Positions 1-64,000 of a DNA stretch of 64,000 bases are shown here, one piece after another. The notes under the pieces were generated by a model, which had not been told where the DNA came from, did no database searches, and saw only the letters and a list, made by a program, of their open reading frames with translations. This DNA is from Polytrichum commune. Taxonomy: Eukaryota; Streptophyta; Polytrichopsida; Polytrichales; Polytrichaceae. Position 1 is the first letter of the stretch; every line of letters begins with the position of its first letter. Both the position numbers and the translations under genes were made by a program. Location: contig OX485804.1 in the NCBI GenBank assembly GCA_950295325.1, positions 17,360,001 to 17,424,000 of the forward strand. Reading direction: 5' to 3'.

Positions 1-890
1 ACATGACACTTAAAAGTTCCATGATTCTTTTCTAATTGTGGAGTAAAATATGCAACATGCTCTGAGCAATCACTACACTAAAAAGGATATTTAGTGTTTG
101 ATACACTAAATACGAACGCATACACTAAATGTCAAGAATTCTATGAAAGTAAGTAACATTAAATGTGAACTCAAACACTAAACACCAACTATGGTAATAT
201 GTGGAAGTTACATGTTTGAATTTAGTGCTAGTACAAATATGGAATCCATGCTTTACAAGAAGGGAGGTGACAGTAGGAGAGGTAGCGTGTCTAACACTAA
301 TTATCAAGGAATTGAAAATCAGTGTTGAGTAGGGTAGGGTGGTAACAACAATACACATACTCAAACACTAAATATCTTATTTATTATAGTAGGAAACTAT
401 GCCAAAAAAAACCGTAGCCAAGATTGGTTGCGGTGCTTTAGACTAGCCAAATTTGCAGTCACTAAACTAGTGCAATTGAAATTTTAATAATCTGGGGGCG
501 TGTAATGTACCGTTGGAAAGGCCTTGAGAATACCTTTCCAACAGGTTATTACATGCCCCAAAATTGTTACAATTTCAGTTGCAAAACAAATAAACCAAAT
601 ATTTGTAATTATTTAGCTACTACAGATGAGGCTAATCAAAAGAATTGCAACCGATTTCAACTGCAGTTATTTTTGGCATGGTTTTCTACTAGTGAATGTT
701 ATGACTTGTTTGGGTTTTTTTATTTTTTATTTGTTACAAGTGGGGTTTCTTGAGCAAGTTGCAAGTTGACACCACTTGGCGAATAACATTTCATGGAACA
801 CGAGGTGTGTGCACGTATGTACTACGTTATCCCCAGACTCTGTATTATTAAATCATCTTCTAATTTAAGGCATGTATTTGAGGAGCGGTG
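1..890. other. Gene-free AT-rich stretch
   Basis: No convincing coding region is seen. The first 380 bases carry several copies of an ACACTAAAT word in both orientations (for example near 75-130 and 360-375), which resembles the edge of a small foldback or MITE-like repeat. I could not define ends or a target duplication. Confidence 0.4.
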
Positions 891-1091
891 ATGAATGGGG
901 AGGACCGACTGCTGGTTACAGATGAAGCGGTTGAAGCTCAAGACATCAGGAAATTCAGTGATCACTTTAGGGGAATCTATAGAATATACCTCAAATTCAT
1001 AAAGAAAGACTGAAAGATGTCAACATGTAGCCTGGTTGGACTTGGAAACACTAGAATCTCAACGGATTTATGCCCAAAAATCTTCCTAGAA
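891..1091 (+). repeat. Dispersed ~200-260 bp repeat family, copy 1
   Basis: This is one of five diverged copies in the window (also near 8842, 12541, 15480 and 21979). Shared landmarks in order are a GGGGARRACCGACYGCT start, ACAGATGAA, a GATCA/GATTG plus TTTAG-GGAATCTA stretch, a GGTTGGACTT box and a GCCCAAAAATCT-like end. The start and the reverse complement of the end of the best copy both contain CGGGGAG, suggesting a short-TIR non-autonomous DNA element. No coding potential is seen. Confidence 0.6.
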
Positions 1092-2062
1092 TGAAACCTA
1101 CTATCATTTAGGTACAATTGTGCAATATTTTATGGAAGCTATGTGTCAGATTGGATCATGTGGATATGTCATCAACAATTGGGACTTGTTTCTGTTTCAC
1201 TTGATGGGTTGTTACATCATGGGACAAAGATATTGTGGAGATTGGCTTGAGTGGGGCATGGGTAATGCATGTTAGAACTTAATGAATAAGATTCGGTGAA
1301 GCTCAGTGAAATTTTCAAATGAATGATTATTTTAAATATTTAAAATGCTATTTTAGGATGAAGCCTCTCGCGACGACAAACCCCTACTCCCCCCCCCTCT
1401 CTTTTCCTTTTTTCCTTTATGTAAATATGACTCCTCATGCCCATAATATAATACTATTTAGCCATGCCCTCGGTTTTCATTGTGACAACATTGCCTTACA
1501 AGTTGGGTTGTGCATGTGCATTATACACTTTGGTAAGGTTGAACGGCAAAGGTGCATGGGTGCCAACACCGTCAATGTTCAACATTGTCAAAATTGTTGG
1601 TCATTGATGGTTGCATGATGGATAAACAAGGTAGAAATGGTTCCGGCACATTAATTCATACGCATGGGTGTAGAGGGCCAAGATGGGACAAGTCCACACT
1701 GGCGAATTACAAATTGGTAAGATTGGAAGACCAATATAATGTGTAGTTGGTTTTAGCAAGTTTGTAATCAACACCTCTAGAGAATTTTTCTTGTTTGAAA
1801 GACTAATCTTGAAAGAAGATATATGTAAAAAATCATGTAGGCTTGAAGCAAAAGTGGGTGGAGATCATATGTATAAATCAAAAGGAGAAATCAAAATTCA
1901 TGGAGTCCTCAAAAATTCACAAAGTGGATTTTGTCACAAGAAGAAGGTTCAATCCCAAAAATGCCTTAAACTATCCCCATGTGTTAATCCTTAAAGTCAA
2001 CTAAAGTTATGGTTGAGAGTTGGTTGTTTCTGCATGTGTCATCACGTTTTTGTGCATGCTTA
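1092..2062. other. Gene-free stretch
   Basis: Only short open frames without recognisable domains occur here. There is a short C-run near 1387. No repeat with definable ends was found. Confidence 0.4.
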
Positions 2063-2465
2063 GAGCATGTTCACATGTTATCAATAATGGGGCAATGCCA
2101 AGTTCAGCCTGGGAGTTGGACCCACGCATTAGGCCTGACCGCTATTGTGTCGTTGGTAGGGCCCAAAAAGCTCTCTTGGGCCATAATAGCTTGGGTTTAT
2201 TACGGCCCAACTTTCAACTCCTCTATAAGAGCATCAACTCTCAATACTTCGCAACTTTGACCAAATAAAATCTTAGCTTCAACTATTTCTACATAAAATG
2301 TTATGTAATTTAAGATATTAGTATTGATCACGGGACCCACAATTTACAAAGGTTACATAGAGTGAACTAGTGGGATTTATAATGGAATTGCTCCTTTCTA
2401 AAATAGTGTACCCAATTTAGCATCCCTATGGGTTTGCGTTAGGTGTAGAACGTGTGAACATGCCC
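2063..2465. mobile_element. Tourist-like MITE (PIF/Harbinger type)
   Basis: Terminal inverted repeats are GAGCATGTTCACATGTT on the left and, read inwards from the right, GGGCATGTTCACACGTT. Both ends are flanked by TTA (2060-2062 and 2466-2468), the 3-bp target duplication typical of PIF/Harbinger elements. The element is 403 bp and has no coding capacity, so it must be non-autonomous. It shares the TTA target and GC-leading TIR style with the element at 34068, but the internal sequence differs. Confidence 0.8.
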
Positions 2466-2468
2466 TTA

Positions 2469-3349
2469 GGTCAATGTGGGGGATTGAACAAAGGACATCC
2501 TATCTTGGATCATTGGGTGTCAAACCCATTTTAGTGCCTCTTAGCATGCTAAAATGAATTTGGCCCTCAATGAACTGATATAGTAAGTTATTTTTTCAAA
2601 TCTCCAAGCAAGCACTAAAAACATACTGAGACATAGAGAGTATTGTATACCAAACAAGGTCCAACTCCCAACCAAAACTCTGGTTGATTAAAGGCTAACT
2701 TTGTTGAGTACAATTAATCTTGAAGAAGTCCAAGTAAGCACTGATAACAACAATCTATCAAATTAATTGAAAGCAAGAGAGTAAAACATGAATACAGAAA
2801 ATATGTTTTTATTTGTGAATCTATAACCATCCGCCCAACCCCCCACTTGTGGCTCCATGTTCCGTAGATTTATATAGGTTGACATAAGGTAACCACACCT
2901 ATTGTGAACACTTTGACAAGTTTGGGTACTTAGAGTGATCCAATTTACATGAAAATTTATCTTGTAAGATTAGGAAGTTCAAAAAGGGGATTTAAAAACC
3001 ATGGAAGTCAAAGTATTTGAGTTGAAACTCATTCCTAGAGATTTAAGTGCCATGGTGAGCTACATGTTGGACGTGCGGTGTGTGCACTAATAGTCATGCT
3101 ACATCTCCACTTGTTTTTTCACTTATTTTGGACCATTTTCTTATTTTAATTATTTTGCTTCATGTCCACACCATCTCCAAGAGCTGGGCCTGCAACCACT
3201 ATTTCCCTTGGTGAAAACATAGTCAATTATATATATATATATGTCTTGTAAATGTCTTTTAAACCCCTAGAATAAACACCAGAGGCCCCAAATTTTACTC
3301 CAAGGGGGGCTACTTGATATGATTTAACCACAAACCTATGGGGTCTAAA
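2469..3349. other. Gene-free stretch with short AT microsatellite
   Basis: No gene is recognised. A short (AT)n run lies at about 3227-3242. The remainder is AT-rich unique-looking sequence. Confidence 0.4.
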
Positions 3350-3700
3350 CTAAATATGGTATTTAGTGTCACCAATTCCAATTGTCCCGCTCAATACTAA
3401 TTGTAAACTGCAGTATAGTATCACCAACACTAAATGCTAACCCAACATTATTTGTCATTTCTTATAATTTTTTGGGGGGATTATAGATTTACAGTGTTGG
3501 AATTGCTGTCACTGACTGGAATTTTGCATCCAAATTTCAATCATCCATGACTATTTCATCACAAGTTGCTGACAAGAGAAGGTACGCTTTTGGCCAACGG
3601 ATGAACTCATCCATCATCATGACAATATTTGTAAGCTTATTCGTAAGTGTCATCCAAAAAGCTACCATATTGTCATTAAATGTCATTAAATGTCATTAAA
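3350..3700 (+). repeat. Dispersed repeat, copy A of a ~350 bp family
   Basis: This segment matches 23440-23790 at a diverged level over its whole length: both contain a CTCAAYACTAATTGTAAAC box, CACTAAATG, a G-rich island before TTATAGATTTA, CATCCAAATTYCAATCATCCA, and TTATTCGTA followed by GTGTCATCC. The last 30 bases are a perfect triplet of a 10-bp GTCATTAAAT unit (about 3670-3699). Confidence 0.65.
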
Positions 3701-4939
3701 TACTGAACTGCACAATTAAGAGGCACTAACATCATATATCTCATGAACATTGATAGTGTAGGGTCACTCGTATTAACATATTTTCCATAAACCCACAAAG
3801 CCAAAGGTTGAACTTAGTTTTGAGCTTTCCAGAGGGCAGCTCAGTCTCTAATATGTTGCCTTTATTGAAAGGCATGACCCTAAAACGTCTGAACTCCAGA
3901 ACAGTAAAATGGAGTGTGCAGAGACACTGACAATACTTATTTAGAAGATACACCATGTCACTTTACTTCAGAGACCAGTATCCATGTAGAACCTGCACAT
4001 GCAGCAAGAGTATTATGCCACCGTTTCCTTGGAAACAGAAGCAATCAACTAGTGTGCATTTGACATACTAACCATTCCCTTCCGCATTGCTCCTGATTCA
4101 GTTGGCTGCACATGCCTGATCATGTAGCCCTTTCATAATAAGAGAGTTAACGATGGGTCGGATCTATAGTGTCACGTTTAAAGAACCTCCACAATCTCTT
4201 GACATTTGAAATTGAGAAATGTCTCTAACAAAACTGGGAGAAACAGTGATGGTTTACCAACACTGTAACAGGCTGCATTGGTCTGATAAAAATTGAATGA
4301 AAATGTCGTGTTCTAAGAAAGAATGCACCTAAACCATTTCACATGTGTAATGACAATTGTTTATGTCCTAATGTTTCACGAGTCATCAGAAGACATCAAG
4401 GTGGTAACCTGCATGATAACACCCAACATTTTAATTAGTTGCACATGGAGGTGGCAGAGACATTTCTCAATCTAACAACACAACCTTCCAAGCAGGCTCT
4501 ACCAACTTGTTCAAAACTCGCTTGTATCAAACATGAAGCCAATTTAGACCCAACAAACTGACCCCAACATAAGCTCTCCACAAGTTAGCTTCATATTGCA
4601 AAATATCTGATACCGGTGTCTTCACTCACATATTAATGTACACTGCATACACCTGAGTTTGTTCTCGACTCGAAACACTTGAGGCAGCAAGAACACATGC
4701 AGCAAAGAGGAGGGTGGTCCAATGACATGTTGAGACTTGGAAGTACCAATCGGTGGATATTATACCTGTCCAATGCTCCACAGTCTGTGCAATCAAGCCG
4801 TGTAAACAAATGGGACGCCAAATTCAAAAGCCAACTGCATCAGATCAATGACACAAGAGAACAACATGCCATTTGCAACAGAAACAAGAGAGGCTGCGTG
4901 ATGATATAGACAATTACTAATTTAAAGAAAAAATAAATG

Positions 4940-7202
4940 TCACATAAAATCCTCTTCCAACTCTGCCAGGCTTTTTCCCTTGGCAGCAATGTCCTTGTTG
5001 GAGGTCATCTTTTCTTGGACCATGAGCCTATTGTAGCTCCGAATTTCAGCTTGCTTTTCTTTCTCCAAACGCTCAATTTCCTCTCGGCGTTTCTGATCAC
5101 CGGCCACAACACTATTAGCACACAGTTGCTACACAAAGATCCAGTCTATTTCAAAGACTGGATCCCCCCTACAATACCAAGTGGTTGAAGTAGGTACATA
5201 CAACCCAGAAATAAGGACACTGCAAAACATTCAAATAGAACATTCAAGAGCAGGTTTTGGGACCTTCTGCATCAACCCATCTGAAATTACAGTCTGTTCT
5301 CTTATTCATGCTGCAGGTGTGTCAAGCCTAAAAATCCCCTAGAGTTTCCATTTTCCTTTCAACAATTCAAAATTATCATAAAAGATGACAGTAGATTCTC
5401 TTAAGTAGAAAATGAAAGGGGAAAAAGGGGAACATAATTAATTATCCAGACTTAATTTCTGTAATTCCATGACCAAAAGCCAAAAAATACCTTTTCCTTT
5501 GTATGAGCTTTGCGCTCTGCTCTCTCTGCAGCATTGTAAGCCTCCCTTTCAGCTGCACTCAATAAAGAACCAGGTTAAAAAATTCTGATCTGCAAAAGAT
5601 GGGAAATGCTCCAAACCAGATGTCAAGAGTTTAACTGAAATATTCGGACCCATCTGCAACCTTCTCATTGCATATTCAAGCTTCTGGCAGTTCTCCACCA
5701 TGGTATCAATTAGACAAGCTGCTGACATGGAATAAATACTCATTCTTGTAAATACAAGCAATTTGGAGATATGCAGGTGCAAGATTAGGAAGACCAGTTC
5801 CCCAGCAAGTTGGAGCAAGTGGCACACCTTTCAAATCCGGTGTCTGCTCTGTTTTGGTCTTGTTCAGCCGATTGACAATCTCATTCTTGCGTGTCTCAAC
5901 CCGGACAGTCCGGACCTGGAATGACAAGATCAGTCACCCAATTCACATGCTAGAGACTCTCACAAGAATGCCAAATGCTACAAAGAACATTTTTGTGACA
6001 TGAACATGGATATAGGTCCAAAAGGACACAAACTCTTACAAGCTTAGAGTTGTGAAAGCCAACTTGGCCAACGTCCATGCTTTGAGTCTTCCTCAGGTTG
6101 TACCAAGGGGTGTAAACAACATCCAAATTGTTGAGTTTGTTGCCTACAGGAATCACCCAACTACACTTCCATCAGCCTCAACCTGGGTACTCTAAAACCA
6201 CCGGTGACTTATGACTTAAACCTTGTAGCAATATGACCTCAAAGAACCAAACCATGTCAACTGGATGTTGAACAGACAGACCTTGAATAGAGTTGGCCTT
6301 CACAAGCTGGGCGCAGTCCTCGAGAAGCTCTGGAGTGATCATCTCCATTGTCTGGCCCTTGCGCATTCTCAGGTACACATGAGCTGAAGACAACTTGTCC
6401 ACATGGAACCTGAAATTAAGAATATAAGAACAGTATGTTAGAATTCCCTCGTTCAACATGGACGATCACAACATAGATGACATAACACTAACCAGAATTT
6501 CTTTTCCCTTCTAAATGCTTAGCAGATGACAGAAAGATGCTGATTGATGCATGAATCGGTCTACGAGCGTAAGCTTGAATTTAACTGGAAATTTTAAATG
6601 TCAGCGGTCCACATGATAAGAAATTACATAGGTACCTCAAGTATGCACGATGCAAAGGTTAAAATATATACACATATGCAATTATAAGTGAGATTCTATA
6701 TGATAGCAAATAAATCACAACAAAAGATTGACTTCTGTTTGTAAACCGCCGGACTGCTCACCAGCATAATTGAACAGAAAAGGCAGACTAACGCCACGAG
6801 CTATAACATATCACGAAGTCCTTATAAAGATACCAGCATAGAGATTCGTCTGAAATCTTCTGACCTAATATGTGATACTAACAAGAGTCTCTCCAGCCTT
6901 CAGCTCCTTTAAGCGCAATTCAGCATGGAGGACAACTCGTTCTCTTTCTTATCAAGACACACATGAAGAAAAATCCGCAACGCTTCCCCTACAACGATAA
7001 CTATCTATGAAATGGACTCAACTCCTAGGGTTTTCACAGGCATCGGAATCAAAGGAGGTGAAAGAGTTGCAAATAGCTCATTTTCTTACCAGATGTCTTC
7101 CGGCAATCCATACTTGATGAGGTCCTCGTTCTCGTGCTTGTCGAGGCCCATGTAGATGACATAGTCCCCGACTTCGGGACGAGCTTTGAAGTAGTACACC
7201 AT
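4940..7202 (-). CDS. CCDC25: CCDC25 homologue (NFACT-R domain protein), six exons
   Basis: The exons, in transcript order, are 7202-7090, 6409-6282, 6143-6040, 5915-5828, 5552-5491 and 5092-4940. All junctions are GT-AG and keep phase (total 648 nt, 215 aa; animal CCDC25 is about 208 aa). The N-terminal NFACT-R-like part carries the family motifs YMG.DK.ENEDLI, the [15 protein letters not shown] block, [19 protein letters not shown] and [10 protein letters not shown] charged AER/EKK-rich coiled coil follows (about residues 140-195), then a C-terminal MVQEKMTSN region. The family is related to ribosome-quality-control NFACT proteins; animal CCDC25 has been described as a DNA sensor, but the plant role is not evident from sequence. 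The ATG at 7202 matches the family start. Nothing is broken. Sequence 3' of the stop (4630-4939) is probable UTR. Confidence 0.93.
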
Positions 7203-8841
7203 GGTGATGATGTCTCTTATTGCCTCTTGCAAACTCGAATCTGCACCAATTGAGGCGCCGTAAAGAACCTCTTCAGGAGCGCTTTGCCTTCCTCGTGACG
7301 CCGGCGACTGCTTGCGGGCTCATTGTACACCGCTGCGGGTAACGATCGCTCACACAACATCGGAGGCGGCTGGGAGAAGAAGCAACGACGTCGGAGGGCG
7401 TTTCCACCACGGGCCCCGAGGGACCCTCCAATTTGCCTAGTATCTATATCCCACCTAGATTTTACACTTCGAAACCAGTCTGCGAGGTACATTCCAGGAT
7501 GCTGCTAGTCCCCATGCCTCGTTCTCGTGCTTGTGGAGGCCGGCAACCAAGGTGCTTCCACCAATGAAAGAAGCAGCAACCAGATGTACCCGGTGAGTAC
7601 ATGCCGGTGAACTGAATCTACAGAGAGCATAGATGCTGCCCCACTTGTCCCCTCCCAAGTCCCAACCGAGTCCTTTGCATAGGGGTTGGTGGAGATTTTT
7701 TAAACACACGACCAAACTGAGTAGAATATAATATTAACTAAGGTCTTTAAGCGCTCAAGGATGTTATTGTTGCTCTCAATGTTGCACTCGAGAAGGTTTT
7801 ATGCGGGTCGGATTTCTAGTTGTCCATCGTCTAATGGTAAAATTTACGTCTTGAAAATATGGTTGCATTAGCAAATCGATGATGAAACATCAATGAAATC
7901 CAAATCGAGACATGAACTTTCCTTGTACACCCTAAAGTCTGTAATATCAACCTCCATAATGTCACTCACTCTCTAATATCCCGAAACCCGAGGGAACGGA
8001 TGTTCGTAGTTCAAATCTCACTCCTTATTGTCACCTTTCTCTCCCTTATATCACGAATTTTGTCGTTAATGTAAACCATCAAGGAAGTCAACCCACACCC
8101 TTGCATTGCGCCGTGTGTCTATGTGGAGTGTCACCTTCTTAATTATTCTTATTTGTCTTCTTCTTCTTATGCCACTTTGTTGAATGTTGGTGCATGCATA
8201 TGCCACATCGCCCAGGAAGGCCAAGTGGAGTGGACCACACCACACCATTCAATATGTTGCACTTTGTGTTATTCCACAGTGTCACATGCTACACTAATTC
8301 ACTAGTATTACGCATCCATGTTAACACTTCAGAACTCCATGATATCATATGCACTTTGGTTGCCACAAGTGTGATACTACGGAGTTTAGAGTGTAGTAGT
8401 ATGATTATTAGCATATAGGTCCCTAGTTTGTGTTGCCTATTAGTGGATAAGATTTGAAGACGTAGGCCATCTCTTTTGAACATGTGTCTTCATGAAGTCT
8501 ATTATTAGATCCACACGTTAACCACATGTCATTCGAATATGATTGGTATCCAACTAAGAAAAGTGACCAAATAACTCCCACATACCTAAAGGAAGTGAAG
8601 CCCATGGCGGAGATTGTGGCCCTTTCAAGTCAAGTTGGCTTGAGATGTGTCCGTTAAGCTACTAAGGCATCACTTCCAAGTGGCCATGAACCATCGATGA
8701 CTCACGGCCTTTTATAGGGGAAACGAATCAAATCAAAAGAACAATAAGTGATCCCTTAGCAAGCATTGGGTTGTGCGAAGCAATATAAACAATTTGAAGG
8801 AAACTTTCGCTTTGAAAGTGCGAGATTTTGTTGCTGTGGTG
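7203..8841. other. 5' flank of the CCDC25 gene and gene-free DNA
   Basis: The first few hundred bases, upstream of the minus-strand CCDC25 start, are more GC-rich than the surroundings, as expected for its 5' UTR and promoter. No TATA box could be assigned with confidence. The rest shows no gene. Confidence 0.4.
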
Positions 8842-9035
8842 AATGTCCGGGGAGATTTTTGGGCACAAACGGCCAAAATCCTAGTGTTTCCAAGTCCAAC
8901 CAGTTACATGTTGTGATTTTTCATGTTTCCTTTATAGTTTGAGGTATGTTTGATAGATTCCTCTAGAATGATCAATAATTATTCTGAAGTCTTGCACTTC
9001 AATCAATTATAACTCAATTGCTTTATTTAGAACTA
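8842..9035 (-). repeat. Dispersed repeat family, copy 2 (reverse)
   Basis: This is a reverse-complement copy of the family at 891 and 21979: it begins with GTCCGGGGAG and TTTTTGGGCA, then CCAAGTCCAACCAGTTACATG, TTTGAGGTATGTTTGATAGATTCCTCTA and TCTGAAGTCTTG. The distal end is more degraded than in the other copies. Confidence 0.6.
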
Positions 9036-11635
9036 CACCATTTTGTCTAATTAGTGTAGGTTACCATTCGAGGTTATGCATCACTACAACATTTTATCAA
9101 GAACATCAATTTTTTACCCAAATAATACTAGTAGTTAGTATGCACATCAAAGAATATGATATAATTTAGTTGGTAAAAATGATAATATTGGTAAAGAGTC
9201 ACAACAACACGTGACTCCGAATGTTAACCCACACTAATTAGACAAAATAGTGTATCACGTGATTCTCCCTATTCATTCACAAAGTGGATCGTTTATAATA
9301 TTTAGTGTGACATGTGTAATAGTGTCACTTACCCTATTTTGAGATATACGGTAGGTTACATTGATGATGAACAACTTCATCATAAGTATTCTCTCATGAC
9401 ATTGTGGTGTTCAAGTGCGCTTACGAATATCTTGGCATAAGTATGTTCAATAATGTTATGAGGTGCATGCCTATATTACATAATGGTCTACAAGTTGACT
9501 AAAGTGTACACAAACGGGACTTGTCATTAGTATGCTCAAGAACATTTTCCTCTTGCATACTAAAATGTAAAACATGACACTTGCCATTGGTACACTCAAT
9601 AATATCTTCCCCATGGATACTAAAACACAAAGCTATCATCTAAAGTATCCCAACGTGCTACTCTAAATGTCATAATGTAAATAATTTTTTCACTTAAAGA
9701 AGTTACTTATGTTGACGAATGGAATCATACTGACAATTAGCGGGCGTGATAAGTTCAGACCTCTAGGCATCTAGTTAGGCCTTTGCAAATAGTGTACATG
9801 ACACTAAATACCATAAACAATGTATTGGAATTCACCGTAGTGTGGTCCATACTTTCCTTATGAGAGCCATGTGCATTGGCAGCCTAATCACCACAGTCCA
9901 TGATACCTTGAAGAGCTTCGTGATTCATCGATAGAATGTAAATTCTATGGTTATTACCAACATACATAGTCACCATTCTCGATCTCACACTCACTTGACT
10001 TTGATGTTAAGAAAGGACAACCCATGCCTTAACCCTTGAGGGACTAGGGGTTTTTATGTACAACCTATAAACACAATGCCTACTTGCATAACCCAAGTCT
10101 CAAAATCAACTACATGATTTATATTAAAGTTTTGAAACTATGTTTAGTAAATTGTGATTTTATGTCAAGGAGAAATTATATATACACTCATATTATGTGA
10201 CATCCAAGATGCTCAAAATACAACATAGGTAATAGTATCCAATGACAACTCCAAGTTGTGTATTTAAACATGAACCTTTAAACAATGCGGTGTTAAAACG
10301 ATTAGAAATTTGTACTTGAAGAATGAGTTGATTTTGATCTAGGGTTGTTTCTAACATTGATTAACCTCGGGGATGTGATTATCGGAATTTTAGAAACCAC
10401 GTGAGATTAAAAAAAAGATAAATTCAATTCGTTAAGGGTAAAAATTAAAAATTTGTTAGATCTACCATAGCATTGGAATTATGTCCCCTACGTGATTATA
10501 TGTAAAATAGGGTGGTGAACAATTCCTCCATTTTAGTAATTAGTAGAGAAAAATAGGGTTATAGATATTGGATCCCTCTAAAAGTGTGCAGTAGGATCAA
10601 TACTATAGTTATGGCTTTTGTATTTAGTTTTCTTCAATTTGAATGCAATTTTTTTGGAGTAGGTAGTTGTGCAAAATTCCATGTCTTGTCACAACTGATT
10701 GTAATTCTTGTTTTGCTCTATCCGTGTTTACAACTTGTCTATCTTGGCTTGTATATTTTATTATCTCCATGTTTATTGGTAATCCTTTAACTAGTACCCA
10801 AATGCTATTGGTTGTGTTTTGAATGGTATTTTGAATGGTTTAGGATTGGTATAACTAATTGAAACCAATTAAATGACAAGATGGATGGTATGGAATGTTT
10901 GTTGCTCACATAGTCAATTTTGCAATGCTATAGTATTCCGTCCACTACTTGGTACTTGTATGATTTATAGAAAAAATATGGTGCCAAAATTTAACCTCTC
11001 TAAATAATTACAAATAAATATAGGGTGCTAAAAAATACGTCAAAGTAGCTTTATATCTACAAATAAGGTGGGGAAAAATATTGAGAGGTGCATAAATATC
11101 CCCCAATTAAATACTCCATTATCGCACGTGGTTACAGAACGTAAGGGGTTGCGATCGCCCCGAGTGATTAACCCAAAGTGAAAGTTTGTAGTTCAAATGG
11201 ACATTTTGTGTGCATAAAGAGGCTCGAATTAGACTTTTAGGCTTAAGGGTTAAGGTGGACTAGGCTTGAATGGACAATATTTGTTGGTTACAAATGCTCA
11301 ATTCCGTCGATCCAGTCTTGAAGATGCTAATATATATGTTGGTGAATAACTTTTGAGTCATTGAAATACTAGTCATATCTTTCCTCAAAAATGTTTTATA
11401 CCAAGCATATACACTCAAAGTTCAATACACATTTGTATGTTACAAACTATATAAGGGCGTTGTTAGTTGAAGGACTGTACATTTTACACACTTAGATACA
11501 CTGCACCAAATCCCACAAAGTGCACCTTCTTAGCCTTGACCTAACCATGACAATGTTCGTGCAATTTATTTTGACATTTGTAACTCTCACTACAAAATTA
11601 GTGTACACATTATAATTTGCACACCCAATGCATGA
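9036..11635. other. Gene-free AT-rich DNA
   Basis: About 2.6 kb without a recognisable coding region. Imperfect local duplications exist near 9410-9610 (repeated AGTATGCTCAAT-like phrases), but no element with ends can be defined. Confidence 0.35.
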
Positions 11636-11639
11636 AGGC

Positions 11640-11890
11640 CTCTTGCAACAGGTGGGAATACCACATGTCATTGAGCTCATAGTTTGTACGTGACTTACTA
11701 CAAGCATACAAGACTTGGACAACAAGTCATGTATCGGTGATAAAATGTGCAAATATACCATAGTGGTAGATTTCCAAACTTTTTAGTGACACAAAACTAT
11801 TATCATTTATGCAAGATTTGTTGCTCGAGTCTCATTTGCTTGTAGTGATTGTGTGGAATGCATTGAACTCCTCCGGTGGACCGAAGGGAG
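11640..11890 (-). pseudogene. Decayed GT47 terminal-exon fragment, copy 1, with nested insertion
   Basis: This resembles the 3' end of the GT47 gene at 14819: it has counterparts of the terminal segment at 14818-14875 (TTGCAACRKGTG, CACATG, GAGC, TTGTACGTGACT) and then of 14876-14905 (GTGTGGAATGC, GAACTCCTCCGGTGGA). The two parts are separated by about 149 bp (11696-11844) with short inverted termini (TACAAGCA-type). That insert is flanked by GTGACT and GTGATT, suggesting a small insertion with a 6-bp target duplication (5 of 6 identical). No reading frame survives. The fragment shares its downstream sequence (AAGGGAGTA) with copy 2, so the two are sister copies. Confidence 0.6.
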
Positions 11891-11959
11891 TACTAGATCT
11901 TAAACCCTAATTACTAAGCATAATTGGGTCGCTTGTAATCTACAATTCGGAGGCAATAA

Positions 11960-12197
11960 ACATAATTGGCAAGAAGTTGCCATCATATGATGCTTTCTTC
12001 AAGTTGGTGGTGGCCAATGGAACTGAGAATTTGAACAATTATTGTAGAAATTTTCACCAAATAAATATAATACACATGCCCATGGCATTACAGGCTTATT
12101 GTAATGTGTTGCACCACATGCTGTTGAGCCCATTTATCTCGTACATGGCAGGTTTGGAAGGAATGCATCAAACTCCTCCAGTGAACCAAAGGGAGTA
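11960..12197 (-). pseudogene. Decayed GT47 terminal-exon fragment, copy 2
   Basis: Across about 240 bp this follows the sequence at 14683-14912. The match starts with a 20-bp identity (TTGGCAAGAAGTTGCCATCA at about 11966 and 14684), continues through a TTATTGTAGA box, and covers the last codons of the GT47 gene (AATGTGTTGCACCACATG against the AACGTGTGCCGCATCACATG region). It is frameshifted and cannot encode the domain. Both the 3' flank and the coding end of the gene are represented, so this was a DNA-level duplication rather than a retrocopy. Confidence 0.7.
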
Positions 12198-12212
12198 GTC
12201 CAGACCTTGTAC

Positions 12213-12440
12213 AGCCGCTAGCCCACGGACTTTTTGGGCTAGCGGCTAACCTAATAGCTAACAGTTATGGCTGAAAACGGTTCTCGAAAAAAATGGGCTA
12301 GCCCAGCTATGGCTAGATCGCGGCTTGAAAAATTATGGGCTAGCCTAGCTATGGCTAGATCGAGGCCTCAAAAAATATGGGCTAGTCCAGCTATGGCTAG
12401 ATCGAGGCCTCAGATAATATGGGCTAGCCCAGCTAGTTAT
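12213..12440 (+). repeat. Left array of 42-bp repeats with a perfect terminal hairpin
   Basis: A perfect 12-bp inverted repeat (AGCCGCTAGCCC at 12213-12224, complement at 12236-12247) is followed by about four copies of a 42-bp unit. The unit consists of ATGGCTAGATCGAGGCCTC, an A-rich joint of about 7 bp, then TATGGGCTAGCCCAGCT. The first unit is a variant containing an ACGG-TCTCG segment. The same unit order, including the variant first unit, appears in the right array at 13564, in the same orientation. Confidence 0.8.
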
Positions 12441-12540
12441 TAGCTAGCTAAAGATAAGTCATGTAACTCAATTGGCTCAAGCTAAGGCCCAACCATGTCA
12501 TCCCTACCACTACCATAAATTTTTTAGGGTTGAGATCATT

Positions 12541-12735
12541 TGTCCATATCCAAGTGCTTCCAAGTGCAACCGGTTACATGTTTACATCTTTTGATATGTC
12601 TTTACTCAAAGTGGGCTATATTCTCTACATTCCTCTAAAAAGATGGGTCGTTCTCTTGAAGTCTTGAACAAGAACTTCAACAAGTTCATTTTGAAACTCA
12701 ACCAGCTCATCTGCAACTAGTAGCCGGAACTCTGT
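12541..12735 (-). repeat. Dispersed repeat family, copy 3 (reverse)
   Basis: This is a reverse-complement copy with CAAGTGCAACCGGTTACATG, ATATTCTCTACATTCCTCTA, GAAGTCTTGAA, AACCAGCTCATCTGCAACTAGTAG and CGG landmarks. It abuts the 5' end of the hAT transposase fragment, so it probably marks where that element was truncated or interrupted. Confidence 0.6.
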
Positions 12736-12763
12736 AAGTAGTAGCCAGATCTCTGTAACTGTA

Positions 12764-13462
12764 GTGGCGGGCGTAATCGAGAAACTTTACGATCTCATCC
12801 ATGACGGTGTGATTTGGAAAACCATCAAGCGATTGGTGGAGAAGAAAGCTGAGGCGATCATATCCCTTCTCCCGGAGATCAATGCTGACCGCGGCCGTCT
12901 AGTCAAGCGTCGAAAGATAGCATCGGATCCTATAGCATCTAGAGCAATGTTGCAGGATCTCATTGGCGACGCAGTGCAAACCAACCATGAGGAGAGTGAG
13001 GAGGTGGATATTGAACATGATCCGGTGGCCATGGTGGCGGCCAAGATACACATGTATTTCTCCATCGCCAGTGAGAAATTCCCAGAATCTAGGAATTTGG
13101 TTAGTTGGTGGTGGAATGAACGATATAGAATGCCGTGTTTGGCGGAAGTAGCCGCCGCTTTACTAGCCTCCAAGCCCGGATCGGGTGGGCTAGAATGTGA
13201 CTTTGGCAGTCTAAATGATATCATTACTCCAAAGAGATCATCGCTTGGGGGAGGATTTGCAGAGGCATCAATGATGTTGAAGTTGAACAAACATCTAATG
13301 CCATACGATCCTGAAAAGTTGATCTTGTTGGATAATTCCGATTGGAAGAATCACATTCCCAAACGCCCTATTTTCAATGAGGAGTTGCAAATAGAGGATG
13401 ATGACAATTTGTTGGTAGAGTATGATGAGCAACATGTTTTAGATATTGATGAAGATGAGTGA
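12764..13462 (+). pseudogene. hAT transposase C-terminal (dimerisation) fragment
   Basis: The open frame of about 232 codons lacks an ATG at its 5' end. It contains the hAT C-terminal signature: WWNE, a hydrophobic LAEVAAALLA helix, a CDFGS motif where ErvFS is usual, ITPKRSSL, and ASMMLKLNKHL before an acidic tail ending in DIDEDE. The BED zinc finger and RNase-H-like catalytic core normally upstream are absent, so it cannot act as a transposase alone. A dispersed repeat lies immediately upstream, and arrays of the same 42-bp repeat flank it on both sides. Retention of a 230-codon frame is notable; a domesticated short protein is possible but no start codon or promoter supports it. Confidence 0.75.
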
Positions 13463-13563
13463 TTTTGACTGATATGAAATATAATTGTATTGATGACACA
13501 ATGTCTCCTTGAATTCATTATATGAGCTACATGAATTAATTTATTAGGTCAGCTAATCCAACT

Positions 13564-13870
13564 ATATGGCTAGAAACGGTACCCGAAAAAAATGGGTTAG
13601 CCCAGCTATGGCTAGATCGAGGCCTCCCAAAATATGGGCTAGCCCAGCTATGGCTAGATCGAGGCCTCCCAAAATATGGGCTAGCCCAGCTATGGCTAGA
13701 TCGAGGCCTCAAAAAATATGGGCTAGCCCAGCTATGGCTAGATCGAGGCCTTAGAAAATATGGGCTAGCCTAACTATGGCTAGATTGAGGCCTCAAAAAA
13801 TATGGGCTAGCCTAGCTATGGCAAGATTAAGGCCTCAAAAATATGGGCTAGCCCAGCTAGCTAATGGGCT
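13564..13870 (+). repeat. Right array of 42-bp repeats
   Basis: Seven head-to-tail units, each about 42 bp, have the same consensus as the left array (ATGGCTAGATCGAGGCCTC plus TATGGGCTAGCCCAGCT) and begin with the same ACGG/CCCG-type variant unit. Because 42 is a multiple of three, one frame is open across the array and would encode a 14-residue periodic peptide; I regard that as incidental. GGGCTAGCCC inside each unit is a perfect 10-bp palindrome. Confidence 0.85.
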
Positions 13871-13944
13871 ATAAAAGGTGTGGAGTAGTCTTATCAAAAT
13901 CACAATGCCTCAAGTCACTAATCATCTACAATTTTTGATGTTAA

Positions 13945-14669
13945 GGTAGAGGGTGCTTAAACCAACACTTTTAAGCTATTGCACATGCATATACATGGTT
14001 GATATAAAAAATATGTATTCATATTGGCCTTTATTCTAAACATGGGTATAAAGAAAAGAAAAAATGTTTTTTAGCCTCAATTAGATATTTGATGAATATT
14101 CAAAGTCAAAATCATTAGCTTCCTTAAACCAATACATAGGCCCTATGTATGATGACCTTGGATATGATGAGGACCCTCACCTTCATTGCCTAGAACCAAC
14201 ACAACATAGTTGGGTACTAGACCCAAGCTAGATCAAAGACCAACTAATAACGGTGCGCAAAGCCACATGACCACCTCCATGATCCCACCTGGTTCATTTG
14301 CAAAACCATCACCTTGCATCTTGGGTACCAACCCCCTTTGTGCTTTGTGGGCCTACCTCTGTGACTTTGTGAATAGAATGACTATAACCCCTCCCCCTAC
14401 AATTTATAGAATGGCCAGGATAGGCATTGACAAGTCACCCTAAACCCACCTTGAACCAACCTGAGATAGAGTGGAACCGTTACCTAATACCCTACATGAA
14501 GATAGTGAAGGTCGCTATGAGATAACGCCGCTAATGGCACCTAAAAACATCACTCCCTGGGCCCATACACTCCTACACCATGAGGAACTCAAGGTAGTAG
14601 AGTGCTGGTGATTGGGAGGCGTTTATAGGTGTTGGTTTTGGGTGAGGTGTTGGTTTGAGCACCTCTACC
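13945..14669. mobile_element. MITE-like element with ~24 bp inverted ends
   Basis: The left end GGTAGAGGGTGCTTAAACCA is matched by the reverse complement of the right end, GGTAGAGGTGCTCAAACCA, about 725 bp away. The flanks are TTAA on the left and TTAT on the right, compatible with a TTA target duplication of the PIF/Harbinger type. The interior has no recognisable coding sequence. It lies between the 42-bp array and the 3' end of the GT47 gene. Confidence 0.55.
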
Positions 14670-14818
14670 TTATATACATGTTGATTGGCAAGAAGTTGCC
14701 ATCAGAGTTTGCGTCCTCGGTGGCGGCCGGTCCACCAGAAAGAATTCCTTATTGTAGACGTTTCCACTGAGTAATTATGTACAAATTAGATTATTTGTAC
14801 CCACTGCGAGATCAAGCC

Positions 14819-17800
14819 CTATTGCAACGTGTGCCGCATCACATGCCGCCGAGCCCAAAGCTCGTACATGACTGTGTGGAATGCGTCGAATTCCTCTGGT
14901 GGAGTGTGCCATTGAAAATGCACCCGAGCTTGCATCACGTGCTTGTGGAGCTTTGCGTATTGGGCCGGGGTCACAGCTGCCAACGTCTCCTTGAGCAACG
15001 GGATGTCAAAGCTTGACAAAACGATGGAGAATTTGCTCCAATCTAGCACATCATTGAAGGGTAGGTCGTAGTGGTTGGCAATCACGACCGGAACGCAGCC
15101 GTAGAACATGGCGTCCCCCAGACGGGCGGTGTTCACCTCGAAACCTTTGGCGTGGAGGCAAAACTTGCTCGTGAGCATGCCCTCGGAGTACGGGAACGGG
15201 ACTTTCCCTTGGTGAACTAGAATGTGTTCGTCGTTCCCCCATGCCTTTGCTAGTTGGATGCGTACGTTTGAGTTCAAGGCACCTGCGAAAAATGCCAATC
15301 TTTTCCTGGAAAACCAAGACACACAACTATGAGTGTAGTCGACCTAGAGAATCTCTATGTAATGTTGTCTTCTAGAAACGAATGTCATAACATTCTTGAA
15401 AAGTGAGATGTTGTTCTCTTCCTAATGCAAACAAGCCATAAACATAGTCAACTGGTCTCCTTTTACATTTTGAAGCGATGAACGGGGAAAACCGACTGCT
15501 AGTTATAGATGAACTGGTTTGAGTTTGAAAAATAGCCGGTTGGAGTGAAAGTCTTCTCAAAATTACTGATCATTTTAGAGGAATTTAGGGAATATACCCC
15601 AAATTGGTACAGAAAAACCGAAAAAAGTCACCATGTAACTGGTTGGACTTGCAAGCACCAGGATCTCGACCGACTATCCCCCAAACCTCCCAAGACACTG
15701 TTTTCAAAATTGCTTGTCTACCTCTGATTTGAATGGACCACTCAAATGTTTAAACTATTGATACACTAACAATGGACTCCCCATTATATATATGAATTAC
15801 TCTCTTACAGACCCTCTTTGAACTCTTTCCGACCCTCAATTCTTGAGTGTCAAAGGATTTTAAGGAATGTGGTCGAGTCAATCAATCATCGGTTGGCAAT
15901 GAAAATATACGATATATACAGAGTTTTATGTGTGGGATGAGCATGCAACCTTGACCTATAAAACGTTGAAAGCCAATTACTGAGAGAATCGATTCAAAGT
16001 GATCACAGAAGTTGCTCATAAGTTGGGTATATATAATAGGCTCCAAGGCCAAAGAAGTTCCAGAATTAAGCGATCATTGCATTGGCCGAGACCAAAGGAG
16101 TTTACATTAGGGTCCGGGTGCACGGCATGAAGTAATGAAGGAGTGGTAATATGGCATACCATCCTGCCAAATCTTGCCGATCCCCACTCAAAGAAACATT
16201 CCTCCTAGTTTGAGAAACCAACGTTCAAGCTGGGGTTCAATCTTGAGTCCGCAAGTATTAAGGTCCAAAATGGGGTCTTTTGGATCCCGACTTTCTTGCA
16301 CCCGGGACCCTAATGTCAACCCAACTTTAGTGTAAGCAGGAGGTTGGTGGATTGAGAGTTACCTTTGTGAAATATGGCCAGCGAGCTTCGGCGTGGATCC
16401 CAACCGGGGCCAAATTTGCGGGACCGACGCATCCTTGTGCGAGACGTAGGAGGCCAAAAAGTAGCTCGCGGGACATAGCAATTGGATCGCATTGTGTCGC
16501 ACGTATGGCACAAAGTCCATGGCCGAACGCGCGATGGAGTGGCATGACAAGTAGAAGTGGTCGGCCCCAGAGCTCCGGTTCCAATAGCCCCAACGCGCGC
16601 GCACGTCTGTCACATACTCCCGGCAAAACTTTTGAAGGCCCTCGACACCCACGCGGCGGTCCAAACGCGCCTTCGTGATTGACACTGGCATGTAGAAGAA
16701 ATGGGCCTCCGCGGGGTCCTTGGTCACGAACGGGCTCTTCAGGAGCGCCTGTTTGAAGTACTCCTCACTCGCATAGTTCCCCCCCGGTGTTGTGGACCTC
16801 ACTTGAAAGATGTTGTAGAACGGGTCGGTCCTCTCAACTGGGTACACAAAGACTCGAATCTCGCTCTTCATTTCTGCGTAGTCCGAGAGGAATATGCGGC
16901 GAGAGTGGTAGGGTCCATTGTCGTCGTCGTCGTCGTTGTCACCTTTGCCATCAACTACCACATCACACATATGTAGTATTCCTCAGCCAATGTACAATTC
17001 ACTCTTCATATGGAATTCTAATCTTTGATATCCTAGAATAAACAAGTCTGGGTCTTGTAGATCCAAATCTTTAGATTGAAGATGGCACTGCATGCTCCGG
17101 CTTCAATTAAATGGGACAATCTTCTGATTTGAAGGAGAATTCGGATAGTGAGGACCCCAAATCATAAAAGCAGCGAGCTTATTGCATGCCGAAATGAAAA
17201 AGAGTGAAGGGCTATGTTCATAAAGAATGTTGTTCAAAAATCACACTCTAAACATAACATTCTTAAACATGTGTAAGGATGTTCTCTTTCCATTTGAAGA
17301 ATACATGAATACGTTCAAGTTTTTTTCTATTCAAGCTTCAAGAAAGTAAGGGCAGAGAGAGATGGACCCTCTGCAGCACTTTTTTGACGTAATCAGACCA
17401 TCCCAGCATCATGTTCTTTTTCTCCAGAGTTTCTCAAAAAACACTTAGCCGAATGCAAAAATAAAAGTTTAGGATTTCAAACTGCTTTTCAAGTTGCTGT
17501 CATCAAGGCACAATGGTGAATTCCAAAACATGATCAAATGCGACAAACCATTAGCAAACCGAAATGAATTCAGTCAACCTCATGTTGTTTGCTGCGAGAT
17601 TTCTTGATGAATTTTGTAGAGTTCTGGATCCAATTTCAAAGGGTGACTCAGAGATTGGACTCAGTATTTGTTGTCATGAGACCTGCCACTCCCGGTAGTA
17701 GCAGCAGGTCAAATCTCAATACATACTGGACATAGCCGATGGCTACTCCCGCACAAAATCGTCCGAAAACAAAACTCTATACATCCCTGCAAGCAGGTAC

Positions 17801-19176
17801 AAAAGGATGGGAAGGTAGGAAAACAAAGGTCGATGTTCATTGGGATATTAGGCCTGCTCTAAGCCAATGGGAGTATGTCACGTCAGCAGCAACGCAGTTC
17901 TAAAGTCATTCCAACATCGACTATGGGATAACTACCGGGACTGTGCAATGGAGGAAGAGAATTATCGCATACGTGTATCTCTCGTTCATCCAACATAAAA
18001 GGCTTGAATTAGTATGCAGCCCGGATGTTGCTAGTTTTAGTGATTATGATATTGAAATCAGCTTTGAAGACCCGAATTAGTTTAGTCCAAATCTTTTGAA
18101 ATGATTTGGCCCACAAACCTACAGGGGGTCAAGTTTTTATGTTGGGTGGATGAGAGGTACGTTCATATGCGATAAGTCCCTCTCTCTCCCTTTGCAAACG
18201 ACCTAGTAAGCGGAAATGTTAGGACCATACATGCAACATGCTACTACTAGAATCAGGTTGATTCAAAAGTTTTGACCAAACACAACCTGTGTATTCATGC
18301 AATGTATAAAAGAACTAGGTAGGAAAACAAAGGTCGAAGTTCAAACAAACATTAGGCATCCTCTAAGCTAACATGGGAGTACACCACATTTGAAAAAATG
18401 GAGCAATTCATTGAACAGAAGTCACTAAAAAATTGACTATAGTGTGGTAGAAAGTCTACCACTACAATGTTTGTACTATTCAGTTGTCACTTACAATCCA
18501 GATTTACATTGTGTTATAATGCTTTTACTTACGATGTGATAGTTTATAGAGTAAACGGTTAATATCTTATAATATCCAAACATCTTATTTGACCTTGGTG
18601 GGGAAAAGGTGAAACCTATAGAAAGAGTTCAAAGCATGATTGCATATTTCCATATAGTAAGTGACACATACCTTCCCTTGTCAGATTCCCAGCAAGCTGC
18701 TCCAAGAATGCGATTGCGTCTCCCGAACTTGTCACTTTTGCTTGCTTTAGTTCTTCCCCTGTCTCTAATTCTTTTTCGTCCTCTTTTTCATCCTCTTTTT
18801 CCTCGTCCTTCTCTTCCACATGATCTACTCGGGCACTTGGCAAAATCACATCTGTGGTTCGATTCTCCGTAATGGCCCATAACCTATTTTCGACCTCGAG
18901 ATAGCCCAGCACTTCTCTCTGCAGGTTGTGCGTGCCCCAAAGCTTCACATTATACTCGGATGTGTTAGTTCCCGAAACCATGAACGTGTAGAACCATAGC
19001 ACGCGGCTCGTGAGCCCAACAGTGCAAACAAGGATGATGAGCGCAAGAAGGAAGCATCGCTTTGACGTGAATGGATTTGAGGAGCCATTGCGCCACCTTC
19101 TTGATCCGAATTCGGAGAGAGTTGTTCGGCTCGGTAAGAGTGCTACTCCAGGCTTCCCCATTCTTGGTGCTGGCAC
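14819..19176 (-). CDS. GT47 exostosin-family glycosyltransferase, three exons
   Basis: The exons are 19176-18672, 16942-16363 and 15305-14819. They join in phase with GT-AG junctions (phases 1 and 2) to give 523 aa. The predicted protein is type II Golgi-like: basic N-terminus, a transmembrane segment at about residues 41-67, a very acidic Glu/Asp/Lys stem (about 125-150) and a second run of five Asp near 172-176. The exostosin domain (about 195-490) begins with IRVFVYPV and includes the LLKSPFVTKDPAEAHFFYMP block, GADHFYLSCHS, RLAFFAGALNSNVR, the SKFCLHAKGF..N..RLGDAM block and YGCVPVVIANHYDLPFNDVL. Plant GT47 members build cell-wall polysaccharides (xyloglucan, xylan, arabinan or pectin side chains); the acceptor here cannot be told. 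Intron 2 holds a dispersed repeat. Degraded copies of its last exon lie 2.6-3.2 kb downstream. Confidence 0.92.
15480..15700 (+). repeat. Dispersed repeat family, copy 4, in GT47 intron 2
   Basis: This copy has AACGGGGAAAACCGACTGCTAG, ATAGATGAACTGG, GATCATTTTAGAGGAAT, GTAACTGGTTGGACTTG and ATCTCGACCGA landmarks. It is antisense to the host gene and lies about 175-400 nt upstream of exon 3, well away from the acceptor. Confidence 0.7.
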
Positions 19177-19239
19177 TAAGTCATATCTACTGCTGCTTCA
19201 GGGAATTCCACAGGGAGTTAAGGTCAGCAACTTCATGGT

Positions 19240-19870
19240 GTTGAGCCACACACAAATTGAGCTCAATCTCAAGCTTGCAAGTTTGGTTGGTGGGACAAGG
19301 TGAATGAATTTGAGCTCTTACCTGTGCCTAACTAAGATGATGGAGCGTTGTCTCAAGGTTGGTCCCCACTTTTGGGGCGATGGATTTTCAAGTTCAAGCC
19401 CAAACTTGAACTTGTAGTATTATCAAGTCCGATGACTACGATTCCAAGTTCAGGCTTTAAGTTGAAATTCAATCCATAAATGGAAGGAACCAAAGCACAT
19501 GTAAAGATCCAAATTCTTTTACCTTCGCCCCACCAAACTTCCAAGCTTGAGCTTGAGCTTGACACACCCTTGCCACACATGTCTTGAGCTCAAGCTTGCA
19601 AGTTTGATGGGGCAAGGCAAAATAATTTGAGCCCTTACATGTGCCTAAGATGGTGCCAGAGCTTTGTCTCAACGTAAGTCCGCACTTTTTTGGATTGATT
19701 TCCAAGGTCAGATCAATACATGAACTTGTAGAATCTTCAAGTCCAAATTCAATACAAACATTAAAAGGAGGAACCGATGTTCCAGGCGCAAGTAAGGTTC
19801 CAAATTCTTTTGCCTTGACCTACCAAACATTCAAGCTGGAGCTTGTGCTTGTGCTTAAGCTATGGGCGGC
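19240..19870 (+). repeat. Two-copy tandem repeat (~335 bp period) upstream of GT47
   Basis: CTCAAGCTTGCAAGTTTG, TTTGAGC-CTTAC-TGTGCCTAA, GTCTCAA-GT-GTCC-CACTTTT, GAACTTGTAG and ATCAAGTCC-type landmarks occur twice in the same order (about 19250-19450 and 19587-19750). Multiple AGCTTGAGCTTGAGCTTG-like words lie between. The repeat is in the 5' flank of the GT47 gene and could affect its promoter. No coding sequence is recognised. Confidence 0.6.
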
Positions 19871-20689
19871 TATGTGTAGCTGGGCCTTCACTCTTGACAG
19901 GAGAGCATTCAAAACCCTAGACACCAACAGAAAATTGACATGACGTAGTTCACCACGTGCATGTTTTATCTCAAGGTCACATGTGAAATTTTTGTGGAGG
20001 CTATGGTTGCATGCGCAAATTGACTTCTTAACTAAGGTGTGTTCGATCGAAGTAAGAAACGCTGGCGCTAACAATTTAGAGAAATAACATACCATGTCTG
20101 GGGAGAATCAAGCCCTCCGAGCCTCCTCTTGCGTCATTCGAGATGTCCTGCAAACAAAATTCCACTATCCTCTTAATTAACCTGAGCCAGGTGGCACTGT
20201 CAACACCCTCAATATTTCCTTATATGGCGTGACAATGAAAAAAATGACAAAATCTAAGATGAAGGCCACACTCCCTAAAAAGAAAGACGACTCCGATGTT
20301 GCCACTGGCGTGATTTATGGTGTTGCTTCATAGTGTTGTTTCCTATAGGAAGGTCAAGCATCCAAGTACTATTCCAGCCTTAGGTGGGATCCCGGTGAAG
20401 ACCTTGGATTTAAGACACCCTCACACTCCCTATGATTTAATGTCTGGGGCACTCGATTCATCAAAGGAGAATGGTCATCTATGTTGATTCAGAGTTGAGC
20501 TGACTATTACTACATCCCAGTCAGATGCTAGACAAATCATCTATATTTTTTTCAGAGAAAAAAAAACTGACTTACAAACGAAAATAATAAGTAACTTGCA
20601 ACGATACAAGGAAGGACTCCAGAAGAACATTTAAAATCCTCACTAAGTTGACTAGTTTTTGCAGATTAAATCCAAGAGGGTGATCCTCC

Positions 20690-21490
20690 TCATGAGCACC
20701 GGAGATAGTAGAAAGTTGGGCAAAGAATCTTGCAGATTGGCCCTAGCTATCAAACTACCTGAAAGTGTCTACATGAGAAGAAAAGAAAATCAGACTGCCC
20801 ACAAATTCACCGAAGCACCGAAACACTTTGCAAACATAACCTCATGTCTAGATATGATACTGGACCGAACTTGGTGAAAAGTGGCGATGCAAGTCTAACT
20901 CAATCTGCAGTGCGGATATGGAACTCGAAAACTCTGCACTGATGGACCTTCCCTAGCAGCAGCAAAGCAAGGAATTAAAAAGCTTCCCGAACCTATTGAG
21001 GCCACGTTCTAAGCACCGGATCCTCTGCACACTCACTCTGAAACGCTTCGAACAGCTAGATAGCACTCGCACCCCACTCGCACCAGAATCACCCTCGATG
21101 TCTAGATTGATGAATTTGTAGATAATTGAAAGCTAGGCAGATTGACCGTATCGACCGACCTGAAATTAGAGGGTATGCACATGATGTCTACAGTTCCCAC
21201 AGGAGGACCATTAAGCGACTGCCCATCGAAACACTTTCCCCAAAAAACCAAATCAGAACAAACATACCTTCACATCAAATATGTGTGTGACACTCGATCA
21301 AACTCGGTGAAAGGCCTAATTCCGGAGTGCCAACATGTAACTCACAACCCCGCAAAACCCCACATCTGCACTGATGGGTCTTCCCTTGCAACAAAGCACG
21401 GATTTAAAGAGTTTCCTTGAACCCATGAACCCACACAGCACCGAATCCTCTGTACACTCACTTGAAATGCTGAATCGAACATCGCCACCT
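20690..21490 (+). repeat. Two-copy tandem repeat (~415 bp period)
   Basis: A segment near 20815-21050 recurs near 21225-21470: CGAAACACTTT, AACT-GGTGAAA, CTGCACTGATGG, CTTCCCT, AGCAAAGCA, CACCG-ATCCTCTG and ACACTCACT occur in the same order. The copies are clearly diverged. No open frame spans either unit. Confidence 0.55.
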
Positions 21491-21978
21491 CGATGTATGA
21501 ATTGGTGCATCGGAATTGATGGAAAGCATCTGAAGCAGTACCGCCAACTTGGTCATACTTCAACTGCTTTTCATCACACTGGGGTCAGCAAAGTTGTCAC
21601 CACATTAGGAGGAAAGGCAAAGGAAAGTGGGCCGGGAGTCTTCGGCAAACGGCTGACAACCCACCACCACAAAACGAAGAAGAAACGCATGCAAATATGT
21701 TAAGTATGTACTGTAAGTACTTTCATCGCACACACATCCAGAGTATGTGGGGCTTTGGCTGCATGTTGAAGATAATAGAAAAGAAAAGTTGTATACTTTA
21801 ACATAGCATAATCAGCACCTGTTTACTGGGCCCGGCCCTCGGAATATAACATTCGGATGCCTGGAAAACCGAGTTTCCTGCTTAAGTTATTACTATACTT
21901 GAGTGTTCCAGAAGATGTCGTTTTTTCAGTCGAGATTTTGTGGATCGATAAAAGTGTGTTTTAACGTAATGAAACAAC

Positions 21979-22232
21979 TGAACGGGGAGAACCGACCGCT
22001 AGATACAGATGAACTGGATGAGTTTGAGAAATAACCAGTTGTAGTTCAAGACTTCAGAAACATTAGCGATTGTTTTAGAGGAATCTATGGAATATATCTC
22101 AAATTAATAGAGCAAAATGAGACGATCACGATGGCATGGAACCGGTTGGACTTCCGTGGAAGCACTACCTAGGATTTGACCGATTATGCCCAAATATCTG
22201 CCCAAAAAACCTCCCCGGACGCTGAATGAAAC
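21979..22232 (+). repeat. Dispersed repeat family, copy 5 (best preserved)
   Basis: This copy runs from GAACGGGGAGAACCGACCGC to CTCCCCGGACGC at its right end. The two ends form a short imperfect inverted repeat around CGGGGAG. It is the longest copy (about 254 bp) and serves as the reference for the other four. Confidence 0.7.
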
Positions 22233-23439
22233 ACACCAAGTTGTTCCAGGACACAGGAGCTCAGACAGGAAAGTACCTTTGTAGTGGCCCTACCCAGCTA
22301 CCTACCGACTCTACCGAGTCTTTATTCTCACCCTAGATGCAAGAAGAATCAACTTCTCATGTCGTGTTATGAACATGACCTACAGTGTATCATCAATTTT
22401 CAATTCAACAGCTCCAAATCACAATGGCCATTATTTTATTTTGTGTTGTGTAACTCTCGACCACACTAGGACAAACAAAAATAAACAAAGGTGTGACAGA
22501 AGGGTTCATAACATTTATTAAAATGCTATCAACCGTTCCATTCTAATAATAACAGTATATTGTTTCACTCGAGTTTTCAGTAGTGTTCTACTAATAGAAT
22601 AAATAGAGCACAATTTTGAATACCTTGATATCTTGATTATTCCTGGCCCCACCCATTGCACAAAGTCAGCTAAATAATGTTATGTCATGCCACCAAATCA
22701 ATAATAATACACTTGAAAAACAACTTGTTTTTCTTTATTTAGAATGCCTAGGTTGTGTCTTCGGTGTATGAGCAATTGCATTAGGCCACTCACCCACCAA
22801 ATTCTAGTGGGAATAAGGACAAACTCGTTCAAATGTAGATGCCAACTAGATACTCTCATCGTCTCAAATCCGGGCCCACCTACAAACCTCCCCCTCTAAG
22901 TTAAAACCTCCTCCTCCTCCTCCTCCTCCTCCTCCTCCTCCTAAAACCGGTCTTTAATCCTTCAGTGACTGGCACTTGTAGGTTAAAAATTATCTAGCAC
23001 CCCACGGCCCTCCACATTCTAGTAGGCCACCAAATCGTGGTTGGTTGGTAGCTTTTGGTTATTTACATGAGAACACCTCCAACCCATTATTATCTATAAT
23101 CTAGTGGGTGAGCAACCTACATAAAAACTCACCCTAAGAATACCACGTAGTTTCTACTTTCCTTCATGACAGCTTACATTCTTAGCGAAAGTTAGAGCAT
23201 TCCATAAATCCATGTAGTAAGTCACACTACATACCATAAAGCTAAACTCAAAAAATCAAATAAGTTGAAGTTGGGCCCAAGCATTTGGTGGGGTTCGTTC
23301 AACCCCTAACTTCCCACACCCGATTTCCCTCAAACCTACCCATAAAATGTGACCTCAATTTCAACAACCGTAGGTGAAGATCTAAAGTTTTTTTTTTGAC
23401 AAATCCAACTGTAAAAACGTTTGTAAGTTAGAGGTGATA
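22233..23439. other. Gene-free stretch with a CCT microsatellite
   Basis: No gene is recognised. A perfect (CCT)12 microsatellite occupies 22907-22942. The rest is AT-rich. Confidence 0.5.
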
Positions 23440-23790
23440 TTTAATATCACCGATTTTGATTGTCTTGCTCAACACTAATTGTAAACCGCGGTAAAGTGTC
23501 ACCCACACTAAATGTTAACCTGGCATCATTTGTCATTCCTTGTAAAAAATTTGTAATTTTTTCTTCTTGGCGGGGGGAGGGGGGTGTTATAGATTTATGA
23601 TGTTGCAATTACTGTCACTTACCAAGTGATTTTTCATCCAAATTCCAATCATCCACGACAACATCTCATCACAGGTTGCTTACAAGAGGAGGCATGATTT
23701 TGGCCGATGGACGAACTCATCCATGACAGGATCGGTAAACTTATTCGTACGAAGTGTCATCCGAAACGTTACCATCATAACATTAAGTAG
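23440..23790 (+). repeat. Dispersed repeat, copy B of a ~350 bp family
   Basis: This is the diverged partner of 3350-3700. It includes CTCAACACTAATTGTAAACC, CACTAAATG, a GGGGGGAGGGGGG island, CATCCAAATTCCAATCATCCA and TTATTCGTACGAAGTGTCATC. The strong hairpin at 23809 starts just after its end. Confidence 0.6.
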
Positions 23791-23808
23791 CAAGCCCGAA
23801 TTGACCTT

Positions 23809-23856
23809 CTTGAAAGAGCATCAAACTGGCGCGTGCCGGTTTGACGCTCTTTCAAG
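23809..23856. other. Near-perfect 22-bp stem with 4-nt loop
   Basis: The left arm is at 23809-23830, the loop at 23831-23834 and the right arm at 23835-23856. Of the 22 pairs, 20 are Watson-Crick, one can be a G-T wobble and one is mismatched. The arms contain CTTGAAAGAGC and GCTCTTTCAAG. The loop is too short for a typical plant miRNA precursor. A transposon-derived foldback or a small-RNA hairpin are both possible. Confidence 0.7.
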
Positions 23857-26800
23857 AGCAAAGGTAACACTAAGTTTGAGTTTTACTTAGGCTATTTTAG
23901 ATCTATTTGGGTAGTTACTTTCAATGCTTAGTATTAATTATGTCGGTTTCTAGGACAAAACTAATGCCAAGTGGTGATAAAGGTTCTATTCTAGGCTAAA
24001 TTACGATCTAAACAAGAAAACGGTAGAACCGTGAGACTCTGTCCTTTATTATGAAAGACTACAAATGTAGTTGTCCACTTTGCTCATGCCAATTCATGGC
24101 TATTCACTATACCAAACCTTTCTTGGATTTTGTGCACCTTCTTCTCAAATACGGGTCAAGGATTGAAGCTACTCATTCATAACCTAAAATTCTTAAAATA
24201 AATAATCAAGAACTGCTGAAATAACAATAGTTAACTAGATTTCTCTCAATGCATTTTAGGGAGCACTTACATATAAACTATAGTTAACATCCACATTAAA
24301 TAAAGTGGACCAAAAATAACAAGAACAAGTAAAGTCCAAGTGTGAACACAAAGTAGTTAGGAAATTTGCTCTTGAAACAAAGAAGTTGATGCATAGTCTC
24401 TATCCTACAGACAGAGCCAACAAATTTAGATAGCTATAAAGCAGTGGGAAAGTTGGAGAGGTCAAAAAGGTAGTTGCACTTTTTGGAAAAGTCTCCCGAC
24501 CCCCGCATTAGAAACCTCTTTGATACCTTTTTTAAGCTTTTATATTTGTGTTCATTTACCCTTGCTTTGCAAACTTTTCCCTTCTTGTTGAGGTAAATTT
24601 GTGGGTTCTAGTGAGTACAAACACTTTGGCCAGCGTGGGTCCTGTGGGAGACGTACAATCGGTAACCCAAGATGGCCCCCCAAGTCCGGGTCTCCCTAGC
24701 CACCCATTAACGTATGGACACGGACTCAAGCAACCACAATCCTTTCCACGAAACCGCCTTCTTCACCTCCACCCCCAACCCCGCCATAGCCAACTTTGTG
24801 TCCTCATGCTGGCCCTTGTTCACCACCTTGGCTCTCATGATCAACCGACTCCCATAACTTAACTTCCTTGTGTCTCTTGCTCATGGTGGCTCGTGGCTCG
24901 CAACGGCCGTGATGTTTTGATGACGCTTGGGTAACTCCCGTCCCTTTTGCTCAGAAGCCACTCCACAACGACGAACAACAGGTATGCAACCGTCCGAAAT
25001 ATCGCTTGGCTCGATCATTTTGTGTGCAACTCGTGGTTCTATCAATAGCCCACATTTTGTTTGTTTGTTTGTTTGTTTTGTTTCTTCCACACATATCAAC
25101 AGCTTGCTATTGAGGTGGGTATTTGTCATTCAAATAGGAGCGTAGAGAGGAGCTAATCTGCTTCACATGTAGGGTGCTTCCTATTTACTCGCGCTCCTCT
25201 TTGTGGATCACATGTATTGGTGATTGTTTAATGAAGGAACTAGGCTCCCTTGTTGTTTAGTTGAGTAGTGGTTGTTCCTAGGGAGCTTGTGCACCCAACA
25301 ATTCAAGGAGCAATCAAGACCATAGATATTGAGTGTGGGATCAAAATTGGCGGTCCATGTTGATCAAAGTGGTCTTCATGATTTGTCATGTAGCACCAAG
25401 TGTTGTACGACACCCTCTCTATTTGCCACTCAGTGACTACAAGACATATGCACGTGGTCGACGACAAACGGTATGGGCCACGCTAATTTAAGCATTTTGT
25501 GTGATGTTGCAAAGTAGGGACTTACATCACTTGCTTCATAAAATGGCTCATGAAGATTGGGAAGTTGACTTCAAAGGTGATATGACCACAACACTACCAT
25601 CATTGGTATGTCCTCTCCCTTCACATAGGTGCATGTCTTCCTTTATTTCAACATAATCATGTGCTTGCACGTTTCATGTAGGAATCCCTAATCACCTTTT
25701 TGTTCGGTCAAAATTATTGTCCCAATTGAGAATTATTGAATGACTTGCAAGAATAGTGCTACGCGATACATGATAACGTTACTGAGTGGCATGTGCAATC
25801 GCCAAATATTGTGAGTGTTTAGGAGCAAATCAATTGCTAGAGGAGACTCTGAGGATGTTTTCCACCTCGTCATCGAGAGCGAGGTTGTAGTGTAGTGTGA
25901 ATTTGTCAACCCAAGCGTGTCAAGTCCAACCTTGCTTATGTGCAAATGTTATGCTCATCTAATTGAGTACTAGGATCTAAGTGACTTTAGTCAAAACAAT
26001 CTATACAAAAATAATTATGCATATGAGAGTATTGTTTGTGTCATACGTTAATGCATGCACATTACAAAACAAACAAACTTGGGGAAAAAAACTATCAACA
26101 TATGATGGAATTCCTAATTTACGTACATTCTGAAGAAGAAAATTGTGTGCTCAAAGTACCACTCTAGATGTGTTATTTTCATCAAATAACATGCAACATT
26201 AAATGCGTGTATAACAATAAATGTAGTCCCAATTAAATCCTCGTTTTCCCCATTTATACTTGAAGACCCATTGATAGGGCTACACGTACATTTGTGCATT
26301 GTGTCCAATATTCATGCATCAACATAGATTTGCTTGGTATCTTTTTTTTTTGTCCAGATATGTTCTAGGATGGAAGTCTACAATATTAAATGTCTTAGTA
26401 ACCAATGGTAAACTTCAGCTCAATAGTTCAAATCTGTAGTATCTTGCACAATATGTGGAGATGGACAAACTGAACGTTACATCAGGGTTCAATCGTCGTT
26501 TGGAGGATGTTATGTTTTTACGAATCTGGGTAAACGATGTATATTTGTTGCGATCCCACCCAACTAGGCAATAAACAAAGGTCTTGATTCCCAAGTCCGG
26601 TCTTGAGGGATTATGGAAGTTGATTGACATGATTGATCGTGTGAGAAGTCACTAACATTTAAGTAGCGAAAGAGTCCCATCTTGTCAGTCAAAGACTAGG
26701 GAGAAGTAGTTGATCATCACCGTCTCTAGTTGAGTTCGCTCTCCAACCAACACATGCATCGTCTATGATCACCTAGAAAAAAAGTGTGCCAAAATGCTTA

Positions 26801-28680
26801 ATTTACACAAGCCCTAGTACACTTATTCATACATTTGGAGCCAACAACATGTGACAACATGAAGGCAACCCCATTACGACGACGAAGTGAATTTGAGATA
26901 TTGGTTTTGGATAAACTTGTTGTCATGATGTGTTCACGTTGCATGAAAATTGGAGGATGGAAGCAAAATAGATTCTCACCAATAAAGCCTAGCACTCGTG
27001 ATGTAACCTCACTGACGAGGATCCTAAGAAGTGTGTGTTAAATTTCTTGTCTTATAGAGTTGATGTGTGGTTCATAGTTGCAAGCACATGATCCTTCACA
27101 ATCTAGGCTATCTCATCATCAATTCTTCTTCTCCACTCATTTAAGAGAAGTCAAGTTGTAGATGTCTCGTACGGGTCATGCCAAGATATTTTGATAGCGT
27201 GTTTATTCCTTATTCGATACGAGGATGCACAACATCACCCATAATCGATGATTAATTTGTCCTGTAATGGACACGTGTTGCGATGCAATCAACTGTAGTA
27301 GGCACATAATGTCTACCACGTCATTATTGGAGCTCGGTAGGTTGGATGGATGCCTACTACATGTTGTGACATGGCTTCTCGCATCCATTACCTAGTTCAT
27401 GAGGTTGCCATGGGTTTTTGGTAGGTTTAGCAACCTCATTCATGTTTGATAAACGTTTTTTAGGGTGGTAATGTCAAACCAAGAGGGGAATGCCTTGGAG
27501 TGTCTCTAGATACATGTTTTGCTAATTTGGTACATATCGTTGTGGTAATTGGGAAGTTGGCACAATTCTCCGAGGAAATTCTACAAAAGATGTACAAATG
27601 GCTTTCAAGATCCAGAGACATGATTGACAATAGATGTGTTATTTTTATCTAACTTACCCTATTTCATCCAAATGATGTGTGTTTAAGGGTCATGTTATTA
27701 TGGGTAATATCCTATGGATGAAAAATGATCAAGGACTAAATGTCATTGGAAAGTAAAAGTGGATTATACATGTAATAAAAGGTCTATTTATTTCATGGTT
27801 TTTATTTTGTGTATTTATTGGAGGTTCTTATCACATTAAATTGAAAAGCTTAATATAAATACATGAGCCTCTTTCTAGGGTATTGTTAGTATATATACAT
27901 TATTTGGTTTCTATAATTTTCTTGTATGTAGGGTATTTTTGTTTTCTTAGTCACCTGTGCACATCATTAAGGTTTCCAACAAAGGGTCCCCGCCTCGGAG
28001 TTCTTGCACATTTGTGATTCATTTCTCTTTGGATTTCGGTGTAAGTTGTCCAACTCGGACCTAGATACCAAGTTCTTGTCCCATATCTTAGTGTAAACTC
28101 CGAGACCGGGTGGGGGGAGTTTGGTTCTAAGTAAAACAAATACTTGTATAATGTCATTCTACAAGTTTGAAACCAATTGTAGTATATAGAGTACAATGCT
28201 CTTACTATGGATCGAATAGACACTTAATTCACGTCAGTCTCCTCCGGAGACCGAAGTTATTATTATTATTATTACAATGCTCTTTCTATATTGTATGAAT
28301 GGTTTACGAAACTTGCTTTGGACCTTAATATCTTCTACAAATGGAAAATAATCTAGGTTGCCCAATATCATTAAATATCCTACATTATATTACAAGCATG
28401 TTCATTACATGAAGTGATTGAGTTGTGTATGCTCCCCGGTAGACTATAGAGTGTTGGAATTTTTCAAGAGGACTTTATAGAATGCATAATTGTATTCTCA
28501 AATTCAAGATTTGATTTTGACAATGTTGCATATAATAAGTCGATACAAGTGTGTTGTACATGAAGGTGCATTGTTATTCTTGACTTTTGGCTTCGATGTG
28601 CAGATGATTATAGGATCCTTCAAACTTCCTTCCCAATACAAATTCCTTTCGAATTAAGATTGTATAATATAATGTAGATT
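23857..28680. other. Gene-free 4.8 kb
   Basis: No gene can be supported. A (GTTT)n run lies at about 25058-25080 and an (ATT)n run at about 28257-28275. 24540-24870 is relatively GC-rich and could be an old gene or transposon remnant, but no motif is recognisable. 28200-28710 is the probable 5' region of the NLR gene. Confidence 0.35.
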
Positions 28681-28710
28681 TTATTGGGGGTTTGCGGCAA
28701 CTATTGCATC

Positions 28711-31700
28711 ATGGACAACTCCTTGCTTTTGATGGGGTGTTCAAGAAAATTGAAGCAATTGGAACACGCTAAAATTTTATTGAATGCAAAACAATGTTTG
28801 CATTTAAAAAACAAATCTCATCTTGTTCTAGAATGTTTCATGACTTTGGTCGAACAAGTTCATGACAAAATGGAGTTTGGACCAAGTATGAAGGATTTAT
28901 ACCGAGTTGTGTGTAAAATCGAGGCATTAATCCAAGATTGCGCTAGGGACGATTGGATCCATGCATCATTGTGGCAATCGAATAATGAAGAAGAGTTTCG
29001 TGAGTTGCTTGAAGAGCTCAATTACATTTTCAATACATTGTGTGAGCAATTCCAAATATTGGGGATAATGACCATGGACCTTCAAAAACCCATAGAGTTC
29101 AATCCAATGAATATAACAGAAGTGGAGAAAGACCAAAAGGCATTGGTCCAACAATTGTTGGAATATCTTGATGCAACAAAATCCTTCAAGGATCACGAAG
29201 TTGCAAAATATGCTTACGACCGGTTGGTTTGTCGAATGGACGGAGAAGGCGTTGAGTTGAATGGTGGAACATTTCCAACATACAATGGGATTCCTCAACG
29301 ATTAACTTGGTTGGGAAATGGTGCTTCTGGACAAATATACGAAACAAATTGCTTTGGCTTGGAATTGGCTTTGAAGGTTTTTAAAGCGGTTGACATTGAT
29401 TACGAGCATTTAGCGGATGCAAACTTCAAGAAAGAGGTGGGCATTTTAGCAGGGTTGAGTCATCCAAACATCGTTAAGTTCATATGTTGTGGTGAAGGAC
29501 ATGCTTATGATAGCAAATGGCGATATATAGTGATGGAAAAGATGGAGAGAAGTCTTGGAGTTGCAGACATGAAGGACGTTGATTTCCAACGATCAAACCT
29601 TGTTGTCCTTGATATCATGTTCCAAATTGCAAGCGGAATGCTCTATCTCCATGACATGAATGTTGCACACCGTGACTTAAAGCCCGAAAATATCCTTGTG
29701 AACTCCTTGAATGATCCCATATTGGATCCCATGGGCTACGTGAAAGTTAAATTGGTGGACTTTGGGGTTTCAAAAATCGAAGCAAAAGATGCTTACCAAG
29801 AGCCAACGGGACATAATCTAGGTACCACCGGGTTTAGGGCACCAGAGACATTTGTAAGATACGATGACACATTGAAACATTTTGTGAATGCTTTCAAAAG
29901 TGATGTATTTAGCTTCGCCATGGTGTGTTCTTACATTCTCACGAGGGAGATTCCATTCTCACAATGTAGTAGATCTGAGATAAAGGACAAGATGCAAGTT
30001 GGAGAGAGGCCAAGGTTGCCGTGCGATTGCCCCGAGTCATTGATATCTTTGATCAAAGAGTGTTGGTCTTTCGAACCATCAAAAAGGCCAACCTTTCAAG
30101 ATATTTGTTCAAGGCTTTGTCAAATTAGGCATGAACTTCATTTAAATGCTTTAAACATCATGAACAATGGTGTGAAGATGGACAAGTCCAACATTCCTCA
30201 AACTCAAGAAACAAGTGAGAACAATCTACCAACAATAGATACAATGGATCACAAGGGGGATACAAGTGCAAAGCAGGGAGGAAACGAGCTTGTTGGTATG
30301 CAAGAAAGAATCCCAAGGGTTATGAGGGCATTGGAGGAACACTCCATAGTGGCCATTATAGGGGTGGGTGGAATGGGAAAAACTGCTTTGGCAGAAGCTG
30401 TGATGGAACTCATGCGTGGTCATTTTGAAGCATTTTGCTTTACTTTCATGAAAAACAAAAATTGTGGCACTATCGAGATTTTCAAAGAAATTTTGAACAA
30501 CTTAGGGGCCAAGGTTGATGATTTGGAAGACATTGTACAAGCAAAAACTCGTCTTTGTGAAACAATAAAAAACAAAAGTGCTCTCATTGTTCTTGACGAC
30601 ATTGGCAATAGTACACAAATTCATGAATTGATGGATGTTGAGATCTTTGAAGCCAAACGTACCAACAAGATGATCATCACAACTCGTGATTGGCACCTTG
30701 TGGAAAACCTTGGAGATGTTGGTCGTGTACATTTGGATGAACTCATGAAAGGCGAAGCTATGAAATTATTCTCTAGGCATGCTTTCGGTGATCAAGGATA
30801 TGAAACACCATCTCATATGGTGGACATTGTCGAGAACATTGTGGATGCATGTAGAGGGTTGCCTTTGAGCTTGAAGGTTGTGGGTGGAACCTTATATGGA
30901 TTCAAGAGAGTACGCATTTGGGTGCGAGCTTTGCAAAGACTACAAAGGGCAAGATCCTTGGGATTGACAAATAACAATGAGGTTTGGCATTGCCTACGGA
31001 TAAGCTTTGATGACCTTACTGAAGAAGAAAAAAATTTGTTTTTGGACCTATGTTGTTATTTTAGCAAAGATTTGGTCCCAATGGATACATTAAAAGTTGT
31101 GACCTCATCACGTTTATGGAGAGAAGTCAACAAAAATCCTGAAGAGTTATTAAAACGTCTGGAAGATAAATGTTTGCTTAAGATTCACGAAGATGGAGTC
31201 TATGAAGTCCATGAACAATTACGGGATATGGGACGTATGATTGCGGAAACAGACCCCATGTATACTGGCACTCGATGGTGGAAAATACAAGAAGCAACTT
31301 GGAGTGGGAAAACACAAGGACTTATGGAGCGTATCGAATGTCTTTCTTTCAGTGAACCAACAAAGAAGTTCAAAACACACTTTGACATTACAAAACCTTT
31401 GTCTTCGCTTCGATTTTTTGGTTTTCAAGGTTTTGAGGGTCCAATCTCATTGGATAAATTTTTGAATCAATCCAAAAATCTCCAATGTTTGATGGTGATT
31501 TGCCAACCAAATCAAAATTTTGCAACAACCTCAAATCCATTTTTGTTCAATTGGGACAATCACATAAATTTGCAAATTTTGGTGATTGAAGGCGTATCTA
31601 CTCTATCTGAAATTGGTGATAGTATTGGACAATTGAAATTTTTATACAGAATGAGAATAAGAGATTGCCAAAATTTACAATCCCTACCAAGCACCATAGG

Positions 31701-33657
31701 CAACTTAAATATCTTGAGTTATTTTGACTTAAATGGGTGTGGAGGATTGAAGGAGATACCCATGGCCTTGGGTAAAATGACCTCCTTGACTCACCTCAAC
31801 TTAAGTGTGTGTCGAGGCTTGAAGGAGATACCGGAGGTGTTGGGTAACTTGACCTCCTTGACCTCCATGGGCTTAAGTGGGTGTCGAGGCTTGAAGGAGA
31901 TACCGGAGGCGTTGGGTAACTTGACCTCCTTGACCTCCCTTGACTTAAGTGGGTGTCCAGGCTTGATGAAGATACCGGAAGCGTTGGGTAACTTGACCTC
32001 CTTGACCTCCCTTAACTTAAGTGGGTGTAGAGGCTTGAAGGAGATACCGAAGGCGCTGGGTAACTTGACTTCCTTGACCTCCCTCAACTTATATTGGTGT
32101 CCAGGCTTGAAGGACATACCGGAGGCGTTGGGTAACTTGACCTCCTTGACCTCCCTTGACTTAAGTGGGTGTCGAGGCTTGAAGGAGATACCGGAGGCTT
32201 TGGGTAACTTGACCTCCTTGACCTCCCTTGACTTAAGTGGGTGTTCAGGCTTGAAGGAGATACCGGAGGCGTTGGGTAACTTGAACTCCTTGACCTCCCT
32301 TGACTTAAGTGGGTGTCCAGGCTTGAAGGAGATACCGGAGGCGTTGGGTAACTTGACCTCCTTGACCTCCCTTGACTTAAGTGGGTGTCCAGGCTTGAAG
32401 GAGATACCGGAGGCGTTGGGTAACTTGACCTCCTTGACCTCCCTTGACTTAAATGGGTGTGAAGGCTTGAAGGAGATACCAGAGGTGTTGGGTAACTTGA
32501 CCTCCTTGACCTCCCTTGACTTAAGTGGGTGTCGAGGCTTGAAGGAGATACCGGAAGCGTTGGGTAACTTGACCTCCTTGACCTCCCTTGACTTAAGTGG
32601 GTGTCGAGGCTTGAAGGAGATACCGGAGGCGTTGGGTAATTTGACCTCCTTGACCTCCCTTGGCTTAAATGGGTGTGAAGGCTTGAAGGAGATACCGGAG
32701 GCGTTGGGTAACTTGACCTCCTTGACTTCCCTTAAGTTAAGAGGGTGTCGGGGCTTGAAGGAGATACCAGAGGCGTTGGGTAACTTGACCTCCTTGACCT
32801 CCCTCAACTTATATGGGTGTAAAGGCTTGAAGGAGATACCGGAGGCGTTGGGTAACTTGACCTCCTTGACCTCCCTCAACTTAAGTGAGTGTCAAGACTT
32901 GAAGGAGATACCGGAGGCGTTGGGTAACTTGACCTCCTTGACCTCCCTTGACTTAAGTGGGTGTCGAGGCTTGATGGAGATACCGGAAGCGTTGGGTAAC
33001 TTGACCTCTTTGACCTCCCTCCACTTAAATGTGTGTGCAGGCTTAAAGGAGATACCGAGGGCGTTGGGTAACTTGACCTCCTTGACCTCCCTCAACTTAT
33101 ATTGGTGTCCAAGCTTGAAGGACATACCGGAGGCGTTGGGTAACTTGACCTCCTTGACCTCCCTTGACTTAAGTGGGTGTCGAGGCTTGAAGGAGATACC
33201 GGAGGCTTTGGGTAACTTGACCTCCTTGACCTCCCTTGACTTAAGTGGGTGTTCAGGCTTGAAGGAGATACCGGAGGCGTTGGGTAACTTGACCTCCTTG
33301 ACCTCCCTTAACTTAAGTGGGTGTAGAGGCTTGAAGAAAATACCCGAGTCGTTGGGTAACTTGACATCCTTGACCTCCTTCAATGTAAGTCGTTGTCGAG
33401 GGTTGGAGGAGATACCGGAGACGCTGGGTAATTTGAGCGCCTTGACGTCCCTCAACTTGAATGGATGTCGAGCCTTGAAGGAGATACCGGAGGCTTTGGG
33501 TAATTTGACCTCTTTGACCTCCCTCAACTTAAATGAATGTAGAGGTTTGACGAAGATACCGGAGACGTTGGGTATCTTCACATCTATGACGTCCCTCCAT
33601 TTAAATAGAAGGAAACGCTTGACTCGATATTGGAGAAATTTGGTTACTTGGCTTTAG
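28711..33657 (+). CDS. Kinase-NB-ARC-LRR immune receptor (NLR), 1648 aa
   Basis: This is a single uninterrupted frame from ATG 28711, with an in-frame TAG at 28675. Domains in order: a helical N-terminus (about 1-185) whose LIQDC..DDW..ASLW stretch (73-87) recalls plant MLKL-type kinases; a complete protein kinase with GNGASG 202-207, Lys222, HRDLKPEN with Asp322, DFG with Asp350 and APE with Glu379; a linker; NB-ARC with P-loop GVGGMGKT 551-558, kinase-2 Asp629-Asp630, IITTRD, GLPL at 716 and a VHE (His834) at the MHD position; then 27 LRRs of exactly 24 residues (989-1636). NB-ARC is a nucleotide-dependent switch and LRRs usually sense ligands. Kinase-fused NLRs are known from mosses. The VHE instead of MHD and the homogeneous LRRs are unusual. 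A TTG-led extension upstream is possible but unlikely. Confidence 0.93.
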   Translation: MDNSLLLMGCSRKLKQLEHAKILLNAKQCLHLKNKSHLVLECFMTLVEQVHDKMEFGPSMKDLYRVVCKIEALIQDCARDDWIHASLWQSNNEEEFRELLEELNYIFNTLCEQFQILGIMTMDLQKPIEFNPMNITEVEKDQKALVQQLLEYLDATKSFKDHEVAKYAYDRLVCRMDGEGVELNGGTFPTYNGIPQRLTWLGNGASGQIYETNCFGLELALKVFKAVDIDYEHLADANFKKEVGILAGLSHPNIVKFICCGEGHAYDSKWRYIVMEKMERSLGVADMKDVDFQRSNLVVLDIMFQIASGMLYLHDMNVAHRDLKPENILVNSLNDPILDPMGYVKVKLVDFGVSKIEAKDAYQEPTGHNLGTTGFRAPETFVRYDDTLKHFVNAFKSDVFSFAMVCSYILTREIPFSQCSRSEIKDKMQVGERPRLPCDCPESLISLIKECWSFEPSKRPTFQDICSRLCQIRHELHLNALNIMNNGVKMDKSNIPQTQETSENNLPTIDTMDHKGDTSAKQGGNELVGMQERIPRVMRALEEHSIVAIIGVGGMGKTALAEAVMELMRGHFEAFCFTFMKNKNCGTIEIFKEILNNLGAKVDDLEDIVQAKTRLCETIKNKSALIVLDDIGNSTQIHELMDVEIFEAKRTNKMIITTRDWHLVENLGDVGRVHLDELMKGEAMKLFSRHAFGDQGYETPSHMVDIVENIVDACRGLPLSLKVVGGTLYGFKRVRIWVRALQRLQRARSLGLTNNNEVWHCLRISFDDLTEEEKNLFLDLCCYFSKDLVPMDTLKVVTSSRLWREVNKNPEELLKRLEDKCLLKIHEDGVYEVHEQLRDMGRMIAETDPMYTGTRWWKIQEATWSGKTQGLMERIECLSFSEPTKKFKTHFDITKPLSSLRFFGFQGFEGPISLDKFLNQSKNLQCLMVICQPNQNFATTSNPFLFNWDNHINLQILVIEGVSTLSEIGDSIGQLKFLYRMRIRDCQNLQSLPSTIGNLNILSYFDLNGCGGLKEIPMALGKMTSLTHLNLSVCRGLKEIPEVLGNLTSLTSMGLSGCRGLKEIPEALGNLTSLTSLDLSGCPGLMKIPEALGNLTSLTSLNLSGCRGLKEIPKALGNLTSLTSLNLYWCPGLKDIPEALGNLTSLTSLDLSGCRGLKEIPEALGNLTSLTSLDLSGCSGLKEIPEALGNLNSLTSLDLSGCPGLKEIPEALGNLTSLTSLDLSGCPGLKEIPEALGNLTSLTSLDLNGCEGLKEIPEVLGNLTSLTSLDLSGCRGLKEIPEALGNLTSLTSLDLSGCRGLKEIPEALGNLTSLTSLGLNGCEGLKEIPEALGNLTSLTSLKLRGCRGLKEIPEALGNLTSLTSLNLYGCKGLKEIPEALGNLTSLTSLNLSECQDLKEIPEALGNLTSLTSLDLSGCRGLMEIPEALGNLTSLTSLHLNVCAGLKEIPRALGNLTSLTSLNLYWCPSLKDIPEALGNLTSLTSLDLSGCRGLKEIPEALGNLTSLTSLDLSGCSGLKEIPEALGNLTSLTSLNLSGCRGLKKIPESLGNLTSLTSFNVSRCRGLEEIPETLGNLSALTSLNLNGCRALKEIPEALGNLTSLTSLNLNECRGLTKIPETLGIFTSMTSLHLNRRKRLTRYWRNLVTWL
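31675..33618 (+). repeat. 72-bp tandem repeat array encoding 27 LRRs
   Basis: There are 27 contiguous 72-nt units with no indels. The consensus residues are LKEIPEALGN followed by LTSLTSL and a variable xLxxCxG segment. Nucleotide identity between neighbours is very high except in the first and last two or three units. The block of units 6-8 (from 32035) recurs as units 20-22 (from 33043), exactly 14 units (1008 bp) apart, sharing diagnostic variants (YWCP, KDIP, a GCT Ala codon). Confidence 0.95.
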
Positions 33658-34067
33658 TGCCCTCAATCAAAATGAATGGTTGTGTAGGCTTGAAAATGTT
33701 GAAGTGTTGGGTAATAGTTGGAAATTAATATTAGAGGTTGTGGGCAACATGATCTTTTGGACTAGGCTCAACTTATGTAGATGTCAAGGCTTAAAAAACA
33801 TACATGAGGCATTGGGATAACTTAACCTCCTTGACTCCATTATATTAAAATGAGTGTAAAGGCTCAAATGAGATTCAAGGGAACATTGTGAAACTCAACT
33901 TCCTTGACCTTGTTGGTTTCAATTGGGTTGAACGGCCTAAAGTAGATACTAAAGGCCTTTGGTATCTTGATCTTTTTGACATGTTGCACTTGAATGGGTC
34001 GAATGGCCTACAGGAGATACCGGATGCATGGATTAATTTGACATCCTACAACTTACATGAGTAATTA

Positions 34068-34669
34068 GGGCCACTTCACACACAAGGCTGAAGGCCCTTG
34101 ACCATGGCAATGTAAGAGCTCTCATTGGTCGAAAAGGCGGAGACCATCCAAGTTCACTTCACACTAGGAGGTGAAGGCCTAAAGGCCCAAAGAAAAGTTC
34201 GTGGATGAAAAGTCTACATGGAGTCCTACATGGCTAGTTGTGGATAAGGGTGCATGGTCTACCGGAATTTGCGTCAGACCCACCTCCAAGAGGTGGGCTT
34301 GACGCAAATTCTGGGAGACCATGATTTTTTTAATATTTTTTCCAGCAGGACAGATTTCAGGACAGACTGCATGGCAGATTCCAAGACAGATTCCAAGACA
34401 GATTCCAGGACAGACAAACACCACCAAGTAGTTATCTTAAATTAATAAACTTGGAGACATATTATATTAAACCAAATCCTCCCCTCTTTTTCCGCCAACA
34501 AAATATGCAATGGTCCCGCAACATGGTTCATTCTCACTTCACACTATGCTTGAGGGCCAAAGACTACATAAAATGCCTTTCCCAACACCCATGGTACAAC
34601 CTTTGGATGAGAGTCAAGGGTCCTCACCATTACAAGGTCACGGCTCTTGGAACATGTGTGAAGTGGCCC
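34068..34669. mobile_element. Tourist-like MITE with internal hairpin
   Basis: The terminal inverted repeats are GGGCCACTTCACACA on both ends, and TTA target duplications lie at 34065-34067 and 34670-34672. The element is 602 bp and non-coding. Removing it and one TTA restores a continuous degraded LRR unit, which confirms the borders. Inside are a 34-bp stem hairpin (34253-34323) and a roughly 12-bp tandem motif (CAGATTCCAAGA, about 34345-34415). Confidence 0.88.
34253..34323. other. 34-bp stem, 3-nt loop hairpin inside the MITE
   Basis: The arms are 34253-34286 and 34290-34323, with 30 of 34 positions complementary. The central part pairs GAATTTGCGTCA with TGACGCAAATTC. It would extrude or fold strongly if transcribed and is a candidate siRNA source. 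Confidence 0.85.
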
Positions 34670-34800
34670 TTAGTTGTAACATGTGGAGGGAGATATTGGA
34701 GGTTGGATAACTTGACCTTCTTGTCCCCCTCCCCCTTCTAGATATATTGGTATATAGGCTTGTAAGAGATATCATAGGCCTTTGGTAGGTTGATACATCA

Positions 34801-37800
34801 TGTATGTTGTGAGCCAAATTTTTGGCCATTTAGTTTAACTATGGGCAAATAGATGAGGCTCGGATGAAGTCCATCCAAGAAGATGAAAATAGTTAAACTA
34901 TAGGCAAGTAGTTATAACCATAGGCACGGGCTTAGGTGCCCTTAGGCGGTTAGGATAACTATCGTCTCCCCCCCCCCCCCCCCTCTGAGCTAAGGGGGAT
35001 GGCGAAGGAGAGGAAGGTAGGCATTCTCTTATACTTTTGAGCGAATAGTTAAACTATAGGCTTGTCTCCCTCATCATAGCATTGTGTGAGGTTTATTGTG
35101 AAACTATCTTCTATGTAAATTCAATGACCATCGCAGTGATTGCAGGCACTAATTGCTATTGAAGTATATTGTTAATTGATTTTTGAGTTTTTTGCAGGAA
35201 CGAAGTGAGTTGAATTGTTTTATGATCTGAATGAGTTGAAGTCTGAACTATTGGCCATTGTTGAAGTCATTATCAACTGAGAGAGTCACAATGAGCGTAG
35301 ATAGTTGTTGTTAAGTGAATTAGAGCAAGGAAGCAAATACAATTAAGTGAATCGTAATGTGAAGCTGAATGAATGAGAGCGCATGTGAAGAATTCTGAAG
35401 TAAAGAAAGAAGAATGAATTGTGAATGGAAGAAATGAGCGCATATGAATTATAGTGAGCAGTGCAAGACTAAGAGAGAGATTGAATGAGAATGTATCAAC
35501 CTCAGAGTGAGCAAAAGGATGAAATAGAGAGGATATCGAGAGGAGTGGACAGTCAAATGTGGAATCTTAAGCGTAAATGAGAAATCCGTAGCGGGAAACT
35601 AAGAATGGAAAGCGAGTGACTGAGAGGGTTAATGTCGGATTCAAGAGTGCGGTTGTTCTGAGGGATAAACACCTATTGTTCAGAACTTCTTGAGGAAGGA
35701 TTGGAGTGGAACTATGATCTTAATAAGCCAACCTAAATGGAAAGGGGCCAGAGGATTAAAACTATTGTCTAAGTGGTAGAGTGACGCATGAGTGGAAGAA
35801 ATTAATATAGTGAAACCATCGCCGGTTGAGTGCCGTGAGAGGAGCCAACTGGAGCAACATAGAGAAAGAGTCGAACTATTGTTTAAGAAGCAGAGAGCAT
35901 TGTGGAATGACGGTTCAGGCCACCTGTGAAAGAGAGAAGGCGAGACAATCGAGCGTTAACCTGAGTGAAGCGTAACTATGGACTCTAGTTAAGTTTTACT
36001 ATAGGCGGAGAGGGAGCCGAAAGGCCAAGTGTCAGACCATTGTGTGAGATGATTGTATATTGCTAGCCTCAGAGAAGCAGGAAGGAATGAAACGATTATA
36101 GTTCAACCAATAAAGATCATAGTTGAATCTTGAGGGTAGGCTGTTAGTTGTAAAATTGGGAAGAATGGAATTTAAGAGAGAATCTCAATCAACTGAAGTG
36201 ATGAGATATCACTTCTGATCAGTTGATTAGAGGAAAAAGTGAGGATTGTAAGAGGGATCAAGTGTAAGTAAGCTAGAATGAACTTTGGAACATAAATGAT
36301 ATCTAGGTATAAGTTATTCGAATCTTAATTAAGTAGTAAATTGATAATTAGTCAAGAGATTAGATCTTTGAGTATGAGATGCATATTAACACAATCAACT
36401 ATTGTCTTGTGTGTTACCCTGGTTGTTGTTGTTGCAGGTAGTGCAGGGCAGCCAAGACTATAGCTTGACCTTGATGTCCGTTGTTAGTTGCACCAGTTGT
36501 GAGTAATGATTAAATTTGGAGTTAATGAATAAACAATTTGTCTTGTATTGGAATTAACATTGACGAAGTAACGAAGGAATTGTTTTGACTTGAAGATGCA
36601 TTGGCCAATGGTTACCAAAGACAATTGTGATACTTAAAGACTATTGTTATACAAAATCTCATGACGAGATGAAAACTACAGCTTACTGACACACATACCC
36701 TACGGACTGAGAAAGATTGAGAGGGAAACCAAGAGAGAAAAGGAGAGTAAAAGACATACTAGTCATGATTTAGAGTGAAGATAGCAACCCTATTGTCTGA
36801 TTAATGAATTATAATGTGACAAATGCTTGTAATAGACACTAGTTAAGCCTTCCTTGAGAGTCTGTACCCTGGGTTTTGGGTTATTTAACTGAGAGCAAAA
36901 ATGTACTACATATGTCCACTATTATTGGATCCGGAATCCGGTCAATGTAAGGATATTGTGGGGGTAGACCATTATTTATCACTACTCCATCGCTCTCTAT
37001 GAGCCAAATTTTTTGTTGCGGGTTCTTTAGTTTCATTTGTCCCTACAAGTGGGATTAATTTGTGAATACTAAGTGTGTGTGTGTGGGAATCAACCACAAC
37101 ACAAGTATAGATACACAGGGTCTTTGAGCTTTTAGAGACTTTCATCTTTATAACCAGCTACTCTAATATCAACATGCCGAAGAATACTATCTTGAAAGTT
37201 TGGCTAAAAGTTGACCACCAAAACTATACAACTTCATTTTATCATTGCCACAATAGACAGTGAGAAATCTAAACAAGGAAAGCAATATGGTTTGTTCAAT
37301 TTTCAAAAATCATTGAGTTGGTGTCACTTTGATTGCTCAACCTCCATGTTTATCTAACATGAACCTTTGAATGTCATAAACTTTGAAGGGGTATTATACC
37401 AATTTGAGCTCCTCATACACTTCATGTACAATCTCATCTCCCTTGATCCCAGTTTCAACAAGAGAATAAATGCACTGTGGTCTTTTATAACTTGTAGGTC
37501 AATATTTGGGAAGTGCATCCATTTGGGAAGGACTTATTGTGAAGCAAATAGGACAAACACAAATAAAAGACAGAAAAGTGACTCGTATTGCATGCTCTCT
37601 CAACATGACAATATTGATTTCAAAGAATGATAGTCAACAACATAATAAAAAGGGTTGATTGTTTTCCATGAAAACAACCAACCAGACCATCACTAGTTTA
37701 TTTGCAGTATATGCTTATCAACGTGATGACCTTCAAGGACCTAGATCTGAGGGTTCCAAAACCTAATTAAAGATACCTAGACAGTTTATCTAATCACCAC

Positions 37801-37884
37801 ACTGCAATACATCTAAAACTCTACAAATAATAAGCACACAAGTAAATGATAAATAAGGTATAATATCAATAGTTTTATCTATCC
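34801..37884. other. Gene-free; long purine-rich tract
   Basis: A run of 16 C lies at 34968-34983. From about 35170 to 36350 the plus strand is strikingly rich in A and G, with many GAATGAG/GTGAA-like words and frequent TGA/TAA triplets in all frames, so it is not coding as it stands. The phrase AGTTAAACTAT recurs near 34890 and 35045. No gene is recognised. Confidence 0.45.
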
Positions 37885-38908
37885 TTATGACCTTCCCCAC
37901 CTCATCATTCGCTTCAGCCCACTTTCCTCTAGAGGTGGTGGTGGTGGCACTTGAGGAATCTCAATGACAGGCAACTCTGAGCTTGACATGTTCAGGTACC
38001 CTGGGTCCCTTAAGTAACCACCCTCTCCAAACAAGCTTCCCATTGAACTCCCTACTGCCTTGGTAAGAACCTCTACAATCCGAATGCCTCCTCGCTCTTT
38101 TAGAATACCTTCAAGCGCCTCCTTGTGTGTTGGGTCCAGGGCCTCCATGTCTTTCAGGAGATTTTGTATTGTTGGCAATAGAAGGTTGTTGACGCTTGTT
38201 GGGGACAGGTATGAACCACCAGACAAAATCTCCATATCATGGACCATTTATATAGGTACAGAGATTGCAAATTTAGAACCTTGTATTAATCGAGATGCTT
38301 CAAACCCCCAAGATAATTTCGTGTGGTTGTGGCATCTTTGAAGTGGAAGTTACAGTTGCAAAGACACTACTGGTTGAGATCAAACATACTTAATTGGTGA
38401 AAAATCCTTATTACATTGAACTCTATGCATAGGATACATGTTACATCAAAATATTTGAAGTTACAACTGCTGGAGGAGAACATCAGAACAATCGAAGGAT
38501 GAGGTCATACCAGTTGCATCAAGTGCTCGAAGCGCCTCACAAATGACATCAGCTCTCTCCCGACGCCGTGCTAACTTGGCATTTGGCATAGGTGTCCCCG
38601 AAAGTACAACCAGCTTGATCAACAGATGTGCGTCTAGTTAAGTCCAACATAGGTTAGTCTAGAATGTTTTCAACAAAAACAAAACATCATATGATTATTT
38701 CCTACAAATTCCCCATGCTGACATATTTGATGCACCCATGACAACCCGGAAGATAGTTCTTGAAAGTTGCAAAAAGGATATAATCTTGCAAGTTGGATGT
38801 TGTAAGTGGGATTGCCACAGAGAGGGCACGGATTACTGCAATGGTGGCTTCATGCGATCCATCCTCCAAAAATGAATCCATTTGCATTTTGACTTTGTCT
38901 ACCACCTG

Positions 38909-39893
38909 CAGGGTTGTCTATTGTGTCGTGACGGAGGGTAATCCCGACATAATGTCGTGCCGTCACGACACGTATCCGTCACGACATTATGACGGATGAT
39001 GTCTTTATCCTGCCGGACTTGAATTTTACCGAATTTTTTGTGTATTTACATTACCCCATTGCGGACACGTAGGAGTTACGATGTCCACGTGTGATGACAT
39101 GTCAGCAAAGTAGAGGTAAAGTGGGGAATAAAATTACTAGCGCCCGTCTGCCCTCCCGTCCGCCCCCGTTCCCCGTACCCTAACCCCGCTCCCTTAGCCC
39201 ATTAACATGTTCCCTAACCCGTTCCCTACGTTCCCTCCCGTCCGACCCCCCGTCCTCCCTCCCGTTCCCCTCCCCCCTCCCCCGTTCCCCTCCCCCGTTC
39301 CCCTAATCCCGTTCCCATCCATCCCGTCCTATCCAAACCTCCTAAACCCGCTCCCATCCCCCGCTCCCCAAGTTCCCACACGCTCCTCGCGTTCCCCCCC
39401 GTCCGCCCCCCCCCCCCCCCCCGTTCCCACTTACCTTCCCGTCCTCCCTCCCCGTCCTCCCCCCCCCTGTCCGACCCATCCCGCCCCCCCGTCCGACCCC
39501 TCCCCACCCCGTCCGACCCTTCCCCCCCCCCCCCCCCCCCGACCCTCACCCCCATCCGACCCCATGTTCCCACACGTCCGCCCGCGCTCCCCACCCGTTC
39601 CCCCCGTCCGACCTACACCCTCCTTAGTAATATTTTATTACTTTGATTTTAACAAAATGGTAAACACAATGGCAAAATGGTTTACATGCCAAGGGAAATA
39701 TGCACATCCACGTCGGCATTTTTTGCCACATAGGACGCCACCTTGGCAAGAAGGTAAGTATTTTACCCACCCTACTAGGTTGACCCTAGTTTGACCCTAC
39801 GAGGAGCCTATTGTGTCGTGACGGAGGGGTCCGACCCGACACGACGCGTCATGACGGCACGACCCCGTCATGACGTCGCGATAGACAACCCTA
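38909..39893. mobile_element. Non-autonomous hAT element in the RELCH-like gene
   Basis: The element is 985 bp, with ends CAGGGTTGTCTAT and (reverse complement of the right end) TAGGGTTGTCTAT. It is flanked by a perfect 8-bp target duplication ACCACCTG (38901-38908 and 39894-39901). Both the YAGGG-type termini and the 8-bp duplication are hAT hallmarks. Subterminal regions carry several GTCGTGACGG/CCGTCACGAC palindromic motifs. There is no transposase; the middle is an extreme C-rich tract. On the gene strand the duplication reads CAGGTGGT and includes the 3' splice site. Confidence 0.92.
39146..39625 (+). repeat. C-rich low-complexity tract inside the hAT element
   Basis: About 480 bp composed almost wholly of C with interspersed CCGTTCCC, CCGTCCGACC and CCCTCCC words, including runs of 18 or more C near 39406 and 39521. 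It contrasts sharply with the AT-rich surroundings. The opposite strand, which is the sense strand of the host gene, is correspondingly G-rich with many runs of three or more G. Open frames across it on either strand encode only Pro-rich or Gly-rich filler. Confidence 0.85.
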
Positions 39894-41339
39894 ACCACCT
39901 GATTACACAAGCAAATGGTGACCACTGAGATACATGATAGAATTCCATATAGAGCGTTAATCTCTATTGAGAACATCATCAAAACATTGTCTTAACATCC
40001 TCTTTGCCTAAAATACAAGGTCACGCCACACAAAGCTCTGTGTACAAAATTGCTAATCATTTAAAGATCTCCAAGATCTTGTGATGACTATTTCTGATGA
40101 CTCCAAAGCTAGCCATCTCCTACACTAACATTTTACTGATATGTCTGGCATAGTAATTATTCACTGAACAGTTTCACATATTTATCACTTCTAGTTTTGT
40201 CTCTTCTTGCCAACTTGAGGATGAGCCACTTCATTCCGGCCGACCAGAGGCTGTAGAATTCGTTGGGCACGCCCAAACCAATCGATGATTTGAGGCAATT
40301 GTTGACTATGAGCCCAAAGATAGTTGAAACACATGGTCAAATCTCTCAACGTCTCTTATTTTAAAAGAGAAGAAATATGGTACAACTTCACTCATCTAAT
40401 TTAAGACTATTCCAAACATCTTACTAATGCTATATGGGATAAGTTTATGGCAAATCTTAAGAAGTGAAAAGAATTTGAGTGAGTATACTGCCCCAAAAAC
40501 ATCAATAATTGCGTACTTGACATCCACATTTGGTTCTGAACCAAGTGTCACCAAAGTGGGAATAACCTGTTGTGTTGCAAATTTCAACTCCACGTTTCTG
40601 ATCTGTGTCATAAAGGTGAGGTCAAATGTCTCCAGCAATTAAGGAGGAAGGATATTCACACACAGCATGCACATGCAACAATCCAAGTTTAAGCAAGTGC
40701 ATCAACATCTTGTAAATCCAAAACAGACACAAAGAGGTGATTACCAGTGCTTTTGAGAGTACAGCCGCACTGACTTTCACATCGGCATTGGAGTTCACAA
40801 CAAACTCTCATAAAACGCCAAGGATAATTGTATGTTGCTGCTCAAATGTGCTGCTCAAATGTGCTGCTCATGAAACCCAGTCAAATGTTGAGTTCCTCAT
40901 TCTTAAAATCACCAAATCTTCATTCACTAAGACATTCAGTAACTTCAAAAAATGTCACAGAAACTGGGACAATAAATATATTGCCAGGGTAGAAAATTGT
41001 AAGTGTAATTTTAAAAAGACAACAGAGCATGCAATGACTTCATTACTCTAACCAATTCACACACCATCTCAACCTCAAATGAAACTTCTATTTCGGGTGA
41101 TACTTAACACCAGAGGTATTCAACATCCTGCTAACTTCAAGTTTTCTGACATAAAATCATGATGCTGACAAATGGGAAAAACTTCCAATTCCCAAGAGCT
41201 TCAGAAGGAGGATTATTTTAGCCTGACAAGCCAACAACTATAGAATTAACTTTGTTGCCAAAGAGAGCATACCAAAGGAAACGAACAACATCTATGAGTT
41301 CCGGGATGACCAAAATTCCTGTAGACAATGGTGTCGGAA

Positions 41340-41990
41340 TGAGTACAAATACTTTACTACAAGCCAAAGCTAGAATCAATGTCTATGGTACGTTGATTTG
41401 CCACCATTGGAGCATCACCAAGGGACATCTACCAGAAGGCACTTCCTAGTCCAACTTCTTATGATGCCAAAGTGTTATGATTTCCACGTGGGATTCAGGT
41501 GGGTGTGAAACAATGTAAGATTGCCATGTGGTATATATAAAAAAAGATGATAATATACATTATTAGAAGTAGAAGCACAAATCAATGTCAATGGTACTAT
41601 AGATTAGCATGCATGAAAATGGCCTGCCACCCTTGCCAAGGGACATCTATCAGAAGGTGCTTCCCAATTCATCTTCTCGTGGTAATTCCCACGTGGGATT
41701 TGAGTGAGTTTCAACTAATGCAAGACTGCCATGTGGCACATTTTCCAAGGATGTTTTGCTTTACAACCTAAACCATGAAGCATTGTCTATGTTACCCTTG
41801 GGATGCATAAAGGTAGTCTTTCACAATTGCCAAGGATATTTTTTCTTAAGGTACTTCCTAATTCAGTTTATTGTGATGCCAAACTTATTTTAATCGCCCT
41901 GTGGGATTGGGGTGGGTTTCAAGCAATGCGGAAAATTTTCAAGGATGGTTCCTTAGTAAAGGTGCAAGCATGAAGCAATTGAATCCAATG
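41340..41990 (+). repeat. Three-copy diverged tandem repeat (~215 bp)
   Basis: Three successive segments share GGGACATCTAYCAGAAGG-CTTCC, TTCTTATGATG or CTCGTGGT, CCACGTGGGATT-GGTGRGT and AATGYAAGA-TGCCATGTGG landmarks: about 41345-41530, 41575-41755 and 41790-41960. The third is most degraded. They interrupt the region where upstream RELCH exons would be expected. Confidence 0.65.
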
Positions 41991-44900
41991 TGGAAACCAC
42001 GTTTTGGCATTAGTGAAGATGAAATAGAGCGACGTCTGTAATAAAAGATGATCTTTTTCAACATGTATCATATGTTATGTTCACAGTGGCTAGTACATGT
42101 AAAAAATCTTGCATATCTGACATGTACAATTAATCAGTCTAGCAAGTAAGTGGATGTTGAATCGCATAAGCAAGTATGGTTAAAGGGCTCCTGTATGGAG
42201 AGCCAATGAAATCAATTGATTATAGCTTCATATCCAATTGATTATAAGACTTCATGTCCAATCTTATGAAACCAAGATGTCGAGAAGTTTGCCCTTAAAT
42301 CCTAAAGCCTTCACATTTGATTTTTGGGCAAGGGCAACGCTGTCGTGGAGAGAGGGGTCCGCTTTAGGAAAGCACGGGGCTTCTGGCTGCAACTGGTTTC
42401 GCTCGCCGGACCGTCGAATCTTCAATTGCCCTCAAAACTTCCTCAATCTTTCAAATTTTTACAAAACAAATCTATCAATAAGTCTTACTCTCTCAAAGGA
42501 TTGTTGCCAACAAAGACTTGTCCGTCTTTTTGTGGACGGTCGAAGTCTCAGCTCTTTCTATGCAAGAGCTAGCAAACTTCCCTCCACTCAGACTAGCACA
42601 ACTTTGTTTTCGCTCACTCTCCTTCAAGCATGTAAACACTCAAGATAAAACAATCACATGAAACCTCAATTGCATATTTTATTTCAAGTTTTCTTCTCCA
42701 AAAAAAACACACACAACAACAACCGTCGAGCTTTCAACAACAAAAAACTTGTCTCTCCCCACTCTCTTCTCCTCAACCACATGTATGAGATAAGGCCTCA
42801 AATCCTCCTCTTATCCTCATCACGTGATTTCTAATTATCCATTGGTCTAAAGATAAACTAAGGATAAAACTAGAAATAAGGCTAAAAGGGTAATAAGAGT
42901 AAACTAAGAGTAAAAAAGATAGATAAGAATAAAAAAGATAAAATAAAAGTTACTAAGAATAACTATGAGTAACAAAAAAGTAATATAATTCTACTCCCTT
43001 TTACTTTCCTCCTTCATCTCCAAATGAAGGAATCACCATGAAACACAAAATACGTACACATGTAAATAATGTACGTATTTACACTACGACAACGCCAGTG
43101 CTTCAAATTTCAGTCATGTAAAAGATAAGACTATGTTGTTCTAAATTTCAGTCGTAGAGATATATACTAGACTAACATATATTTTTGTTGTTAAAATTTG
43201 AAGTCAATCGGACCATATTTGCTAAGTGAGATTGACATATGAATAATGCCTTCATCGTGGGGGCAACTAGCGAAAAATCTGAATTTATTTGTTTCATGGC
43301 CGTTTTAGTCATGCCAAAAAAAATTAATAGTTGAAAACTTTGCCATAACATATTATGTGGTTGAAAAATGAGTTTCTCCCAAATTTGGGTTACTTTGATG
43401 AAATTTAGATGAAGTCTGTCACTCTCAAAGTTGAAGGGTCATATGAGGATATTTTGGGATGTCCACCCTTTGACTAGGACAAAACAACACATGCATTAAT
43501 TTTTTTCAAATCCATCTGGTGAAGTCGAGCACAACCATCACCTTGTCCTAAGGTGGGGAAAAGCCCACCCAATATGTGAAAGATATTGTTCCTAAATATT
43601 AAAGAAGATTTTGTTCATGTTGGGCAACTCATTGGCTAAATTACAATGGCAAGGCACCATGCCCTTGCGTTGAAGTCAAAATGCCTCACATAACCTACAT
43701 TTATTCCCTTGTAGGGCAACCCGGCCAATTACAAGGTGGCTAAAATTGCACAAGCCAAACTCATGGGATGCCTCTCAAAACAAACAATTTCAAACTAACA
43801 AATACTCTTACATGCTTGGAGTATGCATTTTTTACATATTATTTTGGTCCACATGCTACATAAGTAGATACCTTCCATTCATGTAGAATGCCATCTATTG
43901 GGTTGCAAACCCTATCAAAAGACTAGGTGGCAACTCATTTTAGGTTGCATGAACATTTTAATTGTTCAATAAGTTTTGGTGTTCTTAATATTTGAAAGTA
44001 ATTGTTGAGATTATCATGATTTAAAATAAGTATCATAAGATTATCATAGCTTATGTAGGGAAAAAAAAATCAGAGAGAAATTAGCACACAGTTCAATGTG
44101 GAGAGGGAGCCCAAATTTTTATCATCTAGTGATTTTTGCCGACTTTGCTATTACATGGAAGATGCCATAAGCCTATTTTGTGTAGTTAATCCAGAGACAA
44201 TAAGGCATCTTGAAGGGCAAATATGAAACAAACATGACGTCACTTTACCTTATCAAGTCCAAGTTTACACTCAGCTACATAACCATAGGACATTGTAAGC
44301 TTACTATATGCCAAACTTGGCTCACACTTTGATTGCCTTTGTTGACTCATGTAGAATTATAATATCCATGTTATTCTCATATCCACAAGGCCTTGAACTG
44401 TTCCACAACCTAACCCACCATTATAACCAAAAAGGATCATAGCAGTGTGAAGTGACAAGCCTTTATGTGATGGAGAAGCAATAATAGGGCTAAGCACGAC
44501 CAAAAATAAAGCCTTGTTGGGGCTTGAAGGGGACCTCCTACCTTATGAATCTTATGGTAAGTTAGATAAGCTTATCCTTTTTCACCTATGAAGGACCCAA
44601 GTTGCACTAGAAGAAAACTTGTCCATGGCAAGAAAATGCATAAACAAATCATAATGACTGTCGACGCGAAGGTTTTTAATTATAGTTTTGGGATAGACAA
44701 TCAAAATGATTCATTTATGCAATTTCTCATCACAACTCGCAATGGCCAAGTCGCAATGAATGGTTGTAATAGACAAGTTTTTTTTCTTCTAGTGTTGGTC
44801 AATGTGCGACAATATAAAACATTTCTACCATCCCCTTCTCCCACTTCTATCCGGACGAGGAATGACGATGGCTAATGACCACATAACATCATTCAAATTC

Positions 44901-45685
44901 ATAACAATGTTCTGCGGAACTGAGCGTATTCCACGGAATATTGTCAGTCCCATAGAACAATGTTATGGATCTGAATAATGTTATGCATGTTCTCGTCAAC
45001 AAAGGACAGAAAATTCTCTTTCTTTCTTCTACACAATTTCTACCAAACTCACCAAGTTTTAGAATCATGTTTTTTTTTTCTATTTATGAAAACTTTGAAA
45101 TTTTATTCACTACATCATGTTATATCAAGAAGATAATATAAACATAAATACATGTGGCATTAGTAGTCGCAATACTAAGCATGTATTTGCATCTATGAAC
45201 ACCCAAGTTGTGTACCACAAAGGTCACTCTAATCCATCCTTACTAGGGTTGGAATGTACATAATTTTCACCTTGGATTTGAATGGATCTTGTCGAATGGA
45301 GGAGTGCCATGTGGTACAGTTTGAGGTAGAACCAGTTATGTTATGTTAGAATTGAGAGCCCTCTATTATATTTGAACCCTAAGTTCTCATTTGAGGTGTT
45401 CATTCAATTTGACATTTTTTGGATTTCATCCACTTTGTTCTAGACTAAATCCTACACCCATCTTCTTTCCTACCCATACATTTTGTAGATGAGACCTACA
45501 ATCTTTAATGGTGGATTTAGTAGCTTCGCTTTGTGGATCTACATGAAATTGAACTTGTCAAAATTCAAGAGATTCTCTTAGTCTAGCCTTTTCAGCCCTG
45601 TCTGTGGCAACTCTAGAAATACTAAACTATTTATAATATTTAATGATTTTCTATGTTTTGTAAAGACATGCATTTGAAGACGAGA
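41991..45685. other. Gene-free 3.7 kb
   Basis: Nothing is recognised. 42238-42648 holds a 136-codon open frame on the plus strand with no identifiable domain, near an imperfect repeat of ATCCAATTGATTATA. 42840-42990 is an A-rich stretch with iterated AGATAARA/GAGTAA words. Confidence 0.35.
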
Positions 45686-46036
45686 TGCCTCCCATAATGT
45701 CTTAATAAAATCTTTTGGCTTCTTGCAAAAAATCTAGCGTTAACCTTCCGGAAGGGGCCACCCAAGGGGCTAATTCTACGATTAATAAGAAGAGAAATTG
45801 GGCATTGGTCAAAAAATGATGAACCTCCCAAGTATCTTATACTACATAATATGGGAAGATGGGGTTTGAACCAAATTAGAAAACAAATAGAATCTATCCA
45901 ATCTAGGTAGAACCCCAATACCATCATCTTGTAGGTTGTCCCATGAGTAGATAGGCATGGGTTGTCCCATGGAGGATGGATAAATCAAATCAACATTCAT
46001 ATTGTCATCAAAACTTTCAAAAATCACATTTTCCAA
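45660..46036 (-). pseudogene. LINE (L1-type) endonuclease remnant
   Basis: Reading the minus strand with frameshifts gives YSWDNLQ, VLPRLDRFYLFS, then in another frame FDQCPISL (compare the usual SDHCPI), GGPFRKVNARF and then DFIKTLWEAS. These are successive signatures of the C-terminal part of an L1-like apurinic endonuclease and the linker to reverse transcriptase. At least two frameshifts make it inactive. Ends are not visible; the reverse transcriptase domain is absent. Confidence 0.65.
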
Positions 46037-47120
46037 TGTTGCCCCAATGTGAAAGGTTTGACTTTGACATGAATTTGACCAGTCTCAAATAGGCTTCACC
46101 AAGAAAGTGATTGAAACATGTGAAAACATTAGACATGGCTTGCTTGGGCAATGAAGAATTAAGCTACATTGTTTCATTCTTACCCATGTTTTTCCATGTG
46201 GTAAGTTAGAAGGCTTTATGTGTTCATCATGAAGTGAGTGCACCAATTTCCAGGCCCTTGAGGGTAGTCCTAGTAATAAGGTTGACGATACAAGACTAGG
46301 GGTAGGGGAGAAGGGGAATCGCCCTGTGCATCCACACAAGATTGGAGCCACTCATCTATGATCAAGGTTCCCTAGCCCGAAATAGAGTCCAACGGATTAG
46401 ATTCAAAGGCCTGGTATTGAAGGTGATGTCGCCAAGTCATTACAATTCAATTGCAAGTTGTGAACATCTCATGTGATTTTGGGGTGAGAGTTTGGAGTAT
46501 GTCAGATTCATCACCTTTAAGTCATAATATTACTCAATTCCCTGGATGCGTTATGTGGGATTGAGCAAGAATAATTCTCATGTAATTCCAAGATTCCCCA
46601 TTTATCAAGAACACTCTTTTTGTGTATTGTGGAGTTTTTGACAAGCAACTATGAATTCAAAGTTTCTTGATTGCATCCCCTTTCTTTGGAATGAGACCAT
46701 TATCTAAGTGCTTAGCTATGTGAAGGTACTTGTACAAGCACTTTTTGAAAAGTCATGAGGTGGACCCATTCAATTGCAAATTGCAATGCAACAGTCCACA
46801 AGCCATGAGATGACCTCTTAGTTGGATGGGCCTCCTATGGGTACTTAAAGGTTAACATGTCCACCGTAAAGGATCTGTTTGCCAGAGCTTGCAAAATCTC
46901 ACGAGGATGTATAATCAGTCACTCACAGGAGTATCTAGGTACTAAGGTACCAGTAGCTTACGTCGTGTGCTTCGTTGCAGCTGGCAAATTGCTGGACTCA
47001 AAACACCCTGATTTGCAAACTAAAGGCAGTATTTGGCAAGATACCCAGCTGAAGAACTGAAAAGTAAAGATTTTGTCGAGTCGGACGCATTCAATCATCC
47101 TTACACTGTTTAGAGCTTAT
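46037..47120. other. Gene-free stretch
   Basis: No further LINE motif was recognised upstream of the remnant on the minus strand, and no other gene is seen. Confidence 0.35.
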
Positions 47121-47124
47121 GTGT

Positions 47125-48005
47125 TTGTATATTTCCGTAGACAATACCGTGTTATTTCACCATTGTGCTTGTGTACAAAAACGTTGTTGCAATCTTCTGT
47201 TACAAACCATGCGCTGTCTTGTGCACAGAATGACTCCAATTTCTAGTTCATCGAACAAGACAGCAGAATTAGGTTCACAGAGGAATGTTGACAACGAAGT
47301 GCATAGTAACATACATATGCCGGTTGGAAAACTTCTTCACTGCCTGCCTCCTCTGTCGCTTAGATCTAATATGCACAACTTCTCTGCACTCTTGCAAAAA
47401 CAGATCAGCTCACAAAAGAGAAGCCACACAACCATATGAATGACGTGGAGAGAGAAGATTGTGCGCCGAGAGAAGACTAAATTTCTCCAGCGATCTCTTA
47501 TTGAAATACCTACAACAAGTACTAATTCACAGTGTTCTTCATTTCATCCTCAATGTTGTGAGGAACAAATATCGGTGCACTGTTTGAAGCTTGAATTTGT
47601 TTATTTCCGTAGACAACACCAATGTGAGGAGCAACCTTGTTGCGCTCTTCTATGACAAACCATGAGCCGTCTTGTACAAGAATGGCTCCAACTAACAATC
47701 CTTGCAACAACATAGCAGAATTAGGTTCACAGAGGCATGTCGCCAACGAATTTTAAGTTAACATATATATGTCAGTTGGCATACTTCTTGACTGCCTGCT
47801 ACCTCTATATATCCACAGCATTTTCTCTACACTCTGGCAAACAGATCAGCTCGCAAGGAGAAGCAGACACAACCATATGAATCCGTGAAGAGAAAAGATT
47901 GTGCTAGTTTCTCTAAGTTCCATCTGTTATTGAAATGCAATGTCATGTGCTGATTCCCAATGCTCTTCATTTCATCCTCAACAATATGAGGAACCAATGT
48001 CTTTG
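47125..48005. repeat. Tandem duplication of the 3' end and flank of the secreted-protein gene
   Basis: 47125-47575 and 47598-48000 are homologous along their length: TTTCCGTAGACAA, CAAACCATG-GC-GTCTTGT, CAGAATTAGGTTCACAGAGG, CAGATCAGCTC, CACAACCATATGAAT and TTCTTCATTTCATCCTCAA-RTRTGAGGAAC. The offset is 427-472 bp. The right copy contains the last codons and stop of the gene at 47978; the left copy retains only a vestige of them. Confidence 0.8.
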
Positions 48006-48454
48006 AGATATGAGATGCCATAGCGCTGACTAGAAAGCCCCACGGCCACCTTCTTGCTCTTGTCCAGCTTAAGGACTCGGAACGCAGAGGCTACCCGCCC
48101 CGGTATGCGAAAAATCACCTGGTCTGCGTATTGCTCAAAGGTGACGTTAGCATTTGCGGGAAGAGTGTAGGGGTTGATAGCAGGGTCACATACTCCGAGG
48201 TCCGCTGCTGCAAAGTTGCCAACGATAGTTACCGACCCGTTGTTGCAGATAACGAGCTTGTTTGGGTTAGCCTCTGGGCAGAAAACGCCATCGTCGAAGG
48301 GCTTGTTCACAACGGTGTACGTCCTACCCTTCACAAGGAAAGTGCATGTTGATGCGCATGTGTCATCCGATCCTGCGAGCACAAAATCCAACACTAGCGC
48401 CACCAAGAGAACCAGGACATAGATTGAGCACCGTGCTGCTGCACCTGCGGCCAT
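47978..48454 (-). CDS. Small secreted cysteine-containing protein, unknown family
   Basis: The frame is 158 aa from ATG 48454. A short basic start is followed by a long hydrophobic segment (about residues 10-27) ending ..VLAG, a typical signal peptide. The mature part has six cysteines (TC.STC near the start, FCPEANPN, VICNNGS, GVCDP, and a C-terminal SSYC) and two N-glycosylation sequons (NGS, NVT). A TTTGCAG acceptor-like sequence just upstream of the ATG suggests a 5'-UTR intron; an upstream ATG-less extension also exists. The frame ends at a duplicated 3' region. I do not recognise the family; an extracellular or wall role is inferred only from the signal peptide. Confidence 0.7.
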   Translation of the reverse strand: MAAGAAARCSIYVLVLLVALVLDFVLAGSDDTCASTCTFLVKGRTYTVVNKPFDDGVFCPEANPNKLVICNNGSVTIVGNFAAADLGVCDPAINPYTLPANANVTFEQYADQVIFRIPGRVASAFRVLKLDKSKKVAVGLSSQRYGISYLKDIGSSYC

Positions 48455-49154
48455 CGCTGCAAATTCGAAGACACACAGATTCAGCAAACCTCAACAGAAC
48501 AGGAGAGTCTACCGCGGGTCCAACTTTTCTTCAAGTGCTCGAAGGTCAGGCTTAAGTTACTTAAAGCTCAGGACTACTTCCAGAGTCCGATTTCTGAAGT
48601 CTTAACAAGACAAGCAGACCAGAGAGTCGAAAAGAATTGTAAGTGATGATGTATTGATGCCTTGACAAGAACTATCAAGGCACATATCTACCTGCGAGAA
48701 ATTTTAGTCAACGCCACCGATCCGCTGCAAGCAATTGCCTATTCGCCACGAATTGGCACGATTCACGATACGGTAAAGTATTTTAAGCAATTTGGCGTAA
48801 CCAGCTGCATCCGGCGGATTGACCTGTATTTTTGCCGACATGGGCTAGGTGACGATGGCCTCAGGTCCACCTGTAAAGTATGAACTGTCAGCGGAGATTA
48901 GGCAGATTGCTATGAAGTTTTGTGCAGTGTCCTCATGGAGTCATGGGTGATGATCATGTTGAGATGGGTGGGCTAGGGGCAGCCCACACATTGAAATTAC
49001 AAATAATCTGCCTTACGTTTCCATATTTAGTAGAGTTTGTGATGAGATTTGCACTTATATTCGTTGCTGTGTCAGCAGGTCACCCCGAAATGTGGAGCTA
49101 CTGGGCTCTGGAGTCAAATAGTTGACCTTTACCCTCCTCCGCATTGTCATGAGT
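48455..49154. other. Intergenic, 5' side of the secreted-protein gene
   Basis: No gene is recognised up to the left end of the Harbinger element. It probably contains the promoter and 5' UTR of the minus-strand gene ending at 47978. Confidence 0.4.
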
Positions 49155-49371
49155 TGGGACTCCTGAGGCCATCGCCACCGTTCCCCCCAACGGCCACGCC
49201 AACGGCAGGTGGCCGGGGTGGGTCCCGGCACAGCCACCACCGCCCTCCCGGCAACCCTAAACCCACTGCCGGTCATGCCATCCCAGGTGCCTTGGACGGC
49301 AGCTTGGTGTGCAATTTTTCCACCCTCCAAAACTTGACTTTTTCAGTCTGACACTATTGGAGGTTTTGTCA

Positions 49372-50274
49372 ATGGCTGGTCGGAGGGAACGAGGTGGTGG
49401 AATGGGATCACCGGAAGGGGGGCCAACAAAAGTTGGTTGCAAAGGAAAGAATTTTATGAGGGTGGAAGAAGAGCAACTTTGCAAGAGTGTGATGCTGGTT
49501 TCGCAAGATCGTGTAGTGGGGAATCAGCAGAAGGCAGGTGTGTTTTGGGAGAGGATTACTGAACACTACAATGCAAACCAGCCAGATGGAGTGCGGCCAT
49601 TGCGAAGTCTGGAGACAAAGTGGGGTTTGATAAAACACAATGTATCAAAGTTCTGTGGCATTTACAGTCAGATTCAACGTATGCACAAGAGTGGCAGCAA
49701 TGCTGCAGATACATTGAGAGATGCAAAGGAGTTGTATAGGCAGAAAAATGCAAAAAATACAGATTTTCTCTTTGAGCATTGTTGGTTGTTGCTCAAAGAC
49801 TGTCCCCGCTGGGCTGACGGATGGACGCAGTCGCCTATGGGGAAGAAACGATCGGCTCATGAGTGCGAGGGAAGCAACACACAAGATCAAGATGGTGGCA
49901 CTTCGGAGGGTGCAGCAAGGTCTCAAACTGTGTATAATGAGCGGCCGGGGGGAGTGAAAGCAGCAAAGCAAGACAACATGCAACAAAAGATAAGGGAAGG
50001 AGCATTGTATGCTCAAGCTGAGGCAACAAGGAGTATGGTAGCAGTTCAAATGAAGAAAGTTGCTCTTATTGAAGACCAGAATATGTTGCTCTTGATGACC
50101 ATGCCAATAGAAGACAGTGCAGGGGAGGATGCACGCGAATACCTAAGGTTTGGGAGGGGAGAAGAGCTAAAAAAACTGAAGAAAAGGTTGTGTGAAGAGG
50201 AATCCTGTAACAAACCTCTCACCGGTTTATCACCAATTTCCGAACTAACACGTATCAACCCAAAACAATCATAG
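49372..50274 (+). pseudogene. Harbinger Myb/SANT-like accessory protein, interrupted by a solo LTR
   Basis: From ATG 49372 the frame gives a Myb/SANT-like DNA-binding region (GKNF.RVEEEQLCKS, VVGNQQKAGVFWERI, LETKWGLIKHNVSKFCG) followed by the NAM-associated type region (LRDAKELYRQK, FEHCWLLLKDCPRW) and a C-terminal coiled coil. In PIF/Harbinger transposons such proteins bind element ends and bring the transposase to the nucleus. After codon TCC at 50203-50205 the sequence becomes LTR, which adds 23 foreign residues before a stop. The original frame resumes directly after the second target-duplication copy at 51185 with a charged KEH/KEERR segment, then a low-complexity Gly/Arg tail. The encoded 300-aa product retains the DNA-binding part. 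Confidence 0.85.
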
Positions 50275-51179
50275 ACCAAGTAGGTCTTGGTTAAAGCTCA
50301 ACCACCCGACCATAGGAGAGAGACCAAAGGTCTATCTCCTCCCCCGAGCTTCTTCTTATGCCCAAGCACTACTTTTACTTTCTATCTTTACATATAGTAA
50401 AAGTATCATATTCATAGCTCTATCTTTTAGTCCTACTATGAATCTTCTATCTTTGGTTCTTCTAGAACCTTCTTCCATCTCTTATCTCAATCTCATTCTT
50501 CCAATTGGAATTGTCTAATTCCAATTGGATTCATCTAATTCCAATTGGATTCATCCATCCTTCTTTCTAGTTGGAACTCTCTAATTCCAACTAAATTCAT
50601 CCATTCATTCTTCTAGTTGGAATTGTCTAATTCCAACTAGATCCATCTATTCATTAAGAGTTGTCTAACTCCAATGAATAACATTCATCTTTCCAATTCT
50701 GGAGCGGTCCAACTCCAATGCACCTCATCGAGAGTTGTCTAACTCATGTGCACATGTTCTCAATATGGAATGGTCTAATTCCAATGCACTATATGCGGAG
50801 CTGTCTAACTCCAGTGCACATGTTGTCAATCTGAAGTTGTGTAACTCCAATCCATCCATCTTCAACTAGGAGTTGTCTAGCTCCCATCATCCTCCGCTTA
50901 CACACTGGCAAATGTGGTTAGAATATTCAATTATCCATCAATATTGGTATTTACCTTACAATGACACTACCGTCGATGACTAGGTGTCCATACACCCAAC
51001 CTCGTCATCATGGTATACATTAAATGTCACATTGTCAATTAGCCTTGTCGTTGAGGACGCCTCGTCGTCGTAGGATGGCAACTAGGTGTAGTTACTTTAC
51101 AATATCATATTGTCAATTAGCCTCGTCGTTGAGGACGCCTCGTCATCGTAGGATGGTAACTAGGTGTAGTTACATTACA
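50206..51179 (+). mobile_element. Solo LTR (974 bp) with 5-bp target duplication
   Basis: The element begins TGTAACAAACC and ends TTACATTACA, with the TG..CA termini of an LTR. A perfect AATCC duplication flanks it (50201-50205 and 51180-51184). A related copy lies at 62466-63156. The first 750 bp contain about ten imperfect palindromes of the type GGAGTTGTCTAACTCC. The last 160 bp are two near-identical ~77-bp units (TTGTCAATTAGCC, TCGTTGAGGACGCCTCGTC, GGATGG-AACTAGGTGTAGTTAC) absent from the second copy. No internal retrotransposon region remains. Confidence 0.9.
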
Positions 51180-51349
51180 AATCCAAAGAACACGCAAAGG
51201 AGGAGAGGAGGGTTGCAGTGGCAGAGGCCGAGAGATCCGGCAGCCGCAGAGAAGAGGTGCCGCAGGAAGACTCCCAGGTTTTACAACGGGGAGGGACGTC
51301 GGCCAGAGGGGGAGGGGCGTCGGAGAGATGCGGAGAGGCATCGCAGAGA

Positions 51350-51500
51350 GGGGGTGTTGCGGCAGGGAGAGGGAGAGGGACGGCAGGGAGAGGGGGAGGT
51401 GCGGCAGGGCGAAGGGGAGGTGGGGCAGGGAGAGGGGGAGGTGCGGCAGGGCGAAGGGGAGGTGGGGCAGGGAGAGGGGGAGGGTTGGGAGGGAGGGGCA
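51350..51500 (+). repeat. G-rich minisatellite in the accessory-gene tail
   Basis: A 42-bp unit built from GGCAGGGAGAGGGGGAGGT and GCGGCAGGGCGAAGGGGAG is repeated about 2.5-3 times. It keeps frames open on both strands and generates Gly/Arg- or Ser/Pro-rich peptides that I do not regard as evidence of real protein. Confidence 0.75.
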
Positions 51501-52599
51501 GGGAAGCACTGCAAGGAGGAGGGGCGTCGGGGAGTGGGAGAGAGGCGCCGGAGAAGGACTGGGATCCAAAGCTGGAGGGGAGGGATTGGGATGAGGAAGA
51601 GGGACGCAGTGTGGGGGAAGAGAGGGAGGAGGAGGATGTGTGGGAGAGGTCTCTCCCTGTGGAGGAGGGAGAGCACCGAGGAGGGAGTCCACGGAGCCAG
51701 CGCGAAGACAGCGAGGCTGCAAGTGAGGATGTCGTTTATTTCTTTTTTGGGGTTTCGATTTCAAACGGTCCTCCCCTTCCTCGTGTTGTTTGGTGGTTGT
51801 GGGAGGTGTTGGATACATACCGCCTCTTCCCCTTCCTCATCCCGATCCTGGTCTTCATCGTCGATCTGTGTTGCTGGTGGTCGTCATAGTATTTTTTTTC
51901 TGTGTTGTTCTTGGTCTTCCCCTTCCCTGTGTTGATCGTGGTCTTCCTGGTCGTACTCGCCTTGATGTTGTTGCTGATGGTCCTCGTTGTTGTTGTTCTT
52001 CGTTTGTGGCTCTTTCTGTTGGCCTTGATGTTATTGTTAATCTCTGTCTTGGTGATGTTGTTGTTCATGTCTTGTTGCTGTAGGTGGCGAATTTCATTTG
52101 TTCCCTGGAGGTGTTGGTTCGTGGCTACAAATGCAAGCAAGCAATTCAGACTAGAATGGGGTAGTTAGTAGGGGTTCATGTCCAGTAGAATTGGATGATA
52201 ATGATGAGATGGTAGAATTAAGGCACGCAAATGGATGTATCCAATTTTATTGAAAATAAAATGTTTTTATCCTTTCATACACAGTTTGCATCCTTAAAAT
52301 CATTATTGGTATGTGAAAAATTTTGAATGACATAATATTCTGCATCAATTGCTATTTGTCAACAAGTACCATTCAATGGATCCATTCTCTGTAGAGAAGC
52401 AAATAAATCACTATGTAGAATCCAATTTACTCCATCACAACAAACAAATCCACCACTAAAAATTGAAGACATCATTTCAAATTTTCATAACCGAACTTCT
52501 AAGAAGCATGAAGAATTTGAATGAGTATGAACTTGAAAAATTGACTTTGCAAAAATAAATATGAAATTGCAAAAAAAATTGGTGTAAATTTGCTATTTC

Positions 52600-53440
52600 A
52601 TTACCATGACCAAAACCAACACTCTCCAAAATGTACTGGACCATTTTAACAATTTCTCGATTTGAAATTGAATTTAAGGCGAATAAAAATCATGGTAATG
52701 ATAGGAATGCAAATTCATATACAATAAAATGAAATTATAGACGATTGTATAAGGATGTGACTAATGTGTCTAATACCCTGCCAAGGTATTAGATACATTA
52801 AGCACAACATTATAAAATCTTGCACAACTCTCATACGTCGAGGCTTAAGTTTGTGAATTTTTTTTGTATAGTTGCTACATCAAGGAAGGTTGGATTTTGG
52901 AAGTTTTTATGGTCATTTGATATTGTGACATATTTTTTTTATTTTTTTTATTTTATTCTCTTTAAATTGAATTTGAAATCAAGAAATTGTTAAAGTGGTC
53001 CAGTACATGTTGGAGTGTGTTGGTTTTGGTCATGGTAATGATAGGAATGTTTCACATGCAAATTCATATATAATAAAATGAAATTAGAGACGATTCTATA
53101 AGGATGTGCTTAATGTGTTTAATACCTTGCCAAGGTATCAGACACATTAAGCACAACATTATAAAATCTTGCACAACTCTCATACGTCGAGGCCTAAGTT
53201 TGTGAAATTTTTTTGTATAGTTGCTACATCAAGGAAGGTTGGATTTTGGAAGTTTTTACGGTCATTTGATATTGTGACATATTTTTTTTTAATTTTTTAA
53301 TTTTATTCTTTTTAAATTGAATTTGAAATTGAGATATTGTTAAAGTGGTCCAGTACATATTGGAGAGTGTTGGTTTTGGTTATGGTAATGATAGGAATGT
53401 TTCACATGCAAATTCATATACAATAAAATGAAATTAATTG
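52600..53440. repeat. ~355-bp tandem duplication with inverted flank, inside the Harbinger element
   Basis: TGGTAATGATAGGAATG starts unit 1 (about 52690-53035), unit 2 (about 53036-53390) and a short third start (53381-53440). Each unit contains an imperfect palindrome (GTGCTTAATGTG .. ACCTTGCCAAGGT .. CACATTAAGCAC, near 52755-52805 and 53115-53157). The segment 52604-52675 is an inverted copy of 52963-53035 (TGGTCCAGTACATGTTGGAG). Copies differ by few bases, so the duplication is recent. Confidence 0.85.
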
Positions 53441-53449
53441 CATTATTCA

Positions 53450-54763
53450 TTATAAAATTTCTGCATACATGTTTTGACCCTTCAAAGCCCACAAGTGCTC
53501 AATGAGGTCTCTTTTCAAACTGTAGTGCATAACCTCATCTTCTATCTCCTCTGTGTCTTCCACCAACTGCTCAAAAGCCCATCCTCTCTTCATGGGCACA
53601 TTGTCTTCAAATGCAGCCTCAAATACATTTTCGAGGCCCTGCACACCACTTTCATCATCAAGTATCATGTTATGCAAGATGCAGCAAACAAACATGATGT
53701 TTGGAATTCCCTGCATCCCCCACTGCCGACACGGATTGCGAATGATTGTAAACCGGGCTTGAAGAACGCCGAAACACCTCTCCACATCCTTCCTGCAAGC
53801 TTCTTGCCTCTTTGCGAAGCGCCTCTTCTTCTCATCCTCAGGGTTGTGGATGCTTTGGACAAAACAACTCCATTGCGGATAAATACCATCAGCCAACAAG
53901 TAGTAGCGGTTGTATTCTTGGCCGTTTACCTCAAATGTCATGTCACATGCGGCGCCGCTTAGCAAGTCATGGATCAAGGGGGACCGATCTAAGACATTTA
54001 GGTCATTATTTGAACCGGGGAGGCCAAAATAAATGTGCCAAATGTGCAAACTCTGGTCAGCCACAGCTTCCAGGATAATGAATTTTCTGCCGTCTCGATC
54101 TCCAAAATCACCCTGCCAAGCCACATGGCAATTCTTCCACTCATAATGCATACAATCTAGAGAGCCAAACATATCGGGGAATCCACGGGCCTCATTGATG
54201 GCGACTTGTTGCCAACAATCCTCATACGTGGGTTTCCGCAGGTAGTACTCTCCAAACTCCGCCCGCACTACAGCACAAAATCTCCCCATGCACTCCATGG
54301 CGGTGGACTCACTCGTCCGGCAATAGTCATCCATGGCATCTGCACACACTCCCAGTGCTAGCATCCGCAGTGCAGCGGTTACCTTCTGCCGTGAAGACAA
54401 CCCTATCAAGCCAGCCGCATCCCTCTTCTGTACAAAATATACATCCCGGGCATACACCCTCTCCAGAATATAACAAAAAAGTGACCTCCTCATGCGATAT
54501 CGACGCCGAAAGATATTTGGGCCATGAGTAGGACAATCTGCAAAATAATCCTTGTGCATCTGTGCATCCATAATCACTCTATCTCTCTCAATGTTAGCTG
54601 CCTTGCCTTGGCGTGAACCACCTGCAGCTCTCTGCGACGGGGGTTCATAATCAATGAAGTCCTGGAACTGGTCAATGGCCATCTCCATGTCCACGTCATC
54701 ATCTTCGTCGTCCTCCAAAAACCTCTCCCGGGACTTCCTAAACCTAGCACTCCAAGCCTCCAT
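53450..54763 (-). CDS. PIF/Harbinger DDE transposase, apparently intact
   Basis: The protein is 437 aa from ATG 54763, single exon. The acidic N-terminal segment (DDEDDD near 18-23) is followed by the FRRRYRM..SLF helical region and the DDE_4-type nuclease fold. The catalytic residues are Asp203 in GSLDCMHYEW, Asp292 in LLADGIYP and Glu328 in KDVERCFGVLQ. Family motifs RKPTYEDC, GLPGSNNDLNVLDRS, RFTII and CCILHNMI are present. It cuts and pastes the element together with the Myb-like partner. No stop or frameshift is seen, so the gene could still be active in trans, although its own partner gene is interrupted. A TTG-led extension of eight codons is possible but an ATG is available. Confidence 0.93.
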   Translation of the reverse strand: MEAWSARFRKSRERFLEDDEDDDVDMEMAIDQFQDFIDYEPPSQRAAGGSRQGKAANIERDRVIMDAQMHKDYFADCPTHGPNIFRRRYRMRRSLFCYILERVYARDVYFVQKRDAAGLIGLSSRQKVTAALRMLALGVCADAMDDYCRTSESTAMECMGRFCAVVRAEFGEYYLRKPTYEDCWQQVAINEARGFPDMFGSLDCMHYEWKNCHVAWQGDFGDRDGRKFIILEAVADQSLHIWHIYFGLPGSNNDLNVLDRSPLIHDLLSGAACDMTFEVNGQEYNRYYLLADGIYPQWSCFVQSIHNPEDEKKRRFAKRQEACRKDVERCFGVLQARFTIIRNPCRQWGMQGIPNIMFVCCILHNMILDDESGVQGLENVFEAAFEDNVPMKRGWAFEQLVEDTEEIEDEVMHYSLKRDLIEHLWALKGQNMYAEIL

Positions 54764-54789
54764 CCGCCTAAGCAAAGATAAACTCAAAT

Positions 54790-55200
54790 TTCAAAAAACA
54801 CCTCCAAACCCTACCCTAAACCTAAACAAAACTCTCCTCAAACCTCTAGAAAACTCCCCCAAAACTCCATGAAACCTCTCATATGTCAATTCAAAAGCGT
54901 ACCAATATATTTCCCCCCTTAAACCTCCCAACAATCTCTCCAAAATGTCCCCACAACCACCCAAATACTCCCTCAATATCTCCAAAAAAATTTAAAAACA
55001 CCTTCCCAAAACCTCTTTAAAAAATGCTTCACCAACACCCGTAAACCTCCCCTAAAACTCCCTAAAATAACCCTAAACCTTCCTAAACCTCACCCCCTAC
55101 ACTCCTCCGACATAAACCTTGAAATTTATTTAAAAAACATAACACAATCCCCTCAAAACAAACAAGCAAAACTCCTTGCAAAAGTGCCAAAAACAAGGTG
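54790..55200 (-). other. CT-rich 5' leader of the transposase gene
   Basis: Upstream of the transposase ATG the plus strand is an irregular array of AAACCTCC, CCCTAAACC and AAAACTCCC words. It has no coding potential. It may be a subterminal repeat region bound by transposon proteins, a common arrangement, but no exact repeat unit is definable. Confidence 0.45.
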
Positions 55201-55488
55201 CTCACAGTTTTGGTGAGGACCGATAAGGGAGGGGAAGAATGGGGAGGGGGAGGAGGGGCGGAGAGGAAGGTGTAGGGAAGGGGGTGGAGGATGGTGGAAA
55301 GCACAAGGAAGGGGGCCTTGTCAGTGACCCCCCTCCGCAGTCCGCCACGTGTGCGGTTGGCGGGCCGCTGCCCGGGCCCGCTGGCATAGACCACGGGAGG
55401 TGCCCCGGCACAGTGGCCGGCCCACGCCATCCAGACCCTCCCCCCGTTGGCGTTGGGGGGAATGGGTGGCGATCTCCTGAGGGGCTAA

Positions 55489-57309
55489 TCACACCGGCCA
55501 GTTCAAGACACCACCCGTCGGCATCTCCCTCTGTAATAGTGTGAAAAGTGGTGGGCAAGCATCTATTTCTCAATATAATCCTCAACAAATATACGGTTGG
55601 AACTGGACGGAATTTTGGTATGATGAGGGCATGAGTTTTCCTTTAAACTTTACCAAATCATCAATGGAAAATTGCTACTTGATTTGAAAAAAGAAAAAAG
55701 AAAATGTTTTTGTTAGCTAGGAGCCCCGTTCTGCCAGTTCTGCAGTCCGCAGTTGGGGTTTATTGTGAACTCGTTAAATGTTGACTGTCATCTTCAATAG
55801 ACACTGTTTATGAAAAACATCGAAATAATTGAGCAAAAGCTCATTGCAGGAATTTGACCAAATGCAAGTAATTGACATTCTCCAGTTGCGGGTGCTCGAA
55901 GGCACAGGAAACTAGAAAGGGACCAAGAGATCGAAGGACAGAAAAATGTGTGGGAGCAGCAAAAACCGTCAAACCTATCAGAGGCTTCATCTACTTTGGA
56001 AGGTGTATTCTTCACAACATTATGCCACCTGACTACAAGCAATGAGTGGATACCAAATGGCTCATCAGGCAGCCATTTCTCTGCTTGACGTAATTACAAT
56101 GTCTTTCTCGCTGAGCCAAACAGGCTCACACCGACAGCATAGTCCAATTTAATCATATTGTCCATGCATCATTACATTAATCAGCTGTAGCCTGTAGCTG
56201 ATGTCTCTGTGGGCCCTGGAATCTGGGCCATTTATTCCCGTATCGTGCAGAGCTAGATTTTGCCAGCAGCTGAAGTTCATCTTGACATGAAGGTCATGCG
56301 TCACTAATTTCCACCGGCCTCACACATATCTCCCTGAACATTTCGCCCCGGTCACGTATTGTGGCCAATTGCTACAGACCATCCCAAGGCACGGGGGCAG
56401 GGTTTAAGGCAGAAGTCTCAATCTATTAATGAAGCTAACCTTTAGCGATTGTGGCAACGGCTGCCGTAGAGACAGATACTGTCAGTAGGGGCAAGCACAT
56501 GGTTCCACGTGGCGAACAACTTGTAAATGGCACCGTTGAAGTAAATAAGCATGATTGAATTTAAAGCAAGTCGAATCAGAAGCAGGGATTGAATGGCTCG
56601 GGGTGCAGATTCAATGCTACTGCCAGCATTTCTAGTCACAAGCACACATCCAACTTCAAGCTTCGGTGTCGTTCATTAGCAACGTTGCTATTGAGAACTT
56701 AGAACCAATATCGGGATCTCCAACACCCACAGAACCATTGCAAAAATGTTGCAAGAATGTTACAATTATGTTACAACCTATACCCCTGGGTACTAGTTAA
56801 CATGCCTGTAACTATTTGCCTACCTTTCCTATCTATTTGTGAATCTGTACACGTGGACGCATGGGCACTTGTTCTGCTACCTACCTTGTTGAAGCTAGCT
56901 ACACTCTGACATCCGGGCCCCGCACTGGCATGCACCTGCACTCTGAGTCCCAACATCTTTTATTTGCTGGTTTTCTCCGTCTGCCCCCAGTTAAATGTGT
57001 CAAGCCTTTTTTTTTTTCCACCCCTACAGATTTGGAAATAGGTGAAGGCTAACGCAACTGCCTAATGTTACGATCTGCACATGTTAGTTTATTTCGCTTT
57101 TTAATGTGGTGGATTTGAAGTGCATATGAGTCACAAAAATTGGATTCATGGTAGGTCGGCAAATGAGCATTGGATAACCCACAATAAGATTCTTAGCTTT
57201 GAGCCTTTGAGGAAGCCCGTATCTTAACTTTCAAATTCCATAAACGATTTCATGAGCATGTGGACAAACCGCCTCCTCATTGATGTTGGAGCCTCGCATC
57301 TGCACGAGG
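55489..57309. other. Gene-free stretch
   Basis: No gene is recognised between the right end of the Harbinger element and the repeat at 57310. Confidence 0.35.
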
Positions 57310-57550
57310 CTTGCAAAAAAGTTTATCAATTAGCTCACTGCATAGAGGTGTCCTGCCTTTCGCATTAGAGTGAAGGCTGTCGTCACCCCATAAGGTTTGC
57401 AGTGGGGTTCAGCAATTCGCAAGGATAGGAACCCCCAAGATGAAGCTGATATTTCATCTTCGAGCAATGTTGCAATGTTGATGTTGATGAGGTGAAGCCA
57501 AGGTGCGTTCATTGCTAGTTGAAAACTATCTCCAACCCCTAGGTTCACCT
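57310..57550 (-). repeat. Dispersed ~235-bp repeat, copy A
   Basis: This is in inverted orientation to 60655-60885. Both contain GGGGTTGGARATAGTTTTCAA, TTTCACCTCAT or TTCACCTCAT, TCTATCCTTGCGAATTGCTG or TCCTATCCTTGCGAATTGCTG, CTGCAAACC-TATGGG and GATGCAGTGAG or ATGCAGTGAG. The open frames seen in it are conserved only by shared ancestry; no domain is recognised. Confidence 0.75.
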
Positions 57551-60500
57551 AGGCTTGACCCTCATGATCAAAAATCTATTTTGTAGGTATGATTATGCGA
57601 ATTATTTTTTCATGAACGAATATGTGTCTCCTTCCTCGCATTATTTTCATGGTTTAATGACACAGCTGATTAACAGGAATTCCCCACATAGATAGTCACA
57701 AGCCTGCGGAAATTGCCAAAGCATAATACACAGGGGGACCATTCCAGTTTTATTTTTGAGTGTAACCTTGCGCTTGAAAATGTAATGGTGTTGATTGAGT
57801 GCAGAGCACGCATCGAGCAAGATGCTTACTTATCAAGAACGAACTATTATTCCCAAGTGCCCTGTGCACCGCTTCCTTCATTTTTATAAATGCCGCACAA
57901 TGGGAGGACGCACAAATAATTTGCGAATTAGTCTGTGAGTGCCCATATGTAATTGCAGGGGAATACCTTCTTGGTATTTTGGCTAAAATCAAGCATAGTA
58001 TTTGTTTTTACAGGTTTAGAATCTTCTAGGGTAGTTCATATTGCAGCGAATTCTCCATCACGTCTGCAAGCCATCTTGCAATATTTTCTGAGAACCATGA
58101 TATCTTGGAAAAGTTTGATAGTTCAAGGAATTCAAATTTCAGATGAGATTCATTGTCATTGCTGGACATATATACTGCAGTAGAATATGTTTTGTACCTG
58201 TTCTATGAGAACAACATTTTGAGAGAAATGAGTGGATACTGGATAGTGAGCAACAATCGACCAAACTGAAACCACATATACACCATGTTGTCTGAGAAGA
58301 GTCTGAATCCAACAGTGGATATGACCCAGGGGCTTTTCGATGAAGAACACGTAACCCGGGTGCCCAGGACAGAACAAACTATTCTTTCGCCTTTTACTAA
58401 AGAACACCGTGCGCTGGGTACATCCACCGGTATACTCAATTTTTTGGTTTGCCCTTATCGGGGTCCACCCAAGGAAAATAAAGACGGACAAAACTTGGCT
58501 AACCCTCACTACAGTGACGTTGCCGTTGCCGTTGAAGCTGACTTGATTTGGGCTTAGAGACACACTCAGTGACCTAATACCTTCAATTTCCTGCCCGTCG
58601 TGCTGGATATTGGGAGTGTGGTGAAGAGATGAATAAAGCATCAGACTGTTATGCAAATTCTTCTTGCGGGGCAACTTGTTCATATGACGTATATGTTCCA
58701 AGAGCTTGATTGTAAGCAAAGTTCACCTTCTGGCTGCTGTGTCATGTGTAGCAGGGGCATACTTGTAGCATCGACCAAGAACCCATCACTTGGTTTGAAA
58801 GGTTGCATTTTTGCAGCAGAGGTGTTCTAATTGATGAACATGACATGTTGAATTCAAATTATATTTTTTCATTGATTCCCAAGTAGTTCGTCGTAAAGAG
58901 GTCGTAGGTGGTTGAAACCACACGGATCGGAGGGTCTTTTAAAAGAGAGTTTATGTAAGGGGACGGTTAAAATAATCAAGACGCCGAAGAGAATGATATG
59001 GCTGACTCTGCACAAATGAGAAAAGGTCTAAATTGCACCTCCAATCTGGAAATCTCCAAGAATGTCTGCATATTTGACCACATTCATAGCAGCAGGAAGG
59101 AAGCATTTAATAGCAGGGTCTGCTCATAGTCCTATCCCCGAGTTCATTTTTTTAACATTTTAGTGGCCAATCGGGTAGGATGCTCTCGTCAACATTCTGT
59201 TAGCGATATGTACAGTCACACTCTCTTAAACAATAGGGTCCATATTCATGCTGCTGTAGTCGAATCATCAATTGCAGTTTTTGTAGCCATTCAAACGCAA
59301 GGTCCAAGGAACGCTACCGTCAACAATCATATTCTGTTCTAGCTCCAGCTTTGTGGGCCATGGCCACGCAATCCTCTAATTTGTTGAAGTTGGTTCAATC
59401 TCTCAGCAACAGCTCGCAAGTTGACTACACAAGTGAAATTTCGTAGTTGTCTCAGATTGTGACATCATTTTGTAAAATGTATAGACGCCTTGATCATTAT
59501 TGAGAGTTTCTTCGAACTCCCCTACCTCTTCTCTCTTAAGTATAGTTTCTTGGGCAAAAGTGTTGGTTGATATCCAGAAAGCCAGGTCTCTCAGTCAGAA
59601 TCTATGGAACCCCCGCTGCCACAGCTGTGTAGGCGCCTTCATCAACTTCTTCCATCAGACAGATTAGCCCCAGTGTATACATCAATTCAAGTCAGGACCA
59701 TTTGCCATGCTATACTTCGATACCTCGACATAGGAATTCTCTTGTATACTTTCATTCATATCTTAGAGATGTTCATCTCAAATGTGGCCAGTGGTTACAC
59801 ACTTTCCTGATATTGCTCCTATGAGAATTCTACTATATTGAAGCAGCCAATATTATGTGTAGTGCGTCATCTGTTAGATGGTTGTTTGTGTGTAGGAGCA
59901 AGACGTGAATGCCTGCGAAGCTATTATTAAGTGACAATGTGTTTGATCATAACATATGCAATCAAAATAAATAAGTAGAAAGGTGGAAGTCTGCATCTTT
60001 TTGTAAAATTATATCAAAATTCACCAAGGTCGCTCAATGACTAGCTAAGATTGTGATAGTCTTTGCTTCACGGAGGGGAGGGGCATTCTGCATCTATTGA
60101 TGGATGGAGAGCATTCTAATGGGAGATTCAAGTTTTTTGGGATTCTTCTAGAAATGGACAAACTTTTATGAATGGAAGAAATGAGGAAATACACAATTGG
60201 GAAGAGTAAATTCGTACAGGAATCGAAATGGCGAATTATCAATCATTACTTAGTTCGTGAAATATTTTTGTGTCCCCCCTTCGTGCAGCATGTGTAGAAT
60301 TGAAGGAAATAGTGCACTTGGACATCAGATCTGTTCATTGCTGTGTAAGCCTCTTGCTCTTTGCACTTGACGCTGGAGCGTAACACTGTGACAAGTCCAA
60401 GGATGAGATGAGAATGTTGGGCCTTGGGCACATCAAAGCTTAAGCGCCAGGGAGTCCCCATGTATCATCCTTTGTCAATTCCTGCAGTCTTTCGCAGGAA

Positions 60501-60654
60501 CACTCAAATACCAGTTCATAACATACTTGAATAGAGGACAAAGACGCAGATTCATTCCTAGAGAGATGATTCGCCAGATTGAAATATGCGATTTTGGTTT
60601 AAAATTGTGAGGTCCGAGCCTTGGGCGGACCTTGCAGAAATTCTGGGGCGCCCT
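57551..60654. other. Gene-free 3.1 kb between inverted repeat copies
   Basis: A 187-codon minus-strand open frame (58156-58719) has no recognisable domain and no supporting signals. Otherwise nothing is seen. The segment is bounded by the inverted repeat pair at 57310 and 60655. Confidence 0.35.
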
Positions 60655-60885
60655 TGCGGGCACCGCAGGGGGGTTGGAAATAGTTTTCAACCAGCAATTG
60701 ACGCGTCTCGGTTTCACCTCATTAACTACGTCATTGCCCCAAGCGCAAAGATAGAAAACCAGAACAATCCCAGGGATTTCTATCCTTGCGAATTGCTGAA
60801 CCCCCCTGCAAACCATATGGGTGTAATAGTGAGCCCGCATTCCTCAGAGAAAGAGTCGATGCAGTGAGTTAATTGGATATTTGTT
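60655..60885 (+). repeat. Dispersed ~235-bp repeat, copy B
   Basis: This is the inverted partner of 57310-57550, with the highest identity across CTTGCGAATTGCTGAACCCC and the GGGGTTGGA end. The distance between copies (3.1 kb) and the absence of coding sequence between them leave open whether they are ends of one element or two independent insertions. Confidence 0.75.
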
Positions 60886-62465
60886 TGTGAGCCCCGTGCA
60901 GATGACTAGGGTGAACCAGGTGCAACACTCGTACCCTGGTTCGATGAAAGGCCTCGTGATGAGGCTCTTCATCCACGAGGGCCCAAATCTACCTCCGCTC
61001 CGGCCTCTCCAGCTACCACTTCTCACCTGTTGTGCTGCAGGAAGTCCTTGGAGAGCTGGAATTCTTGGATACTATTATGTTGCATCAGACTGCTTGCAGT
61101 TTTTAGGTAGGCAAATTTTGGGGTTCGAGAATTTGTCTTCCCCTTGTGTTGTTTATCAATTACTTCACCTTTGAGGAGTCGTTTGATCTCCTGAGGTTGG
61201 TTTGAAGTTGTGTGTGTGCAATTCGTTCGTGTCAATGACTTTGAACAAGTTAGTTTGATTATTCAATGATTTTGTACCTCGTATCCTCAAAATGGGTAGT
61301 CTTTCAATTTGTGAGAGGCTTGCCCTTCAAAGATCCATCAATCGTTGTGCCTGAATTCCAAAGACATCAAGCTCAAACCTAAAATTTAGGGTTAATAATG
61401 TAATTATTATAGCCTCTACATTATGTGTCTTATATGAAATCACATGCGAAATGAATTGAATTTAGCCTCAATTGCTCATCTTGTTAGTAGTTGAGAATGA
61501 TATAGATTGTCATTTCAGGTCTCAGTACTACCAGAGTTGAGATGCAAAAGTTATAAAGTTTAAGTTATGTTCATGGCAAAGTATTTTTCCCTATTCTATG
61601 TTTATTTTTTTATTAGAAAGCGCATTCAAAAACATTCCATAGGTTTTTTCTTGGATGCAATGGCCACTTTACCATTACTTCTCATCTTAGTTTAATTTCG
61701 TTACGCCTAATTCTGATTTAGACTCTGTGTGTGATGGATAGTTGATGTTCAATCGGTAGTTGTTATTAAAGTTTTCTTTTCTTGGATGCGCAGGTCACTG
61801 TAGCGTTACTCTTAGCATCTTGCTACCGTTGTAAAGCTCCAGTTTACCTACTCTATGAACTAGTGTGAGTTAGGATTAGGTTGGTCAGTATTATGTTGAT
61901 TATTGAGCTTAGAATGGTTAAATCATATGTTGAGTACGTAATCCAATCTATTTTAAACACATACCTAACCACATACCATTCAAATATAGGTGTGTAAATT
62001 ATAATTGTTCATGTGTTCGATTTAGGCGAGTTTATTTTATTGCATATTTGTCTTCCAAGATACTGTGATTGGTTATGATACATCAATTTTGAGATCAAAT
62101 GACAGTCACCATCTGGTCCTGCAACATTGAACTTGTCAACCTGTCAAGATTGGTTTTATTTAATTTCATTTCGTCTTATGTGCTAGAAAGGCTAAAATTA
62201 GGAACCTTGACATGGTTGCAAAATTATTACGGTCAAATAAAGTTAGATAGGAGCAAGAAATGTTGTTGTCACCAATAATATGGCTAATTTAATTCATAAG
62301 AAGTAATATTACAAGGTTTAGGATTTTAAAAACTATGGAGTTACAAATTTTCTCAGCAAGGTCCGAATATTGGGACAGAGGTCGTGATTACGCACTTTGA
62401 CGTAAAGCAATTCTTACATCTGATTTGGTTTTAGACTTTCTGATTGGTGAAGGGCAAACAGGTGT
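60886..62465. other. Gene-free AT-rich DNA
   Basis: No gene or defined repeat is recognised up to the solo LTR. Confidence 0.35.
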
Positions 62466-63156
62466 TGTAACAAACCTCTCACATGTTTATCATCAACTTT
62501 CACACTAACACTTATCAATCAAAACGATGAGTTGAAGAACTCAGTTTATTTTCTTTGTAATGTCAAATTACAATCCTAGACCAAGTAGGTCTTGGTTTAA
62601 GCTCAACCACCCGATCATAGGAGGGAGACAAAAAGATCCTCTCTCCTCCCCCAAGCTTCCCCTTATGTCAAAGGCATTACTTTTACTTTTTATTTTCACA
62701 TATAATAAAAGTATTCTATTCATAGTTCTATCTCTTAGGTTTATTATGAATCTTCTATCTTTGGTTCTTCTAGAACCTTCTTCCATCTTTTATCTCAATC
62801 TCATTCTTCCAATTGGAACTGTCTAATTCCAACTAGATCTCTCTATTCATTGAAAATTGTCTAACTCCATTGAATAGCATTTATATATCCAATTTTAGAG
62901 TGGTCTAACTCCAATGCACCTCATCGAGAGTTGTTTAATTCATGTGCACATGTTCTCAATATGGAATGGTCTAATTCTAATGCACTATATGCGGAGTTGT
63001 CTAACCCCGATGCACATGTTGTCAATATGGAGTTGTCTAACTCCAGTCCATTCATCTTCAACTGGGAGTTGTCTAGCTCTCATCATCCTCTGCTTACACA
63101 CTCGCATATGTGGTTAGAATATTCAATCATCCATCAATATTTCTAGTTACTTTACA
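62466..63156 (+). mobile_element. Second solo LTR of the same family (691 bp)
   Basis: It starts with the same TGTAACAAACCTCTCAC and ends TAGTTACTTTACA. The body follows 50206-50950, including ACCAAGTAGGTCTTGGTT, CTTCTTCCATC and the series of GTTGTCTAACTCC palindromes. The flanks GGTGT (62461-62465) and TGTGT (63157-63161) match at four of five bases, consistent with a slightly decayed target duplication. It lacks the duplicated ~77-bp tail units of the first copy. Confidence 0.8.
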
Positions 63157-64000
63157 TGTGTATATTTGTAATATATCACTTATGAATTTGTAATGATCAA
63201 TTGTTGAGATATCATCACCACTCGGAGGTTGATATCGTCTGATGCCTAGCTAAATAGAAATCCAAGTCTAATCAAGGCTAGCAAGTCATTGATCAACATT
63301 CAAGTATATTTGAAATTATGCAATTATTTTATCAAAGATCGTTTAAGGTCATGTATAGAATTAGATGTCAGAATAAAATGACAAAATTGATGTGTATTTT
63401 TCCAAAGACTATTACATATAATATTTATTACAAAACATTAACTAATACAAAAAATTAAGAATATTATATCATATACATCACTTAAATTGTACAAACTCAT
63501 TCGTATTTTTATACTTTATTATAATATCATTATTTGAAAGTATTTAGGTGGCTTCATCAACTTCTCCTAACCTAGTCAAGAATTCCAACAACCTTGTATT
63601 TGTGGCAAAGAACAAATATTAGATATATTACAACAAAAGACAATAAATTGGCCATGGTCGATAATTATACATCAAAAGCATATACCATTAAAAAAAAATT
63701 TAAGCATATACCATGCGATACAACTGGACGTCTTAAAAAGATCATTGGCAAATCACGCATTCAAATTTTTTAAAATACAATATTTTTTTTAAGCGACAAG
63801 TTGAGAAAGAAACAAAAATTATTCTACCAACAAGTTTAGGAGAACTTTAACTTCTTGAATGTTGTTTATAAAGACAAACAATATATTTTTTGCAATTCTA
63901 ATGTATCCCATCATTTAAAATTTTATAGATATTCAAAGATAACGACATTATATTTTTGCTTTTCAGTTCAATAAATTTATATCACACATCTATTCTGGTA
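63157..64000. other. Gene-free, strongly AT-rich
   Basis: No feature can be supported in the last 840 bases. Confidence 0.4.

Follow-up and report, generated by a model that had tools for sequence, protein, structure and literature searches.

On balance, the gene at positions 28711 to 33657 of a 64,000-nucleotide stretch of the Polytrichum commune genome (contig OX485804.1; hereafter the window) is best read as an NLR immune receptor that carries an MLKL-type executor module composed of a helical N-domain, a brace, and a kinase. Judged from profile comparisons, the front half of the protein is very probably homologous over bundle, brace, and kinase to 6lba, which is called an MLKL protein in the accessible part of PMC10881975. 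The class of kinase-NLRs is already published, and the part that appears to be new is the MLKL-type reading of this front half.

Gene architecture and catalytic residues

The gene is a single intact open frame on the forward strand, encoding 1648 aa when counted from the ATG (Table 1). The frame starts either at that ATG (28711), the context of which is also kept in six close paralogs (L003-L008), or at an in-frame TTG 27 bases upstream (28684), and it stops at 33657. Pfam matches to the window protein include a kinase at residues 199-467 (E 1.5e-39), an NB-ARC at residues 540-767 (E 5.2e-32), and LRRs that extend to the C-terminal end, and the order of domains is N-domain, kinase, NB-ARC, LRRs. 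The first-pass annotation had proposed that one polypeptide joins these four parts, which is borne out by the single frame and by the Pfam domain order.

Table 1. Coordinates of the gene and its parts within the window
Feature	Positions	Strand	Basis or remarks
Entire coding frame	28711..33657	+	1648 aa, intron-free within frame
N-domain, residues 1-120, MLKL_NTD/DUF1221-type	28711..29070	+	Profile match to 6lba 21-130; hhalign to DUF1221-type N-domains
LN..QC motif, residues 24-29	28780..28797	+	N25 and C29 invariant (28 rows), common to 6lba
C77....W82 (LIQDC..DDW element)	28939..28956	+	Both invariant in 28 rows, common to 6lba
Brace-like segment, residues 135-180	29113..29250	+	D141 invariant in 28 rows, matched in 6lba
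Protein kinase domain	29293..30135	+	K222, E242, HRD 320-322, DFG 350-352, APE 377-379; Pfam
Linker, residues 476-535	30136..30315	+	Between kinase and NB-ARC by Pfam bounds
NB-ARC, residues 540-767	30328..31011	+	Pfam; P-loop, kinase-2, RNBS-B, GLPL
Winged-helix/ARC2 region	31012..31350	+	WHD_ROQ1 match below cut-off; VHE at 31207-31215
Leucine-rich repeats, mostly 24-aa units	31588..33630	+	Pfam
72-bp tandem array inside LRR region	31724-33596	+	26 copies, 88% matches

The kinase had been described as having a full catalytic set, and Lys222, Asp322, Asp350, and Glu379 were all found at those positions, with Asp322 in a His320-Arg321-Asp322 motif, Asp350 in an Asp350-Phe351-Gly352 motif, and the alpha-C glutamate present as Glu242. 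Among the 28 rows of the family alignment described below, K222, E242, H320, D322, and E379 are invariant (28/28) and D350 is kept in 27. The NB-ARC behind the kinase is complete, as had been proposed, with GVGGMGKT at residue 551, LIVLDD at 625, TTRD at 657, and GLPL at 716. The MHD position of the window protein (residues 833-835) reads VHE; in nine paralogs this position is VHE in L017, IHD in L018 and L019, and MHD in the remaining six.

Over 36 pairs among nine paralogs, dN/dS (NG86, ratio of means) was lowest in the kinase and in NB-ARC residues 536-695 (both 0.42), intermediate in the N-domain (0.48), and highest in the linker (0.61). The N-domain is therefore under constraint, though slightly less so than the kinase.

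Six of the 28 rows (L027-L032) depart from the usual motifs. In all six HLD replaces HRD, and the DFG site reads DYD in four, DYG in one, and VSE in one (L030). We rejected the idea that these six constitute a kinase-dead clade, given that Lys222 and Asp322 are kept in 6/6 and Asp350 and Asn327 in 5/6, and that catalytic residues are clearly missing in L030 alone. By their residues, these kinases are better described as altered rather than shown dead. They also carry an extra Trp/Phe-rich N-terminal stretch.

Profile evidence relating the front half to MLKL

A kinase-free profile of 28 N-domains, compared with 177,635 PDB sequences, returned 6lba as its sole significant match (E 2.3e-6), the next match standing at E 0.08. 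The N-domain columns invariant in the 28 rows are N25, C29, C77, W82, Q89, E94, F96, and D141. Four of these (N25, C29, C77, and W82) are common to 6lba in the N-domain alignment and three (Q89, E94, and F96) are not shared, while D141 is matched in a weak second stretch of that alignment and again in the alignment of the full module. The segment LIQDC..DDW..ASLW, which had been singled out earlier as resembling plant MLKL proteins, lies at residues 73-88, and the resemblance holds in that its C77 and W82 are among the residues common to 6lba.

Loci were excluded from the 28-row alignment when a stop interrupted the N-domain (L002), when two N-domains were present (L024), or when the start was short or truncated (L025, L026, and L033). 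Near copies and repeats (L001, which is the window gene, L003, L004, L006, L007, L008, L016, L019, and L020) were excluded as well, as were the loci of DUF1221-type and MLKL_N-type (L009-L012 and L046-L056). Removal of all eight rows of window type, together with L023, L029, L030, and L032, leaves 16 relatives, and their profile again found 6lba first (E 5.7e-7), followed by a ULP-protease chain (E 0.0013). The N-domains of four DUF1221-type proteins likewise placed 6lba first, but at E 0.021. When the eight window-type rows were searched alone, nothing in the PDB was matched at E <= 10, and the window N-domain as a single query found no MLKL structure. Consequently, the link of the window N-domain to 6lba is transitive and passes through relatives, which share 26-34% identity with the window protein over the N-domain and, for those aligned, match it at E 1e-30 to ~5e-15.

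Profile-profile comparisons within the genome point the same way. With hhalign, the 28-row N-domain profile matched the N-domains of four DUF1221-type proteins of the same genome at E 1.9e-13 and those of three MLKL_N-type proteins at E 3.1e-8. The window-type rows alone gave E 9.3e-8 and 1.6e-4, respectively, and the window sequence alone matched the DUF1221-type N-domains at E 1.7e-5. All controls, which were the reversed version and ten column-shuffled versions of each, gave E >= 0.09. Of the four sequences in the DUF1221-type profile, L053 alone exceeds the DUF1221 cut-off, and the three in the MLKL_N-type profile (L047, L049, and L050) all exceed that of MLKL_N.

Individual Pfam models were less sensitive. 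The family of animal MLKL (MLKL_N, PF22215) matched window residues 21-116 weakly and below cut-off (E 0.0027); over the 28 members it matched six at E <= 1, with 0.0027 as the best value and 0/28 above cut-off. DUF1221 gave no match to window residues 1-200 at E <= 10. The ATG17_like family outscores MLKL_N on the window (E 0.0002) and is also below cut-off; this match and the ULP-protease chain, seen with one profile, are the competing profile matches. Overall, profiles group the N-terminus with plant MLKL and with the DUF1221 and MLKL_N families, and not with an unrelated family, which answers the HMM check that had been proposed for it.

The relation extends beyond the N-domain. A full-module profile aligned with 6lba in two ordered stretches, 6lba 20-135 (26.2 bits) and 184-518 (182.8 bits), the second of which begins at profile position 139, spans the brace-like segment, and continues through the kinase. 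An EGFR tandem construct outranks 6lba in this search because it contains two kinase domains. A kinase-only profile of the eight window-type rows ranked 6lba first and 6ka4 second in the PDB, both of which we take to be Arabidopsis AtMLKLs, and a profile of the four DUF1221-type proteins returned the same two in the same order. Used as a single query, window residues 1-963 also ranked 6lba first among solved structures. By these comparisons the brace and kinase are MLKL-type too, a wider relation than the first-pass annotation had claimed.

Structure prediction did not add to this picture. AlphaFold2 models built from single sequences without an alignment had a pLDDT of 38.7 for residues 1-195 and 35.1 for residues 1-485. 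They placed helices at approximately residues 3-30, 37-54, 60-79, 81-89, 93-116, 135-155, and 162-177, which would suit a bundle and a brace; these helices carry no weight, since pLDDT is below 40 and the 1-485 model built its kinase part from helices throughout, an incorrect fold for a kinase. The earlier suggestion of an MLKL-like four-helix N-terminus consequently stands as homology recovered by profiles, while its fold is left unsupported by the two models.

The N-domain family and its kinases in the genome

A search with residues 1-200 across the source genome (408 Mb, with seven large contigs) scored 150 of 376 candidates, all of which passed E <= 0.01, giving at least 150 matches. Forty of the matches show 49-100% identity and 110 show 27-38%; at least two pairs fall within one gene each. 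The abundance of these matches, together with the dN/dS values, indicates that the N-domain reading is not a product of chance.

An NB-ARC was found behind the N-domain and kinase in 13 of 13 downstream stretches sampled from relatives (L073 was known beforehand to hold one; the other 12 were not), a sample that cannot show how many NLRs lack the N-domain because it began from that domain. Matches of 27-38% identity lying in frames of 500-660 aa had been candidates for stand-alone MLKL-like kinases, a view that proved wrong for those sampled, in which an NB-ARC exon lies downstream. The sampled matches of this identity range are first exons of NLR genes. More broadly, at least 52 of 116 N-domain places (106 of the 150 N-domain matches plus 10 from DUF1221-type and MLKL_N-type searches) had an NB-ARC no more than 5 kb downstream in the same orientation. 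This count is a lower bound, since it draws on the 126 scored out of 466 NB-ARC candidates; how incomplete these are is apparent from the window gene itself, which falls among the 64 places without an NB-ARC match. Seventy-four of the 126 scored candidates were unpaired with any of the 116 places. In four MLKL-like kinases, two MLKL_N-type and two DUF1221-type, NB-ARC was absent from the ~3.5 kb downstream.

The phylogenetic tree of kinases, reconstructed from 32 sequences, united 19 NLR kinases in one clade (UFBoot 100). The tandem kinase L023 adjoins this clade (82), and a more inclusive clade (99) joins the NLR kinases, L023, L077, and the four DUF1221-type kinases. Outside of it lie 6lba, three kinases of MLKL_N-type, and three outgroup kinases; 6lba is not adjacent to the NLR kinases, and support for its position is low (57). 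Since the three outgroups failed to cluster, one of them was used as the root. L049, whose kinase score was weak, and L051 and L052, which gave no kinase match, are not in the tree. Three L027-L032 members were included, and they cluster together within the NLRs (100). The monophyly of NLR kinases fits a single event in which an MLKL-type kinase was fused to NB-ARC-LRR; by this sequence-based reconstruction, an NB-ARC-LRR would have been joined once to an MLKL-type module and the product then multiplied in the genome.

The integrated-decoy reading, according to which the MLKL-type module baits pathogen effectors directed against MLKL or kinases related to it while output lies elsewhere, must be weighed against these patterns. 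The MLKL-like kinases without an NB-ARC nearby would give such a decoy something to mimic, and NLRs with integrated kinases are reported in portions of PMC11218826. Yet the module occupies the N-terminal position, which is that of the executor in plant NLRs, NB-ARC lies behind the N-domain throughout the sample of 13, and the NLR kinases are united in one clade rather than being scattered insertions. We therefore consider a decoy improbable.

Gene structure separates the window gene from some of its relatives. One relative, made up of L027 together with L073, has a GT-AG candidate phase-0 intron at the boundary of kinase and NB-ARC (donor nt 1686, acceptor nt 2400). This intron is a candidate predicted from sequence, and the L027 kinase belongs to the same NLR clade as that of the window gene (UFBoot 100). 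A phase-0 intron separating kinase from NBS is described as conserved in moss PNL genes in the accessible part of PMC3352924; the window gene lacks it, its frame being continuous between the two domains, whereas the candidate occurs in L027/L073. Given this continuous frame and the candidate intron of its clade-mate, the window gene represents an intronless branch beside the PNL-type genes and is not proven to be a typical PNL.

Proposed mechanism, competing readings, and known systems

The proposed executor mechanism would operate as follows. The LRRs would sense a pathogen product, as in plant NLRs generally, and exchange of ADP for ATP in the NB-ARC would bring several copies of the receptor together. 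Kinases gathered in this way could phosphorylate one another or a neighbor, an activity suggested by their intact catalytic residues. Following the example of plant and animal MLKL, the brace would then release the N-terminal bundle, which, once freed, might act on the membrane or on separate MLKL-like kinases and lead to cell death. As a whole, this mechanism is drawn by analogy and we hold it to be evenly poised between right and wrong. The release mechanism may not carry over, because AtMLKLs and animal MLKL are described as pseudokinases and the kinase of the window protein is catalytically complete by its residues; for this reason the protein is not filed as an MLKL, and only its front half is regarded as MLKL-derived.

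Members L027-L032 might serve as a membrane arm for the catalytically typical members, an optional division of labor. Since the claim that they are kinase-dead was dropped, a pair resembling RIPK3 and MLKL within the family is only a possibility. A broader proposal, which we consider less likely than not, is that the entire class of moss kinase-NLRs consists of MLKL-NLRs, each uniting in one protein a necroptosis-type executor, the kinase that activates it, a switch, and a sensor.

If the executor reading is true, the kinase-NBS-LRR class gains a concrete executor, and a single protein would bring NLR immunity together with plant MLKL. Furthermore, the triggering of plant MLKL-type modules would become addressable in a single polypeptide, and sensor, kinase, and MLKL-type executor could share one chain, where mammals use separate proteins.

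The reading in which the kinase itself is the output would have the NB-ARC cluster kinases that phosphorylate downstream immune proteins, leaving to the N-domain a regulatory or dimerizing role without membrane action. Although we consider it rather unlikely, it agrees with the intact catalytic residues (K222, E242, and D322 in 28/28 rows; D350 in 27/28) and with the constraint on the kinase (dN/dS 0.42). It agrees as well with an N-domain that has no strongly hydrophobic stretch, the best 19-residue Kyte-Doolittle mean being 0.92 over the first 150 starts, and with the HRD motif that the wheat Tsn1 kinase domain requires for cell death in N. benthamiana, as given in excerpts of PMC11218826. 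A purely supporting N-domain is harder to reconcile with its 8 invariant columns in 28 rows and its dN/dS of 0.48, even if constraint is weaker there than in the kinase, and with its homology to a domain by which other proteins bring about cell death (PMC10951266, in the portion available). Kinase output is the usual description of kinase-NLRs.

Finally, it is very improbable that the N-terminus is a generic coiled-coil or RPW8-like bundle of plant NLRs whose likeness to MLKL stems just from a common four-helix architecture: CC-type NLR domains are also predicted to be four-helix bundles (sections of PMC11218826), and one MLKL_N match (C6:19030395; E 0.0097, below cut-off) has an NB-ARC in-frame directly behind it with no room for a kinase, but the match of the window family rests on the sequence motifs N..QC and C..DW and continues through brace and kinase, and RPW8, Rx_N, Cbl_N, and HeLo are absent both from the 3 Pfam matches to window residues 1-200 at E <= 10 and from the best 25 of 53 Pfam families for the 28 members.

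The reading of the front half as an MLKL-type executor invites comparison with known systems. In plant MLKL proteins (6lba, 6ka4; DUF1221, PF06760), N..QC, C..DW, brace, and kinase follow in the same order as in the window protein. In animal MLKL the order is bundle, brace, and kinase. Plant MLKLs are without an NB-ARC and are described as pseudokinases in the available part of PMC10951266, whereas the window protein combines catalytic residues with NB-ARC-LRR. Animal MLKL is a pseudokinase activated by a separate kinase, RIPK3 (PMC9950082, in part), and has no sensor on its chain, in contrast to the one chain of the window protein. Plant MLKLs are presented in the same text as a family conserved across seed plants, and a survey with NLRtracker found NLR-associated proteins, MLKL included, more widely (portions of PMC11218826). 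Wheat Pm13, likened here by description, resembles the window protein in having MLKL_NTD, brace, and kinase; it is reported to retain key kinase residues and to confer resistance, and, unlike in the window protein, no NB-ARC or LRR is described for it in the accessible sections of PMC10951266.

The helper NLRs ADR1 and NRG1, with their RPW8/HeLo-like N-termini, differ from the window protein, for which no RPW8 match was listed over residues 1-200. These helpers are also not known to carry a kinase. They may provide a functional parallel in which a four-helix-bundle executor is carried on an NLR (PMC9950082, in part).

Recognition of an MLKL-type N-domain in moss kinase-NLRs was not found in searches of open-licence papers, which is not proof of absence. 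The word MLKL does not occur in the accessible portions of PMC12512272 and PMC7145615, and literature matches to 'MLKL-NLR' were judged to be PANoptosis, inflammasome, and disease papers. That kinase-NLRs are known in mosses, as the first-pass annotation had stated, agrees with publications dating back to 2012 (PMC3352924, in part). The PNL or Pkn-NLR proteins of Physcomitrium patens share with the window protein the order kinase, NB-ARC, LRR, and their N-terminus is described as a protein kinase that clusters with the Tsn1 kinase (excerpts of PMC3352924 and PMC11218826); the window was likened to P. patens PNL by published description and domain order. The N-terminus of a P. patens Pkn-NLR, synthesized up to the start of the NB-ARC, caused modest and variable cell death in N. 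benthamiana; all tested kinases except a Tsn1 mutant showed mild ion leakage (PMC11218826, in part). That construct may include a counterpart of the present N-domain. The kinase-NBS-LRR class accounts for 45 of the 65 NBS genes surveyed in P. patens, according to the available portion of PMC3352924.

Loci sharing the N-domain of the window gene

In the kinase tree, L023, a locus of the same genome that matches the N-domain of the window gene, was recovered as sister of the NLR kinases, and no NB-ARC match was found within the stretch examined. Judged from its sequence, L023 is a possible tandem kinase of the window-gene N-domain/kinase family. The order along its frame is an apparent kinase end, the N-domain, and then a kinase. 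At L024, where the N-domain match is doubled, an NB-ARC match (C3:26876879) follows the frame.

Loci L027-L032 carry an additional Trp/Phe-rich N-terminal segment ahead of the N-domain. The Kyte-Doolittle mean of this segment, taken over 19 residues, reaches at most 1.42, a hydrophobicity that is borderline for a membrane helix, and the segment is possibly an interfacial anchor.

Features of the P. commune genome (contigs C1, C2, C3, C4 and C6) and of the window
Feature	Location	Strand	Description
L024	C3:26873800-26876700		802-aa frame; tandem pair of N-domain matches
L027-L032	C2, C3, C4, C6		first-exon start; NLR clade bearing HLD (for HRD) and DYD-like (for DFG) motifs
L023	C1:11029300-11033250	-	1137-aa frame
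N-domain cluster	C6:37185454-37338551		5 consecutive matches, ~150 kb, among matches listed
MLKL_N match	C6:19029510-19030643	-	E 0.0097, weak, below cut-off
Transposase frame	window 53453-54787	-	Pfam Plant_tran E 2.2e-84; DDE_Tnp_4 E 1.1e-14
NAM-associated domain frame	window 49309-50271	+	E 1.2e-8; near transposase frame
Two exostosin GT47 frames	window 14822-16970	-	Pfam E 5.2e-31 and 1.4e-21

Two regions of contig C6

Four of the five N-domain matches in the cluster score identically (51-52% to the window), and open frames there reach 3674 aa; as read from sequence, these long frames would be very large NLRs. Elsewhere on this contig, the MLKL_N match shares one 1202-aa frame with an NB-ARC, the intervening space being too small for a kinase, and the frame is perhaps that of a Cbl-N/CC-type NLR.

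Other features of the window

Past the stop codon of the window gene, positions 33658-34060 still look, by eye, like degenerate versions of the 72-bp unit that builds the LRR array, so this copy of the gene may have lost C-terminal repeats. The transposase and NAM-associated frames are perhaps pieces of one DNA transposon of the PIF/Harbinger type, and the exostosin frames are probably exons of a single glycosyltransferase gene.
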